From: Gammaproteobacteria bacterium
Lineage (GTDB): Bacteria > Pseudomonadota > Gammaproteobacteria > SZUA-140
Assembly: GCA_016218365.1 (NCBI GenBank)
Contig: JACREF010000017.1
Location: forward strand, 1 to 64,000
Direction: 5' to 3'
Length of the DNA stretch: 64,000 bases
This document shows positions 1 to 64,000 of this stretch, in pieces. The position numbers and the translations under genes are program-made. How positions within the stretch are numbered: the stretch's first letter is position 1; every line of letters starts with the position of its first letter. The notes below the pieces were generated by a model. That model was not told the origin of the DNA. It saw only the letters and a list, made by a program, of their open reading frames with translations, and searched no databases.

Positions 1-1
1 C

Positions 2-916
2 AAGCTCGGCCTGTCGGCCAAGAACTACGGCCGCGCGGTATACGAATGTCTGCGCGGCGGTCTGGACTTCACCAAGGACGATGAAAACGTCAACAGCCAG
101 CCGTTCATGCGCTGGAGACAGCGTTTTGATTTCGTCATGGATGCCATCAACAAGGCCGAGGCCGAGACCGGCGAGCGCAAGGGTCACTACCTGAACGTCA
201 CCGCCCCGACCCCGGAAGAGATGTACAAGCGCGCTGAATACGCCAAGGAGATCGGCGCACCGATCATCATGCACGACTACATCACCGGTGGCTTCACGGC
301 CAACACCGGCCTGGCCAACTGGTGCCGTGACAACGGCATGCTGCTGCACATCCACCGTGCGATGCACGCGGTCATCGACCGCAACCCGCACCACGGTATC
401 CACTTCCGCGTCCTGACCAAGATCCTGCGTCTGTCCGGCGGTGACCACCTGCACACCGGCACCGTCGTCGGCAAGCTGGAAGGCGACCGTGCCTCCACCA
501 TCGGCTGGATCAACCTGCTGCGCGACAAATACATCAAGGAAGATCGTTCCATGGGTATCTTCTTCGATCAGGACTGGGGCTCCATGCCCGGCGCCTTTGC
601 TGTCGCCTCCGGCGGTATCCACGTCTGGCATATGCCGGCACTGGTCAATATCTTCGGCGACGACTCGGTACTGCAGTTCGGTGGCGGTACGCTGGGTCAC
701 CCATGGGGCAACGCCGCGGGTGCCGCCGCCAACCGTGTAGCGCTGGAAGCCTGTGTTGAGGCACGCAACCAGGGCCGCGCACTGGAGAAGGAAGGCAAGG
801 ATATTCTGACCGCCGCTGCCAAAAACAGCCCGGAACTGAAGATCGCCATGGAAACCTGGAAAGAGATCAAGTTCGAATTTGACACCGTCGACAAGCTCGA
901 CGTTGCCCATAAGTAA
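2..916 (+). CDS. cbbL: Ribulose-bisphosphate carboxylase large subunit, form I (5' truncated by window edge)
   Basis: Frame open from base 2 ([41 protein letters not shown]...); RuBisCO motifs [18 protein letters not shown] and [31 protein letters not shown]. Confidence 0.98.
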
Positions 917-990
917 CAGGCCATACTGCGGGGAGTGGCATGCCGCTCCCCGCCCTGGCGTGATTCGAATTCAACATTGGAGACAAAGCA

Positions 991-1347
991 ATGAGCGAAA
1001 TGCAAGATTACAAATCAAGCCTGGCCGATTCCGCCAGCCGCAAGTTCGAGACCTTCTCGTACCTGCCGGAGATGAGCAAGGACCAGATCCGCAAGCAGGT
1101 GGAGTACATCATCAACAAGGGCTGGAACCCGGCGATTGAACACACCGAACCGGAAAATGCCTTTGACCATTACTGGTACATGTGGAAACTGCCGATGTTC
1201 GGTGAAACCAGCGTCGACAAGATCCTGGCCGAGGCCGAGGCCTGCCACAAGGCACACCCGAAGAATCACGTGCGTCTGGTCGGTTTCGACAACTTTACCC
1301 AGTCCAAGGGCGCAGAGATGGTGATCTTCCGCGGGCCGCAACGCTAA
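991..1347 (+). CDS. cbbS: Ribulose-bisphosphate carboxylase small subunit
   Basis: 118 aa directly downstream of cbb[36 protein letters not shown]...[12 protein letters not shown]. Confidence 0.98.
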
Positions 1348-1383
1348 ACCCCCTGGGCGTCAGTTCATCGGCGTCAATCGCGG

Positions 1384-1420
1384 AAGCCCCTGCTCATCTT
1401 GATGGACAGGGGCTTTTTTA
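1384..1420 (+). terminator. Rho-independent terminator after cbbLS
   Basis: AAGCCCCTG-loop-CAGGGGCTT followed by a T run. Confidence 0.75.
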
Positions 1421-1499
1421 TTGCGTGCCAGCATCCAGCTGCATGTCTTTGGTAGACTGATGACATGCGCGTGGGTTTTACAGACACAGGAGCACCATC

Positions 1500-2309
1500 A
1501 TGAGCGTTCGCAACGTCGAGCAATACCGCATCATCAAACAACCCTATTACCTGCCAATCGGCAACGAGGTGGCACTGTTCGAGGCCGCCTACAGTGTACG
1601 GATGCCGGTCAATCTGAAAGGCCCGACCGGCTGCGGCAAGACCCGCTTTGTCGAATACATGGCCTGGAGGCTGGGCCGGCCGCTGATCACCGTCGCCTGC
1701 AATGAAGACATGACCGCCTCGGATCTGGTCGGCCGCTTCCTGCTCGACAAGGACGGCACGGTGTGGCAGGACGGGCCACTGGCCACCGCGGCGCGCCTCG
1801 GCGCCATCTGTTATCTTGATGAAGTGGTCGAGGCGCGCCAGGACACCACCGTCGTCATCCACCCGCTGACCGACCACCGCCGCACGCTGCCCTTGGACAA
1901 AAAGGGTGAACTGATCACCGCCCATGCCGATTTCCAGCTGGTGATCTCGTACAACCCCGGCTACCAGAGTCTGATGAAGGATCTGAAACAGTCGACCAAA
2001 CAGCGTTTCGCCGCGCTTGATTTCGACTATCCGAAGGCCGAGCTGGAGACCGAGATCCTGATCAACGAGACCGGCATCCAGCGTGACATCGCTGAAAAAC
2101 TGGTGCAGATCGCCCAGCGCGCCCGCAACCTCAAGGGACATGGCCTCGACGAGGGCATCTCGACCCGCCTGCTGGTGTATGCAGGTCAGCTGATCCACAA
2201 GGGCATCGATCCGGTCGCCGCCTGCAGCATGACCCTGGTGCGGCCACTGACCGATGACCCCGACATGCGCGACACACTCGACGCCGCCGTCGGCACCTTC
2301 TTCAACTGA
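1500..2309 (+). CDS. cbbQ: CbbQ/NirQ/NorQ-family AAA+ ATPase (RuBisCO activase subunit)
   Basis: Walker [11 protein letters not shown], Walker [13 protein letters not shown]; position downstream of cbbLS. Confidence 0.95.
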
Positions 2310-2327
2310 CACCACCACAGCGTCTGC

Positions 2328-2921
2328 ATGATGGAAACCTCTGCCTATCTGGACAGCCTGCGCCAGGATATCGTGTTCAACGATACGCTGTGCGGGCTGC
2401 CGTTCACCTTCCACACCACCTGGGGCTTGTTCTCGCCGCGCGAGATCGACGATGGCAGCCGGCTGCTGCTGCAACATATCGAGCTCCCCATCGACGCCGA
2501 TTGTCTCGACATTGGCTGCGGCTATGGCACGCTCGGCCTGACGCTGGCGCGACTGGCGCCGCAGGGCCGCACCCTGCTGGTCGACAAGGACTTCGTCGCC
2601 ATCGATTACTGCCGCAAAAACATCCAGCTCAACGGTATCGGCAACGCCGAGGCCATGCTCAGCAATGGCCTTGGTGCCATCGGCGAGCGGCGTTTTGATA
2701 TCATCGTCTCGAACCTGCCGGCCAAGGTCGGCAAGGAACTGCTGCAGCTGTTGCTGCATGATGCCCATCAACATCTGAACCCCGGCGGGCGATTATATGT
2801 GGTCACGATCACCGGGCTGCGCCGTTTTATCCAGCGCCACTTTATCGAGACCTTCGGCAACTATGACAAGCTCAAGCAGGGCGCGCATTACACTGTAGCG
2901 ATGGCCTGTAAGACACGCTGA
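2328..2921 (+). CDS. Class I SAM-dependent methyltransferase (RsmC/MJ0882-like)
   Basis: Motif I LDIGCGYGTLGLTLA, motif IV-like IIVSNLPAKVGKE; lies between cbbQ and cbbO. Confidence 0.85.
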   Translation: MMETSAYLDSLRQDIVFNDTLCGLPFTFHTTWGLFSPREIDDGSRLLLQHIELPIDADCLDIGCGYGTLGLTLARLAPQGRTLLVDKDFVAIDYCRKNIQLNGIGNAEAMLSNGLGAIGERRFDIIVSNLPAKVGKELLQLLLHDAHQHLNPGGRLYVVTITGLRRFIQRHFIETFGNYDKLKQGAHYTVAMACKTR

Positions 2922-2934
2922 CGGGGATCACACC

Positions 2935-5262
2935 ATGACAGTGAACATCGATGATTACCGTGAACGGCTGCAGCGCGCCGCACCGGAACTCAAGGACACG
3001 CTGGACGGCCTGTTCCAGGATGCCTCGCGCACCATCTCGGTCGCGGCCTTAAAGGACTATCTGGACGGTGCCGCCGGTCTGGCCGAGCTCGGCCGCGGCG
3101 GTGATCTGGTCATCACCTTCCTGGAGCAGATGCCGCGCGTCGCCCAGGAATGCGGCGATGACATCATCCGCGACTGTCTGAATGCGGCACTGAAACTGTC
3201 ATCGATGACCTCCGGCGAGGTCATCAAGCTGATGTTATCCAGCCTGCCCACGGCATCCCGTCGCCTCGGTGACCCGGAGCTGCTGCGCCAGTACCTGACA
3301 CTGATCCATCAGATGTCGACCAAGGCGCCACGCGGCCTGCGGCCGATGCTCAATCATATCGATGAACTGCTGTCGAAGCTGACACTGTCCGGACTCAAGC
3401 GCTGGTGCAACTTCGGCATCGAGGCCTATCGCCGCGACCTTGGCAGCCTGACCGCCTATTTTGACCTCGCCACCCAGGACAGCCTGGCGGTGTTGCAAAA
3501 AGAACGGCGCGGCACCTTGTTCGTCGACAAGCAACGCAAGCTGAACTTCTATCTGCGCGCGCTGTGGGGCCGTGACTTCTTCCTGCGCCCGACCGCCGCC
3601 GATCACAGCGACTTCCGCCCCTACCTTGGCGCACGCACGCTGCATCTGCCCGACGCCGTCGACGACGTGGCCGGCATATCTGGCCTGGAGTTATACCGTG
3701 CCTGCGCGGCCCACATGGCGGCCCATATCGTCTACACCCCGGCCGCGCTGTCGGCCACGCAGCTGTCGCCGGCGCAGATGTTTTTCATCGGACTGATCGA
3801 GGATGCGCGCGTCGAATACAACGCGGTCTGCCAGTTTCCGGGCCTGCAGCGACTGTGGGGCAGCCTGCTCGCGCTCGGGCACGAAGCTGAGGCCGAGCAT
3901 CCGACGGTCGTGGCGCTCGAACAGGCCGCGCAGTTGCTGCTCGATGCCAATGCGCGCGGTGGCGACGCCGCCATCAATGAATTTGCCGCCCGTTTTCACA
4001 GCGAGGTCGCGGCGCACCCGCTCGACACCACATTGAGCTGGCATTACGGCATCGAGCTGTACAACCTGTTTAGCGGCCGCCAGGCAATGCCCAGCCTGCG
4101 TATCCTGCAGCGGCTGCGTATTCCGTATCGCGATGACAACCGTTTCATCTGGGACATGGAGCAGTTCCGCTTCGACAAGGATGTCGACTACCTGGCCGCC
4201 AGAGGGCACCAGGTGCGGCGCAACGTCAATGTCATGGAGATGGTCAACGAGGTCGACTGCGAGCTGGCCGGCGATGACGCCCAGGAGGTGTGGCGGCTGT
4301 CGACGGCGTTCTGGCTCGACCAGGAGGCCAAAACCATCAATGAACTGGAAGGCCGGGAGCCGATCAGCGATCCGTTTCATTATCCGGAATGGGATTACCA
4401 GATCCAGCTGCATCGCCCCGACTGGGCCACCGTCTACGAACGGCGCCCGACCCGCGGTGATGCCCAGCTGATCGAGGACATCCTGGTCGAACACCGGCCG
4501 GTCACCTCGCGTATCCGCCAGATCATCGATATGCTGCAACCCGAGGGCATCATCCGCGATCGCCGGCTCGAGGACGGCGATGAGATCGACATCAATGCCG
4601 CGATCGACGCGATGATTGATATCCGGATGGGCCGCTCCCCCGACCCGCGCATCACCATGCGCAACATCGTCAAGAACCGCGATCTGTGTGTCGTGGTACT
4701 GCTCGACCTGTCGGAATCCACCAACGAGACCGTCGAAGGTTCGGACAAGACCATCCTGGCGCTGACCCGCGAGGCCTGTACGCTGGTGGCCACCGCGATC
4801 AATGGCATCGGTGACCCGTTTGCGATCCACGGCTTTGCCTCCGATGGCCGCCATGACGTGCAGTATTTCCGTTTCAAGGACTTCGGCCAGAAGCTGGATG
4901 ATGAGGTCAAGGCACGGCTGGCCGGCATGCGCGGCGGGCTGTCGACCCGGATGGGCGCGGCGATGCGCCATGCCGGCCAGCACCTGCTGCACCAGGCGCA
5001 ACGCCGCAAGCTGCTGTTGCTGGTCACTGATGGCGAACCGGCCGACATCGATGAGCGCGACCCCCAGCATCTGCGTCAGGATGCCAAAAAGGCCGTTGAG
5101 GAGCTTTACAGCAAGGGTGTGATGACGTACTGTCTGACGCTCGACCCGCGCGCCGACGATTATGTAACCCGGATCTTTGGCCGCAACAACTACACTATTA
5201 TCGACCATGTACAGCGGCTGCCGGAAAAGCTGCCGGCACTGTTCGCCACCCTGACGCGCTGA
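2935..5262 (+). CDS. cbbO: CbbO/NorD-type von Willebrand factor A domain protein (RuBisCO activase subunit)
   Basis: 775 aa, C-terminal VWA MIDAS-like VVVLLDLSESTNE and LLLLVTDGEPADIDERDP; linked to cbbQ. Confidence 0.93.
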   Translation: MTVNIDDYRERLQRAAPELKDTLDGLFQDASRTISVAALKDYLDGAAGLAELGRGGDLVITFLEQMPRVAQECGDDIIRDCLNAALKLSSMTSGEVIKLMLSSLPTASRRLGDPELLRQYLTLIHQMSTKAPRGLRPMLNHIDELLSKLTLSGLKRWCNFGIEAYRRDLGSLTAYFDLATQDSLAVLQKERRGTLFVDKQRKLNFYLRALWGRDFFLRPTAADHSDFRPYLGARTLHLPDAVDDVAGISGLELYRACAAHMAAHIVYTPAALSATQLSPAQMFFIGLIEDARVEYNAVCQFPGLQRLWGSLLALGHEAEAEHPTVVALEQAAQLLLDANARGGDAAINEFAARFHSEVAAHPLDTTLSWHYGIELYNLFSGRQAMPSLRILQRLRIPYRDDNRFIWDMEQFRFDKDVDYLAARGHQVRRNVNVMEMVNEVDCELAGDDAQEVWRLSTAFWLDQEAKTINELEGREPISDPFHYPEWDYQIQLHRPDWATVYERRPTRGDAQLIEDILVEHRPVTSRIRQIIDMLQPEGIIRDRRLEDGDEIDINAAIDAMIDIRMGRSPDPRITMRNIVKNRDLCVVVLLDLSESTNETVEGSDKTILALTREACTLVATAINGIGDPFAIHGFASDGRHDVQYFRFKDFGQKLDDEVKARLAGMRGGLSTRMGAAMRHAGQHLLHQAQRRKLLLLVTDGEPADIDERDPQHLRQDAKKAVEELYSKGVMTYCLTLDPRADDYVTRIFGRNNYTIIDHVQRLPEKLPALFATLTR

Positions 5263-5271
5263 GTATATATT

Positions 5272-6489
5272 TTGATGACACCACCTGCCGCTGCGACACC
5301 CAGCAAGGAACCCATCGTCACGCTGCAACTGGGCTCGACCCGGGTCACGATACTGGGCACCGCCCACATCTCACGCGCCAGCGCCGACATGGTGCGCGAG
5401 TTGCTTGATCGCGGCGACTTTGATGCCGTGGCGGTTGAGTTATGCCCGAGCCGCCACAATGCCATCGTCAATCCCGATGCCCTGGCCAAGATGGATCTGT
5501 TCGAGGTGCTGCGCAAGAAAAAGACCGCGATGGTCGCCGCCAACCTCGCACTGGGCGCGTTCCAGCAACGGATGGCCGACGAACTCGGCATCGAGCCGGG
5601 GGCCGAGATGAAGACCGCGATCGCCATCGCCCAGCAGCATCATCTACCGGTATTGCTGATCGACCGCGAGATCAGTGTCACGTTGAAACGCGTCTACAGC
5701 AATGTCGGCTGGTGGCGACGTATCAACCTGTTGTCAGGCCTGCTGGCCAGCCTGCTGACCCAGCAGAAGGTCACCGCAGCAGAGATCGAGCGCCTCAAGG
5801 AAGGGGATATCCTCGAATCGGCCTTCACCCAATTCGCGCAGCGCGCCCGCGAGATCTATCAGCCGTTGATCGATGAACGCGACCAGTATATGACGGCGCG
5901 ACTGCGTCAGGAGATCGAGAGCACCCAGCCGCGCCACATCCTGGCCATCATCGGCGCCGGTCACCTGAAGGGTATCCACAACTATCTGAACACGCCGGCT
6001 ACCGAAGCACCGTCCGACACGCTGGCTCGGCTCGATGTCGTACCCCCGCCGAGTCGCTGGCTCAGCGTGATCCCGTGGCTGATCACCATCCTAGTCAGCG
6101 CTGGTTTTGTCATCGGCTTCATGCGTAGCCCGGATCTGGGCTGGCAGCTGATCATGAACTGGATCGTCATCACCGGCGGCCTGTCAGCGCTCGGGGCGCT
6201 GCTGGCACGCGCCCACCCGCTGACCATCATCAGCGCCTTCCTGTCAGCGCCATTAACAACGCTGAATCCGGCGATCGGCGTCGGCATGGTCACTGCGCCG
6301 GTTGAACTGTATTTCCGCCGCCCCAATGTCGGCGACTTCAGCGCGTTGCGCCGCGATGCCTCGACGCTGCAGGGCTGGTGGCGCAATCGCGTTGCCCGCA
6401 CCTTCCTGGTCTTCATCTTCAGCACCCTGGGCGCGGCGACCGGCACCTATCTGGCCGGCTTCAAGATCATCGAACAACTCGCAGGCTGA
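5272..6489 (+). CDS. TraB/PrgY family protein
   Basis: VTILGTAHISRASADMVRELL...VAVELCPSRH, IIGAGHLKGI, C-terminal TM helices. Confidence 0.85.
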   Translation: MMTPPAAATPSKEPIVTLQLGSTRVTILGTAHISRASADMVRELLDRGDFDAVAVELCPSRHNAIVNPDALAKMDLFEVLRKKKTAMVAANLALGAFQQRMADELGIEPGAEMKTAIAIAQQHHLPVLLIDREISVTLKRVYSNVGWWRRINLLSGLLASLLTQQKVTAAEIERLKEGDILESAFTQFAQRAREIYQPLIDERDQYMTARLRQEIESTQPRHILAIIGAGHLKGIHNYLNTPATEAPSDTLARLDVVPPPSRWLSVIPWLITILVSAGFVIGFMRSPDLGWQLIMNWIVITGGLSALGALLARAHPLTIISAFLSAPLTTLNPAIGVGMVTAPVELYFRRPNVGDFSALRRDASTLQGWWRNRVARTFLVFIFSTLGAATGTYLAGFKIIEQLAG

Positions 6490-6518
6490 ACTGAAGCTTC
6501 CTCGTGAGTCAGGACATC

Positions 6519-7157
6519 CTAATAGCGGTAATTCAAGCTCAGCAAATGAAAATTGATGCCCTTATTTGGGGTGGCTATCGAGAAATTTGAATAATGCATG
6601 AATCGATAGCTCGCCTCCCATTGCCGCCGCTCGCCATACGCCATGCCCAGTCTATACAGGCTATTAAACTGGAAATTTGTACCGAATTGCCTTTCATTTA
6701 TATGCGTACTGCTTATAAATCCCCCGCCCAGACCGACATCCAGGAATGGCTTCAGCCCTTGCTCAGAATCGCTTAAGAAGCGGTACACATACGCCGCGCC
6801 CAGCCCGCTATTTGCGCCTTCTTGCGTCCTATCTATCAGGCTCTGCCATTTCGTATACTCAACTTGCCAGTAGCTGTTTAGAGTAGCATGGCCAATCTTC
6901 AGCAAGTCGGAACGCGTATCCCAGCGCGCGCCTATAACCTCTATAAATACATCATCCCCATGGGCGCCCATCTCCCCGTACATAGTGTCTGCTTCAGCCG
7001 GATTTGTCAGGTATGTCAGGCCGATGGTGGTTAAGGCGGCCAATTTCCAGGCCCTGGATTCAAGATCGTTGCTGCCCGCCCAGCCTGATCCGGCATTGCC
7101 GACCAGTACGATCACTGTCAACGCCATAGTTAATATCTTGCCTCGCATCACATGCAT
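6519..7157 (-). CDS. Acyloxyacyl hydrolase / PagL-like lipid A deacylase
   Basis: Likely start MHVMRGK; C-terminal YRFMHYSNFSIATPNKGINFH matches the PagL HxSN...NxGxN pattern; signal peptide. Confidence 0.7.
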   Translation of the reverse strand: MHVMRGKILTMALTVIVLVGNAGSGWAGSNDLESRAWKLAALTTIGLTYLTNPAEADTMYGEMGAHGDDVFIEVIGARWDTRSDLLKIGHATLNSYWQVEYTKWQSLIDRTQEGANSGLGAAYVYRFLSDSEQGLKPFLDVGLGGGFISSTHINERQFGTNFQFNSLYRLGMAYGERRQWEASYRFMHYSNFSIATPNKGINFHLLSLNYRY

Positions 7158-7364
7158 AACCACCACCCTGTTTTCAACCAAATAACGACCGCCTGTGCCA
7201 CCACACGACGACACATGACCCGCTGTTTCAGCGTGTAAATCCGGAAAAACGAACGCGGCCACGATGATGGCCGCGTCGCTACAAGCTCAGCAAATTTTTT
7301 GGGATAGACCCATGCCTTTCCTGCTTATATGGGCGATGACTCTATCTAAATACAAGAACCTTTG

Positions 7365-8096
7365 TCAATCAACATAAGGCCCCCACTGGCGGATCGGCTC
7401 ACGATGCGGGCGGCCAAAGCATACCATGAACCGGGCCTTGCCCTCGGCACTGACATCGACACTGGCCGGCGCCTCGAAAAAGACCACGCCCCCCGTTGTC
7501 AGTGACTGGTCATTGATCCGGATCGTGCCATCGACCACATAAAGCAGGCCGCGAAACTCCTTAGGCATCTGCTCCTGAAATCGCCCGCCCGACTCGAGAT
7601 TGACCTCAAGATAACGCACCGGGGTCTGCAGCTTGACTGCACCGTCATCTCCGACGATCACCTTGACACTGCCTTGGTCGAGCGCATGCACAGGCATCTG
7701 CCCGGCATCGGTCTGGACATAGTCCGGCGCAATATCCTTCAGGCGCTGCGGCAGATTGATCCACAGCTGGATGCCGCGCGTCTCGCCGTCACGCGACGGC
7801 ATCTCGGAATGTTCCAGCCCGCGACCGGCGGTGAAGCGCTGCGCGCCGCCATCACTGACCGTCGATTCATTGCCCAGATTATCCTTATGACTGATCGAGC
7901 CATGAAAGATGTAGGTGATCGCCTCAAAACCGCGGTGCGGGTGGGTCGGAAACCCGCTGCCGGGCTGGATCCGGAAGTCATCCCACAACACAAAGGGATC
8001 AAAGTTCATCCGGGCGCGCGAGATCGGAAACAGCCGGTTGACCCGCGCCCCGGCCCCTTCCATCATTTGCTGTGCCTGGTCGATGATGATGCTCAT
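7365..8096 (-). CDS. Pirin family protein
   Basis: DPFVLWDDFRIQPGSGFPTHPHRGFEAITYIFHGSISHKDNLGN. Confidence 0.95.
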   Translation of the reverse strand: MSIIIDQAQQMMEGAGARVNRLFPISRARMNFDPFVLWDDFRIQPGSGFPTHPHRGFEAITYIFHGSISHKDNLGNESTVSDGGAQRFTAGRGLEHSEMPSRDGETRGIQLWINLPQRLKDIAPDYVQTDAGQMPVHALDQGSVKVIVGDDGAVKLQTPVRYLEVNLESGGRFQEQMPKEFRGLLYVVDGTIRINDQSLTTGGVVFFEAPASVDVSAEGKARFMVCFGRPHREPIRQWGPYVD

Positions 8097-8130
8097 GGAT
8101 GATACCCCCGATTAATATGCCCGTTACAGG

Positions 8131-8550
8131 TTATTTGTTACCGCCGCGACTGTCACTGGCGTCATCGACACTCGGTGCGCCGGCACCATGTATCACCAGC
8201 AACAACAACCCACCGCTGATCGCCAGATTCTTCAGAAACATGATCATCTGGATCTGATCGGCAACGTTGCGGTGAAAGATCAGCGCTGCCACCACGGTGA
8301 AGCCTGCCAGTGCCGCCGCGGCCCAGCGCGTCTTCCAGCCCATCAACAAGGCCAGACCGCCACCGATCTCCAGCAGGATCACCAGCGGCAGCAACATCGC
8401 CGGCACCCCCATCGCCGTCATGTAGCCGGCAGTACCCGCATAACCAGCCCCTAGTTTACCTACACCTGCCAAGATAAATATTGCTGCCAGCAATGCCCGA
8501 GCTGCCACTGTCATCACCTTATTCATCATCACTCCTCCTGTTAAAAACAC
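8131..8550 (-). CDS. DoxX family membrane protein
   Basis: AARALLAAIFILAGVGKL...GIPAMLLPLVILLEIGGGLALLMGWKTRWAA-type DoxX profile. Confidence 0.9.
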   Translation of the reverse strand: MFLTGGVMMNKVMTVAARALLAAIFILAGVGKLGAGYAGTAGYMTAMGVPAMLLPLVILLEIGGGLALLMGWKTRWAAAALAGFTVVAALIFHRNVADQIQMIMFLKNLAISGGLLLLVIHGAGAPSVDDASDSRGGNK

Positions 8551-8635
8551 TGTAGATCCATTATCTCCAAAATATTTCGATAATAAAGTACAATATTTTG
8601 TTCAATTCAATCAGTTTTATTGATATGTTACGGCG

Positions 8636-9547
8636 ATGAACCATCCCAAAACCACGCTGGAACAATGGCGGACCCTGCAGACGGTGATCGACCAGGGGGG
8701 CTTTGCCCAGGCCGCGACCCAGCTGCATCGTAGTCAATCAGCGATCAGTTACAGCCTGGCAAAATTGCAGCAGATGCTGGGCGTGGAGTTGCTGGAGATC
8801 CGCGGACGCCGCGCCGAATTGACCGCAACAGGTCAGCAATTACTGCTGCGCGCCCGCGCCTTGCTCAAGGACGCCGGTGAACTGGAACAGCTGGCGCAGC
8901 AGATCAAACAGGGCTGGGAGATTGAAATCGAACTGGTGTTTGATGCGATCTTTCCGTCAAGCCTGTTGCTGTCAGCCTTGCAGAGCTTTGCCAGTGAACA
9001 CCCACTGACCCGCATCCAGCTCAGAGAGGTCGTGTTATCAGGCGCCGAAGATGCGCTGCGCAAAGGCGAGGCGGATCTGGTAATCAGCCCGCTGGTGCCC
9101 AGCGGCTATATCGGTGAAAAGCTGCTGGAGGTGGAATTCATCGCCGTGGCCCATCCCGATCATCCGCTGCATCACCAGGGCAGCATCAGCTACCAGCAGC
9201 TGAAGAATGAGACCCAGCTGGTGATACGCGACTCCGGCCTGTTTCAGCAACGTGATTTCGGCTGGCTAGGGGCGAAACATCGCTGGACAGTCAGCAATAT
9301 CGCCACATCGATCAACGCTATCCGTCGCGGGCTTGGTTTCGGCTGGCTACCGGCACATGCCATAGACACCGAGCTGAGAGAAGGCCTGCTGAAGGCGCTG
9401 CCACTGCAACAGGGTCAGCGCAGGCAGGCCCTGTTATATCTGATCATGGTGCGCGGCGAGACTGCGGGACCTGCCACACGCCTGCTGGCTGAACTGTTGC
9501 TGCGCAGTGTCCGCAGTCACGATGATGGATCCGAGATCCAGCCATGA
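8636..9547 (+). CDS. LysR family transcriptional regulator
   Basis: N-terminal wHTH: QTVIDQGGFAQAATQLHRSQSAISYSLAKLQQMLGVELLE; divergent from doxX/pirin. Confidence 0.95.
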   Translation: MNHPKTTLEQWRTLQTVIDQGGFAQAATQLHRSQSAISYSLAKLQQMLGVELLEIRGRRAELTATGQQLLLRARALLKDAGELEQLAQQIKQGWEIEIELVFDAIFPSSLLLSALQSFASEHPLTRIQLREVVLSGAEDALRKGEADLVISPLVPSGYIGEKLLEVEFIAVAHPDHPLHHQGSISYQQLKNETQLVIRDSGLFQQRDFGWLGAKHRWTVSNIATSINAIRRGLGFGWLPAHAIDTELREGLLKALPLQQGQRRQALLYLIMVRGETAGPATRLLAELLLRSVRSHDDGSEIQP

Positions 9548-10497
9548 TGCGCATCGGCATCGACCTCGGCGGCACCAAGATCGAGATCATCGCCCTCGAT
9601 GATCAGGGATCGATACGGCTGCGGCGGCGCATCACCGCGCCGCGCAACGATTATGCTGCCACGCTGCAGGCCATCACCGGGCTGGTCAACGCTGCCGAGG
9701 GCGAACTGGCATGTCCGGCCACGGTTGGCATCGCGATCCCGGGCGCGGTGTCGCCGGCCAGCGGCCTGATCAAGAACGCCAATTCCACCTGGCTGAATGG
9801 ACGCCCGCTGCAGCAGGATCTGGAGCAGGCGCTGCAACGACCGTTGCGACTGGCCAATGATGCCAATTGTTTCGCGGTATCGGAGGCCCATGACGGTGCG
9901 GCGGCCGGCCATGCGCTGGTATTCGGCGTCATCCTCGGCACCGGCACTGGTGGCGGCATCGTATGGCACGGCCAGCCCGTCATCGGTCGCAATGCCATCG
10001 CCGGCGAATGGGGGCATAATCCGCTGCCCGGGCCGACGCCTGATGAGCTGCCCGGGCCACGCTGTTATTGCGGCCGGCATGGTTGTATCGAGACCTGGTT
10101 GTCCGGTCCTGGGCTGGCGCGCGATCATCAGCGTCACGGTGGTGATGGCGCGCTGGATGCCGCGCAGATTGCCTGGTGTGCGGCGCAGGGCGATGCCCTG
10201 GCCGAGGCCACACTGGGCCGTTATGAACAGCGGTTGGCCCGCGCCCTGGCCTCGGTCATCAATATGCTTGACCCGGACTCCATCGTCCTCGGAGGCGGCG
10301 TCTCGAACATCGAACGCTTGTATGTCAACGTGCCCCGGCTGTGGTCACAACACGTGTTCTCTGACCGGATCACCACACCACTGGTGCGTCATCTTCATGG
10401 CGACTCCAGCGGGGTGCGCGGCGCGGCCTGGTTATGGACGGCTGACCACAGGCCCTCGCACTGCCAGGATGCTGCCGTTACAATACATCATGACTGA
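9544..10497 (+). CDS. ROK family sugar kinase (fructokinase-like)
   Basis: MRIGIDLGGTKIEIIALD, ROK signature, CYCGRHGCIETWLSGPG zinc motif. Confidence 0.92.
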   Translation: MMRIGIDLGGTKIEIIALDDQGSIRLRRRITAPRNDYAATLQAITGLVNAAEGELACPATVGIAIPGAVSPASGLIKNANSTWLNGRPLQQDLEQALQRPLRLANDANCFAVSEAHDGAAAGHALVFGVILGTGTGGGIVWHGQPVIGRNAIAGEWGHNPLPGPTPDELPGPRCYCGRHGCIETWLSGPGLARDHQRHGGDGALDAAQIAWCAAQGDALAEATLGRYEQRLARALASVINMLDPDSIVLGGGVSNIERLYVNVPRLWSQHVFSDRITTPLVRHLHGDSSGVRGAAWLWTADHRPSHCQDAAVTIHHD

Positions 10498-10500
10498 ACC

Positions 10501-11274
10501 ATGCGCTTACCATTGATGACCTTCACTACCCGACACTGCGGCTACGTCACCCTGACACTGCTAACGGCCATGACCCCGGCACTGCATGCCGCGTGCAGCG
10601 ACCCGCCAGCACCACGTGTGATCTGGGTCGGATGCGACAAACAACATGCCGACCTGCGCGGCGCCGACCTGCGCGACGCAATCCTGAGCCGCAGCAATTT
10701 CAGTGCTGCCGATCTGCGCAAGGCCCAGCTCAGCGGCGCCGACCTGAACTTTGCCACCCTCGACCAGGCGCAACTCGACGAGGCGCGCCTCGAAGAGGCC
10801 AAACTGATCAGCGCCTCGCTGGTTGGTGCCTCGCTACGCCAGGCCCTGCTGAAGGATGCCAGCCTGGACCGCGCCAACCTGAACGGCACGAACCTGACCG
10901 AGGCGCAGCTGTCCGGCGCTTCGCTGTATCAGGCCAGGATCGAGGATGCCGATCTCAGCGCGGCCACTGTGCGCAACAGCAACCTGAGCCAGAGCAGCCT
11001 GAGACGCAGCCGGCTGAGCTCCGCCGATTTGAGCCAGAGCAATCTGAGCTCAAGCATACTGGAGCAGGCAAAACTCGATCACGCGCAGCTGATCGCCGCC
11101 AATCTGGAAAAGGCTGCGCTGCGCGGCGCCGATCTGACGGCTGCCGACCTGACCAAGGCCCGGCTGGTCGGCGCCAACCTCGACAACACCACGCTGACCA
11201 ACGCCCTCCTCGACAAGGCGCAATGGGTCGACCGTCGGCTATGCCGCGATCAATCTGTTGGTCAATGCCGCTGA
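10501..11274 (+). CDS. Secreted pentapeptide-repeat protein
   Basis: Signal peptide then repeated A(D/N)LxxA units (ADLRGADLRDAILSRSNFSAADL...). Confidence 0.9.
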   Translation: MRLPLMTFTTRHCGYVTLTLLTAMTPALHAACSDPPAPRVIWVGCDKQHADLRGADLRDAILSRSNFSAADLRKAQLSGADLNFATLDQAQLDEARLEEAKLISASLVGASLRQALLKDASLDRANLNGTNLTEAQLSGASLYQARIEDADLSAATVRNSNLSQSSLRRSRLSSADLSQSNLSSSILEQAKLDHAQLIAANLEKAALRGADLTAADLTKARLVGANLDNTTLTNALLDKAQWVDRRLCRDQSVGQCR

Positions 11275-11344
11275 CCGGATGCCGCGGCGATAAAAAACCG
11301 TTAGAATGCCGGTACTGTCCCCAGCATTTCACCGAAGGTATACC

Positions 11345-11647
11345 ATGTCCAGCAATCTATATGTCGGCATCGATCAGGATCGCGATGGCGGTATGACGCC
11401 TGCCGGGACGATGATCCGTGACGCCTGGGTCTTTGGTGTGATCCCGGAGAGCGAAACCTGCGCCGGCTGGACCTCACAGCGACTGCAGGATCTGTACGAA
11501 AAGGTCTATACCAAGTGGCTGCCCTACGGTCACCTGGTCAGCAACCTGCCGCCCGAGCTGCGCGAGCGGCATGCCCGCATCCACGGCGAGGCCTTTGCCC
11601 GCGCCAAGGCCATGGGTTGGCAGGCCGAACTCGGTGATGATGATTAA
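11345..11647 (+). CDS. Conserved hypothetical protein
   Basis: 100 aa ORF starting MSSNLYVGIDQDRDGGMTPAG; coding-like composition. Confidence 0.6.
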   Translation: MSSNLYVGIDQDRDGGMTPAGTMIRDAWVFGVIPESETCAGWTSQRLQDLYEKVYTKWLPYGHLVSNLPPELRERHARIHGEAFARAKAMGWQAELGDDD

Positions 11648-11709
11648 CCGCCTGCACATCACACGGCTACCGTCTGATCACACTGCGCGCATGACCTTGC
11701 GCTACCTTC

Positions 11710-12495
11710 ATGACCCCACCTGAACAGACACCACTATCATGGCATGATCCTGGGCTGTGGCTGGCACCGCTGATCATGTTACTGGCCTTTACCACGATCC
11801 TTCTCAGCGGCAGCAACCAGTCACTATTCCTGCTAGTGAATCACGGTGCAACGCAGCTACCGGATGCATGGTGGGAAAACCTTACCGTACTCGGCGACTC
11901 ACTGGTGACCGTCACATTGCTGTCATTTTTTGTTCGCTCGCACCCGCAGATGGTCCGGGCCGCGTTGATCGCCATAGTGCTTACCTTGTTATGGGTACAT
12001 GGATTGAAGCCATTACTCGCCATCGCCCGGCCGCCGGCGGTTCTTGATCCGGCGCTGTTTCATATCATCGGCCCGGCACACCGCTCCGGTTCGTTTCCAT
12101 CCGGACATACGGCAGCGATCTTCACGCTGGCCGGACTGATTATCCTGCATTGCCGTGGGACACGACTTGCCATCATCATGGCATTACTGATCGCAACACT
12201 GACTGGCCTGTCGCGCATCGCTGTCGGCGTTCACTGGCCGCTGGATCTACTGGCCGGCGCCTTTGGCGGCTGGATGTCGGCAGCGATTGCCACCGTGATA
12301 ACAGCGCGCTGGCATGGCCGACACCCGCGGATCACTGGCCTGCTGATCATCGCATTACTGGGCGGGTGCGCACTGACCCTGCTGATGGTCCAGCCGGAAT
12401 ACCTCCACGCCACCACGCTGCAGCGGGTAATCGCCAGCTCGGCACTGTTCATGCTGGGTTATGCGACCTGGCGACAGATCACAACCAGCGGATAA
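11710..12495 (+). CDS. PAP2-superfamily phosphatase
   Basis: KPLLAIARPPA...GSFPSGHTAAIFT...SRIAVGVHWPLDLLAG phosphatase motifs. Confidence 0.92.
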   Translation: MTPPEQTPLSWHDPGLWLAPLIMLLAFTTILLSGSNQSLFLLVNHGATQLPDAWWENLTVLGDSLVTVTLLSFFVRSHPQMVRAALIAIVLTLLWVHGLKPLLAIARPPAVLDPALFHIIGPAHRSGSFPSGHTAAIFTLAGLIILHCRGTRLAIIMALLIATLTGLSRIAVGVHWPLDLLAGAFGGWMSAAIATVITARWHGRHPRITGLLIIALLGGCALTLLMVQPEYLHATTLQRVIASSALFMLGYATWRQITTSG

Positions 12496-12500
12496 ACGCT

Positions 12501-14054
12501 TCAGCGTGATGCGGCGGGCAATATCCTCACCAGCGCCACTCCGCCCCGCTGATAGAGCTGTTCACTGGGTCCCAGTTCGGCGACAAAAGAAGGCGTGGTG
12601 AATACGATATCACCCGGCCGGGGGGTCGCCTTGGCAACAACACGCTGCGCATAGACGCTGAAACTCGGCATATTCATCCGATAGCTGATCACGCGTGCCG
12701 GCTCATTGCGCACCATCAGCGCCGCCTCCTTGATCGGCTGTTGCACCATCGCGCCGACAGCCGGCAGCACCGTCATTGATGTCACGCCGACGCACAACAG
12801 CCCGCCAGCCATCAGCCGTGCCGTCAGACTGTAACGTCGCAACAGGAGCAACAGCACTGTCAGGATGATGGCCACGACGATGATCGCCCGGTAACCGGCA
12901 TCAAGGTAACGGGGATAGTCCGCCAGGCTATCATGAAAAAATGGCTGGTCGATGCCAGGCATCAACAAACCAAGCAGCTCCGGCAGGCACAGCAACGCCA
13001 GCAAATATAGCAGCAAGGGCAACACGGCCCAGCCCATCGTCCGCAGCCGATCGACATATAATGCGGCGATGATCAGCAGACCGGTCAGGCCATAATTCAG
13101 ATAATGTGGCAGCTTGGTTCCCGACAGCGAAAAAAATACCAATACAAAACCAAACCACAGCAACAGGAACAGCTTCAAATCATCATGTATCAATTCACGA
13201 ACATGACGCAACGCCAATAGCAGCGCGCTGGTAAAGGGCAGGCTGCCGATCAATATCACGGGGACATAATAGAACACCGATCCACCATGCCCCTCCATTG
13301 CAGAAGTGAAACGTCCGACATTGTGCTTGAAGAAAAACCCGTCGATGAAGGCCTGCCCTTCACGCAGATAAGCTGCGACATACCATGGCGCAGCGATGGC
13401 CAGGAACAGCATGATCCCGACCGGATCCAGGGCCGCCCGCCACCAGCGGCCGAGCTGCCTGCGGCTGGCAAAGAACATCGCGCTGCTGACCAGCGGGATC
13501 AGCACCGCGATCGGCCCCTTGTCGAGGAACCCCAGACCCATTGCCACAAAGGCGCAGATGATCCAGCGCCGCTGGCCCTCGCGATAATATAGATAGATGG
13601 CAAACATCGCGGCACTGATGCAGAAATTCAGCACCCCATCCGGGATCGCGGCCTTGCCGATCAGCGCCACCAGTAACGATAGCGCTACAACACTGCCCGC
13701 CAGATAGCCGCTGCGACGATCGACGACCCGCGCCATGAACAGCTGCACCGCCAGCACCCATGCCGTGCTGGCCAAGGCCGACGGCAACCGCCAGCCGAAT
13801 TCATTCTGACCGAGGATCGTTACACTCAGCGCCTGCAGCCAGTACATCAGGATCGGCTTGTCGTAGAACGGCTGGCCGTTCATATAGGTGGTGATCAGAT
13901 CACCGCGCAGCAGCATCTCACGCGTGGTCTCGGTGTAGGCGCCCTCATCGAGGTCGAACAGCGGAAAGCCATGCAGATTGACGAAGAAGGCGGTGATTAC
14001 CGCCGTCCAGAACAGTGGGCGCCACAGGTCGACGCTCGATAACGGATAATTCAT
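12501..14054 (-). CDS. GT39/ArnT-like membrane glycosyltransferase
   Basis: FDLDEGAYTETTREMLLRGDLITTYMNGQPFYDKPILMYWLQA. Confidence 0.9.
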   Translation of the reverse strand: MNYPLSSVDLWRPLFWTAVITAFFVNLHGFPLFDLDEGAYTETTREMLLRGDLITTYMNGQPFYDKPILMYWLQALSVTILGQNEFGWRLPSALASTAWVLAVQLFMARVVDRRSGYLAGSVVALSLLVALIGKAAIPDGVLNFCISAAMFAIYLYYREGQRRWIICAFVAMGLGFLDKGPIAVLIPLVSSAMFFASRRQLGRWWRAALDPVGIMLFLAIAAPWYVAAYLREGQAFIDGFFFKHNVGRFTSAMEGHGGSVFYYVPVILIGSLPFTSALLLALRHVRELIHDDLKLFLLLWFGFVLVFFSLSGTKLPHYLNYGLTGLLIIAALYVDRLRTMGWAVLPLLLYLLALLCLPELLGLLMPGIDQPFFHDSLADYPRYLDAGYRAIIVVAIILTVLLLLLRRYSLTARLMAGGLLCVGVTSMTVLPAVGAMVQQPIKEAALMVRNEPARVISYRMNMPSFSVYAQRVVAKATPRPGDIVFTTPSFVAELGPSEQLYQRGGVALVRILPAASR

Positions 14055-14060
14055 GACGCG

Positions 14061-15056
14061 CTAACCCGGCGGGCGATCATCAATTGCGGTGTTGGCATCG
14101 AGTCGTGATGGCTGGTAGGCATCAACAAAATACAGCGGCCGCCCCTTGGACTCATCAAAGATCCGGCCCAGATATTCCCCAATGATGCCCAGCCCGATCA
14201 ATTGCATACCGCCGAGAAACAGGATCACCGTCATCAGTGATGGATAACCCGGTACCGGGTCGCCCCACAACAACGTCTTGATGATGGTATAGGCACCGTA
14301 ACCAAAGGCACCGAGTGCCGTAACCAACCCGACATAGGTCGCCAGGCGCAACGGCAGTGTCGTGAATGAGGTGATGCCCTCCAGCGCCAGGTTCCACAAT
14401 CGCCAGTAGTTCCATTTGCTGACCCCGGCAAAGCGCTGATCACGCTGATAGGGCACGGCGATCTGACGATACCCAATCCATGAATACAGACCCTTCATGA
14501 AACGGCGCCGCTCGCGCAGCGTGGTCAGCGCGTTGACCGCACGACGACTCAGCAGCCGGAAATCCCCGGTATCAGGCGGGATCCGCACCCCACCCAGCCG
14601 CTTGACCAGCCGGTAGAACAGAAAGGCCGTCAACTTTTTCAGCCAGCTCTCGCCGGCCCGCGACGTCCGTGTTGCATAGACGACATCGTATCCGGCACGC
14701 CAGTGCGCCACCAGCTCGGGGATCAGTTCCGGCGGATCCTGCAGATCGGCGTCGATGATGACCACGGCCTCGCCACGGGCATAATCCAGGCCGGCGCTCA
14801 TCGCCACCTCCTTGCCGAAATTACGGCTCAGCTCGATCAGCGCCACCCGCGAGTCCGTGGTGATCAGGCTGTTGATATATGCCACCGAGCCGTCGCTGCC
14901 GCCATCATTGACGAACAGGATCTCGGACGGCATGCCCAGCGTATTCAGCACCACGCCTAGCCGGCGATACAGCTCCGGCAGCACCTGTTGCTCGTTGTAG
15001 ACCGGCACGATGACCGACAGGCCATCGAAACGCTCAGGAGTGTGTCGTCTAGTCAT
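14061..15056 (-). CDS. GtrB/DPM1-like family 2 glycosyltransferase
   Basis: SVIVPVYNEQQVLPELYRRL, DADLQDPPELIPELV, two C-terminal TM helices. Confidence 0.93.
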   Translation of the reverse strand: MTRRHTPERFDGLSVIVPVYNEQQVLPELYRRLGVVLNTLGMPSEILFVNDGGSDGSVAYINSLITTDSRVALIELSRNFGKEVAMSAGLDYARGEAVVIIDADLQDPPELIPELVAHWRAGYDVVYATRTSRAGESWLKKLTAFLFYRLVKRLGGVRIPPDTGDFRLLSRRAVNALTTLRERRRFMKGLYSWIGYRQIAVPYQRDQRFAGVSKWNYWRLWNLALEGITSFTTLPLRLATYVGLVTALGAFGYGAYTIIKTLLWGDPVPGYPSLMTVILFLGGMQLIGLGIIGEYLGRIFDESKGRPLYFVDAYQPSRLDANTAIDDRPPG

Positions 15057-15439
15057 GCCTTGTCCCCGGCCACCCGGAAGGTCCAGATCCGGTTGGCCAA
15101 AAATCCCCAGCCCAGTACCAGCAGTGTCGCCACCAGCTGTCCATACAGATAATACAGCCCGACACGCTGCACCAGCACGCCCACCACCAGCGCATTCAGC
15201 AGCAGCCCGACCCCGGCCACGGCCAGGAAACGCGCCAGCGCCTGGTGGTGCGGCAGGCGGCTGCGGAACGTCAGCTGGTAATTGAGCAGATAGTTCACCA
15301 GCGCGCCGCAGATACTGCCAACCACGGTCGCCGGCAGTACTGCGACCGCCAGCCCCTGTACCAGCCCCACCAGCACCAGATAGTGGGCAGCCGTACCCAG
15401 CACCCCCACCCCGGAAAACATCAGAAACTGCTTCAGCAC
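15053..15439 (-). CDS. GtrA-family protein (flippase-like)
   Basis: 128 aa, 4 TM; FSGVGVLGTAAHYLVLVGLV...GALVNYLLNYQLTFRS. Confidence 0.9.
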   Translation of the reverse strand: MLKQFLMFSGVGVLGTAAHYLVLVGLVQGLAVAVLPATVVGSICGALVNYLLNYQLTFRSRLPHHQALARFLAVAGVGLLLNALVVGVLVQRVGLYYLYGQLVATLLVLGWGFLANRIWTFRVAGDKA

Positions 15440-15642
15440 CGCGCTACCTCTGCCTGCAACGCGAAATATAGTAACGCATCATCCTGACCACTGCATGCCG
15501 CAATTGCCTGCTCAAGGTGAATAGGGGGCAACAGGCTCAATCCGGCGCAATGCCCGCTGGTTATTGCGCCCTGCAGGGGGATGTAGAGAGGTGTAGGGTA
15601 CAATAAGTGCATCACATTGCACCGGCCCCGCTCCGTGCCCGC

Positions 15643-16188
15643 TCAGGCCTCTTTCTTGAAAACACTGTCCTTCACCGCCTTGCCACGCCATTTCTGGTAG
15701 CGCCGGTAGATGCCGCGGGTAAAGTTCTGCGAATAATCCTCCAGCAGGTCAACACCGGACAATACCGCGACGATGACCAGCGACAGCTTGACCGCCGTGG
15801 CCTGTTCACCGAGGCCGATGCACACCCCCAGACCCGCCAGCGCCCAGATCGTCGCCGCCGAGGTCACGCCGACGACAATGCCATCGCGCGCCAGCATCAC
15901 GCCGGCCCCGAGGAAGCCGATACCGGTGATGATCTGGCCAATCACCCGCGAGGGGTCAGCCATGCCAACGCTGACGATCTGGCCCGACACGACAAACATA
16001 TAGGTACCGAGGGTGATCAGCGTCGAGGTGCGGATCCCAACCGGTTTGCCGCGCAACTGCCGTTCCAGGCCGATGATGGTGCCGCACAGCAGCGCAGTGC
16101 CGATCGAATGCCAGTCATAGGGTTTGATTGCTATCAGATCCGCCAGGGTCATGCTCACGCTCCAATACCGGTCCAGAAAGGAGAACAT
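15643..16188 (-). CDS. MgtC/SapB family protein
   Basis: GTALLCGTIIGLERQLRGKPVGIRTSTLITLGTYMFV...GIGFLGAGVML. Confidence 0.92.
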   Translation of the reverse strand: MFSFLDRYWSVSMTLADLIAIKPYDWHSIGTALLCGTIIGLERQLRGKPVGIRTSTLITLGTYMFVVSGQIVSVGMADPSRVIGQIITGIGFLGAGVMLARDGIVVGVTSAATIWALAGLGVCIGLGEQATAVKLSLVIVAVLSGVDLLEDYSQNFTRGIYRRYQKWRGKAVKDSVFKKEA

Positions 16189-16500
16189 GATCCCATCTCA
16201 TCACGTCCGCTGTCCATGGCCGGCTAATCATCACAGCATCCAACCATGACCGTGCCGACCTGAATAGACCAAGGACAGGGCGCCTGTCTTCAACGACCCC
16301 TATAGTCGCCGCGATGCCACCACCGATCGGTGGTCCAGTGCAGCTTGCTGCGCCTATCCGGTGATACAAGGCATCCTGCCCGCATCCCAGCCAAGTAGGT
16401 CAGCACGACTTAACAGCCTGTTGACAAGCGTGCTCGGGGCATGCGGCCCCGCACCGCATACGGATGTAATTTTCAACAGGTTGCCAAGGCGCTTAGGATA

Positions 16501-16532
16501 TAAAAAAGCCACTGATGACAGTGGCTTTTTTA
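16501..16532. terminator. Bidirectional Rho-independent terminator
   Basis: AAAAAAGCCACTG-ATGA-CAGTGGCTTTTTT, just past the stop of the 16550-17320 gene. Confidence 0.8.
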
Positions 16533-16549
16533 TAGAATGCGTACAACGT

Positions 16550-17320
16550 TTACCGATACTTCAACCATTGACGAGTCTGGCGACGACGACCGACAAACGC
16601 CAGCATCAGCAAACTTATGCCCAGCAACGCAACCGTCTGAGGTTCGGGAACATTATGATCACGTTGCGTCCCCGCATCATGGGAAGGCGGTGCAAAGTCA
16701 TCAAGGGTAATGACCGGATCACAATGCGTCTGGTGAGCATTGCACTGTTTCACCTTGGTATTGTACAGATCGAAATGCAGCTCATGCGCCGCATCCAGCC
16801 CAGAGATATCGAAGTTGAACTTATTGTAATACATACCGGTGCCGGCAATCGGGCCGCTGCCGGCTGCGCCCTGTACATCATATACACCGGACTTATTTGA
16901 GCTGTTAAAATTGAATACCAGCTCCAGATAGTACGTATCATAAATACCGTGCGGCCCCAGCAAGGCGTCTGCCGACGTCATGGGCGGGGTGCCGAATACC
17001 ATATCCCCCGTCACGTCATAATCGACACCATTGATATTGATGATGCCATAACTACCAGCTACAGCTGTCTTTGGCATAAGAGCCACTGACAGATAGTAAG
17101 TATCAGCCAAGATACTGTCCGATGAAACCAAGCCGCTGGTCTGCTCATAGGCCGCATAGGCATAGAGATCAAAGGTATTACTGCCGGTGATCGTCGATTC
17201 TTCCGACCCGTCGACATAATGTCCACCCGCAATATCCAGCTGCAGCGTAGGCACGGCGCTGGCCCACGATCCATATAACAGTGCCACAGAAACGGCACAG
17301 ATTTTCAATAAGCCCTTCAT
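16550..17320 (-). CDS. PEP-CTERM sorting-domain protein
   Basis: Signal peptide; C-terminal VPEPQTVALLGISLLMLAFVGRRRQTRQ. Confidence 0.93.
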   Translation of the reverse strand: MKGLLKICAVSVALLYGSWASAVPTLQLDIAGGHYVDGSEESTITGSNTFDLYAYAAYEQTSGLVSSDSILADTYYLSVALMPKTAVAGSYGIININGVDYDVTGDMVFGTPPMTSADALLGPHGIYDTYYLELVFNFNSSNKSGVYDVQGAAGSGPIAGTGMYYNKFNFDISGLDAAHELHFDLYNTKVKQCNAHQTHCDPVITLDDFAPPSHDAGTQRDHNVPEPQTVALLGISLLMLAFVGRRRQTRQWLKYR

Positions 17321-17349
17321 AACCCCCCCTCTGTTTGTGCTATAACATA

Positions 17350-17365
17350 GGCAATGACCATGCCA
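17350..17365 (-). promoter_or_regulatory. Putative sigma-54 (-24/-12) promoter
   Basis: Minus strand TGGCATGGTCATTGCC: TGGC-N7-TTGC, about 30 bp upstream of the PEP-CTERM start. Confidence 0.7.
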
Positions 17366-17534
17366 AATAATAAGATATTGTTTTGTATGTAGTATTATTT
17401 TAAGCCGGCAACGATTGTAAAATTTCCAGACAACTCTGTGTTATCAATTATGCCTACTGGAATAACCTCATCGTCAACAGACCTACTCTTGATGCGGCCA
17501 TGTCAGTCAATCCCGTGATGTATAGATTATAGGG

Positions 17535-18299
17535 CTAAGCGCCCACCCTCCGGCGCGACATCAGCAGCCCGGCCAGACCTGCCGAACCAAACAACAGCAG
17601 TGTAGACGGTTCCGCGGTTGAAACCCCTGTGCCCCGTTCAGTCAGACCTGCCACCGCGTCGATCTCGTTATCATCACTTGGATAATAGAGATTGATATCA
17701 AATACCGTGTGGTCGGCATTCCAGCCGTCATTGCCTGACGTGATCGAGACATAACGGCGCGTTTGGCCCGAAGCCAGCTTCCACACCGTCGTATAGCCAT
17801 CGGAGATGTCGGCACCCGGCGACCAGCCATCAGTATAGATGGTATCCAGCGTCGCCCGGTCCCAGGTCGACAGGTCATTGGAGAGGTAGACGTTGTATTC
17901 CCACGCCTCCGGCCCCACCTGTCCCGCCATCTGCCCGGTGTCAGCGACATGATCGATCAATGGAAACACCACCACCTGATTGGCCTGGCCACCGAGGTCA
18001 TAAATCAGACCGGCCGACGGCGCCGCAAATCGCCCACTATAGTCCTGAATCCAGTACCAGTCCCGACCATTACCATTATTCTGGTAACAGCTTCCACTGC
18101 CTGAATTACAGGCCCCTGTCCAAGAATAGGATGTAGGCGGCGTATAGCCATATCCTTCCGCCCCTGACATATAACTGCCAAAGGTCATCGCGGCTGGGTC
18201 GGTAAAAGTCCCTGACACCGTCGTATAGGCGTTAGCATTCGGAGCCGCTGCCCCCATAATACCGATCGCAACTGCAAGCCCTGCAAAAATCTTGTTCAT
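17535..18299 (-). CDS. PEP-CTERM sorting-domain protein
   Basis: Likely start MNKIFAGLAVAIGIMGAAAPNANAY; C-term AEPSTLLLFGSAGLAGLLMSRRR. Confidence 0.9.
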   Translation of the reverse strand: MNKIFAGLAVAIGIMGAAAPNANAYTTVSGTFTDPAAMTFGSYMSGAEGYGYTPPTSYSWTGACNSGSGSCYQNNGNGRDWYWIQDYSGRFAAPSAGLIYDLGGQANQVVVFPLIDHVADTGQMAGQVGPEAWEYNVYLSNDLSTWDRATLDTIYTDGWSPGADISDGYTTVWKLASGQTRRYVSITSGNDGWNADHTVFDINLYYPSDDNEIDAVAGLTERGTGVSTAEPSTLLLFGSAGLAGLLMSRRRVGA

Positions 18300-18376
18300 T
18301 GTTTCCCCCGGTAATTCTCTGACAAAGACCACGCCACTGTCTTTTACCGCTGTTTATACAGATGACGCAGTTAATC

Positions 18377-18392
18377 AGCAATTATTGGGCCA
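18377..18392 (-). promoter_or_regulatory. Putative sigma-54 (-24/-12) promoter
   Basis: Minus strand TGGCCCAATAATTGCT: TGGC-N7-TTGC upstream of the PEP-CTERM gene. Confidence 0.6.
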
Positions 18393-19024
18393 TAAACAAT
18401 ACTTACAATTACTTCTTTAAAAACCATGAGTTATAATCATCAGCATGAAGGCCTTGACCAGAGTGTAAAATAATTCGACAGCTGCGCGAGCATGGCATTA
18501 AAAGTCATAACAGCATTTGATAGCGATTCTGTGTGAATGGAACACCCGCGGAAAAAGCAGGTGTTGATTACAGCAGTGGACGCATCTCGTCGCGGGATGT
18601 AACGGCTTATAACAGGTGCCTAAGGCAGGCCGACATTATCTTCAAAACAAACACGCCATATCATTTAGCAGCGAAAACCAGCAGCTATCAATCTCCGCCA
18701 GCAATGATGTACTCCTACTTGAACAACACAGAGATAGATCAAGAATTGGAGCTCACTGCATGAGCCTATATCTAACTGACCAACCATACCATGATGATGA
18801 CACCGCGTTTATAATCTACATTGTTCTCAATGGAATACGAATAAATTTGTTCATTGAACACATTACGGAAGCATCGATAAAAGCGCTGGCTGTCAAAAAA
18901 TAAGCTATAATTAAACGGATTTTCGCAGAAGCTCGGCAGGAAAACAGGCTACATAAAGAATGACAGTGGCAAGCCCCCCACAGCAATCAATAAATATAGT
19001 TGTAATATTCAGCCTCAATAAATC

Positions 19025-20200
19025 ATGAACGATGAAAATCCAAAAAATATCTTGTGTGTGGCAAATTATTCTGCAGAAGCAGGATATGCATGGCACCTGA
19101 TGGAGAACTTCTGGGTGCAGGTCGCAAGATTTTGTCAAAATTCTGGAACAAAATGTTTTCTGATATATCCGGAGTATGAAAAAATACCATCCCCAATAAA
19201 AACCTCCCCTATCACTGTCATAAAATGCGATTTCAGCGACAGGTCCAGATACGGCAGGAATCTTCTCGCTAGCATTATCACAGAAAACAAAATTGATGCG
19301 TTATACCTTACGGACAGGCCATATTTTGATGTGTATTACGCCTATCTACGATCCCTTGGCGTCAAGACTATCATCGCTCATGATCACACCCCCGGCGACA
19401 GACCGGCGATAGGTGGCATAAAAGGTTTCGTGAAATCATTGAGGAATCGCATCTCCTGGACCAGCTGCGATGCTGTATTTGCTGTGTCCGAGAATATGCG
19501 ACTTAGAAATATCATGAATGGCCGAGTTCCTGTGAAAAAATGCCACACGATCACAAACGGGATAACTCCAATCGATTGTAAACATAGCGACAAATCGTAC
19601 GTGAAAAAATGTTTCGCTATCGAAGACTCGTCGACCGTTATTGTCAGCACAGGCAGAGCCCACCCCTATAAACGAGTCGACTTTATTATTGAATGCGCCC
19701 ATCACCTTGTTCATGAAATGGGGATCACGGACGCCATATTTATCTTTTGCGGAGATGGCCCTGCGATGCCGCAACTAAACGATATGATTAAAAGATTAGA
19801 ACTGAACGATCACTTTATCCTCGCTGGCAGGAGAAATGATATTCCGGGTATCTTATGTTCTAGCAACATAGCGATTCACGCCTCAGCAGGCGAGGGCCTC
19901 TCCCTCTCGATACTAGAATATATGAGCGCCGGCCTGCCCGTGCTCGTGCCAGACATCCCATCGGTCTCCCAGCCAATAAATGATGGCGTTACCGGAATAA
20001 TCTATAAGGACGGCGACAAACACCATGTTGGAGAGAAAATCAAGAGGCTGATTGAGGATGGGCGGTTTCGCGCACAATTATCATATAACGCAACAAATGA
20101 GATACTGAAAAAATACACTCTGGATGCAAGCAACGCTGAATTTCATAAGGCATTAACAAAGGCTTTAGGCAATGCTCTGCGCGGCAAGTCATTAACATGA
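19025..20200 (+). CDS. GT4-like glycosyltransferase group 1
   Basis: STGRAHPYKRVDFIIECAHHL, IAIHASAGEGLSLSILEYMSAGLPVLVPDIP. Confidence 0.9.
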   Translation: MNDENPKNILCVANYSAEAGYAWHLMENFWVQVARFCQNSGTKCFLIYPEYEKIPSPIKTSPITVIKCDFSDRSRYGRNLLASIITENKIDALYLTDRPYFDVYYAYLRSLGVKTIIAHDHTPGDRPAIGGIKGFVKSLRNRISWTSCDAVFAVSENMRLRNIMNGRVPVKKCHTITNGITPIDCKHSDKSYVKKCFAIEDSSTVIVSTGRAHPYKRVDFIIECAHHLVHEMGITDAIFIFCGDGPAMPQLNDMIKRLELNDHFILAGRRNDIPGILCSSNIAIHASAGEGLSLSILEYMSAGLPVLVPDIPSVSQPINDGVTGIIYKDGDKHHVGEKIKRLIEDGRFRAQLSYNATNEILKKYTLDASNAEFHKALTKALGNALRGKSLT

Positions 20201-20263
20201 ACTCTTAAAACAATATTTCATTTGTGTACCAAAAATCGACTCTAGCAGGACGCCCAACAAATC

Positions 20264-22003
20264 ATGACGATAATATCTAATAACGGATTTATCCATAAGA
20301 TATGGAATTTAACCTTAACTCACCGAACAACCATATCCTTGTGTTTTTACTTTTTCCTTTTAACCTTGCCTGCAATATTTGTCTTCAATAAAAATCTGGC
20401 AAGCAAATCACTCCCTGTCAGCACGCTATATTTGTTATTTTATATTGTCCTGTTGCTGCTGCCTCTGATCCTAATGCGCGCCAGGATCTATATGCTAATC
20501 CTGATGCCCTTCATCCTCATCCTCCCATTTGAATTAATCCACGTCGTCGAATACGATGGCTACACTACGCTGGCGGCATTCTCCTCCTCAATTGAAACAA
20601 ACTATGGTGAGGCATCAGAGTTTCTGCATGATTACCGCCATTATCTATTTCTGACAACCCCATTCCAGATCCTTGCCCTGCTGGCCTTTTTCCTGATCCC
20701 TCGCCACATCTCAGTCAACAGAACCGGGAAAATTGCCATCAGCGCAGTATTTACACTCACCTGCGCGCTATTTTCGACAAAGACATTTCTTGACACACAA
20801 GAGACCATACTTACAGAACAAGAAAAACTTTATGCGCGACTGCTCTCGGAAAACTACCCCTTCTCCTACGCAGTAAAGACTACGCAATACATCGATCAGA
20901 TCATTAAGATGCGATTAGCACTTGCAGAAAAGGCTAATTTCCAATTCAACATCCAGATGAATTCATCTGCTGATAAATTACCAGACGTCATTGTCTTGGT
21001 AATCGGGGAATCAAGTCGCGCCATAAATTGGTCACTAAACGGCTATCAGCGCGACACCAATCCACTGCTATCTCAGCGCCACGATATTATTAACTTCACT
21101 CACGCAATCACTGCCGCCACCACAACCAGGCAAAGTGTCCTGCTTTCCTTGACACGGGCTACTCCTGAAAACCTTACCCCACTGACCAAAGAAAAATCCC
21201 TCATACAAGCCTTCAGGGAAGCTGAGTATAAAACATTTTGGCTCTCAAACCAGAATAAACTTGGCGCAGTAGATACGCCTATTACTGCACTCGCAAATGA
21301 AGCCGATGTAACCCGCTTCACAAATGTCAACTACATGTACAACCCAGCTTATGATGAAATAATGTTTCCGATGTTTGAGCAAGCCCTGACAGATCCTGCC
21401 AGCAAAAAATTAATTATATTGCATACACTCGGATCGCATGAGGTCTATCGCATGCGCTACCCCCCGGGATTTGAACGCTTCAAGCCCTCGTCCAAGGGTG
21501 ATGATTACAACTTCTCATCTCCGGGCATCAAGGAGCGGCTGGTAAATAGCTACGACAACTCCATTTTATACACTGACTTCGTCATTAACAGCTTTATTGA
21601 TATCTTGGCATCAAGATCACACTCTTCTGTTATGCTGTATTTCTCTGATCATGGAGAAAATTTGCTCGACGATGGCAATATGCGATTTGGCCATGGAGGG
21701 GTGATGCCGACCAATTATGTTATACATATCCCGATGCTTGCCTGGATGTCAAAGCAATACCACCAAGAGCACACCGACAAATTCATGGCCTTCTCAAAAA
21801 ACAAGGACAACCTGATCAGCCTGAACAGCCTCTTTGATACCACTCTTGACCTTGCATCACTTGAGATTCCACAACAAGCGCAGAATTATTCGATTGCCAG
21901 GTATCCCGGCAAATCGCCATCATCAATACTTAATCCAAAATATGATGCGATCCCGTATAGCAAGATTGAAACTACCGATCATGCCGAACTGCCTACACAA
22001 TAA
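20264..22003 (+). CDS. Sulfatase-fold phosphoethanolamine transferase (EptA/CptA-like)
   Basis: N-terminal TM helices; DVIVLVIGESSRAINWSLNGYQRDTNPLL, YFSDHGENLLDDG, FGHGG. Confidence 0.87.
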   Translation: MTIISNNGFIHKIWNLTLTHRTTISLCFYFFLLTLPAIFVFNKNLASKSLPVSTLYLLFYIVLLLLPLILMRARIYMLILMPFILILPFELIHVVEYDGYTTLAAFSSSIETNYGEASEFLHDYRHYLFLTTPFQILALLAFFLIPRHISVNRTGKIAISAVFTLTCALFSTKTFLDTQETILTEQEKLYARLLSENYPFSYAVKTTQYIDQIIKMRLALAEKANFQFNIQMNSSADKLPDVIVLVIGESSRAINWSLNGYQRDTNPLLSQRHDIINFTHAITAATTTRQSVLLSLTRATPENLTPLTKEKSLIQAFREAEYKTFWLSNQNKLGAVDTPITALANEADVTRFTNVNYMYNPAYDEIMFPMFEQALTDPASKKLIILHTLGSHEVYRMRYPPGFERFKPSSKGDDYNFSSPGIKERLVNSYDNSILYTDFVINSFIDILASRSHSSVMLYFSDHGENLLDDGNMRFGHGGVMPTNYVIHIPMLAWMSKQYHQEHTDKFMAFSKNKDNLISLNSLFDTTLDLASLEIPQQAQNYSIARYPGKSPSSILNPKYDAIPYSKIETTDHAELPTQ

Positions 22004-22017
22004 TGGTCGATCCATGA

Positions 22018-22776
22018 TCACTGACCGCCTGCCCACCTGTTAGTCACACCCTCAAAATCATACCCCAATAACTCAATATCATCCCTGTAAAGCGTCCTCA
22101 CCTTCTCCTTCATCTCCATACTGTAAGCCTGCCGATAATTATTCTCTTTATTTTTGGTTATATTTTCCTTCTTCAAGGTAGAATTAATACCAATCCTTGA
22201 ACATATTACATTGAAATCCTCGGAGAGCGTTTCAAAATAGCCAATATAATCAATTATCACACCCCCTCTGCTATCGCATATGAATTCGCATTGCGGGTGA
22301 AAATGAATTATTGAGTGCAGCCTCTGTGTTGTCAGCCAGCGCATAACAAAGTCTTCGAAATTCTTTACATCAGATAGATTCTCATCACGCCACTTTGCCT
22401 CATACTCACCCCATCCGCCATTCATCAGATAACAATATGCAGAATATATCCTGGACCAAGGGTTCCTGACAAAGGCGAATTTAAAATATTCTCTATATGT
22501 CTTTGATCCATAGATGATATTTTTATAGGTCAGCGCCTTATGATGATCCGGCATCTGACCAAACATGCTCATGGCAACAGACACGCCAGCGGTCTTCGGA
22601 ATATGCACAAAGATACAATGATATTTATCAAAGGCTGCGATTGATAACTCGCCTTTATGTGTTGGAACGATCGCAGTCCTCAGGCTTTGATAATATCTGA
22701 GATTTCTATATTTATAGATACGATCTCTCAACCACCTTGGTATAACAGCCCGGTATAAATTTACAATCATAATCAC
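22018..22776 (-). CDS. Sulfotransferase family protein
   Basis: 5'-PSB-like FVHIPKTAGVSVAMSMFG and 3'-PB-like FAFVRNPWSRIYSAY. Confidence 0.85.
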   Translation of the reverse strand: MIMIVNLYRAVIPRWLRDRIYKYRNLRYYQSLRTAIVPTHKGELSIAAFDKYHCIFVHIPKTAGVSVAMSMFGQMPDHHKALTYKNIIYGSKTYREYFKFAFVRNPWSRIYSAYCYLMNGGWGEYEAKWRDENLSDVKNFEDFVMRWLTTQRLHSIIHFHPQCEFICDSRGGVIIDYIGYFETLSEDFNVICSRIGINSTLKKENITKNKENNYRQAYSMEMKEKVRTLYRDDIELLGYDFEGVTNRWAGGQ

Positions 22777-22823
22777 CCTATGCCATTTGAAATATTTTAT
22801 ATCTTATCAACAACAGCCTGCTG

Positions 22824-24035
22824 TCAGCCATGGCGGCCCCTGACACCATCATATTCATCATCTATACAGCTATTGTCTGAATCGAGAACCATCGCCAACA
22901 AGCGACCGATATGCTGGACTATATCAAGCGTCACCCCATCATGCAGCGGCAAGGTCACCAGCCTACGTGACCAGTCTGTGGCATGAGGAAAACCTGCCTC
23001 AGTAGTACCACCGACCATAGGTGGCAAAATCTCCGGCAATGGCGCCGGATACATTGGTGAGCCACCACCGCAGGTTTCATTGATCCTGGCCAGCAGCGCG
23101 TCCCGCACCTGCGGTGATGGCAACAACAGCGGGTAGCGTGACAATGCCCCAAGCGCTGCGCCCATGATCCCGCAGGCTGCCGCCACATCGAGCACCCCGC
23201 GCGACTGAAATTGAGCCGCCATTTCCGCCAGCCACTGCTGCCGTTGCAGTGATGCGTTTTGATAGTTCGCCAGATTGCCCGCCAGCACCGCGCGTGCATC
23301 AGGCGAGATCCCGGACCAGTCACCGCGCAGCGGCCGGTAATGGGTCTCACCGAGACGCAAGAAGGGCATCGCCCTGAGCCAGCGATAACGGGCCGGGGCA
23401 CGCAGGAAATTGTAGGACCGCCATTTCAGCGGCCGCGACCAGGCCTCGACCAACGGATAACCGTCCGGGATGGGCAATCGGGCAAACAACTCCGCGTCCT
23501 CAGACAACACCGCGCCACCGCCCAGAATGGTCACTGGCTTGCCGCGTCCGAAACTCAGCACGGTAAAGTGCCCGGCCCAGTCCCGTTGCTGCCGGGCATA
23601 GGGGTACGACTGCGCGGCATCCTCGATATACAGCAGGTCCCCCGCCTCAGCCAGCCGCCGTAACTGCGCGCCGCGCTCCGGGATGCCAAACAGGTGGACG
23701 CCTACCAGTGCCACGGTCCGGTCATTGATCTGCCGCTCGACCTGGGCCAGATCCAGCCACGGCCGTTGCTCGGCCAGATCCACCATGACCGGCCTGATGC
23801 CGGCATACTCGGCCGCACTGACCAGATCCGGACAGCCATAGGCCGGGATGATCGCCTGCGGATCAGCAACAGCACGCCGCTCCCGGGCCACCTGCAATGC
23901 CGCCGCCAGTGCCATGGTGCCGGATTTGTAAAACATCGGGCGACGCGTGCCAAACAAGGTTCGAAGGTACTCGTCTGGACTCGGGTGCCGTCTGATGATC
24001 ACGCGTTCGCCGGCCGGGGGCAGTGAATACTGCAT
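22824..24035 (-). CDS. DegT/DnrJ/EryC1/StrS-like aminotransferase
   Basis: MFYKSGTMALAAALQ, IIPAYGCPDLVSAAEYAGIRPVMVDL, YIEDAAQSYPY, SFGRGKPVTILGGGAV. Confidence 0.85.
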   Translation of the reverse strand: MQYSLPPAGERVIIRRHPSPDEYLRTLFGTRRPMFYKSGTMALAAALQVARERRAVADPQAIIPAYGCPDLVSAAEYAGIRPVMVDLAEQRPWLDLAQVERQINDRTVALVGVHLFGIPERGAQLRRLAEAGDLLYIEDAAQSYPYARQQRDWAGHFTVLSFGRGKPVTILGGGAVLSEDAELFARLPIPDGYPLVEAWSRPLKWRSYNFLRAPARYRWLRAMPFLRLGETHYRPLRGDWSGISPDARAVLAGNLANYQNASLQRQQWLAEMAAQFQSRGVLDVAAACGIMGAALGALSRYPLLLPSPQVRDALLARINETCGGGSPMYPAPLPEILPPMVGGTTEAGFPHATDWSRRLVTLPLHDGVTLDIVQHIGRLLAMVLDSDNSCIDDEYDGVRGRHG

Positions 24036-25157
24036 CTAACGCCTCGAGGGTTCCCAAAGGGTCACGCGCCGTCCCAGCAGATAACTGATCCCTGCCTGAG
24101 CAACAGCGATATTCGCCTGCATGAAGAAGAATGGCAGTCTGCAGATCAGCAAGCGACGCAGCACTACAGACCGCCACCCCAACAATGCCGCCACATAGAA
24201 CACCAGCTGCATCCACAAAAAGATCACATAGTATACGCTGGCATCCCACAGCAGCGCCGTACAGATCAGCAATAGCAGCAGGGCCCACGGCACCAGCCAA
24301 CGCATCAGCTTGTGACTGATCACCTGGACGGCAAAGAAACGGTAACGCCATGGATTCATGACGTCAAGCCGGCCAAACAACCCTGCCATGCCGCGCAATA
24401 CCGTCCGCACCTTGCGCTGATACTCGCGCGCCGGGTCCTTGAGGTCGGCATAATATCCCAACACATCTGGCGCCGACACAGCGACATAACCGAGACGGGC
24501 ACAGTTCAGCGCAGTATTGAAATCACTGGGCACGGTGATATCCCAATCGCTACATACCTGTTTGCGCGCTGCAAAAAATGATCCGCTGAGGCCGACCAGA
24601 CTGTTCACGCGCGACTCCAGCGCCCGCAACCACATCTCATAACGGACATAGACGCCCTCACCGGCAATCTGCCCATCCTGGCTGACGAAACGGTCCTCAC
24701 TCGAGACTGCACCGACTACCGGGTCGGAGAAACGGGACACAATCTTATGAATACTGTCGGCAGGGATCTGGGTCGCGACATCGGAAAACACCAAGATCTC
24801 ACCGCTGGCGGCCGCAATCGCCAGTGACTGGGCGTACTCCTTTCCCTTCCGTACACCTGCCCTAATCAGCTGCACGCCGCGTCCGGAGTAACCGTATACC
24901 AGCTCATCCATGCCGTCATCCGATGCATCGGAGGCTACGATGATCTCGAATCTATCTGCCGGATAATCGACCGCCAGCGCATTCTCCAGCTTGGCCTGAA
25001 TACGCAGGGATTCGTTGCGGGCAGTGATGATCAAGGAGACCCGTGGCAGGCTGGCAGCAAGCCCGATATGGGGGACACGCCCTGGCAACACCAGCAGCAG
25101 CATGGGATAAAAGAAATAACTGTAACCGGTCGCAAACAGCGCCAGCCAGAACACCAT
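24036..25157 (-). CDS. Family 2 glycosyltransferase (membrane)
   Basis: Likely start MVFWLALFATGYSYFFYP; SLIITARNESLRIQAKLENALAVDYPADRFEIIVASDASDDGMDEL; C-terminal TM. Confidence 0.88.
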   Translation of the reverse strand: MVFWLALFATGYSYFFYPMLLLVLPGRVPHIGLAASLPRVSLIITARNESLRIQAKLENALAVDYPADRFEIIVASDASDDGMDELVYGYSGRGVQLIRAGVRKGKEYAQSLAIAAASGEILVFSDVATQIPADSIHKIVSRFSDPVVGAVSSEDRFVSQDGQIAGEGVYVRYEMWLRALESRVNSLVGLSGSFFAARKQVCSDWDITVPSDFNTALNCARLGYVAVSAPDVLGYYADLKDPAREYQRKVRTVLRGMAGLFGRLDVMNPWRYRFFAVQVISHKLMRWLVPWALLLLLICTALLWDASVYYVIFLWMQLVFYVAALLGWRSVVLRRLLICRLPFFFMQANIAVAQAGISYLLGRRVTLWEPSRR

Positions 25158-25271
25158 CTCCAACTCCACCCTCCTCAGTCGCCATCCATGTCCATGTAGC
25201 TCCCGGCAGAAAAGCACCACCAACCGGGATATAATGGCCCGAACACCGAGCCAGGGTAGACCGTCCTCACT

Positions 25272-26381
25272 ATGCCACAGCCGATCCGCATCATACATTT
25301 AGCCTCCGGCGATCTGTGGGCCGGTGCCGAGGTCCAATTATACCATCTGGCTAAGGCCCTCCACCAACGTGATGAGCTCCGTCTGCTGGTGGTGCTGCTC
25401 AATCACGGTCGACTGGAAACAGCACTGCGCAAGCATGGCATCGAGGTCCAGGTGCTCGACGAACGCCACCATCATGCGCTGTCGATCATCCGCCAACTGT
25501 TTCGAACGGTCAGGCACTTTCGCCCTGACATCATCCATAGCCATCGTTATAAGGAAAATATCCTGGCCGCTGCCATCAAACTGCTGCGGCCACGGTTGCA
25601 GCTGGTACGCACTGTCCACGGCGCTCAGGAGATCCTGTGGCCCTGGTGGAGACTGGATCAGCGGTTGATCCACGGCCTGAATACTCTGACAGGGAGGCAT
25701 CTGCAGGGCAGAATCATTGCGGTCTCGACCGAGCTGGCCGGGAAACTGGCGATGAGTTACCCCGCGTCGCTGCTGACGACGATCGTCAATGGCGTCGACT
25801 GTGAAGAAATCCATCAAGCCGCAGCAGCGCCGGCAATGCTGCCAGGCGAACCGCAGGCCAACAAGATCGCCATCGCCTGCCGGCTGACCGCCGTCAAGCG
25901 TGTCGATATCTTTCTGGCTGTAGCACAACGGCTGCTGCAGCAGCCGATAAGGCAATACCAGTTTTATATCTTCGGCGATGGCCCGCTGCTCGATGAACTG
26001 AAGGGTCTGGCACAGCATCTCGGCCTCAGCAAGGATATCTGGTTTATGGGTTTCACCGACAACATCGCCAGCTATCTGGCTCGGATGGATGCGATGTTGA
26101 TCACCTCAGATCATGAAGGCACTCCGCTGATCCTGCTCGAGGCCTTATGTCTCGGCATACCGGTCATCGCCCATGCAACCGGTGGCATCACCGCGCTGCT
26201 GGAAAACAGACCGCCGCATCAGCTATGCCATAGCAATCAGCCCGATGAATTTTGCCGCTTGATCGAACAGCTTTCAGCGACATCCGCTGCACCTGAGACA
26301 CGGGATATCCAGGATATTTCCATCTCCCGTTGCGCAGATCAGACCGCCAGGGTGTATCAGCAACTACTCAAGGTTCGTTGA
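25272..26381 (+). CDS. GT4 glycosyltransferase
   Basis: IIHLASGDLWAGAEVQLYHLAKAL...AMLITSDHEGTPLILLEALCLGIPVIAHATGG. Confidence 0.9.
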   Translation: MPQPIRIIHLASGDLWAGAEVQLYHLAKALHQRDELRLLVVLLNHGRLETALRKHGIEVQVLDERHHHALSIIRQLFRTVRHFRPDIIHSHRYKENILAAAIKLLRPRLQLVRTVHGAQEILWPWWRLDQRLIHGLNTLTGRHLQGRIIAVSTELAGKLAMSYPASLLTTIVNGVDCEEIHQAAAAPAMLPGEPQANKIAIACRLTAVKRVDIFLAVAQRLLQQPIRQYQFYIFGDGPLLDELKGLAQHLGLSKDIWFMGFTDNIASYLARMDAMLITSDHEGTPLILLEALCLGIPVIAHATGGITALLENRPPHQLCHSNQPDEFCRLIEQLSATSAAPETRDIQDISISRCADQTARVYQQLLKVR

Positions 26382-26397
26382 GCAGCCTCAACAATGC

Positions 26398-27492
26398 TCA
26401 TACCAGAGGCAGAGATTTATCGTATAAGTGATGATAACGATCCATCATTGCATCCATCGTAAATCTCTTCTGTACCGTCTGACGGCCTGCCACTCCCAGC
26501 GTACTGCGCAGCATTGGATCATCTGCCAGCCGGGATAATGCGGCGGCAATGCCCTCTACATCTCCAGCTTCTATCAGCAAGCCATCTACCTTGTCAGTGA
26601 TAATCTCCTCTGGCCCACCACAGCGTGTCGCCACCACCGGCAGGCCCTGCGTCATGGCCTCAATCACCACAATCGAGAAGCCTTCACTGGACGAGGTCAA
26701 CAGAAATATATCCATGCCATCCATAAAAGACGAGACGTCATCACAGAAACCAAGGAAACTGACCCGGTCATCCAGCCGGAGCTGAGCTCGATAGTCATGC
26801 AGCTGCTGCCACAATTCGCCCTTGCCCTGCCCGGCCACCAGGAATTCAAATCGGTCATCGAGTTGGCGGAGGCGAGCAGCCACCTTCAATAAGGTAAAAT
26901 AGTCCTTGGCCGGCCGGATATTCCCCACCAAACCAACCTTGAAGATGGCCTTATCAGATTTTGCTACATCGCTGCTCGCAGCCTGCTGGCCGGCAGCAAC
27001 TCCATTATGAATGACCTGAATCCGGTCTGCCTTGATGCCATAGGTCGTGATCATATATTGTTTCAGATTATCAGACACCACAACTAGCACAGAGGCGTAC
27101 TTGTGTAGGACGAATAATTTCACACGAATGAAACGCTCCCCCTGCAAGTCAGCAATACCATGCAAGGTCACGATCACCGGCCGGCGACACAATAATCCAG
27201 CCAACACACCATAGACGCCTGATCCCAGCAGATGGGCATGGATCAAATCAATATGCTCACCGCGCACCACCTTCAGCAGACGAAACAGATATCGAATATT
27301 GAATGAGCCTTTGTTGTTCAGGATCCGCACCGCCACCTGACCCTTCATCAAGGAATCATGCAGCCAACCGTTACGGGTTATCAGGGCAATCGATCTATAT
27401 TTTATGCGATCAAGGCGGGTGACGATATTGCGAAAGACAGTCTCTGCCCCGCCCGGCCCTGCGGTGTCGATCAGGTGTAATATATTTGTCAT
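26398..27492 (-). CDS. GT4 glycosyltransferase
   Basis: LIDTAGPGGAETVFRNIV...FLLTSSSEGFSIVVIEAMTQGLPVVATRCGGPEEII. Confidence 0.92.
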   Translation of the reverse strand: MTNILHLIDTAGPGGAETVFRNIVTRLDRIKYRSIALITRNGWLHDSLMKGQVAVRILNNKGSFNIRYLFRLLKVVRGEHIDLIHAHLLGSGVYGVLAGLLCRRPVIVTLHGIADLQGERFIRVKLFVLHKYASVLVVVSDNLKQYMITTYGIKADRIQVIHNGVAAGQQAASSDVAKSDKAIFKVGLVGNIRPAKDYFTLLKVAARLRQLDDRFEFLVAGQGKGELWQQLHDYRAQLRLDDRVSFLGFCDDVSSFMDGMDIFLLTSSSEGFSIVVIEAMTQGLPVVATRCGGPEEIITDKVDGLLIEAGDVEGIAAALSRLADDPMLRSTLGVAGRQTVQKRFTMDAMMDRYHHLYDKSLPLV

Positions 27493-27508
27493 ATGCTATA
27501 ATTTGATC

Positions 27509-28543
27509 ATGCGTTTGAAAAAACTGCTTAAGACGGCAATCTCCGCAACCCTCTACCATTCCGGTCTGCATCGCGCCCTCCGCAGCAGGAACGCCCTGAC
27601 AATACTGACCTATCACCGTGTTCTGCCATGTGATGATAGCCGATACCTTAACGAACAGCCAGGGATGGTGGTCCAGCCTGACACGCTGGCCATGCATCTG
27701 CGTGTTGTCAGCAAATACTACACCCTGATCCATCTCGATGAATGGGTCAGCCGTTATCAGAACGGCGCCCCATTGCCCAGCCCTGCCTGCGCCATCACCT
27801 TTGATGATGGCTGGGCTGATAATTTTGAATATGCCTATCCAATCCTCAAGGCCGCCCAAGTCCCGGCCAGCATCTTTATCGTCACTGACATGGTTGGAAA
27901 AGAGTATCAATTCTGGCCCGGACGACTGGCCGCGATCATCCGGCATCACAGACTACCTCAGCAGCTCTTTGAACAGGATGCCCACCCTGGCATCCACTGG
28001 CTATTACAGCTGCTGCCAGCTCCGATTGCCCAATTTCAACCCTCCACGGCAGCGATCGACGCCATTATTGAACACGCCAAGATGTTTTCTGATCATGAAG
28101 TCACTCAGCATGTCAGCCACATTGAGACACTGCTTGGTTTCAGTGGTAACTCAAGTTCACACACACCTGAAATGTTGTCATGGGAACAGATCAACACCAT
28201 GACCGAAGACGGACTGATCAAGATTGGCTCACACACACGAAGCCATGCCAGACTTAATCAGCTGTTGCCGGAGCAGGACATGCGCAGCGAGATTGAACAA
28301 TCCAGCATCGCCATCAAACATCGCACCGGAATCTCACCGTCGCTGTTTTGTTACCCCAACGGTGACCATACCCCCCTGGCAATCGAGCTGGTCAGTAACC
28401 AGTATCATGCGGCCTGCAGCACCATCCCTGGCGTCAATGCTCCAGGTCAACTAGAACTGCATCTGCTAAAACGGTTCACCATGCATGAAGATATCAGTGA
28501 TAATGAAAGCCTGTTCATCTGCCGAATCCTCGGCCTGTTTTGA
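27509..28543 (+). CDS. NodB-type polysaccharide deacetylase
   Basis: CAITFDDGWADNFEYAYPILK, KIGSHTRSHARLNQL, SPSLFCYPNG. Confidence 0.92.
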   Translation: MRLKKLLKTAISATLYHSGLHRALRSRNALTILTYHRVLPCDDSRYLNEQPGMVVQPDTLAMHLRVVSKYYTLIHLDEWVSRYQNGAPLPSPACAITFDDGWADNFEYAYPILKAAQVPASIFIVTDMVGKEYQFWPGRLAAIIRHHRLPQQLFEQDAHPGIHWLLQLLPAPIAQFQPSTAAIDAIIEHAKMFSDHEVTQHVSHIETLLGFSGNSSSHTPEMLSWEQINTMTEDGLIKIGSHTRSHARLNQLLPEQDMRSEIEQSSIAIKHRTGISPSLFCYPNGDHTPLAIELVSNQYHAACSTIPGVNAPGQLELHLLKRFTMHEDISDNESLFICRILGLF

Positions 28544-29588
28544 CCATGATGCTGCGCAGCTTGGCCAGCATGCGCAACACCCGATCAAGCAGCGGGGAAC
28601 AGACCCTGACCTGCTGCCGGGTCAGGTCATACACCTCACAACCAAACCCGGTTTTGAATTGATTGATATTATGGTCGACCGGGCCACTGCTGAGCCCCCC
28701 CAGGTCATAACTCAGATAACCATGCCCTCTGGCCCACAACATCGTCTTCCACTGCAACAGATGTGACAGTGGCAGACCGCTGCTCCATCCTGCCTCGGTG
28801 CTGAACCCCCATTCAAATACCAGGGTCTGACCACATGCCAGGGCCGCCACACCGGACAGTAACTCACCATCACGATAGGCCAACATCATCGACAGACGTC
28901 CTTGTCGATCCTGGATGATTGATGTGATGTATTTCCGGTCGCTATCATCAATCGGTGCTATGCCCTTGTCAGCGGCAAACATGCTGTAGTGCGCGATGAA
29001 ATGATCCGCCTCATCTTGTGTGGTGACATCTCTTATATCGATATCTGACTTTTCGGCCTTTCTGATCTGCCGCCTATGGGCAGAGCTAATACCATCCCAG
29101 ATTTCATGTTCTGATCTACGCAGGTCAATCCGGCCGGTTCGGGTATACGCAAAGGCAGAGGAATCTGCCATCAGGCCGGCCGCTGCCAGCCGTGCCGCTA
29201 CCTCACCGTCGTTTTCACAATATGGCAACAGCCTGATCCAGACCGCCGCGGATTCAAGCATCGTGATCAATTGTCCGACATGAACAGACAATGCCGCCAG
29301 GTCTATCCATACTGGCCCCCTGAAAATCACATAGCGCTTGAATGCAGACAATAGCGGCACAGAAATGGCGCGCACCAGACTGGCAGCACAGATGTCTGTC
29401 CCATGCCAGGTCACCACATAAAGCAACTCGTGCTGGCCGTTGTGGCTGTCAAACCAGTTCAGACGCTGTTTGAAATGGACATTGGGTATCGAGTCATGAA
29501 ACTGATTGATCGAGGCCCTTTGCTGATGATCAGGCCGTGAAATGATCCGCGTCACATAGCCGGAGGCCGGCTCTGCGGCGATTGTCAT
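28515..29588 (-). CDS. FemAB/GNAT-like protein
   Basis: SSAHRRQIRKAEKSDIDIRDV..., LLQWKTMLWARGHGYLSYDLGGLSSG. Confidence 0.8.
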   Translation of the reverse strand: MTIAAEPASGYVTRIISRPDHQQRASINQFHDSIPNVHFKQRLNWFDSHNGQHELLYVVTWHGTDICAASLVRAISVPLLSAFKRYVIFRGPVWIDLAALSVHVGQLITMLESAAVWIRLLPYCENDGEVAARLAAAGLMADSSAFAYTRTGRIDLRRSEHEIWDGISSAHRRQIRKAEKSDIDIRDVTTQDEADHFIAHYSMFAADKGIAPIDDSDRKYITSIIQDRQGRLSMMLAYRDGELLSGVAALACGQTLVFEWGFSTEAGWSSGLPLSHLLQWKTMLWARGHGYLSYDLGGLSSGPVDHNINQFKTGFGCEVYDLTRQQVRVCSPLLDRVLRMLAKLRSIMVKTGRGFGR

Positions 29589-30622
29589 GGCACGCCCTTG
29601 ATGATCCAGGGACCGAGGATATTTGCCACCGGCAATGGCAGCCTCTGCCAGGCGGATATCAGCAAGCTGTATTTGCTGTTCTCTGCCGACACCCTCGAAT
29701 GCTGATCACCGTTCTTGCCATAATTGTTCCATACCAACTGGACCTCGCGCGTGTCCCATTGTTTCTTGAACTGGTAGGTACCCTTGTCGCGCGAACATCT
29801 GCCAAAATCAAAATGGGCATAGCCATTCTTAATGGCATGGGTGATGACATTCCAGTATAGATACATATTGACTGAATATTTATTTGCCGAGCGCAATGTT
29901 GACGCCCAGGGGATCTCCAGAGTGTCCTTGTAAGCAAGCAAAAATGCCGCGGCCACCGGTTTGCCCGCCAGATACACCACCATTATTGTCACCTCGTCGG
30001 GAAAGGCCTCAATAATCCGCTGAAAAAATCGTCGTGGATAGACCGGCGTGCCGAGATCGCGCATGTTCTGCGAAAATACCATGTAAAAATCCTGCACCAG
30101 CTCGCTGCCGCCACTGGCAAATCTGACATCTTCCCGCTGGCAACGCCGGACCTGCGCCCGAAGCTTCGAGCCCAACCCTGCCCACAACATCTCCTCGCTC
30201 GCCGGCAGGTCAAGAATCATCGTGATCTTGTCAGTCTGGGCACTGAAACCAGCACGGCCTTGTCGCTCACGCAGTTGCAGATTGTCTACCGAACAGTCCA
30301 GCGCCAGCCTTCTTGCCTGCTCACTCAATGCGGCAGCTGATTCATCACTGCTGGCCAGGATGCCACCGGAATTAAGAAATGGCATCGAGACCAGATGGCT
30401 GCCGAACAACAGGCTCTTCACCAGCATCAGCGGCAGGACCCCGACGAAATGGTCGGAGGCGTCAACGGCATACAGATAATACGACTGATGACCAAAGACA
30501 TCCCGGATGATGTCGCGCCAACCACTGCGATGATAATGGGTGGCATCAGCCGAGGCAGCCACAAAATCATCCCAGCGGCGATCCAGCGGGTCCCTCATGA
30601 TCTGAACTGTTAGATTCTTCAT
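29585..30622 (-). CDS. FemAB-related protein, XrtA/PEP-CTERM system-associated
   Basis: Start MKNLTVQIMRDPLDRRWDDFVAAS; LGSKLRAQVRRCQRED, FDFGRCSRDKGTYQFKKQW. Confidence 0.88.
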   Translation of the reverse strand: MKNLTVQIMRDPLDRRWDDFVAASADATHYHRSGWRDIIRDVFGHQSYYLYAVDASDHFVGVLPLMLVKSLLFGSHLVSMPFLNSGGILASSDESAAALSEQARRLALDCSVDNLQLRERQGRAGFSAQTDKITMILDLPASEEMLWAGLGSKLRAQVRRCQREDVRFASGGSELVQDFYMVFSQNMRDLGTPVYPRRFFQRIIEAFPDEVTIMVVYLAGKPVAAAFLLAYKDTLEIPWASTLRSANKYSVNMYLYWNVITHAIKNGYAHFDFGRCSRDKGTYQFKKQWDTREVQLVWNNYGKNGDQHSRVSAENSKYSLLISAWQRLPLPVANILGPWIIKGVP

Positions 30623-30626
30623 GAAT

Positions 30627-31499
30627 TCACAACAGGGAATAGTCAAACGACCTGCCCGCACATGCGGATTCTACAATCTCCTTTACCGGTGAAAATTCAA
30701 ACTCCGCCAGCAGCCGTTTGATCCTGCCCGCATAGCGCTCAATGTTGTTGTAATGCCTGAAGCGTGAAAAACCCTTCAGTCCGACCTCCGGGTGATCGCG
30801 ATCGATCTCCCAGGGATGGAAATAAAACATGAAACGGCGCTGCTGCCTTGCACTTACATATCTGAACAGGTATCTGCTGAGGATTTCTGGATAGAGTCGG
30901 AAATAACCACCACCAGTGACCGGCAGGGTAAAGCCAAGGATATTGGTCACTGTGATTGGCCACTCCATGATGGCATAGCCTGCCGGAGTCTTCGCGCAAT
31001 GGGGATTGATCTCCACCCCCGTGAGGCCGTAACGGTCATGCCTGATGGGAAAAATACTCGAATCATACTTGAAACCGGCCTCTGCCAGCACATCCAGCGC
31101 CCACAGTGATCTCCTTGTGATCGAATAGCTTGCTGCACGATAGCCCGATATCTCATCACCAATGGCATCCTCGATGATCTTCTTGGCATCCCGGGTCTCG
31201 CTGGCAAACTCCTCCGGTGACTGCTGATAGACCAGCTTGTGACTCAAGCCATGGCACGCGACCTCATGACCTGCAAGCACAATCTCCCTGATCAGTCCGG
31301 GATGACGTCGGGCCACAACACCCAGGACAAAAAATGTTGCCTGTACACCAGAGGCGGCAAACAACTCCAGCACCTTGCGGGTATTATCCTGCACACGCTC
31401 CGGTAAGTCTTGCCACTGCGATCGAGGCAATACCGACTCAACTGCCGTAGCATGGTAATAATCCTCTACATCAACCGTCAATGCGTGTGCACGCGTCAT
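30627..31499 (-). CDS. XrtA system polysaccharide deacetylase
   Basis: MTRAHALTVDVEDYYHATA, GHEVACHGLSHKLVYQQSPEEF, GYRAASYSIT. Confidence 0.93.
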   Translation of the reverse strand: MTRAHALTVDVEDYYHATAVESVLPRSQWQDLPERVQDNTRKVLELFAASGVQATFFVLGVVARRHPGLIREIVLAGHEVACHGLSHKLVYQQSPEEFASETRDAKKIIEDAIGDEISGYRAASYSITRRSLWALDVLAEAGFKYDSSIFPIRHDRYGLTGVEINPHCAKTPAGYAIMEWPITVTNILGFTLPVTGGGYFRLYPEILSRYLFRYVSARQQRRFMFYFHPWEIDRDHPEVGLKGFSRFRHYNNIERYAGRIKRLLAEFEFSPVKEIVESACAGRSFDYSLL

Positions 31500-32461
31500 G
31501 CAGAGATCTTGTTTCTGTCTACCATCTTACGCAGCATGCGCACGACCAGTGTATTCACTTTTTCCATAGACCGTACCCGACCCTCCATGACCGACACTCT
31601 CTCCAGCAACGGATCCTCCTTGTCACCCAACTGCTCCTCTGGATCGAAGATCATCTCACCTTTCAACTCCCCAATCACCTCAACCACCTCAACAGCGGTC
31701 ACCTCTTTCTTCCCCTGCAAAAAGCAATTCAGCAATATCCTGTCACACATCCTGTTGATACGACGTGGCAACCCGGAAGTTTCTGCATAGATCAGCATGC
31801 TGACTTCACTGGTAAAAAGTTTCTGTCCGTTCCAGCCGTGCCTACGCATGCGAAAATCTATGTATTGACAAACCTCCTCAGCCATCAGAGGTGTCAGATG
31901 AAAATATGCCACCACCCGCTGCCGGATCTGTTCCATCTCGATACCACTGAGCCTGGCCTTTAACAGCGCCTGGCCAACCAAAATGACCTGTAATACCGGG
32001 ACATCATTCACCATGACGTTCGCCAGCACCATCAACTCCTCAATCGCTTCCCGGGACAGTGTCTGTGCCTCATCAATGACGAGTATGGCCGTCCTGTCAT
32101 GCCACACCAGATCGGCGAACAGCCGCTGCAATCTAAGCGCAAGATCAACCTTGCCAAGACCATGCTCATACACATCAAATGCCACGGCGACTGCGCGTAT
32201 TACATCTTCGTCCTTGAGAATTGCCGGGGGTATGAACGCCACCAGATGGCGTTCATGATCAATCTGTTTGATTACATTTCTGATCAACACAGTTTTTCCA
32301 GAGCCAATCTCGCCTGTGATAACTATAAAGCCCTCATGCTGCATGATCCCGTAACGAAGATATGCCAGAGCCTTGGCATGGATAGCACTGCGAAAAAAAC
32401 AATCAGGGTCCGGAGACAATCTGAACGGGTTACTGTCCAGACCAAAGAAATCTTCATACAT
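31496..32461 (-). CDS. XrtA-associated ATPase (ExeA/GspA-like AAA)
   Basis: MYEDFFGLDSNPFRLSPDPDCFFRS, GEIGSGKTVLIR, ILVIDEAQTLSREAIEEL. Confidence 0.93.
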   Translation of the reverse strand: MYEDFFGLDSNPFRLSPDPDCFFRSAIHAKALAYLRYGIMQHEGFIVITGEIGSGKTVLIRNVIKQIDHERHLVAFIPPAILKDEDVIRAVAVAFDVYEHGLGKVDLALRLQRLFADLVWHDRTAILVIDEAQTLSREAIEELMVLANVMVNDVPVLQVILVGQALLKARLSGIEMEQIRQRVVAYFHLTPLMAEEVCQYIDFRMRRHGWNGQKLFTSEVSMLIYAETSGLPRRINRMCDRILLNCFLQGKKEVTAVEVVEVIGELKGEMIFDPEEQLGDKEDPLLERVSVMEGRVRSMEKVNTLVVRMLRKMVDRNKISA

Positions 32462-32463
32462 GA

Positions 32464-33855
32464 TCAGAATTCCATGCTTAAGGTGGCTTGATAGGACGCC
32501 TCGGAATAACCAGGACTGGCCAGCGAGGCCTCGCTGTCCTGCTGCCGGTAGGTGATATTTCCAGCAACATGATGACTCACAGCCAGACTCATCGTCACAT
32601 CGGCAAGCTGATTCTTGGTGCCAACCGGGCTGGTCGACATCCTGGTTTCAATATTCCACCAACCGACGCTGAGCGTCGACCTTCTCGACAGCTTATAACT
32701 TGCCTTTACCCCGGCACTATCAATAAATTCTTTGCCACTACTGGCGACAAAGTCATCGCGAACCTGCGTCAAATAATCAACCCCGAGCGCCACCCTCCTG
32801 GCCGTGTAATTGCAATGCAGCGCGGTCTTGCGGTTTCTGACCGCGCCGGTCGCCCACTGCTCCACACCGGGCAGATTTTTCCATACATCACCGCGACCGG
32901 CCAGCGAGGCAGAGATCAGTTCCGCGCGGCTCTGTATCTGATCATCAATCTCAGCCCCCAGATCAAACCTCCCCCCCTTGTAATCAAGCTTGCCCTGATA
33001 GACATCCCCATAATATCTATTCGCAGCATGGAACTGTAAATCCACCCCATGGCCATCGGCAATCTGGAATCCAGCACCGACATTACCGCCACCCTCACCC
33101 TTCGACACCCCTGCCACTGTTGAATCATTTTGATCATAGCCCAGCGACATAGTCAGCCTGGCGGAACGGGGAAATGAATATGAATACGCGATGCCAGCCG
33201 TTGCATTTTCAACGCTATTCCCGGGCAGCTTGTAATAGTCGGTGGACGTGGCATTGGCATTCAGGCTCCACTCAGACCTGCTTTGCGGTGAATTAAGCCG
33301 CATGTCTGCCCGGTATTTTCCGATGACCGCATCAGCATTGCTACCCAGCAGTGACACCACGTTTTCCTCTGCCTCCAGCCTGATCTCATGCCCGCTGCCA
33401 CGCAGCAGATTAAGTTTGGGACTCAAGCCTACAACCGAGACATAGGCCGGCTCCACGTATGTATTATAGCGGTTCAGTGACATTCCACTCTGCGCCGAAC
33501 CATACTGGTTACCGAGGAACCCGGTCAGATCAAGCTTGAAATTGCCATCCTCTGTGGCCAGCTCGGCCATGCCATCGAAATGATGCAGCTGCCGGTTCCA
33601 GTTATTATTGTCCTGGAAGTACACCTCGTCCAGACTATACTGGGCATGCAGTTGACTATGATGACCCTGGCGATCCACCGTCAGCCCAGGCTCGATCTCC
33701 GTGATCAGGTCAGACGTCTGCTGAGCGCCGGCTGGTGCCAGGCTGACATTATCACTATAGGTCCCCGAGGCATTGAGTCTGGGGAGGATCGTCCAGCCCG
33801 CCTCGACGATCCGGGCAAACCCAAGCAACGCAATAAAAATCAGGTACCGGCGCAT
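32464..33855 (-). CDS. PEP-CTERM system-associated outer-membrane beta-barrel protein
   Basis: Signal peptide; SGTYSDNVSLAP, repetitive beta-strand pattern, C-terminal aromatic ATLSMEF; syntenic position. Confidence 0.85.
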   Translation of the reverse strand: MRRYLIFIALLGFARIVEAGWTILPRLNASGTYSDNVSLAPAGAQQTSDLITEIEPGLTVDRQGHHSQLHAQYSLDEVYFQDNNNWNRQLHHFDGMAELATEDGNFKLDLTGFLGNQYGSAQSGMSLNRYNTYVEPAYVSVVGLSPKLNLLRGSGHEIRLEAEENVVSLLGSNADAVIGKYRADMRLNSPQSRSEWSLNANATSTDYYKLPGNSVENATAGIAYSYSFPRSARLTMSLGYDQNDSTVAGVSKGEGGGNVGAGFQIADGHGVDLQFHAANRYYGDVYQGKLDYKGGRFDLGAEIDDQIQSRAELISASLAGRGDVWKNLPGVEQWATGAVRNRKTALHCNYTARRVALGVDYLTQVRDDFVASSGKEFIDSAGVKASYKLSRRSTLSVGWWNIETRMSTSPVGTKNQLADVTMSLAVSHHVAGNITYRQQDSEASLASPGYSEASYQATLSMEF

Positions 33856-33886
33856 GTTAACTGGACGCTGTCACATCACTATGACC

Positions 33887-34762
33887 TCATCCCTTCCCCT
33901 TCTTGCCCTCGGTATAATACCGGCCATAATACGCGCCGTAATAATCGCCACCCACCGCGGTGATCCGGTCACGCTTGGTGAGGATCATGCCGATGGCAGA
34001 CTCATTTTTTATAACTGATAGTGTCTGCTGCAGGGCGGCTTGCGGCGTCTTCCCCGCCTCAACGACGACCAAGGTCTGACCCACATGATGTATCAGGGCT
34101 GCAGCCTGGCTGGTCATCAGCACTGGTGTTGAATCAATCAGAATGATCCTGTTTCCATAACGTTCGGACAACTCGCTGGCCAATTGTTCCATGCGCTTGC
34201 TGGAAAGCAACTCTGTCGAATAATCATGATCAGCGCCCGCAGGCACCACCTTCAATTTTTCAATACTGGTGCTGTACAACACCTCGGAGATATCCTTCTT
34301 TCCCTCCAGCACCTCTATCAAACCCGGGGCCCGATCAACCCCAAGGATTTTCGACAGATTTCTTCTGATCATATCGCCGTCTATCAACATCACGGTACTG
34401 TCCTGCTCCATCGCGATACTGAGAGCAAGATTCAAGGTGGTCAGGGTCTTGCCCTCTCCGGGCAGACTGCTAACCACTGCCACCAGGTTGCTGCGCGCCA
34501 AATGCTGGCTCTTTTCACCAAAACTTTTATTCAATATCGGCCTCTTAATTGCCCGATACTCTTCCTCAAGCAGCCTGCGCTCCTGGTCGTTTTCTGTGGA
34601 ATAATTCTTGAATTGTTCCAGATCAATACACCTGCCTCTGGCATTTGCGTTTCGATTTCTGCCCGCAGTTGATGGTCCTGAAGTAGCCGCGCCCTTTCTG
34701 TCGCCACCCCACTTCATGCCGACCTTGTCGAGCAACGCCATCGCCTTTTCAATACTGTTCAT
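33887..34762 (-). CDS. XrtA-associated tyrosine autokinase (BY-kinase)
   Basis: VVSSLPGEGKTLTTLNLALSIAMEQDSTVMLIDGD; C-terminal Tyr cluster DYYGAYYGRYY. Confidence 0.93.
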   Translation of the reverse strand: MNSIEKAMALLDKVGMKWGGDRKGAATSGPSTAGRNRNANARGRCIDLEQFKNYSTENDQERRLLEEEYRAIKRPILNKSFGEKSQHLARSNLVAVVSSLPGEGKTLTTLNLALSIAMEQDSTVMLIDGDMIRRNLSKILGVDRAPGLIEVLEGKKDISEVLYSTSIEKLKVVPAGADHDYSTELLSSKRMEQLASELSERYGNRIILIDSTPVLMTSQAAALIHHVGQTLVVVEAGKTPQAALQQTLSVIKNESAIGMILTKRDRITAVGGDYYGAYYGRYYTEGKKGKG

Positions 34763-34790
34763 ATCACTGCCATCCTCAGCCTTGCACCGA

Positions 34791-36335
34791 TCAGGTCACA
34801 AATTGCACAACGGTTATTCCGGTATAGACAACCAGCAATAGTAACCATGCCAGCAGATAGCGCCGCACGCCCTTCTTCATAGCATTCTTCCCCGCTGCAG
34901 TATGAATGACGCTGACCGCCCCATAAACCGGCAAGCCGGTTACCGTCCGCAGCGTCTGGGCGTCATAGATGACTGGACTGGACTGCGCGCTGAACAACGC
35001 AGCAACGATCCCCGCGGCAAGTGCTGCCAGCAATACCACCGCATTCAGCAGATATCTGTTCGGAAACGCCGGGTTGCTGGGCACCCAGGGCGGGTCGACC
35101 ACCCTGAATTTGATGTCGTCTCCGACATCACCGACAACACCCGATAATTTTGCCGACTCCAGGCGATTGAGTAATTCTTCGTATTTTTCCTTGGTTACGC
35201 TGGTATCGCGATTTAGTCGTTGCAGCTCCACTTCGACCCCGGGCAAGGTATTAACATTACTCTCCATGCCATGGACTTTCCGATTGTATTCATCCATACG
35301 TACCTTGATCGAGGCGATCCTGGCATCGGCCTGTGACAGCGAAAGCCTGAGTTGCTGGGTCAGGTCACTGACAGGAGGTGGCGCATCATCAGGGGCATTC
35401 CTGACTCTGGCTACAATCCTGGCCTCCTCACGGGCGCGCTGCCCCTCAAGGTCGGTTATGGTATTTTTTAACTTCACTACCTCCGGATGCTCTTCGGTAT
35501 ACGCCAGTAGCCGGGCATCCAGCTGATCTTTCAGCTCGGCAATCTTCTGATCCAGACTCCTGATCTCCGGTGAGGTGAAATTCTGGCTGCGTTTGATCTT
35601 TGCTTCGGCTTCAGCCAGCTGCCGGCTGTATTCAGCCCGTTCCTGTTCCGCCTGCCTTAACTCCAGCCTGGACTGATCCAGTCCATCACGTAACGACTGC
35701 AAACGGCTGTAATATCCACCGCTCTGATCGGGCATTAGCCCAATGTTCGTCTGTTTGAATTCCAGCAACTTGTTCTCGGACTCATGAAGCCTGGCTTCAT
35801 ACTCACGGATCTGCTCTTCAAGAAATTTCTGCGCTGATGCTGACTCTTTACGGGTATCACCCAGGGTATTTTCCATAAAGATGTTCAGGGCCTCCTGCAC
35901 AACCTGCTTGGCCTTGGCCGACTGGTGATGACTGTAGGAAATCAGATACAGGTTAGGTTCCTTGACGTTTGACTCGATCTCGATCTTGCTGGTCAGCTCG
36001 TCAAGCACCTCCTCCATATCCTTATCTGTTCTTGTATTGATGTCGAAATCCACTGCACGCGCGATCTTCTCGAGATTCGGGCGACTGAGCAGGGTCCGGC
36101 TCATCAGGGACAGTCGCTCCTTGACATCCGGCTGTACGGCGATGTCTTTGAGCAAGGGTCTCAGTATCGATTCCGAGTCAACATAAACTCGGGCACTGGC
36201 CTGATATTGATCCGGGATTATATAGACACCGATCCATCCGCCTATGGCCACCAGCCAGGCAATGGCCAGTGCCAGCCAGCGGTAACGCCAGAAATCCTGT
36301 GCACGATCAATTAACTGCCTGATCCCCTCGACCAT
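34791..36335 (-). CDS. Wzz/chain-length determinant protein, XrtA-associated
   Basis: N-terminal WLALAIAWLVAIGGWIGVYIIPDQYQASARVYVDSESILRPLLKDIAV; coiled coil; C-terminal TMs. Confidence 0.93.
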   Translation of the reverse strand: MVEGIRQLIDRAQDFWRYRWLALAIAWLVAIGGWIGVYIIPDQYQASARVYVDSESILRPLLKDIAVQPDVKERLSLMSRTLLSRPNLEKIARAVDFDINTRTDKDMEEVLDELTSKIEIESNVKEPNLYLISYSHHQSAKAKQVVQEALNIFMENTLGDTRKESASAQKFLEEQIREYEARLHESENKLLEFKQTNIGLMPDQSGGYYSRLQSLRDGLDQSRLELRQAEQERAEYSRQLAEAEAKIKRSQNFTSPEIRSLDQKIAELKDQLDARLLAYTEEHPEVVKLKNTITDLEGQRAREEARIVARVRNAPDDAPPPVSDLTQQLRLSLSQADARIASIKVRMDEYNRKVHGMESNVNTLPGVEVELQRLNRDTSVTKEKYEELLNRLESAKLSGVVGDVGDDIKFRVVDPPWVPSNPAFPNRYLLNAVVLLAALAAGIVAALFSAQSSPVIYDAQTLRTVTGLPVYGAVSVIHTAAGKNAMKKGVRRYLLAWLLLLVVYTGITVVQFVT

Positions 36336-36338
36336 AGG

Positions 36339-37043
36339 CTAAAACCATGACTCCGGAATGATCAGGATATCACCCGGCAATAGATCAAGATTTGCCGAGA
36401 TGTCGCCGGATTTGATCAAGGCATCAAGATTGATCGGGATCTCCGTCTGTTTGCCGCCAACCTTGCGCACCAGGCGCGCCTTGTTACCAGCGGCAAATTC
36501 TGTCATGCCACCCACTGCAATCATCAGATCCAGCAATGTCATGTGGTCGCGATAGGGTAGCGCCTGGGGCTTGGTGGCCTCACCGACGACCCTGACCTGT
36601 TCGCTGAACCGTCCGACGAACTCCTTGACGATGACGGTGACCACAGGGTTCTTTACATATTTGGCGAGCCGCTCCTCCATCTCCCGCGCCAGCTGGGACG
36701 GTGACTTGCCACTGGCCACGATGTCTTCGACCAGCGGGGTCGTCAGCCGGCCATCCGGCCGTACTGGCACCATTGTTGACAGATCAGGATTGCCCCAGAC
36801 AAAGATCTGCAACATATCACCAGGACCAATCAGATAAGCCTGGCTTGCCCGAGCATCCGCACCCTTGGGAAGTGTGGCGCTATCTGGTCCAGCCCCCGTC
36901 ACGCCAGCCACCTGACCTGGTTTGTTGGGATCAAGACTGCAGCCGATTACGGCAACTCCAAGCAGGAGCGCCAACAAAAAATAATATAAGCGTCTGATAC
37001 TCATGATTCTATCGCAACTCTCCTCCACCTTCAGCCGCTGCAA
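36339..37043 (-). CDS. Polysaccharide export lipoprotein (Wza/EpsE-like), XrtA-associated
   Basis: Lipobox VIGCS; YLIGPGDMLQIFVWGNPDLSTMVPVRPDGRLTTPLVEDIVASG. Confidence 0.93.
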   Translation of the reverse strand: MQRLKVEESCDRIMSIRRLYYFLLALLLGVAVIGCSLDPNKPGQVAGVTGAGPDSATLPKGADARASQAYLIGPGDMLQIFVWGNPDLSTMVPVRPDGRLTTPLVEDIVASGKSPSQLAREMEERLAKYVKNPVVTVIVKEFVGRFSEQVRVVGEATKPQALPYRDHMTLLDLMIAVGGMTEFAAGNKARLVRKVGGKQTEIPINLDALIKSGDISANLDLLPGDILIIPESWF

Positions 37044-37198
37044 AAGAACGACTGATCCCTTGCCTGAGCATAATCAATCGAAGTCTACGATAATGTGGGT
37101 AATTATATCAGTAAATCTCTGATGGTGATTTCATTTCTTACTTTTCATCCGGCTACCAAACCAGAACTGGCCTAGGGATTAATCACCCTATACCACAC

Positions 37199-37229
37199 AA
37201 AAAAAGCCCCGCAACAGCGGGGCTTTTTT
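37199..37229. terminator. Rho-independent terminator (bidirectional)
   Basis: AAAAAAGCCCCGC-AACA-GCGGGGCTTTTTT. Confidence 0.85.
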
Positions 37230-37251
37230 CAGAAACAATACCGGTCGCGTC

Positions 37252-37806
37252 TCAGGCCGAGCGCTTGACCCGACGTCTTGCCAAGCCAGCGGCTACCATA
37301 CCGCCGCCCAGCAGCAACAGCGTAGCCGGCGCCGGTGTTTCCTTGGGTGGCTTGCAGCGGGTATCAAACTCGAAATCCCCGTGATGGTCCTTGTCATCAC
37401 GGTGAAATACCCAGTGCCCTTCGGTATCCTGATGGTCCGGGCCATGCACCACGCCCCAGCCTTCCAGCTTGATCTTGTCGCCTGAGTCTTCGTGAATATC
37501 AATGCTGGTCACATCGATGCAGAATGGACTTGAATCGATCTGCCATGTCGGGGCATTCCCATCATACGCCGTCTCGATCACATCATGCCCAACATGTGAG
37601 CCAAAATCATCGGTACCCTCGGTCACGTTGCCCTTCTTAAAGCCCCCCAGCAGTGAACCATTAGAAGAATAATTTGTTGAAGAGTTGTGGCTGAACTCGC
37701 CTTCAAACTTTACCCTGCCGTGAATCGGGCTGGCATCCGCATAATTCGCCACACACAGCGGCAACATGGCAATACCAATAGATATAATAGCAGCATGGGA
37801 CTTCAT
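37252..37806 (-). CDS. PEP-CTERM-like sorting-domain protein (PAPATL variant)
   Basis: Signal peptide; C-term TPAPATLLLLGGGMVAAGLARRRVKRSA. Confidence 0.9.
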   Translation of the reverse strand: MKSHAAIISIGIAMLPLCVANYADASPIHGRVKFEGEFSHNSSTNYSSNGSLLGGFKKGNVTEGTDDFGSHVGHDVIETAYDGNAPTWQIDSSPFCIDVTSIDIHEDSGDKIKLEGWGVVHGPDHQDTEGHWVFHRDDKDHHGDFEFDTRCKPPKETPAPATLLLLGGGMVAAGLARRRVKRSA

Positions 37807-37961
37807 AAGAACCTCTCATACCAGCAATCTTTATGAGTCAGGATGAGTCAGGGCCGGCGCCCACTATGCCGCGCCGGCCTCGAACTTGCTCAGAACATTC
37901 CAGCCCAAACTGTTTTTTATATATAACCAGCCTAAACTGTTAACACATCTTCATTCAACAC

Positions 37962-38531
37962 TTAGCAGGCAGCGGCATCAGCACGCTTTGCTCTGCTGCG
38001 GCTGGCAAAACCCACAGCGATCAGGCCAAAGCCTAGCAGCGCCAGAGTGGCGGGTGCAGGAGTTTCAGAGATTGAATCAAAGCCCACAATCATTGTGTAC
38101 TTGTCAGCCGTAATGTTCCACTTTCCGAACGCGTCAGACTTTCCACCATACTTATCATGGAAAATGCCGGTTCCAGTCAAACCTATCTGAGTGGCATTTT
38201 GAACTGTAACCACCACGCTGGTCAGATCAAATTTCCAGCTTGTAGTCTCCCACAATGGCAACACTGGCAAAGAACTTGGCGACCATGTAAATGCAGAAAA
38301 ACTGACGGTACCCGTTTCCGCACTCAGATCACCTACCGCTGCCAACACCTTTCCGGTAAAGGCATTAAATCCAGTTGCAGTCAGCGTATTGCCAGTGTTG
38401 GTAGGGAACGTAGCTGGCGTCCATGTACTATCTTCGCCAAACAGGATTCCACCCACAATAGGCGCAGCACATACGCCACCCGTCGCTGCCAACAGCGCTA
38501 ACCCGGCTGCATAGGACATCATCTTGTTCAT
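37962..38531 (-). CDS. PEP-CTERM-like sorting-domain protein (PAPATL variant)
   Basis: Signal peptide; C-term ETPAPATLALLGFGLIAVGFASRSRAKR. Confidence 0.9.
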   Translation of the reverse strand: MNKMMSYAAGLALLAATGGVCAAPIVGGILFGEDSTWTPATFPTNTGNTLTATGFNAFTGKVLAAVGDLSAETGTVSFSAFTWSPSSLPVLPLWETTSWKFDLTSVVVTVQNATQIGLTGTGIFHDKYGGKSDAFGKWNITADKYTMIVGFDSISETPAPATLALLGFGLIAVGFASRSRAKRADAAAC

Positions 38532-38571
38532 CGCATCCCCCTCAAAATTCGTTATGCTACGGCCGTACTAC

Positions 38572-38587
38572 TGCAGGACTCGTGCCA
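38572..38587 (-). promoter_or_regulatory. Putative sigma-54 (-24/-12) promoter
   Basis: Minus strand TGGCACGAGTCCTGCA: TGGCACG-N4-CTGCA, about 40 bp upstream of the PEP-CTERM gene. Confidence 0.7.
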
Positions 38588-38784
38588 TAAATTATTTATC
38601 ATATAATACAACATGTTATTTATGAACCGGGCCTTGATCGCTGCTAAAATGTAAAGCAATCATACAGCCAACCAGCCCATAGACCACGCGCAGAACAAAC
38701 CCGCCCTATTTACAGAAGTTATCCTTTTAAATTCAAAAAGATATTCTACGACAAGGTTTGTCATGATTTTTTACAACACCCTGG

Positions 38785-41553
38785 TCACTTGAGCCGCTGA
38801 TACAGCTGCTGCGCCTGGTCGCGCTCTGCAAATGGCTGATTCGATTCAATTAACTTTTGAAGCAATCTTTTCGCTTCAGCAGGCTGCCCGGTCTTGTCCA
38901 GCGCCACGGCCAGGTGATAACGGATATCCGGGATCGCCGGGGCACGTTTGGCGGCCTGCTGCAGATGTTCCAGACCAGACTTTACATCACCACCCAGCAC
39001 CTGCAACCAGCCCAGGGTGTCTTCGATCGCGCCATTTTCCGGCGCAGCCTTCAAGGCCTTGCCAGCCGTATCCACTGCCCGTTTGTCATTCTTCAGATGG
39101 TACAACCAGGCCAGATTGTTCAACACCACCGGGTTGGCAGGATACGCCTTGTCGAGCACCTCAAACTGCCTGATCGCCTCATCATTGTAGCCATCGGCCA
39201 TATAGCCCTGCGCCAGCTCAAATCGGGCGTTGGCATCATCCGGGTGACCATCCACCCATTGCTGTAATGGCTGGTAAGCATCCTTGATCGCGAGCTGACG
39301 GCGCGCCGCGGCCAGCCGAAGTGCCAGATCAGAGCGCTGCTGCCTGTTCCACAACCCGTTATAAATTGTCAGCGCGTCATTATATTTCTTTTGCTGCATA
39401 TAAAGGTCTGCCTGCAGCAGATCAGCCGCGTCTGGCGTAGCAGCCTTGCGGTATTGCTCAACGGCCTGCCTTGCCCCGGCACTATTGCCCTTGTCGGTCT
39501 CGAGCTCGGCCAGCAGTTGGGCAGCCGGCCTGAAATCAGGCCGCAACTGCATAACCTTGTTCAGCTCACGGCGTGCCGCCACGATATCCTTGCCCAGCAA
39601 TTTCATCTGTGCCAACTCGAAATGGGCGATATAGGCATCAGGGTATGACTTGGTCACCTGCTCCAGCATCCTCACCGCTGCAGCAGATTGACCAAGCGCC
39701 CTCAGCAGCATCGCCTTACCTAACAGCGCGTCATAGCTTCCGGGTGCGGCAGCGAGGATCTCATCATACATCCCCATTGCCTTGTCTGTTTCACGACGTT
39801 GCAGATGATAACGGGCCAATGCCAGTCGTGGCTGGGCCGCTCCGGGGTTGGCATCCCTGGCCTTTAACAACCAGTCGAGCGTTGCCTTGTCATCACCCTT
39901 CTTCTGCGAGACCAGCGCCATACCCATCAGGGTCTGCACATTTTTGGCGTCCACCACCAAGGCACGCTCATACAGCTTTCTGGCATCAGCAATCTTGCCT
40001 TCGGTGAACCGCAGCTGCGCCAGACCATTCAGCGCCGGGATATAGCGACCGTCCAGCTTCAGGCTGGCGTCATAATATGTTTGTGCGTTCCTCACTTCAC
40101 GTTGCTGCAGATACAACGAAGCCAGCAAGGAATTATAAAACGGACTTTGCGGATTCTTCTGTTGCGACTTCTGGGCAAAGGCGATGGCCTCGCCATACTT
40201 CCCTTGTTTGACATAGGCACTGACCAGCATGACCACGACCTTTTCCTGCTGCTGGATACCTGACAACTGACCTTCCAGCAGAGCGATGGCCTGATCAAGA
40301 TTGCCCGATTCAATATAGGCGCTCGCCAATGCAGCATTCAGTGTTGGATCGGCCATCCCCAGTGACTGGGCACGCTTGATTGCAGAGATGCCCCCGGATA
40401 GATCACCCTTGCCCAGTGCACTGACCCCCAGCAGACCCTGCAACTTGGGATCATCACTTCCACTGCGCGCTGACAGCATATCGTAGGCCTCCTGAGACCT
40501 GTTCTGCTTCAAGCGCACCGAGGCCATCAACTTGATGGCCTCAATGTTGGTGGAATCGGAACCGAGATAACGCTGCAGATGCTGCGCAGCCTGCTCATAG
40601 TGAGCTGACCTGAATTGCACCGCACCGAGCAACAGGTACGCCGGCATGAAATCCGGTATGACCTTGACTACCTGCAGAAGTTTTTCCTCGGCCTGAGCAT
40701 TCATGTCATGCTTATAAAAAAGCACCGCCTGCAGATAATTCATCTGCGGGTAATTGGGATACAGTTTTTCAATCTGATCCAGCACCACGGAGGCCTGCTT
40801 TTCATTGTTCGCGCGCAACTGCCCTTCAACGTAGCCTATCCCGCCGCGCAAACGATCAGGGACACTGAGACCCGCCTTGATATCCCCCCAGACATGGCCA
40901 TAGATCTTGACCGCGCCGGCCTCATCTCCTGTGGCCTGAGCAATCTGCGCCTGCATCAGCAATCCCTTGCCGTTATTGGGTTCGGCTGCCAGGGCACGGG
41001 CGAGATATTCCTTGGCATGGAGTAGATCATTTCCCCGGCCCCTGACCTCAGCCAGACCCAGCAATGCCGGGACATGGCTTGGCTGCTGTGCCAGGGCACG
41101 TTCAAAATACGTCTCGGCTCCCTGAGCATCATTGCCAGCAAGCAACAACCTGCCCTGCATAGTGTTCAGTACAGGGTCATTTTGACTTGTGGCCAGCAGG
41201 GGCTTGATTAATGCGGTTGCATCATCATGTTTGCGCTGATACAGCAAGCTCTCGATCAGATCCACCTGCATCTGTTGATCTGCGCCGCCCAGCGTCACTG
41301 CCCGCCGCAATTCTTTTTCGGCCGAGGCATATTGACCCGACAGCATGTACACCCTGCCAAGCAAGGCCCGCGCCTGCTGGTTGGTGTCCTGGGCCTGCAG
41401 CAGTTTTTTCAAGCCAATGATCGCCCGCTGATAATCGCCTGAGCGGTAACTGACCTCGGCATCTTTATACAATTTGGCAGGATCATCTGAACACGCCGTC
41501 AGACCAATCAGCAACATGATTGTCAGAATCAGATATCTGTACCCGATGGACAT
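38785..41553 (-). CDS. prsT: PEP-CTERM system TPR-repeat lipoprotein PrsT
   Basis: Lipobox LIGLTACSDDP; about 900 aa of TPRs; between PEP-CTERM genes and xrtA. Confidence 0.9.
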   Translation of the reverse strand: MSIGYRYLILTIMLLIGLTACSDDPAKLYKDAEVSYRSGDYQRAIIGLKKLLQAQDTNQQARALLGRVYMLSGQYASAEKELRRAVTLGGADQQMQVDLIESLLYQRKHDDATALIKPLLATSQNDPVLNTMQGRLLLAGNDAQGAETYFERALAQQPSHVPALLGLAEVRGRGNDLLHAKEYLARALAAEPNNGKGLLMQAQIAQATGDEAGAVKIYGHVWGDIKAGLSVPDRLRGGIGYVEGQLRANNEKQASVVLDQIEKLYPNYPQMNYLQAVLFYKHDMNAQAEEKLLQVVKVIPDFMPAYLLLGAVQFRSAHYEQAAQHLQRYLGSDSTNIEAIKLMASVRLKQNRSQEAYDMLSARSGSDDPKLQGLLGVSALGKGDLSGGISAIKRAQSLGMADPTLNAALASAYIESGNLDQAIALLEGQLSGIQQQEKVVVMLVSAYVKQGKYGEAIAFAQKSQQKNPQSPFYNSLLASLYLQQREVRNAQTYYDASLKLDGRYIPALNGLAQLRFTEGKIADARKLYERALVVDAKNVQTLMGMALVSQKKGDDKATLDWLLKARDANPGAAQPRLALARYHLQRRETDKAMGMYDEILAAAPGSYDALLGKAMLLRALGQSAAAVRMLEQVTKSYPDAYIAHFELAQMKLLGKDIVAARRELNKVMQLRPDFRPAAQLLAELETDKGNSAGARQAVEQYRKAATPDAADLLQADLYMQQKKYNDALTIYNGLWNRQQRSDLALRLAAARRQLAIKDAYQPLQQWVDGHPDDANARFELAQGYMADGYNDEAIRQFEVLDKAYPANPVVLNNLAWLYHLKNDKRAVDTAGKALKAAPENGAIEDTLGWLQVLGGDVKSGLEHLQQAAKRAPAIPDIRYHLAVALDKTGQPAEAKRLLQKLIESNQPFAERDQAQQLYQRLK

Positions 41554-41581
41554 TCGCTCCCCCTTCAATAGATCAATTCAA

Positions 41582-43116
41582 CTATTTGTCCAGAATCCCT
41601 GCAAATGCAGCCGCAAACCGCGGCACGACAATGCGGGAAAAATCGCGCAGATCCGCCACTATCGCCTGCTGTCCCTCATCGCCTTGTTTGATAGCCGAGA
41701 CGATCACCAAAGAGGTGCCTGCCCGCCCCCTAAGCAGCGAGACAAGCTCATGCAGTTTTGCCTCTAATGCATCGGCGCTCCAGATTCCGTTCACACCATA
41801 CCATTTCCACACCAGACGCTGTCCGCCATGATCGTTCTGCAGCAAGGATTCCGGCACCATAAAGGAACCACGACCGATATCGATCTCCCTGGTACCGCCA
41901 TCCTGCTGGAGCCAGGACTTATGGTCCGCCACCCGGTTCAGATCACTGATGGCCTCATGACCCTGTTGCTGCCGCAGGAAATAGCCATAATACAGGTCAA
42001 TCTGCCGGCCGGTAGCTGATTCATAACGCATCTGAATGTGGAGATCCCCAGCCGCCACTGCCGGTTGCCAGTCAGGGGTCAGATCAGGACGCGCCCGCCA
42101 CTGCCCGAGCTGCATCGGATAGCTGAGCTGTGAGGACTGCAGATCTGCATGCGCCGGTACTGCCAACAGCCAGACCAGCCCCGGCCCGGCCAAAGCAGCC
42201 ACCAGCGCGATCCCACCCCGGCCAATGATCTGCAGGGCCCCATCCTGCTGCCGCAGATCCGCCGATGACGGGCCGGCTGGAACGCCCTGCTGCTCAAAGC
42301 AGTAATCAGGCAGGTACCGCGATGAGGCAAACAGAAAGGCCCCCATACTGACGGCAAACAGTATCCAGCCGAGCATGACGTGATCTGTTGTCACAAAATA
42401 ATGCTGCATATTGGTCAGGTAACCCGCCACTACCACCACATAGACCCTTATGATGTTCATGATTACGGACATCAGCACTGCGGCCAGCACATACATCATC
42501 CAGTAACGGATCCTCATGCCATTGATCTGACCATAGATCAAGGCTATAGCAATGGCGGCGACCAGGTACCTGATACCGCTGCATCCTGGCGAAATCTCGA
42601 ACACACCGGAGGCGATGGAGATAAAAAATCCTTCGCGTACCGCAATGATCCCGGAGAGATCGAGGAGGTGATCCACGCTTACCGTGGTGATTGTCTGCAG
42701 GGCAGGGCCGAGGATTTCCCACACCGGCAGCGCTGTGATCATCAGCACAAAGGGAAACCAGAAACGCAAGGCCGATCTGAGGCCAATGATGACGGCAAGA
42801 CCAAGAAAGATGATTGTCAGCAACGCCAGGTACTGCAGCAGCTGGACATGAACACTGCGAAACATTGCCCAGCTCACAGCTGCCAGCAGCAGCAAGGCCA
42901 CTGGCACCCATACCCCGGCTTGCAGCGTATGTTCCGCACTGCCCCAGATTCGATAGAAGAAATAGACTGCGGACAGCAATACCAGCACGCCATGTGAATA
43001 GGTGGGATTTGCGTGGTTCAACCACACCGCAATCAGGTCATGCATCGTCTGAAAATATATGGATACGATACCCAGCATCGTCGCCAGCACTACCCCACCG
43101 GCCGAATTCAGACGTT

Positions 43117-43123
<7 letters not shown>
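41582..43123 (-). CDS. xrtA: Exosortase A fused to EpsI-type C-terminal domain
   Basis: Cys motif SPGCSGIRYLVAA, Arg motif NIIRVYVVVVAGY, His motif TTDHVMLGW; multi-TM; periplasmic C-terminal domain. Confidence 0.93.
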
Positions 43124-44484
<1,361 letters not shown>

Positions 44485-44500
44485 TTATGACCTGCCCTTG

Positions 44501-46573
44501 CTAGATATCATTTACATCAGTATAAAGTGGCAGGCTGATCCGAAACAGCGTGCCAACTCCGACACGACTTGTTACTTCCACGTCGCCGCCCAGACTGCGA
44601 ACGTACTCCCGGCACTCATAGGCCCCGATCCCCATGCCGGCCAAACCTTTGGTGCTTTCAAACGGGATGAACAGCCTGTCGCGGATGAACTCATCACTCA
44701 TGCCGCATCCATTATCCTCGATCTCGATGACAGCGGTATCCGTGCTTGTGGATAATCGGGTCTCGACCTTGCCATCGCCCGGTGTCGCATCCTGCGCATT
44801 CTGGATCACATGGCCGATCACCGTGGCTAGACGCTCCCGGTCAGCCAGCACGCGCAATCCACGCTGCTCACCCTGCAACACCGGTACAGGGACCGTAACG
44901 GATCTTGCCCGTAGGATGCCCTGTAACAGCTCAGATAGATCTGCCTGCCGCCAGCCATTTGGATCGTCACCCGCCTTCCGCTCCTTCAGACGCAGTAACA
45001 AACTTTGCATCTTGTCAGCGGAATGGCGCACCGTACCAATCATGTCATCGATGAATTCTGCATTATTACGATGCTTCTCGGCATTCCTGACCACCAGGGA
45101 AAGCTGCGCCACCACATTTTTCAGATCATGCACCAGATATGTAGACAATTTATTGAACGCGGCGAACTGCCTGGACTGCATCAGCTCCAGCATCGCCAGA
45201 TGGTTTTCCAGATAGGCGGCGCCCTGGATCGCAACCGTTTTCAACAGATCCCTGGTCTCCCAGTCAATTTTGGAATCTTTTACTATTCGCGGCTGGAATA
45301 GCATCACAATCCCGACCATCTTATCACCACTCATCAATGGCACTGCCAACCAGGCGCGCTGGTCCTGCAGCAACCATGCGGGCACCTCCAGCCCAGCATA
45401 GCTATTCCGGTCACGCCGGTATTCATTGAGGTCGATTATCCATTCCCGCTGATGCAGGAATGTCACCAGAGAGTCTGCTCGGGCGATAGTCCTTGCTGCC
45501 ACTAGCTGCCTGGACTCGGCCAGCTCAAAGCCATCATCATGTGACCGGGTAAACAACACACCACCGGCGCTGTCGACGATACCAGACAACGCCTTGATCA
45601 CCCGCTCGCAGACACCAATATCCTTCTCATTGCTGGACAAGGTCTTGATCACCCCCAGCCACTCATCCCGATAATCATATTTGTAATTAAAGAAATGTTT
45701 GCTGATCATGACCTTCATATAGGAGCGGACATGACCTGATGATACGATAACCAGTAATAGCAGGATTGCGGCGGCAAAAAACGCGGTCTGGATCACCCCG
45801 CCCCAATGCCCGCCATAGACCTTTACATAATAGCCACCGAGCGCCATGACCAACAGGTACAGGCCCGCCCCTAATAAGGTTGCTGAATGGAGGACAATCT
45901 TGCGCGAAATAAAAACATCAACGGACCAGGAGGCATTACGGCCAGCGGCGATGGTGATCAATGGCATCATCATCGCCGCCACCAGGCCATCTGCCTGCCA
46001 TAACACATCACTGATGCGCCCCCATAACAGCGCATCCGCATATAGATAAAAGTCATAAGCAAACAGCCCGCCGACCCCGAGGCACAGATACTTGACTGCC
46101 CACTTCTTATCACCCCTGATGTTGCCATAGACGGTCTCGACCAGGATCAGCCCCCCCAGTGCGAGCAACACCAGCAGGACGATGCGAATGTCACGATCCA
46201 TGAACAAAGGCAGCGCATGTCCCGTCGCAGAAGGCCACAGCAGCAGCAAAGCAAATGCACTCGAAATAAATGCTGCGCCCCAGGGCAGGGCGAGCTTCAA
46301 TCGCGGCGATTCACGCGTGATGCTCAATATCCATAATAGAAACGCACACCAGGCCATGTTGCGCACAACCTCGGCGATCAGCAATATGCCCGCCACCTGG
46401 AACTGAAAAAGAAAATTCAGGACGCCGGTCAACGCCCACCCTGCAGTCACAATTGATGCAACGATGATATAGATACCCTGGCGCTGACCGCGCCAGCCAC
46501 GTATCAACAGCAGTGACAGGATGACAAAGGATGCCAATGCCAGCGCATAACTGACGACGCCGACACCGTTCAT
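44501..46573 (-). CDS. prsK: XrtA/PEP-CTERM system histidine kinase
   Basis: N-terminal TM region, GAF-like domain, H-box TYLVHDLKNVVAQLSLV, ATPase NAQDATPGDG, GMGIGAYECREYV. Confidence 0.95.
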   Translation of the reverse strand: MNGVGVVSYALALASFVILSLLLIRGWRGQRQGIYIIVASIVTAGWALTGVLNFLFQFQVAGILLIAEVVRNMAWCAFLLWILSITRESPRLKLALPWGAAFISSAFALLLLWPSATGHALPLFMDRDIRIVLLVLLALGGLILVETVYGNIRGDKKWAVKYLCLGVGGLFAYDFYLYADALLWGRISDVLWQADGLVAAMMMPLITIAAGRNASWSVDVFISRKIVLHSATLLGAGLYLLVMALGGYYVKVYGGHWGGVIQTAFFAAAILLLLVIVSSGHVRSYMKVMISKHFFNYKYDYRDEWLGVIKTLSSNEKDIGVCERVIKALSGIVDSAGGVLFTRSHDDGFELAESRQLVAARTIARADSLVTFLHQREWIIDLNEYRRDRNSYAGLEVPAWLLQDQRAWLAVPLMSGDKMVGIVMLFQPRIVKDSKIDWETRDLLKTVAIQGAAYLENHLAMLELMQSRQFAAFNKLSTYLVHDLKNVVAQLSLVVRNAEKHRNNAEFIDDMIGTVRHSADKMQSLLLRLKERKAGDDPNGWRQADLSELLQGILRARSVTVPVPVLQGEQRGLRVLADRERLATVIGHVIQNAQDATPGDGKVETRLSTSTDTAVIEIEDNGCGMSDEFIRDRLFIPFESTKGLAGMGIGAYECREYVRSLGGDVEVTSRVGVGTLFRISLPLYTDVNDI

Positions 46574-46665
46574 TAATGACTCGTTTTGGATCTAACAGGC
46601 TGCCGCAAAGCAGTCTCACTACGGCGCGACAGGGCGCTGCTGCTTTTCAAGCCAATGCCTCGCGC

Positions 46666-48075
46666 TCAACGCGCACCCTTACCCCACAGCACAACCTGCA
46701 AGGTCTGGATGGCTATCATTATATCGAGGGCAAAGCTGTAGTTTTTCATGTAATAGAGGTCGTATTGCAGTTTCTCCAGCGCATCTTTTTCGGTTGCACC
46801 ATATGGGTAACACACCTGGGCCCACCCCGTGATCCCTGGCTTTACACGATGGCGTTCATTATAGAACGGAATATTTTCAGACAGCTTGCTGACAAACTCC
46901 GGGCGCTCAGGGCGAGGGCCGACAAAGCTCATCTCGCCCTTCAAAACATTGAATAGTTGCGGCAACTCATCCAGCCGGGCCTTGCGAATCAGGGCACCAA
47001 TATGGGTAACTCGCGCATCATTGCGTCGCGCCCATACCGGGCCGCCTTCCTCTGCATTTAGAATCATGCTGCGAAATTTGTATAACTTGAACAAACGACC
47101 ACCCGCACCGACACGATACTGGAAATACAAGACCGGCCCTCTGAAACCTCCTTCAATCAGGATCGCAATGGCTGCCAATAACATTAATGGCCACGACAGC
47201 ATAATAATAAAGGTGCTAAAGGAAATATCAAATAACCGCTTGGTTAAAGACCGCGCACCATTGACGGCAATGCCTTCTGCAAATACCAACCAGCTAGGAT
47301 GTAAAAGCGGGATCATGATCTTACAGGCATGTCGCTCAAAGAACGTCAGCAAGTCAATGACATTGATGCCATTCATACGGCAATCGAGCAATTCATCGAG
47401 CGGAAAATCAATGCCGCAGTCATCGGCTGCCACCACGATCTCCTCGATTTGATACTTGTTGACAAGATCCAGTAAGGTGCCAAATTTTCGCAAGCACTTC
47501 CCCGCCGGCACCACCGCCTCACCCGAAGCCGCTGGAACATAACCAATAATATTAAATGAACGCCTATCTACTTTACGCCGCAAGTTCTCATCTATCTTTG
47601 CTGCTGCCGGTCCTGCCCCGACGACGAGCATGCGGCGCCCTATCAGGCCATATTTGATATTCACCCGCTCGAATATCAAGCGCAAAATCAGCACGCCGAT
47701 TAAAGCCACGATAAACTGGGTGAGGATTACCTCTGCCTTGATTGCAGTTAAATCTGATAAGTAGTAAACAACCAAGGCGAGAAATACAAATCCAAATATG
47801 AAGCTCAAGATTACACGCAGCATGGAATTAAGGAATAAGATGCGGCTCTGACGTTCATATAGACCCATCGCCGTCATTGCCAGCCCCATGATCATGACGA
47901 AGGCCAGCATGCCAGGCATGCTATTGGCAGAAAATATTGAGATGCCGTCTACAGGAGGGCCCCAGAGCCGGGCGACATAAAATGCCAACACAAATACCAA
48001 GGCTTCCAGCGTGCCTAATGCAAATAATGGCTTAGGAATGTAATGCCTGAATATCCTTATCATATACCCCTCCAT
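46666..48075 (-). CDS. XrtA-associated initiating sugar transferase (EpsB-like)
   Basis: TKRLFDISFSTFIIMLSWPLMLLAAIAILIEGG, KFRSMILNAEEGGPVWA, VKPGITGWAQV. Confidence 0.93.
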   Translation of the reverse strand: MEGYMIRIFRHYIPKPLFALGTLEALVFVLAFYVARLWGPPVDGISIFSANSMPGMLAFVMIMGLAMTAMGLYERQSRILFLNSMLRVILSFIFGFVFLALVVYYLSDLTAIKAEVILTQFIVALIGVLILRLIFERVNIKYGLIGRRMLVVGAGPAAAKIDENLRRKVDRRSFNIIGYVPAASGEAVVPAGKCLRKFGTLLDLVNKYQIEEIVVAADDCGIDFPLDELLDCRMNGINVIDLLTFFERHACKIMIPLLHPSWLVFAEGIAVNGARSLTKRLFDISFSTFIIMLSWPLMLLAAIAILIEGGFRGPVLYFQYRVGAGGRLFKLYKFRSMILNAEEGGPVWARRNDARVTHIGALIRKARLDELPQLFNVLKGEMSFVGPRPERPEFVSKLSENIPFYNERHRVKPGITGWAQVCYPYGATEKDALEKLQYDLYYMKNYSFALDIMIAIQTLQVVLWGKGAR

Positions 48076-48455
48076 AAGTACAATCCAGCCGCGCGAGGCT
48101 CCTGCGCAGGCACTAAAAAATACGGCTTGGCAATTGCCCTCCCCGAAACATCTCCATGCCTTTTATAGTCAAGCGTAGTACCTTTCTATATCTGCCCCCT
48201 ATTCATCTGGGTAGGTGGAAATCGTGAAAATCGATCGAAATCAGAATTACCAGAGGTTGGCTACTTTACCAAAACTGCTCATTCATTGACATAATTCAAA
48301 AGAATTATTTATAGAGATATCGATATAAAGTTAACCAACGTGCTATTTTGTTTTTGAAGCGAGACTATGCATTAAAATATGCGAGCAACCAATTGTATAT
48401 CTGAAATAATAATCCTACTGCATAGGCATGTGCGTTTACATCACGTCCAAACCAA

Positions 48456-48615
48456 TTAAGGAAACTCTGATTAATTCAAAAATTACCACGACCGTCATTC
48501 CCGCGAAAGCGGGAATCCAGGTATTACAGGCCTTTATGGATGCCCGCTGCAGCCTGGCCTCGACCCGATCGGGGGCGGGCATGACGACAATATGAATTAA
48601 TCAGAGCCTCCTTAA
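48456..48615. mobile_element. MITE-like element, copy 1 (160 bp)
   Basis: Terminal inverted repeats TTAAGGaaaCTCTGATTAATTC / GAATTAATCAGAGcctCCTTAA; internal ATTCCCGCGAAAGCGGGAAT palindrome; second copy at 59884. Confidence 0.75.
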
Positions 48616-48714
48616 AAGAACTGGCACCAATTATAAGACTGGTGCTGGGGCAAGCCTGTAATACCATATTATTATTCTCAGTATACAAGTCTCACGACGC
48701 CAATCACCTGCAAC

Positions 48715-50208
48715 TTATCGGCCTATGATTGACATGACTAGGCGCTTGGATTCCCGGCTCAATGTGAACATAAAGACTAACAGTATATAAAGAAGCGCCG
48801 TCACGGCTGATAAGGCTATAAGGTTGGCATATGTATCAGCCTGATCAGCAATCTTCAAAAGATACAGAGTGATGAAGAATACAATTGCCATCGTAAATCT
48901 CCTTGCCAGTACTCTGTAATATTCAGAAAGGCTGATCTCAAGCTGCGCACACACTACACGTGGCTGAATAAATATTTTTGTAATGACAACAGAAGCAAGA
49001 GTACCGACCGCAACACCGATCAACCCAAACTGAATGGCAAGCACAATACTGGATGCAAGCTTTATCATGGCCTCAGCCACCATGATGCCCGCATAGTATT
49101 TGTGTTTAGCCATCGCCACCAGCAGCGGGGCCGTCGTTCGCTGACTGCTTGCCAGACAGGCCGCCACAGCAAGGATGGCCAGTGGCAGGTATGCATCCAG
49201 ATAGGCCGGACCCATCCAAAGCGTGATGAATTTATCCCCGAATAATATCAGACCACCCGCCATCAACAAGGATGCATAGGTTGCCAGCTCCGTGACAACA
49301 AGAAACTTTTCTGCCAGACTTTTCATATCATTTTTTTGATGATACTCATTAAATGATGGCGCAACCACACTGAAGATGTTGAACATAAAGCTCTCAAAAT
49401 AGAAGATCAGTGTGCCTGCGACGGTGAAGTGTGAAATGGCTGACAATGCAATCACACCGGCGATGATATATGAATCGGCCGATTCTTTAATATTGATCGC
49501 CAGAGATGATATGAAGCCATATTTTCCGAAATGGAAATATTCCTTTGCCAAAGAGGGACGAAAGCTCTTCACACTTATACTCAAGCCAGGGTGTATTCTG
49601 TAGGCGATAACTGCACCAACAATCAAAAACGGCAATTCGACCAACGCAACACCCAACGCCAGTGCTGTCAAGCCATGACCTTCTGACACAATTATTACAA
49701 TAACAGCAGACCTGGCAATGACAGTTGATATACCCAATAAACTTGTTAGATCAAATCTGTTTTTTGCATTGATAAAAGACTGAAAGCAAAACAGAGGAAA
49801 GGTCAGGGCTGTCCTGACCCCCAAAATGAGAATCAGAACCTGAAATGTCTGTGCAAGTGATTTATTGGCTATGAAATGAGGGCCGATAAATATTGCCATC
49901 ATTGTAACCAAAAGCGACAGGGCTCCGATGGCCGAGAAAATTACCACCGAGGTAGATAACGATGAATTTACGGCTTGCGGGTCATCGATATGTAAAGATC
50001 TGGCAAAAAATCTATTAATCGCCTGCCCAATACCTATATCCAGTAAGGCATAGGAGCCAAGAATCGTACCAATGATCGCCCAAAGGCTATATTGCTCATC
50101 ACCAAGGGAGTGGATCAGGAACGGCATCATAAAGAAACCGATCCCAATCGTGACCAAGATGGATAAGGTGCGCATCACAGCGCCTTTGGCCAATAATTTT
50201 ACTCTCAT
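48715..50208 (-). CDS. Oligosaccharide flippase (Wzx-like/MATE)
   Basis: GIGFFMMPFLIHSLGDEQYSLWAIIGTILGSYALLDIGIGQAINRFFAR; ~12 TM. Confidence 0.88.
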   Translation of the reverse strand: MRVKLLAKGAVMRTLSILVTIGIGFFMMPFLIHSLGDEQYSLWAIIGTILGSYALLDIGIGQAINRFFARSLHIDDPQAVNSSLSTSVVIFSAIGALSLLVTMMAIFIGPHFIANKSLAQTFQVLILILGVRTALTFPLFCFQSFINAKNRFDLTSLLGISTVIARSAVIVIIVSEGHGLTALALGVALVELPFLIVGAVIAYRIHPGLSISVKSFRPSLAKEYFHFGKYGFISSLAINIKESADSYIIAGVIALSAISHFTVAGTLIFYFESFMFNIFSVVAPSFNEYHQKNDMKSLAEKFLVVTELATYASLLMAGGLILFGDKFITLWMGPAYLDAYLPLAILAVAACLASSQRTTAPLLVAMAKHKYYAGIMVAEAMIKLASSIVLAIQFGLIGVAVGTLASVVITKIFIQPRVVCAQLEISLSEYYRVLARRFTMAIVFFITLYLLKIADQADTYANLIALSAVTALLYILLVFMFTLSRESKRLVMSIIGR

Positions 50209-50333
50209 CAGGGGTGTGCTGCGCCTTTGGCTTTAGATAAATTGAGATATTCATTGATCGCATAGCTTTCAACTTATCAGGATTTTTCAGTCTCCTGAAA
50301 AATTAGCAATGAAATTAAGTTAATCATTGCCAT

Positions 50334-51584
50334 CTATGCAACTTCAGCCACCACATTATCTTTAGTAGCCACATTGTTTAGTGCAACAACAAATGAAATG
50401 TAAATCCAGAAAAATGGATAATACAAAACCGTTACAAAAAAACCACTTGTTAACATGCCAACCAAGGCAATATCAAAGCCATGCGACATCCAGTAAATAA
50501 AATTATTACTATTTAATATTGATATTTTCCTGGTTCTCATGTTGATAATTAATGAATAGATTATCATCAGAACGAAGCCAAACAAGCCCGCCAAGCCAAG
50601 CTCGGACGCGGCTTGAATGAAAACATTATGTGGCAGCTGCACCCTTCCACCTATTGCATAATATTTTTCGTAATAGAGCATCCAATTATTATAACCTATG
50701 CCAAAAACTGGATTATCTTTTAACATATCAATTCCAGCCTTCCAGTATGTCAATCTGGACACAGAAGATTTATCCTCCCCCATTTCGATGAATCGCTGTA
50801 TAAACTCAGCTGGCATAAAATATATGCTGACAATACTGATCAGTGATATCGCCAGAACAACCTTAATGGATAATTTTGATTTTAATATCGCATATATCCC
50901 CATAGCGGCCAGCCCAAGCACTGCCCCCCTTGAAGAACTAGCAACTATGGATCCAAGAGCTGTAATCAAAACTATAATTAATATTGCATATCTAAGATTG
51001 TTTATATTTTTTCTAATCGAGGCCATAAAACATATTAATAACGGTATAAATATACACATTTCAATCCCAAACTCACCGGAATTGTGAAACCAGCCAGGAG
51101 CCCCCGTAGCCCCCCAGGTTCTAAACGAAAAGCCATTGGTCGCCCAAGAAATAAAGCCATGCTGGGACATCTTAAAATTGAACAGAAAATAGAGAAGCAG
51201 AAAGATAAAAAATCGCTTCTCGTTATTTACTACTTTAATTATTAAGAAATATATCAAATACCATGAGAAAATAAGCTCAATATTATCGAGTGACATCGCA
51301 GTAGAATATGCGAACATACTCGACAGGAGTATCACGCCAATAAATATTGAAAATTGCAGATTTAACGGGTTTTTTGGCCGCGGATATTTATCGCTCAGGT
51401 ATACGCCCAGCATTAGCAGGATGAGAATAATCCGCGAATACGGCACCACATCAATTACGGGATATATTGATTGCGGCCTTACATACTCAAAGAATAGATA
51501 TAAGCAGATTAAAAGAAAGGGCCATGATTCATGTCTGAAATGGCCCCATATTTTATTCAACTTAATGCTATAGAAATCCTGCAC
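50334..51584 (-). CDS. O-antigen ligase/polymerase-like protein, possibly XrtA-associated type
   Basis: FFEYVRPQSIYPVIDVVPYSRI, FNFKMSQHGFISW, GIGYNNWMLYYEKY...LPHNVFIQAASELGLAGL; GTG start inside a G10 tract. Confidence 0.85.
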   Translation of the reverse strand: MQDFYSIKLNKIWGHFRHESWPFLLICLYLFFEYVRPQSIYPVIDVVPYSRIILILLMLGVYLSDKYPRPKNPLNLQFSIFIGVILLSSMFAYSTAMSLDNIELIFSWYLIYFLIIKVVNNEKRFFIFLLLYFLFNFKMSQHGFISWATNGFSFRTWGATGAPGWFHNSGEFGIEMCIFIPLLICFMASIRKNINNLRYAILIIVLITALGSIVASSSRGAVLGLAAMGIYAILKSKLSIKVVLAISLISIVSIYFMPAEFIQRFIEMGEDKSSVSRLTYWKAGIDMLKDNPVFGIGYNNWMLYYEKYYAIGGRVQLPHNVFIQAASELGLAGLFGFVLMIIYSLIINMRTRKISILNSNNFIYWMSHGFDIALVGMLTSGFFVTVLYYPFFWIYISFVVALNNVATKDNVVAEVA

Positions 51585-51664
51585 CCCCCCCCCTCTGTAC
51601 TCAGTTAATTCTCACCTATACATTCATGCTTTATTCCTAACTACTAAGTTGTTTAATCTGCAAA

Positions 51665-52756
51665 TCACTGCATCAATATGATCGGCGGCGATGGAATCAT
51701 GGGCCCTGCAACTGATCCAATATGATAATATCCATTAGAGTCTTTTGAAGAGGGCTTATCTGATGTGATAACTAAATCATCTACATACATCTTGACGTCT
51801 ACCGACGGATTTGTATATAAGACGCCAGAAATTGTCTTCGAAGTACCAGACCCCCCCCCTGCGATTACTTGACCAGCAAGATAATTAGGCGAAACTTTAA
51901 TTGTATGCCCATCTACAGTAATCTCATTGCCATTTACGCTTGCTACAGTTGTGCTTATACCATTACTACCTGTTACAACTTCACCAACCTGATAATTTGC
52001 AGCATCTAAAAACTGTAACACCTGTTTCCATGGGTCATGATTCCAATATGTAAACAAATAGAAGCTAGTAGCAACATCGTCCTGGCTAACAAGCGTCTGT
52101 GATGAAGTAATGGAACCAATCAATTTTCCATCTTTCCACATTCTTGTATGCGCCATACCACCCTTGTCTTCGGGCTGCGAGTCGAATTTAATATTATACT
52201 CATATGTTTCCCACACACCTTTTACTATCCTATCACTCTGCTCACCAAAGTACTTTGGAATTTGTACGCCTTCATAAATATACCAAAATGGCTGATAACT
52301 TGAGCTGCTTTCTGGAGTTATATACCAGTCATTATATCCAATATGAACACCAGTCGCAGTTTGCGTCTTAACCCGCATAAATTTTAATTTTGGATTTGCG
52401 TCATATGTTGAGCCGACTGGCCAATATGTTCTAACCCTTATCCAAACTTCATCACCTCTTTTAAGTGGCGATGGAAACTTAACTACTCCACCCCATTTTC
52501 CAAAACCTTCCTTCCCTCTGCTATTGTTTAACTCTACTGACTGGCCGCCCTCATATGACTGGGTATTTGAATATATCGTTCCGCTTGCATCTGACGAAAA
52601 TGTGGCGTATCCATTTCCAAAATTATCTGCCCTCAATGCTAGCGGTCCGTTATTAAAATTTAAGCTCATGGTAAAGGCATGGGCAGAGACAGATATAATA
52701 CTCGACATCACTATCAGTAATAATTGTTTTCGTTTTACGCGCATAACTTTCTCCAT
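51665..52756 (-). CDS. Secreted jelly-roll-like protein, candidate polysaccharide lyase
   Basis: Signal peptide; pattern GDEVWIRVRTYWP...KLKFMRVKT...WETYEYNIKFD...MYVDDLVIT resembling lectin/lyase jelly rolls. Confidence 0.55.
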   Translation of the reverse strand: MEKVMRVKRKQLLLIVMSSIISVSAHAFTMSLNFNNGPLALRADNFGNGYATFSSDASGTIYSNTQSYEGGQSVELNNSRGKEGFGKWGGVVKFPSPLKRGDEVWIRVRTYWPVGSTYDANPKLKFMRVKTQTATGVHIGYNDWYITPESSSSYQPFWYIYEGVQIPKYFGEQSDRIVKGVWETYEYNIKFDSQPEDKGGMAHTRMWKDGKLIGSITSSQTLVSQDDVATSFYLFTYWNHDPWKQVLQFLDAANYQVGEVVTGSNGISTTVASVNGNEITVDGHTIKVSPNYLAGQVIAGGGSGTSKTISGVLYTNPSVDVKMYVDDLVITSDKPSSKDSNGYYHIGSVAGPMIPSPPIILMQ

Positions 52757-52777
52757 GACGTCATGGCTATAACTGTG

Positions 52778-53143
52778 TTATAGGTTAACTTGCAACTGAT
52801 TAGAGAACTGGCTTTCATTCCCGCCTTGATCAACAACAGTCATCGCAACATAATAGACACTCCCCCGAACTCCCACTAACATATACTGTGTTGCTGCAGG
52901 ATCAGTTATTGACACCGCATTCGAATAGGGCGCATCCGTCGTCCCATAATATAACTTATATCCAGAAATCTCACCGCTCTTAAACGCGCTCCCATCAATA
53001 CGATCCGTAGGTGCTTGCCAATTAATTTTTACACTTGCTAGATTCATGGCATTGGATGTGTTAGGTACGTGAGCATTCGCCCCACCACCACAACCAGTTA
53101 CTAATGCGGCTATAATGATCAAAATGAATGATATCTTTGTCAT
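52778..53143 (-). CDS. Fibronectin type III-like lipoprotein
   Basis: Lipobox ALVTGCGGG; KINWQAPTDR...ISGYKLYYGTT...YYVAMTVVDQGGNESQFSNQ. Confidence 0.8.
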   Translation of the reverse strand: MTKISFILIIIAALVTGCGGGANAHVPNTSNAMNLASVKINWQAPTDRIDGSAFKSGEISGYKLYYGTTDAPYSNAVSITDPAATQYMLVGVRGSVYYVAMTVVDQGGNESQFSNQLQVNL

Positions 53144-53508
53144 ATGTCTCTCAGAGAAGCCTTAGCTGAATAAGATAACGACATAAAGAGAAGCACTCTT
53201 TGATATATACGTCGCATCTTCTCCAATCAATTCATTCATTTGTATATATATTAACCATCACTAATTTAGTTTAGAATTGACGATCAAAATCTTCGCAAAG
53301 TTCCAGCATAAAGGAAGTAATGAAACGATTACAGAAAGAATCACCCTATGTTGATTATTTATTACGCACATTTTTTATAGCTTCTAAGCACCGCAACAGC
53401 AATAAATGGATGGACAAGAAAGCATGATATTGAAAGATTCAGCCATTATAGACGATATGATTTTACTCAATCATCATTCTGAATTTCATTCAAACTTAGA
53501 AGCCATAC

Positions 53509-54183
53509 ATGAATCATTTATTTAAAACAATCGCCGCAAGACTTCCGTTTAATGTACAGCATGAGTTAAAGAGGTGTTATTTCCGCTCCTTGATCGCTAA
53601 AAATAAGTTTGTAACGAACGAGCCTGAGTTCCAACAACTCGATAGCATGATCTCAGCAGGCGACTGGGTTATCGATATTGGAGCAAATATCGGCCACTAT
53701 ACTAAACGATTTTCAGATATTGTTGGAGCATCGGGGAGAGTATTTGCTTTTGAGCCCGTAGTGGCCACATTTTGCCTGTTAACTGAAAACGCACGGGGAT
53801 TTAAATGTAAAAATGTGACGCTACTAAATGTTGCCGCCTCTGAAAACACAGCAGAAACAGGCGTCTCCATCCCACAGTTTGACACAGGACTCATGAATTA
53901 TTATCAGGCGAGACTTACAAAGGATAGCAATTCCGATGTAAAAGCCATGACATTGTCGTTAGACAGCCTAAACATTAACAATAAAATATCACTTGTCAAA
54001 ATTGATGCCGAAGGTCATGAAAAATCCGTAATTCGCGGCATGACGAAATTAATAGAAAACTGCCACCCAACACTGATTGTAGAAACGAGCGATTACGACC
54101 TGATCGCAGAGCTTAATTCATTTGGTTATAAGCATGAAAGACTCGAGGGATCGCCAAATATAATATTTAAGTATTTGAATTAA
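53509..54183 (+). CDS. FkbM family methyltransferase
   Basis: DWVIDIGANIGHYTKRFSDIVGASGRVFAFEPV; LVKIDAEGHEKSVIRGM. Confidence 0.92.
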   Translation: MNHLFKTIAARLPFNVQHELKRCYFRSLIAKNKFVTNEPEFQQLDSMISAGDWVIDIGANIGHYTKRFSDIVGASGRVFAFEPVVATFCLLTENARGFKCKNVTLLNVAASENTAETGVSIPQFDTGLMNYYQARLTKDSNSDVKAMTLSLDSLNINNKISLVKIDAEGHEKSVIRGMTKLIENCHPTLIVETSDYDLIAELNSFGYKHERLEGSPNIIFKYLN

Positions 54184-54202
54184 TAAAGCCTGCTCTCATT
54201 AA

Positions 54203-55183
54203 TTACGGCATCAATTCACCCACTTGGATATCAAAATCTTGCTTGCATCTTAACCACTTCATTTGCACTCTATCTTTTGCAATCTCCGAACTTATTTTTA
54301 GCGCTATTAAATTTTTTACAGCATTATTTATTGTTAAAGCTATTTCTTCCGCCGCATTTTGTGTATAAATTGCATTATTTTCGAAATAGCTCTTTAGTGC
54401 CGGAGTGTCTGAAAGTATTACAGGCACACCTGCTGCAATCGCCTCATATGCACCACATACCATACAATCCTGCCTTAGAGTAAGAACCATTGCAAGGTCA
54501 GAGTCACACAATCTGTTTAAGTATGATTCATCATCAAGATAACCAGTTAGAATTACATTGCCTGGAATTGAATGCACGTATTTCAGCTCTTTCCCCTTAC
54601 TATTTCCAGTTATGAATATTTCTATATTATCGTCAAGATACTGTCCGGCAGCGATCACCTCTATATAAGGCTCATCTATCGCCCAGCTCGATATACAGAA
54701 AATCTTAATTTTATGGCGCGCACCACTTTTTACTAGATTACTGCAATTCAAATCTGGCAGCGGGTCTGGCAAGATCACAGGCCGTCCATTTTTTGATCGC
54801 GCGTACTCTGCCAGCAATTCATTTGTAACAATCGTTAAATCTGCCTCTCTAATAATGAAGTCTGCAAGTAAATTAAGAATAAATATCCTCCCTTCAAATG
54901 GCTTTATTCCTGCATTATGTGCATCAATTATCACCGTTGTTTTAGTTAATTTTCCATATAAAATTGAAATTGAAGCGAGAATTAAGGAAGGATTCTGAGC
55001 AAAGATGACGCAGGGGCGCTCTTTTCTATAGAGCATGAACGTAGCAAAGCTAGATTTTATATATCTTCTTAAGAATCCACGATGTTCAGATATTATCTCA
55101 TGAAGTTCACAGTTGAGGGATTTGCTCATTGATCTATTTCTTTGCTGCTTCTCCCATGTCACCCATAATTTATTACTTCTCAT
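54203..55183 (-). CDS. GT4-like glycosyltransferase
   Basis: TVIIDAHNAGIKPFEGR; LCDSDLAMVLTLRQDCMVCGAYEAIAAGVPVILSDTPALK. Confidence 0.8.
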   Translation of the reverse strand: MRSNKLWVTWEKQQRNRSMSKSLNCELHEIISEHRGFLRRYIKSSFATFMLYRKERPCVIFAQNPSLILASISILYGKLTKTTVIIDAHNAGIKPFEGRIFILNLLADFIIREADLTIVTNELLAEYARSKNGRPVILPDPLPDLNCSNLVKSGARHKIKIFCISSWAIDEPYIEVIAAGQYLDDNIEIFITGNSKGKELKYVHSIPGNVILTGYLDDESYLNRLCDSDLAMVLTLRQDCMVCGAYEAIAAGVPVILSDTPALKSYFENNAIYTQNAAEEIALTINNAVKNLIALKISSEIAKDRVQMKWLRCKQDFDIQVGELMP

Positions 55184-55241
55184 CCCAGAATTGTCTCCAT
55201 AATAGCTTTATAACTAAAACCATATCCAACTCAACTAGAAA

Positions 55242-56795
55242 TTATTCAACCCTACCTCTCAATCTAAAGAGTGAATCGTAAATTCCATTGTAACAATACT
55301 GAAATTCATCTACTCCTTTCTTATACGGATCATGAATAACAAGCCTTGACGGATTGGAAAACATACCCAATAAATATATATCTATATTTCTGTCAATCAT
55401 TTTGTGCACTGCAACAATATGGTCTGGCTCCATAATGAAAATGCAATCTCGCTCATTAAAATATATGGATGTCAGATTTCTTGAGCGATGACTTTCCAGG
55501 TCAATTCCAAATGTTTTTGCATTATGAATGGCTTCGTCATTAGCCGGGATATTGCCGTCGGTCTCAAACCCACACGATATTGCATTAAACCCAAAACTCC
55601 GCGCAAGTTGCTCTGCAAATGGACTGCGGCAGACGTTACCCTTGCAAACAAAAACCAGACGGTCATATTGTGTTAGATCAATGTCAGCAGCGCCTGAAGA
55701 AATCTTGCTCATCACCTTATATAGATAATTATTTATTAATATCCTGGCACTACGATGGTGTAATCGCATACGGCCGATGAAAATTTCCGCAATCCTCATA
55801 AATGGTGAGCACACCATCTTCAAATTTAGCAAATCTTCTGGAAACGATATGCGACTCATCATATATGATTTGTAGGATTGTGTTTGCACGATATCCACAT
55901 AACCATGTACTGTGGTCAGTGCGCCAGAATATCCATTATCCTGTAGATAGCTTATCTCCCTCATTCCAAAATCGTGAATCCTTCCTGTCGGATAAATAAA
56001 TATATTCAATGAATCTCCTAACTGGCTTCTCAGCCTTTTCCATGACCCATCTATCTCCTCCTTCATCTCATCTGGGCTACACCGCGATATCACAGCATGT
56101 GTCGCTGAATGTGATGCGATTGTTACCCCTATCTTTTCCAACTCACGCGCCTGACCCCAGGTCATTGGCTGATAACCTTGCGCTGGCACATCGGTCAAAT
56201 GCACATTCAGCAGCTCTGCAATCACCTGTATCAGTCGGTTGTGTTCCTGGTTACCCACCTTTTTGAGATAATCACGCACCTCACGCATTACCGCCATGCG
56301 CTGCCGGTTTGTCCTGATATCGCGGCTTTGATCCAAACCAATCTGCGCAAGATCGATCTTCTCTTGCTCGGTAGCTGTAAACATATAACGCAGCCGGGAA
56401 TCCCATGGCCATAAGTTGCCATCAATAAATCCGGTAATCAGCCCGATCGTCACCGGGCACTTGTATTTGATAAATATCGGTGCCGCGATTGTAGCCTGAT
56501 CGATAAAGCCATCATCGATAGTGAAAGCCACCGCCTTGGGTGGAAGCTTCCTCTTGCCCTGCCGCGCCTCGATGATGTCTTGGACTGACACAAAGTTGCA
56601 CCCATATTTCTTCATGGTCTGCAATGCGGACTCAAGGTAAGGCGCGGTGATCCCGACACTGCCATGCTCGGGATCTTCAAAGCGGTGCATGTAGAAGATG
56701 ACGGCGATGTTTCTGGCAGGGTGGCTCAACAGCCGGTCAATCAGCGGATTGGCGGTACACAACACATAAATCGTTTTAAAAAACTTATTGACCAT
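55242..56795 (-). CDS. NodB polysaccharide deacetylase fused to a C-terminal low-molecular-weight protein-tyrosine phosphatase
   Basis: NodB motifs AFTIDDGF and ASHSATH; C-term VFVCKGNVCRSPFAEQLARSFG (CX5R P-loop) and distal IHDPYKKG (DP general acid). Confidence 0.9.
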   Translation of the reverse strand: MVNKFFKTIYVLCTANPLIDRLLSHPARNIAVIFYMHRFEDPEHGSVGITAPYLESALQTMKKYGCNFVSVQDIIEARQGKRKLPPKAVAFTIDDGFIDQATIAAPIFIKYKCPVTIGLITGFIDGNLWPWDSRLRYMFTATEQEKIDLAQIGLDQSRDIRTNRQRMAVMREVRDYLKKVGNQEHNRLIQVIAELLNVHLTDVPAQGYQPMTWGQARELEKIGVTIASHSATHAVISRCSPDEMKEEIDGSWKRLRSQLGDSLNIFIYPTGRIHDFGMREISYLQDNGYSGALTTVHGYVDIVQTQSYKSYMMSRISFPEDLLNLKMVCSPFMRIAEIFIGRMRLHHRSARILINNYLYKVMSKISSGAADIDLTQYDRLVFVCKGNVCRSPFAEQLARSFGFNAISCGFETDGNIPANDEAIHNAKTFGIDLESHRSRNLTSIYFNERDCIFIMEPDHIVAVHKMIDRNIDIYLLGMFSNPSRLVIHDPYKKGVDEFQYCYNGIYDSLFRLRGRVE

Positions 56796-56851
56796 ATAGA
56801 ATCGCTTTCAGTCCCTGCATCGATCTACTATAGAGTTTATTGGCCCTGTTT

Positions 56852-58027
56852 ATGAGCACTATTGTACTGCTTGGTGGCAACCAGCGATCGACCCTGGCGG
56901 TGACGCGCTCACTGGGTCGGCGCGGCCTGCGTCTCATCATTGGTGACCGCAGCAAGCGCTCACTGGCCGGCCAGTCCCGGTATTGCAGCGCACGCTTTCA
57001 GTATCCTGATCCTTTTGATGCGCCGGAGGCGTTTGTCGACGCTGTCAGTGCTGCCTGCCAGGCGCAGCATGCCACCATGCTGCTGCCGACCACCGATATC
57101 GACACCCAGGTGGTACTGGAGCATGCGGCGCGATTCCCCGGCGTAAACCTGCCATTTGCCCCCTATGCCACCATCAATCAGCTCGCCGACAAGTATCAAC
57201 TGATGCAGCTGGCGTCTCAACTGGGCGTTGCCATCCCCAAGACCTGGTATATCGATGACCCGGCAACGCTTGATTCACTGCTGCCCGAGATCACCTACCC
57301 GGTCATCATCAAACCTGCGGCCTCTGTCATCAAGCATGAGGGCCGCTGGCTGGCCAGCCGGGTGCAACGTGCTGACTCCGAAGCTGAACTCAAATCCATT
57401 ATAACGCACAGCCGCTACCTGACCCATCACCGCTTCATGTTGCAGCAATATATCGCCGGTCATGGCCAGGGGATCTTTACCCTGTATGATCACGGCAGGC
57501 CGGTGACGTTCTTTTCCCATCAGCGCTTACGCGAAAAACCACCTGCCGGCGGCGTCAGTACCTTTTCGCGCAGCGTCGCAGTCGATCCTGCCTTGCAGAC
57601 CATCGCCGAGCAGATCCTCGGGCAGGTTGACTGGCATGGTGTGGCGATGATTGAGTTTCGCATCGCGGACGATGGCACGCCCTATCTGATGGAGATCAAC
57701 ACCCGCTTCTGGGGCAGCTTGCAGCTGGCCATCGACGCCGGCATCGACTTTCCATGGCTGCTGTATCTGCAGGCCACTGGCCAGCCCTTGCCCGCAGCGT
57801 CTGATTATCGGCTCGATCAGAAACTGCGCTGGCTGCTCGGGGATCTTGATCATTTGTACCTGGTATGGCGCGATCGCGATCACCAATATGATTTGGCCGA
57901 CAAGCGGCGTGTCCTGGCGCAGTATATGAATTTCTTTACCGGCACTACGCGTTATGAGACGCTGCGCCTCAATGACCCACGGCCATTTTTGTTTGAACTA
58001 CGCAATTATTTCTTCACCAAGAACTGA
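56852..58027 (+). CDS. ATP-grasp family protein (carboxylate-amine ligase-like)
   Basis: IVLLGGNQRSTLAVTRSLGRRG, YPVIIKPA, VAMIEFRIADDGTPYLMEINTRFWGSL. Confidence 0.9.
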   Translation: MSTIVLLGGNQRSTLAVTRSLGRRGLRLIIGDRSKRSLAGQSRYCSARFQYPDPFDAPEAFVDAVSAACQAQHATMLLPTTDIDTQVVLEHAARFPGVNLPFAPYATINQLADKYQLMQLASQLGVAIPKTWYIDDPATLDSLLPEITYPVIIKPAASVIKHEGRWLASRVQRADSEAELKSIITHSRYLTHHRFMLQQYIAGHGQGIFTLYDHGRPVTFFSHQRLREKPPAGGVSTFSRSVAVDPALQTIAEQILGQVDWHGVAMIEFRIADDGTPYLMEINTRFWGSLQLAIDAGIDFPWLLYLQATGQPLPAASDYRLDQKLRWLLGDLDHLYLVWRDRDHQYDLADKRRVLAQYMNFFTGTTRYETLRLNDPRPFLFELRNYFFTKN

Positions 58028-58088
58028 TTTCAGAAGTAAGGGCTGGGCAGGCCGCCTGGAACCTGGGTCCAGCGCCTCTATGATTAAA

Positions 58089-58164
58089 TGGTGCCGGAGA
58101 TAGGAGTCGAACCTACGACCTTCGCATTACGAATGCGCTGCTCTACCAACTGAGCTACACCGGC
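58089..58164 (-). tRNA. tRNA-Thr (anticodon CGT)
   Basis: Minus strand GCCGGTGTAGCTCAGTTGGTAGAGCAGCGCATTCGTAATGCGAAGGTCGTAGGTTCGACTCCTATCTCCGGCACCA folds as a cloverleaf with encoded CCA. Confidence 0.95.
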
Positions 58165-58238
58165 ATGGTGGATGCCCGAAACGGGCGCGAAAAGCCGCGA
58201 AAGTATAGCGGATACACCGTATTATCGACAAGCTTGGC

Positions 58239-59348
58239 TCATACTGGAGCCTCCAGTGACCGCGGCTGGTAGGCGCGGGGATCGACAATGGTTTGATTGC
58301 CGGTGATCAGATCGGCCAGCAAACGGGCGCTGGCCGGCGCCATGACCACACCGTTACGAAAATGACCACTGTTTATATAGAGCCCCGCCAGCCCAGGGTG
58401 GGTCCCGATGATCGGCACCCCGTCGACCGAACCAGGGCGCAACCCGGCCCAGTGCTGCTCGATGACAGCGTCTGCCAGCGCTGGCACGGTGGCCAGGGCC
58501 ATCGCCCGCAGACTGTCGAAGGCCTCCGTCGTCGTCTGTTTGTCAAAACCGACATATTCGACGGTACTGCCAACCAGCACCCGGCCATCGCGACGCGGTA
58601 TCAGGTAATGCCCCTGATCAAGCACGATATGCCGGATCAGACCGGGCCGGGCCCTGAACAACAGCATCTGACCGCGGACCGGTATCACCTGCTGCACCCC
58701 GTCCAGCCCTGCCAGCAGGCCGCCAGTCCAGGCGCCGCTGGCGATAATGACCCTGGATGTCATCCATGTGTGTTGCGCCGTCACAACACCGGTGACACGA
58801 CCCGCCTGTGCCAGCAGCCGCTGCACCACACTCCCCGTTTCGATCCGCACCCCGTGATGCAATGCCGCCTTACACGCCGCCTTCAGCAGCTCGGGATTAC
58901 GTACCTGGGCGACCTCGGGCAACAGCAGTGCCGGTCGATTCGAGGTTACTGACAACCTCGGCTCCAGGTATTGCATTTCCCGGGGCTCGACCCGCTGATA
59001 GCGGATGCCATGTCGACGCAGCCAACCCTGCGCCATGTCATCGCCATCGTCGAGCTGTAACAACCCGCAACATTGCCACTGCGGGTCAATGCCACTGTCA
59101 CTGCGCAACTGCTCGATCAGGGCCGGGTAATGGGCCTGACTCCAGGCCACCAGGGTCTGCACCGGCCCCGGGTAACGCCACGGGTACAGCGGCGACAGTA
59201 TCCCGCCGCCGGCCCACGAGGACTCTCGACCGGTCTCGGCATTGCGCTCCAGCACCGTGACCTTCAGGCCGCGGACCGCCAGCTCGCGGGCCGTCAACAG
59301 GCCGATCAGCCCCCCGCCTACGACAATACAATCACTTGCTGCTGCCAT
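58239..59348 (-). CDS. thiO: Glycine oxidase ThiO-like FAD-dependent oxidoreductase
   Basis: SDCIVVGGGLIGLLTARELAVRGLKVTVLERN; ESSWAGGGILSPLYPW; GHFRNGVVMAPASARLLADLI. Confidence 0.9.
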   Translation of the reverse strand: MAAASDCIVVGGGLIGLLTARELAVRGLKVTVLERNAETGRESSWAGGGILSPLYPWRYPGPVQTLVAWSQAHYPALIEQLRSDSGIDPQWQCCGLLQLDDGDDMAQGWLRRHGIRYQRVEPREMQYLEPRLSVTSNRPALLLPEVAQVRNPELLKAACKAALHHGVRIETGSVVQRLLAQAGRVTGVVTAQHTWMTSRVIIASGAWTGGLLAGLDGVQQVIPVRGQMLLFRARPGLIRHIVLDQGHYLIPRRDGRVLVGSTVEYVGFDKQTTTEAFDSLRAMALATVPALADAVIEQHWAGLRPGSVDGVPIIGTHPGLAGLYINSGHFRNGVVMAPASARLLADLITGNQTIVDPRAYQPRSLEAPV

Positions 59349-59451
59349 GGCAACAGTATACTGCGCCCGGACTGTGATGACGACGCATGAACACCTCAAG
59401 CCAGTACAGAATCCAGACGGCGCAGCCGCTAATCGAGTGCAGGGGGACACT

Positions 59452-59862
59452 ATGAGTAAATTCCGCATCAGACGCCGGCGCCTGCCTGTCATTGAGCTGC
59501 TGATCACCGGGTCACTGGTCGCGCTGGCCGCCTCAATCGCCTTTCCCAGCTATGAAAAGAGCATACGTGTCGCCCATCGCCATGATGGACAGACCCTGCT
59601 ATCGCAGGTGATGAAGGCTGAACAGGATTATTTTGCCATGCATCAGCACTATACCGACCAGCTCGACCTGCTGGGCCTAACACTGACGACCGGCGGGCGA
59701 ATCAGCTCCAGCGAAGGGTATTACCGCGCTCACGCGGCCTTCTGTACCCCGAAAAACCCGGACTGTATCGCATTGATCGCCATCCCGCAGGGCAAACAGG
59801 CGGCGGACGGCGACCTGATGCTGGATTCACGGGGCAGACGCAGTCCGACCGAACACTGGTAA
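59452..59862 (+). CDS. Type IV pilin-like (PilE-like) protein with atypical prepilin motif
   Basis: RRLPVIELLITGSLVALAASIAFPSYEKSIRVAHRHDGQTLL...AEQDYFAMHQHYTDQL. Confidence 0.75.
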   Translation: MSKFRIRRRRLPVIELLITGSLVALAASIAFPSYEKSIRVAHRHDGQTLLSQVMKAEQDYFAMHQHYTDQLDLLGLTLTTGGRISSSEGYYRAHAAFCTPKNPDCIALIAIPQGKQAADGDLMLDSRGRRSPTEHW

Positions 59863-59883
59863 AATGGCACACTGCCGGCACGC

Positions 59884-60043
59884 TTAAGAAAACTCAGATT
59901 AATTCAAAAATTACCACAGCCGTCATTCCCGCGAAAGCGGGAATCCAGGTATTACAGGTAGTTATGGATACCCGCTGAAGCCTGCCCTCGACCCGATCGG
60001 GGGCGGGCATGACGACAATGCGAATTAATCAGAGCTTCCTTAA
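59884..60043. mobile_element. MITE-like element, copy 2 (160 bp)
   Basis: Same length as copy 1, about a dozen mismatches by eye; same inverted ends and internal palindrome. Confidence 0.75.
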
Positions 60044-60130
60044 ACTCAATAATTATCTCCTGAATACTCTCGACAGGCTGCGCCGCTTGAGCCGCGCCGC
60101 ACACCCTCGCACACCGTGTTCTCAAAGGGA

Positions 60131-60739
60131 TTATTGAGTCAGCTTACCCATGCCAACCTTCAGCTGGAAGAACCATAACGCCATCAGCTTGGGGTGGACC
60201 TTAGGGATATAGGTTATATTGAGCGCCACCCGGTCATTGCCAAAGGATGCCACCGGCAACAGACCTGGAAACGGATTATTATCTTTATAATCCTCACGCG
60301 TCATCAGAAAGGCGACCAGGCCGACATCGATATTGGGCATGATATTGTGCGTCCCGGACACATGAAACCGCCTCATCATGCCACCACCGGCATAATACGA
60401 AGGGTTATACATCGAATCCTCGAAACCTGACACGGCCATAAACGGACGCCACAGCGGGTCGCGCTCCAGCGGCATGTCGTACTGGATACCCAAACCCCAG
60501 TTTTTCTCATTGAGTTTCTTGGTGGTATAGGGACTCTTATTCAGGTGCACGGCCTTGCCATTCAATATCAGATTAAGCTCACCGCCCGAGGCGGCTGATA
60601 TCGCGCCCATCAGCATCACTGCTACTAACCATTTAGCCATGAGCCCACACCCCCATGGCAGATATAACGACCAAGACGCCAATTTATTGACGACCCTGCT
60701 GGCGGGCAAACGAGCTGCGCCCTGCTCTGCCAGGCCCAC
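60131..60739 (-). CDS. Putative outer-membrane beta-barrel protein
   Basis: Signal peptide near MAKWLVAVMLMGAISAASG; alternating beta pattern NEKNWGLGIQYDMP; true start likely internal. Confidence 0.5.
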   Translation of the reverse strand: MGLAEQGAARLPASRVVNKLASWSLYLPWGCGLMAKWLVAVMLMGAISAASGGELNLILNGKAVHLNKSPYTTKKLNEKNWGLGIQYDMPLERDPLWRPFMAVSGFEDSMYNPSYYAGGGMMRRFHVSGTHNIMPNIDVGLVAFLMTREDYKDNNPFPGLLPVASFGNDRVALNITYIPKVHPKLMALWFFQLKVGMGKLTQ

Positions 60740-60855
60740 CGGGATTTATATAACAATATGATCTTAATTATTTTTGATAACAGAGCATGGGGGCTGGGAT
60801 CCTGAAACCCCAGACAATACAGCAGTATATTACAGAATATGCCTAGATCTGGAAC

Positions 60856-61812
60856 TCACGGGCGAGCTGAACCCACAAGCTCCCGCGGCAACGAAAACGA
60901 GACATGCTCCGGGGCCCCATCCAGGTTCTCGATGGTAGCGCACCCAAGGGCACGCAGCGCCAACAGCAGTTCCTCGACCAGCACCTCCGGCACCGAGGCC
61001 CCCGCCGTCACCCCGATCACGCCCCGGCCCTTGAGCCACTGCGGATCCAGCTCGGCCGCTGTATCGATAAGATAGGCCTGACAACCCTGCTTCTCAGCCA
61101 GCTCACGCAAACGGTTCGAATTGGAGCTGTTGCGCGACCCGACGACCAGGATCAGGTCGCAGTGTGTCGCCAGCAGCTTGACGGCATCCTGGCGATTCTG
61201 GGTCGCATAACAGATGTCATCCTTTTTCGGCCCGACAATGGCTGGAAAGCGCTTCCGCAAGGCGGTAATGATCGCCGCCGTATCATCGATCGACAATGTC
61301 GTCTGCGTGACATAGGCCAGGGCCTCCTCATCCTGCACTACCAGCTTCGCCACATCGTCAATCGACTCGACCAGATACATGCCGCCGGCCTTGCCACGAT
61401 ACTGTCCCATCGTCCCCTCGACCTCAGGATGGCCGGCATGACCAATCAGGATCACCTCGTGGTGTTCGCGCTCCTGCCGTGCCACCTCGACATGGACCTT
61501 GGTGACCAGCGGACAGGTGGCATCAAACACCCGCAAGCCCCGCCGCTCGGCCTCGGCGCGCACCGCCAGCGACACGCCGTGGGCACTGAAGATCACCGTA
61601 CCCCCGTTGGGCACCTGATCCAGCTCATCAACAAACACGGCGCCCTTGTCACGCAACTGCTGCACGACAAATTTGTTGTGCACCACCTCGTGTCGCACAT
61701 AGATCGGCGCGCCAAACAGCTGCAACGCACGCTCCACGATGTCGATCGCACGATTGACGCCGGCGCAGAAACCGCGCGGGTTGGCCAGCAGCACGCGTGG
61801 CGCGGCATTCAT
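60856..61812 (-). CDS. ispH: 4-hydroxy-3-methylbut-2-enyl diphosphate reductase
   Basis: [47 protein letters not shown]. Confidence 0.98.
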
Positions 61813-62339
61813 TTGTCATTACGTCCGGTCAGGATGGTATCGATGACCAGCAACACTGCACCGAGACTGATTGCTGAGTCCGCCAGATTGAACACCGGCC
61901 AATGCCACTGGGCATAATAAACGTCGATGAAATCGATGACCCGGCCATGGATGATGCGATCCCAGACATTGCCCAGCGCGCCGCCCAAGATCAGCGCCAG
62001 CCCGAGGCCGGCGCGACGCTCGCTGGCCGGGGTGCGCCTCAACCACACCACGATCAGCGTCCCGACCGCCAGCGCCAGCGCAATGAAGAACCAGCGCTGC
62101 CAGCCCGAGGCGCTGCTCAGGAAGCTGAAGGCGGCGCCGGCATTATAGGTCAGCGTCAAATCAAACATCGGCATGACATGGACCGACTGATACAATTCGA
62201 GACTGTGTGTCGCCAGATACTTGCTGAGCTGATCAAGCACGATGACCAGCACGCTGACCCACAGCCAGCGCAGTCCGTCATCCCGCTCCGTCCAGCGCGT
62301 CAGCCACCTCATGCCCGTTGCCTCACCCTCTGCATTCAT
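61809..62339 (-). CDS. lspA: Lipoprotein signal peptidase
   Basis: [58 protein letters not shown]. Confidence 0.98.
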
Positions 62340-64000
62340 GCGTAATGACGCTGCTCACCAGCACCCTCGACATTGTCAACACAGCGCCCGCACAGCTCCG
62401 GGTGTTGATGATGACTGCCGACATCCTCGCGATGGTGCCAGCAACGCACGCACTTGGCATGGGCCGAGGCCCGAGCCCGGATCCACAACGTGGCGACCGG
62501 AACCGCCGGGTCCTCGATCGCAGCTTCAATTGCATCGTCGCTACGCTGGGCAAGCGGATGAACCCTGGCATAGGACGTGATCAGCACGAAACGCAGCTCA
62601 TCGCCCAGCTTGCTCAGCGCCTGCAACAAATCATCAGAACAATACAGATCGACCTCGGCATCCAGTGACGAGCCGATGTGACCGGCCACCCGCAGCAGCT
62701 CAAGCTGCTGCTTGACCCCGTCGCGTACTGCCAGCACCCGCTGCCAGAAATGATCGTTCATGGGAGTACTATCAGGCGATGAGGGCAATACCGTAAAGCG
62801 GTCGAGATCATACCACTCCTCCAGCAACACCGACGGTCCACGCTTGCCCGGGATGTGTTGCCAGATGTCCTCGGCCGTGAAGCTCAGGATCGGCATGACC
62901 CAGCGTGCCAGCGCCTCGACGATATGATAGAGCGCAGTCTGCGCCGAGCGCCGTGCCGGGCTGTCGGCCTGGGTCGTGTACTGGCGGTCCTTGATGACAT
63001 CCAGATAGAAGCCGCCCAGGTCGATGGCACAGAAGTTATGCACCTCCTGATAGACGCGATGGAACTCATAACTGTCGTAGGCCTGCCTAAGCCTGTCCTG
63101 CAGCTGGGCCGCACGCCGCACCACCCAGCGATCCAGCGGCAGCATCTGCCCCGGCGCGAGCTGGTTATGCTGCGGATCAAAGCCATTGAGATTGGCCAGC
63201 AAGAAGCGCGCGGTATTGCGGATGCGGCGATAGGCATCGGACATCCGCTTTAAGATCTCGTCGGACACGCTCATCTCGCCACGGTAATCGGTCGCCGACA
63301 CCCACAGCCGCAGGATGTCGGCGCCCAGTGCATTGACGACCTTCTGTGGCGCGATGACATTGCCCAGCGACTTGGACATCTTGCGGCCCTTGGCGTCGAC
63401 GGTAAAGCCATGGGTCAGCACCTGACGATACGGCGCGCGGCCCTGCATCGCCACCGCGGTCAGCAAGGACGACTGGAACCAGCCACGGTGCTGGTCCGAC
63501 CCCTCCAGATACAGATCGGCAATGCCGGTCTTGCCCAGATCATCACGCTGCGCCAGCACCGCATAGTGGGTGACGCCGGAGTCAAACCACACATCCAGCG
63601 TATCATTGACCTTCCGGTACTGTTCAGCCTCAGCGCCCAGCAGCTCCTCAATCTTCAGCTCGAACCAGGCATCGATACCACCCTGCTCAATACGCAGTGC
63701 GACCTGCTCAATCAACTCGTCCGTTCGCGGGTGCAGGGCTCCAGTAACCTTGTGCACAAACAGCGGGATCGGCACCCCCCAGGTGCGCTGGCGCGAGATA
63801 CACCAGTCAGGACGGTTGTCGATCATGCCACGGATCCGCGCCTGCCCCCACTCCGGCGTCCAGGCAACACCCTCTATGGCCTGCAATGCCTGCTTCCGCA
63901 GTTGTTTTTGCTCCATGCTGACAAACCATTGCGGCGTGGCGCGGAAGATGATCGGCGTCTTGTGGCGCCAGCAGTGCGGATAACTGTGGCGCAGCGCCTG
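62336..64000 (-). CDS. ileS: Isoleucyl-tRNA synthetase, 3' portion (truncated by window edge)
   Basis: [54 protein letters not shown]; continues past window end. Confidence 0.98.

Follow-up and report, generated by a model that had tools for sequence, protein, structure and literature searches.

A NodB deacetylase–tyrosine phosphatase fusion from a polysaccharide locus, with a phosphatase subfamily that tracks ATP-grasp and NodB genes rather than the BY-kinase

Low-molecular-weight tyrosine phosphatases (LMW-PTPs) of polysaccharide loci are routinely annotated as erasers of BY-kinases, and the closest described relatives of the phosphatase studied here are the capsule LMW-PTPs Wzb, Etp and AmsI. 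The protein that we describe shares with them the fold, the CX5R P-loop, the DPY acid and a polysaccharide locus, but unlike them it is joined to a deacetylase, carries a conserved MEP motif and an N-terminal extension, falls in a separate clade, and shows no tie to the BY-kinase of its locus. Its deacetylase part resembles PgaB, IcaB and PplD in its CE4 fold, its D-D and HxxxH residues and its polysaccharide context; it differs from them in having no signal peptide, in a 'WPWD' insert region and in a C-terminal phosphatase that takes the place of the PgaB hydrolase domain, and its NCBIfam scores lie far under the PgaB and IcaB cut-offs. Two further systems bear on the comparison: EcpK of Myxococcus xanthus is a BY pseudokinase that has neither Walker motifs nor a Tyr tail (PMC12004946), and the founding PEP-CTERM paper mentions deacetylases and no phosphatase (PMC1569441). 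Our literature search, which covered few subscription journals, returned nothing relevant on a link between NodB or ATP-grasp proteins and LMW-PTPs in exosortase loci.

The fusion gene lies in a 64,000-nucleotide stretch of a gammaproteobacterial genome (positions 1 to 64,000 of contig JACREF010000017.1; hereafter the window), where it occupies 55242–56795 on the minus strand, runs for 517 codons without interruption, and encodes a 517-aa protein that is single copy in its own genome. Two Pfam domains exceed their curated cut-offs: a NodB/polysaccharide deacetylase domain (PF01522, residues 82–275, E 5e-13; 55971–56552, minus strand) and an LMW-PTP domain (PF01451, LMWPc, residues 381–508, E 8e-20; 55272–55655, minus strand). 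Both are members of known families. A preliminary description of this DNA had named these domains and their motifs from the letters of the sequence, and Pfam and the translation bear it out. The NodB metal and catalytic residues D94 and D95 (TIDDGF) and H229 and H233 (SHSATH) are kept in the fusion and are unchanged across three aligned fusions, and the phosphatase keeps C384 and R390 in its P-loop (CKGNVCRS; 55623–55646, minus strand) and D489 in its DPY motif, the catalytic C, R and D being invariant in the family alignment. With these residues intact, both domains are predicted to be active. In an AF2 model built with an alignment of window and locus proteins (mean pLDDT 90.8, pTM 0.71), two confident domains are joined by one helix (residues 331–369) with a weak hinge at 363–370, where pLDDT is <50; the linker as a whole (residues 331–375; 55671–55805, minus strand) is modelled as a long helix. 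Foldseek matched the NodB part of the model to PplD (6dq3, TMt 0.81) and PgaB, and the LMW-PTP part to Escherichia coli Wzb (2wmy, TMt 0.89).

We considered which kind of LMW-PTP this is. Thr versus Ile at position PX5 of the P-loop has been described as a rule for phosphatase specificity toward pTyr or pArg (PMC8001253). The Val at this position in the fusion points to a pTyr-class rather than a pArg-class P-loop, which argues against an arginine phosphatase, and the P-loop, the DPY motif and the overall fold are of the pTyr-phosphatase type, closest to Wzb and AmsI. Arsenate reductase was rejected as an identity, with ArsC models reaching 32.6 bits against a cut-off of 174, below the Wzb model. 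The preliminary description had left two options for the location of the domains, either in two compartments or with a cytoplasmic deacetylase. No signal peptide-like start is seen in the fusion, and no transmembrane segment either (the highest 19-residue hydropathy is 1.33). Because neither an export signal nor a membrane span is seen, the cytoplasm is the most likely location of both domains; the cytoplasmic option stands, and the two-compartment option is disfavored.

The surrounding locus is of the exosortase-associated type and also encodes PrsT. Its kinase (33887–34762, minus strand; TIGR03018, E 8e-69, 231.0 bits against a cut-off of 230.65) has an intact Walker A motif and a C terminus, GGDYYGAYYGRYYTEGKKGKG, with a Tyr cluster that forms a YY..YY..YY tail. 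The BY-kinase with its Tyr cluster and the Wzz partner, here an XrtA-system chain length determinant (34791–36335, minus strand; TIGR03007, E 4e-150), had both been recognized in the preliminary description. Its EpsG-like label for the kinase does not hold, since the TIGR03018 match and the C terminus identify an XrtA-associated autokinase. An outer-membrane polysaccharide export protein (36339–37043, minus strand; TIGR03027) follows. The exosortase at 41582–43123 scores best with XrtW (178.9 bits, cut-off 425) and next with XrtA (173.4 bits, cut-off 208), and, being below both cut-offs, may represent an unnamed subtype. This one polysaccharide locus encodes three different NodB proteins: the fusion, the XrtA-system polysaccharide deacetylase (30627–31499, minus strand; TIGR03006, E 6.5e-103), and a third protein, NodB2 (27404–28543, plus strand; PF01522), which is a recurrent partner in the module described below. 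The XrtA-system deacetylase is the NodB protein known from this locus type, but it is a separate gene, and TIGR03006 is not among the matches listed for the fusion protein. A homolog of the window gene at 43117–44484 lies past the right end of the window (L268:10955–12334; contig C32, 74955–76334).

A pattern scan and the family relatives revealed no other fusion at first, and 19 genomes of the same family or order gave no match to the fusion. The notion that the fusion is unique to one genome was overturned by searches with its phosphatase half and with a fusion profile. The phosphatase half retrieved the same architecture, full-length, from two gammaproteobacterial genomes, G220 and G093 (MAG S141_38), where it is the next gene downstream of the XrtA deacetylase and the XrtA locus has an intact kinase. 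A profile of the three fusions then retrieved a full-length protein of 572 aa from Geothermobacter hydrogeniphilus HR-1, a member of another phylum, and in a further lineage, G105, the fused NodB domain is divergent and the fusion gene adjoins a partial ATP-grasp. Pfam confirmed both domains in all four of these proteins. The fusion is thus conserved, with G105 as the divergent case, and its recurrence in other lineages makes it neither a chance event nor an assembly error. Between 48000 and 60500 of the window, the exopolysaccharide (EPS) locus forms an island of AT-rich DNA, with GC at about 0.37–0.45 and a smooth climb to 0.6 over the length of the fusion ORF. Together with the failure to find a relative with this LMW-PTP type in the organism's own family or order, the island suggests horizontal gain.

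The gene encoded divergently from the fusion in the window is an ATP-grasp ligase (56852–58027, plus strand; PF15632, E 2e-12; the ORF opens with TTG at 56840 and the likely start is ATG at 56852). Its profile is similar to carboxylate-amine ligases, and Lys, Glu and Asn residues are invariant in the family. It is homologous (E 1e-28) to the N-terminal part of a protein encoded on the Vibrio alfacsensis plasmid pYa108 (WP_221072609.1; L021:4678–6462), in which an ATP-grasp domain is fused to an LMW-PTP near PrsT; a Nitrospira MAG encodes a fusion of the same type (L068:6860–8671). Like our protein, these two join a phosphatase of the same family to a tailoring enzyme and are encoded in polysaccharide loci, but their fusion partner is ATP-grasp and not NodB. 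Stand-alone LMW-PTP genes lie close to ATP-grasp genes in the opposite orientation in seven loci. Across the stretches examined, ATP-grasp was seen in 15 of the 19 loci with this LMW-PTP type and was absent, within roughly 10 kb on each side, from the other four. The window, Arhodomonas, G553 and G351 have in common a DegT aminotransferase, GT2 and GT4 enzymes, a further NodB protein and Wzy_C; in the window, the DegT/DnrJ aminotransferase (amino-sugar supply) lies at 22824–24035 and the Wzy_C O-antigen ligase/polymerase-like protein at 50334–51584, both on the minus strand and both recurrent in the cluster. In a tree of 17 rows, the LMW-PTPs of this module cluster together and separately from canonical LMW-PTPs (support 93/86). 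This subfamily tracks the ATP-grasp and the NodB type, not the BY-kinase.

The preliminary description had coupled phosphorylation control to deacetylation, which would make the LMW-PTP domain an analog of Wzb that erases phosphorylation of the XrtA BY-kinase of the same locus, with the NodB fusion linking kinase cycling to deacetylation. Pairing of LMW-PTPs with BY-kinases is well established (PMC2777267, PMC12004946), Wzb also dephosphorylates Ugd (PMC2516531), the P-loop is of the pTyr type, and an intact Tyr-tailed BY-kinase is present in the window and in the G220 and G093 fusion loci. The distribution of the two genes across genomes argues against such a pairing. An XrtA kinase above the cut-off is carried by 46 of 274 genomes of the class, and only 5 of the 274 carry the module LMW-PTP type (>100 bits), 3 of which are among the 46. 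When we scanned 30 XrtA BY-kinase loci over as much as 40 kb on either side, 29 lacked any LMW-PTP, with 12 of the 30 scans complete to 40 kb and the others ending at contig ends; the scan had been widened from 20 kb because the fusion in the window lies about 20.5 kb from its own kinase. The kinases of these 29 loci each have 3–10 Tyr among their last 30 residues. The sole LMW-PTP-bearing locus, G033, comes from a genome that also has ATP-grasp. LMW-PTP was found in five of six genomes with ATP-grasp and in none of 29 kinase loci lacking ATP-grasp (Fisher, p = 1.8e-5, a value that ignores relatedness and counts G033, whose LMW-PTP and ATP-grasp are on different contigs).

The converse case, phosphatase genes beside kinases that have lost their hallmarks, also argues against the locus BY-kinase as the target. 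In four phosphatase-bearing loci (Arhodomonas, G351, Marinobacter sp. C7 and M. sediminum R65), the kinase homolog has no Tyr tail and a Walker A motif without the Lys of GK(T/S), as in SGASEGAGASF; L065 and L066 are not phosphatase-bearing loci, and the pseudokinase comparison is one of individual cases. The BY pseudokinases of Arhodomonas, Marinobacter and G351 that occupy the XrtA-type position lie at L178:6617–7438, L195:18511–19452, L069:3325–4245 and L073:4359–5258. Those beside Wzz in Arhodomonas and the Marinobacter relatives resemble EcpK in having neither Walker motifs nor a Tyr tail, but, in contrast to EcpK, their loci also carry an intact LMW-PTP, and the window's own kinase is intact. 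Genome-wide searches for BY-kinases found no intact one in three genomes: Arhodomonas and M. sediminum R65 yielded nothing beyond the pseudokinase and MinD, and Saccharospirillum impatiens nothing beyond MinD. G351 has a Tyr-tailed Wzc-type kinase with another LMW-PTP of its own within 2 kb (C14:192906–195566), on a contig other than that of the module phosphatase. This kinase/LMW-PTP pair is a useful internal control for the module phosphatase. Based on this family-wide evidence, we conclude that it is not partnership with the BY-kinase that maintains the phosphatase in these loci. In the window the phosphatase may act on the BY-kinase or on substrates of that kinase, and a kinase role is likewise conceivable in the G220 and G093 fusion loci, but neither kind of target can be the required one for the family as a whole. 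The claim of a kinase–phosphatase link therefore stands as far as the pTyr-class P-loop goes and finds no support as to erasure of the locus BY-kinase, given the 29 kinase loci, the pseudokinase loci and the ATP-grasp association, and we regard the locus kinase as a doubtful answer to what the domain acts on.

It could also be that adjacent genes were joined neutrally and that the two products serve one pathway independently of each other. Split versions are common among relatives: NodB and LMW-PTP are adjoining separate genes in the same order in Arhodomonas aquaeolei and in MAGs L055, L057, L061, L063 and L077, and L063 has an intact LMW-PTP copy near a short NodB fragment. Stand-alone LMW-PTPs have an extension at the N terminus that aligns with the linker of the fusion, which suggests that the two genes were joined cleanly, end to end. 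On both the phosphatase and the NodB trees, the fusion label requires about three changes, as though the fusion comes and goes; repeated fusion or fission is therefore likely and a single origin disfavored, the number of events being uncertain and the NodB tree poorly resolved. Against independence of the products, the fusion arose or persisted in several lineages, a second and different fusion (to ATP-grasp) exists, and active sites are intact in both, so we find a merely neutral joining unlikely.

The association with ATP-grasp and NodB, the fusions to either, the presence of the LMW-PTP where no BY-kinase was found and the distinctness of the subfamily from canonical members would also suit a metabolic phosphatase, one acting not on a protein but on a small phosphorylated tailoring intermediate, such as one made or used by ATP-grasp. 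We think this quite improbable: by its P-loop, DPY and fold the domain belongs with the pTyr phosphatases, Wzb and AmsI being the nearest, and none of the evidence indicates a small-molecule substrate. That two genes were joined by a fault of assembly or sequencing can safely be set aside. GC does drop, from about 0.48 over the NodB domain to 0.39 over the LMW-PTP domain, but it does so in a smooth gradient along the border of the AT-rich locus; the reading frame is unbroken, and the architecture occurs in independent genomes.

The reading that we favor, with about even confidence, is that the fusion is a cytoplasmic two-enzyme component of a NodB/ATP-grasp module for amino-sugar tailoring, with the phosphatase acting on a protein of the polymer machinery. 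Two neighboring exopolysaccharide tailoring genes would have been joined end to end to give the fusion ORF. The CE4 domain would strip the N-acetyl group from an amino sugar of a precursor or lipid-linked repeat unit at the inner face of the membrane, and the freed amine could then be acylated by the divergently encoded, amide-forming ATP-grasp ligase, a hand-over that we infer from co-occurrence. The LMW-PTP domain, as a putative pTyr-class phosphatase kept at the assembly by the fusion, would dephosphorylate a protein of the polymer-building machinery, and the BY-kinase is probably not its sole substrate. By analogy with E. coli, where sugar enzymes such as Ugd are among the targets of BY-kinases and Wzb (PMC2516531), a protein target inside the polysaccharide pathway is plausible. 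More tentatively, and with somewhat less than even confidence, we propose for the family as a whole that a distinct LMW-PTP subfamily left the BY-kinase partnership and joined the NodB/ATP-grasp module of exosortase-associated loci, where it is alternately fused to one enzyme or the other and works beside pseudokinases.

Within the literature that we searched, the NodB/LMW-PTP combination, the alternate ATP-grasp fusion, the separate clade and the persistence of the phosphatase beside pseudokinases are new, a statement that does not establish priority. An entire LMW-PTP subfamily goes with a set of tailoring genes and occurs in places where our searches found no active BY-kinase. That it is fused in some cases to NodB and in others to ATP-grasp is a Rosetta-stone signal that the deacetylation, ligation and phosphatase steps belong together, and the kinase-free LMW-PTP loci provide a concrete way to ask what such phosphatases act on.
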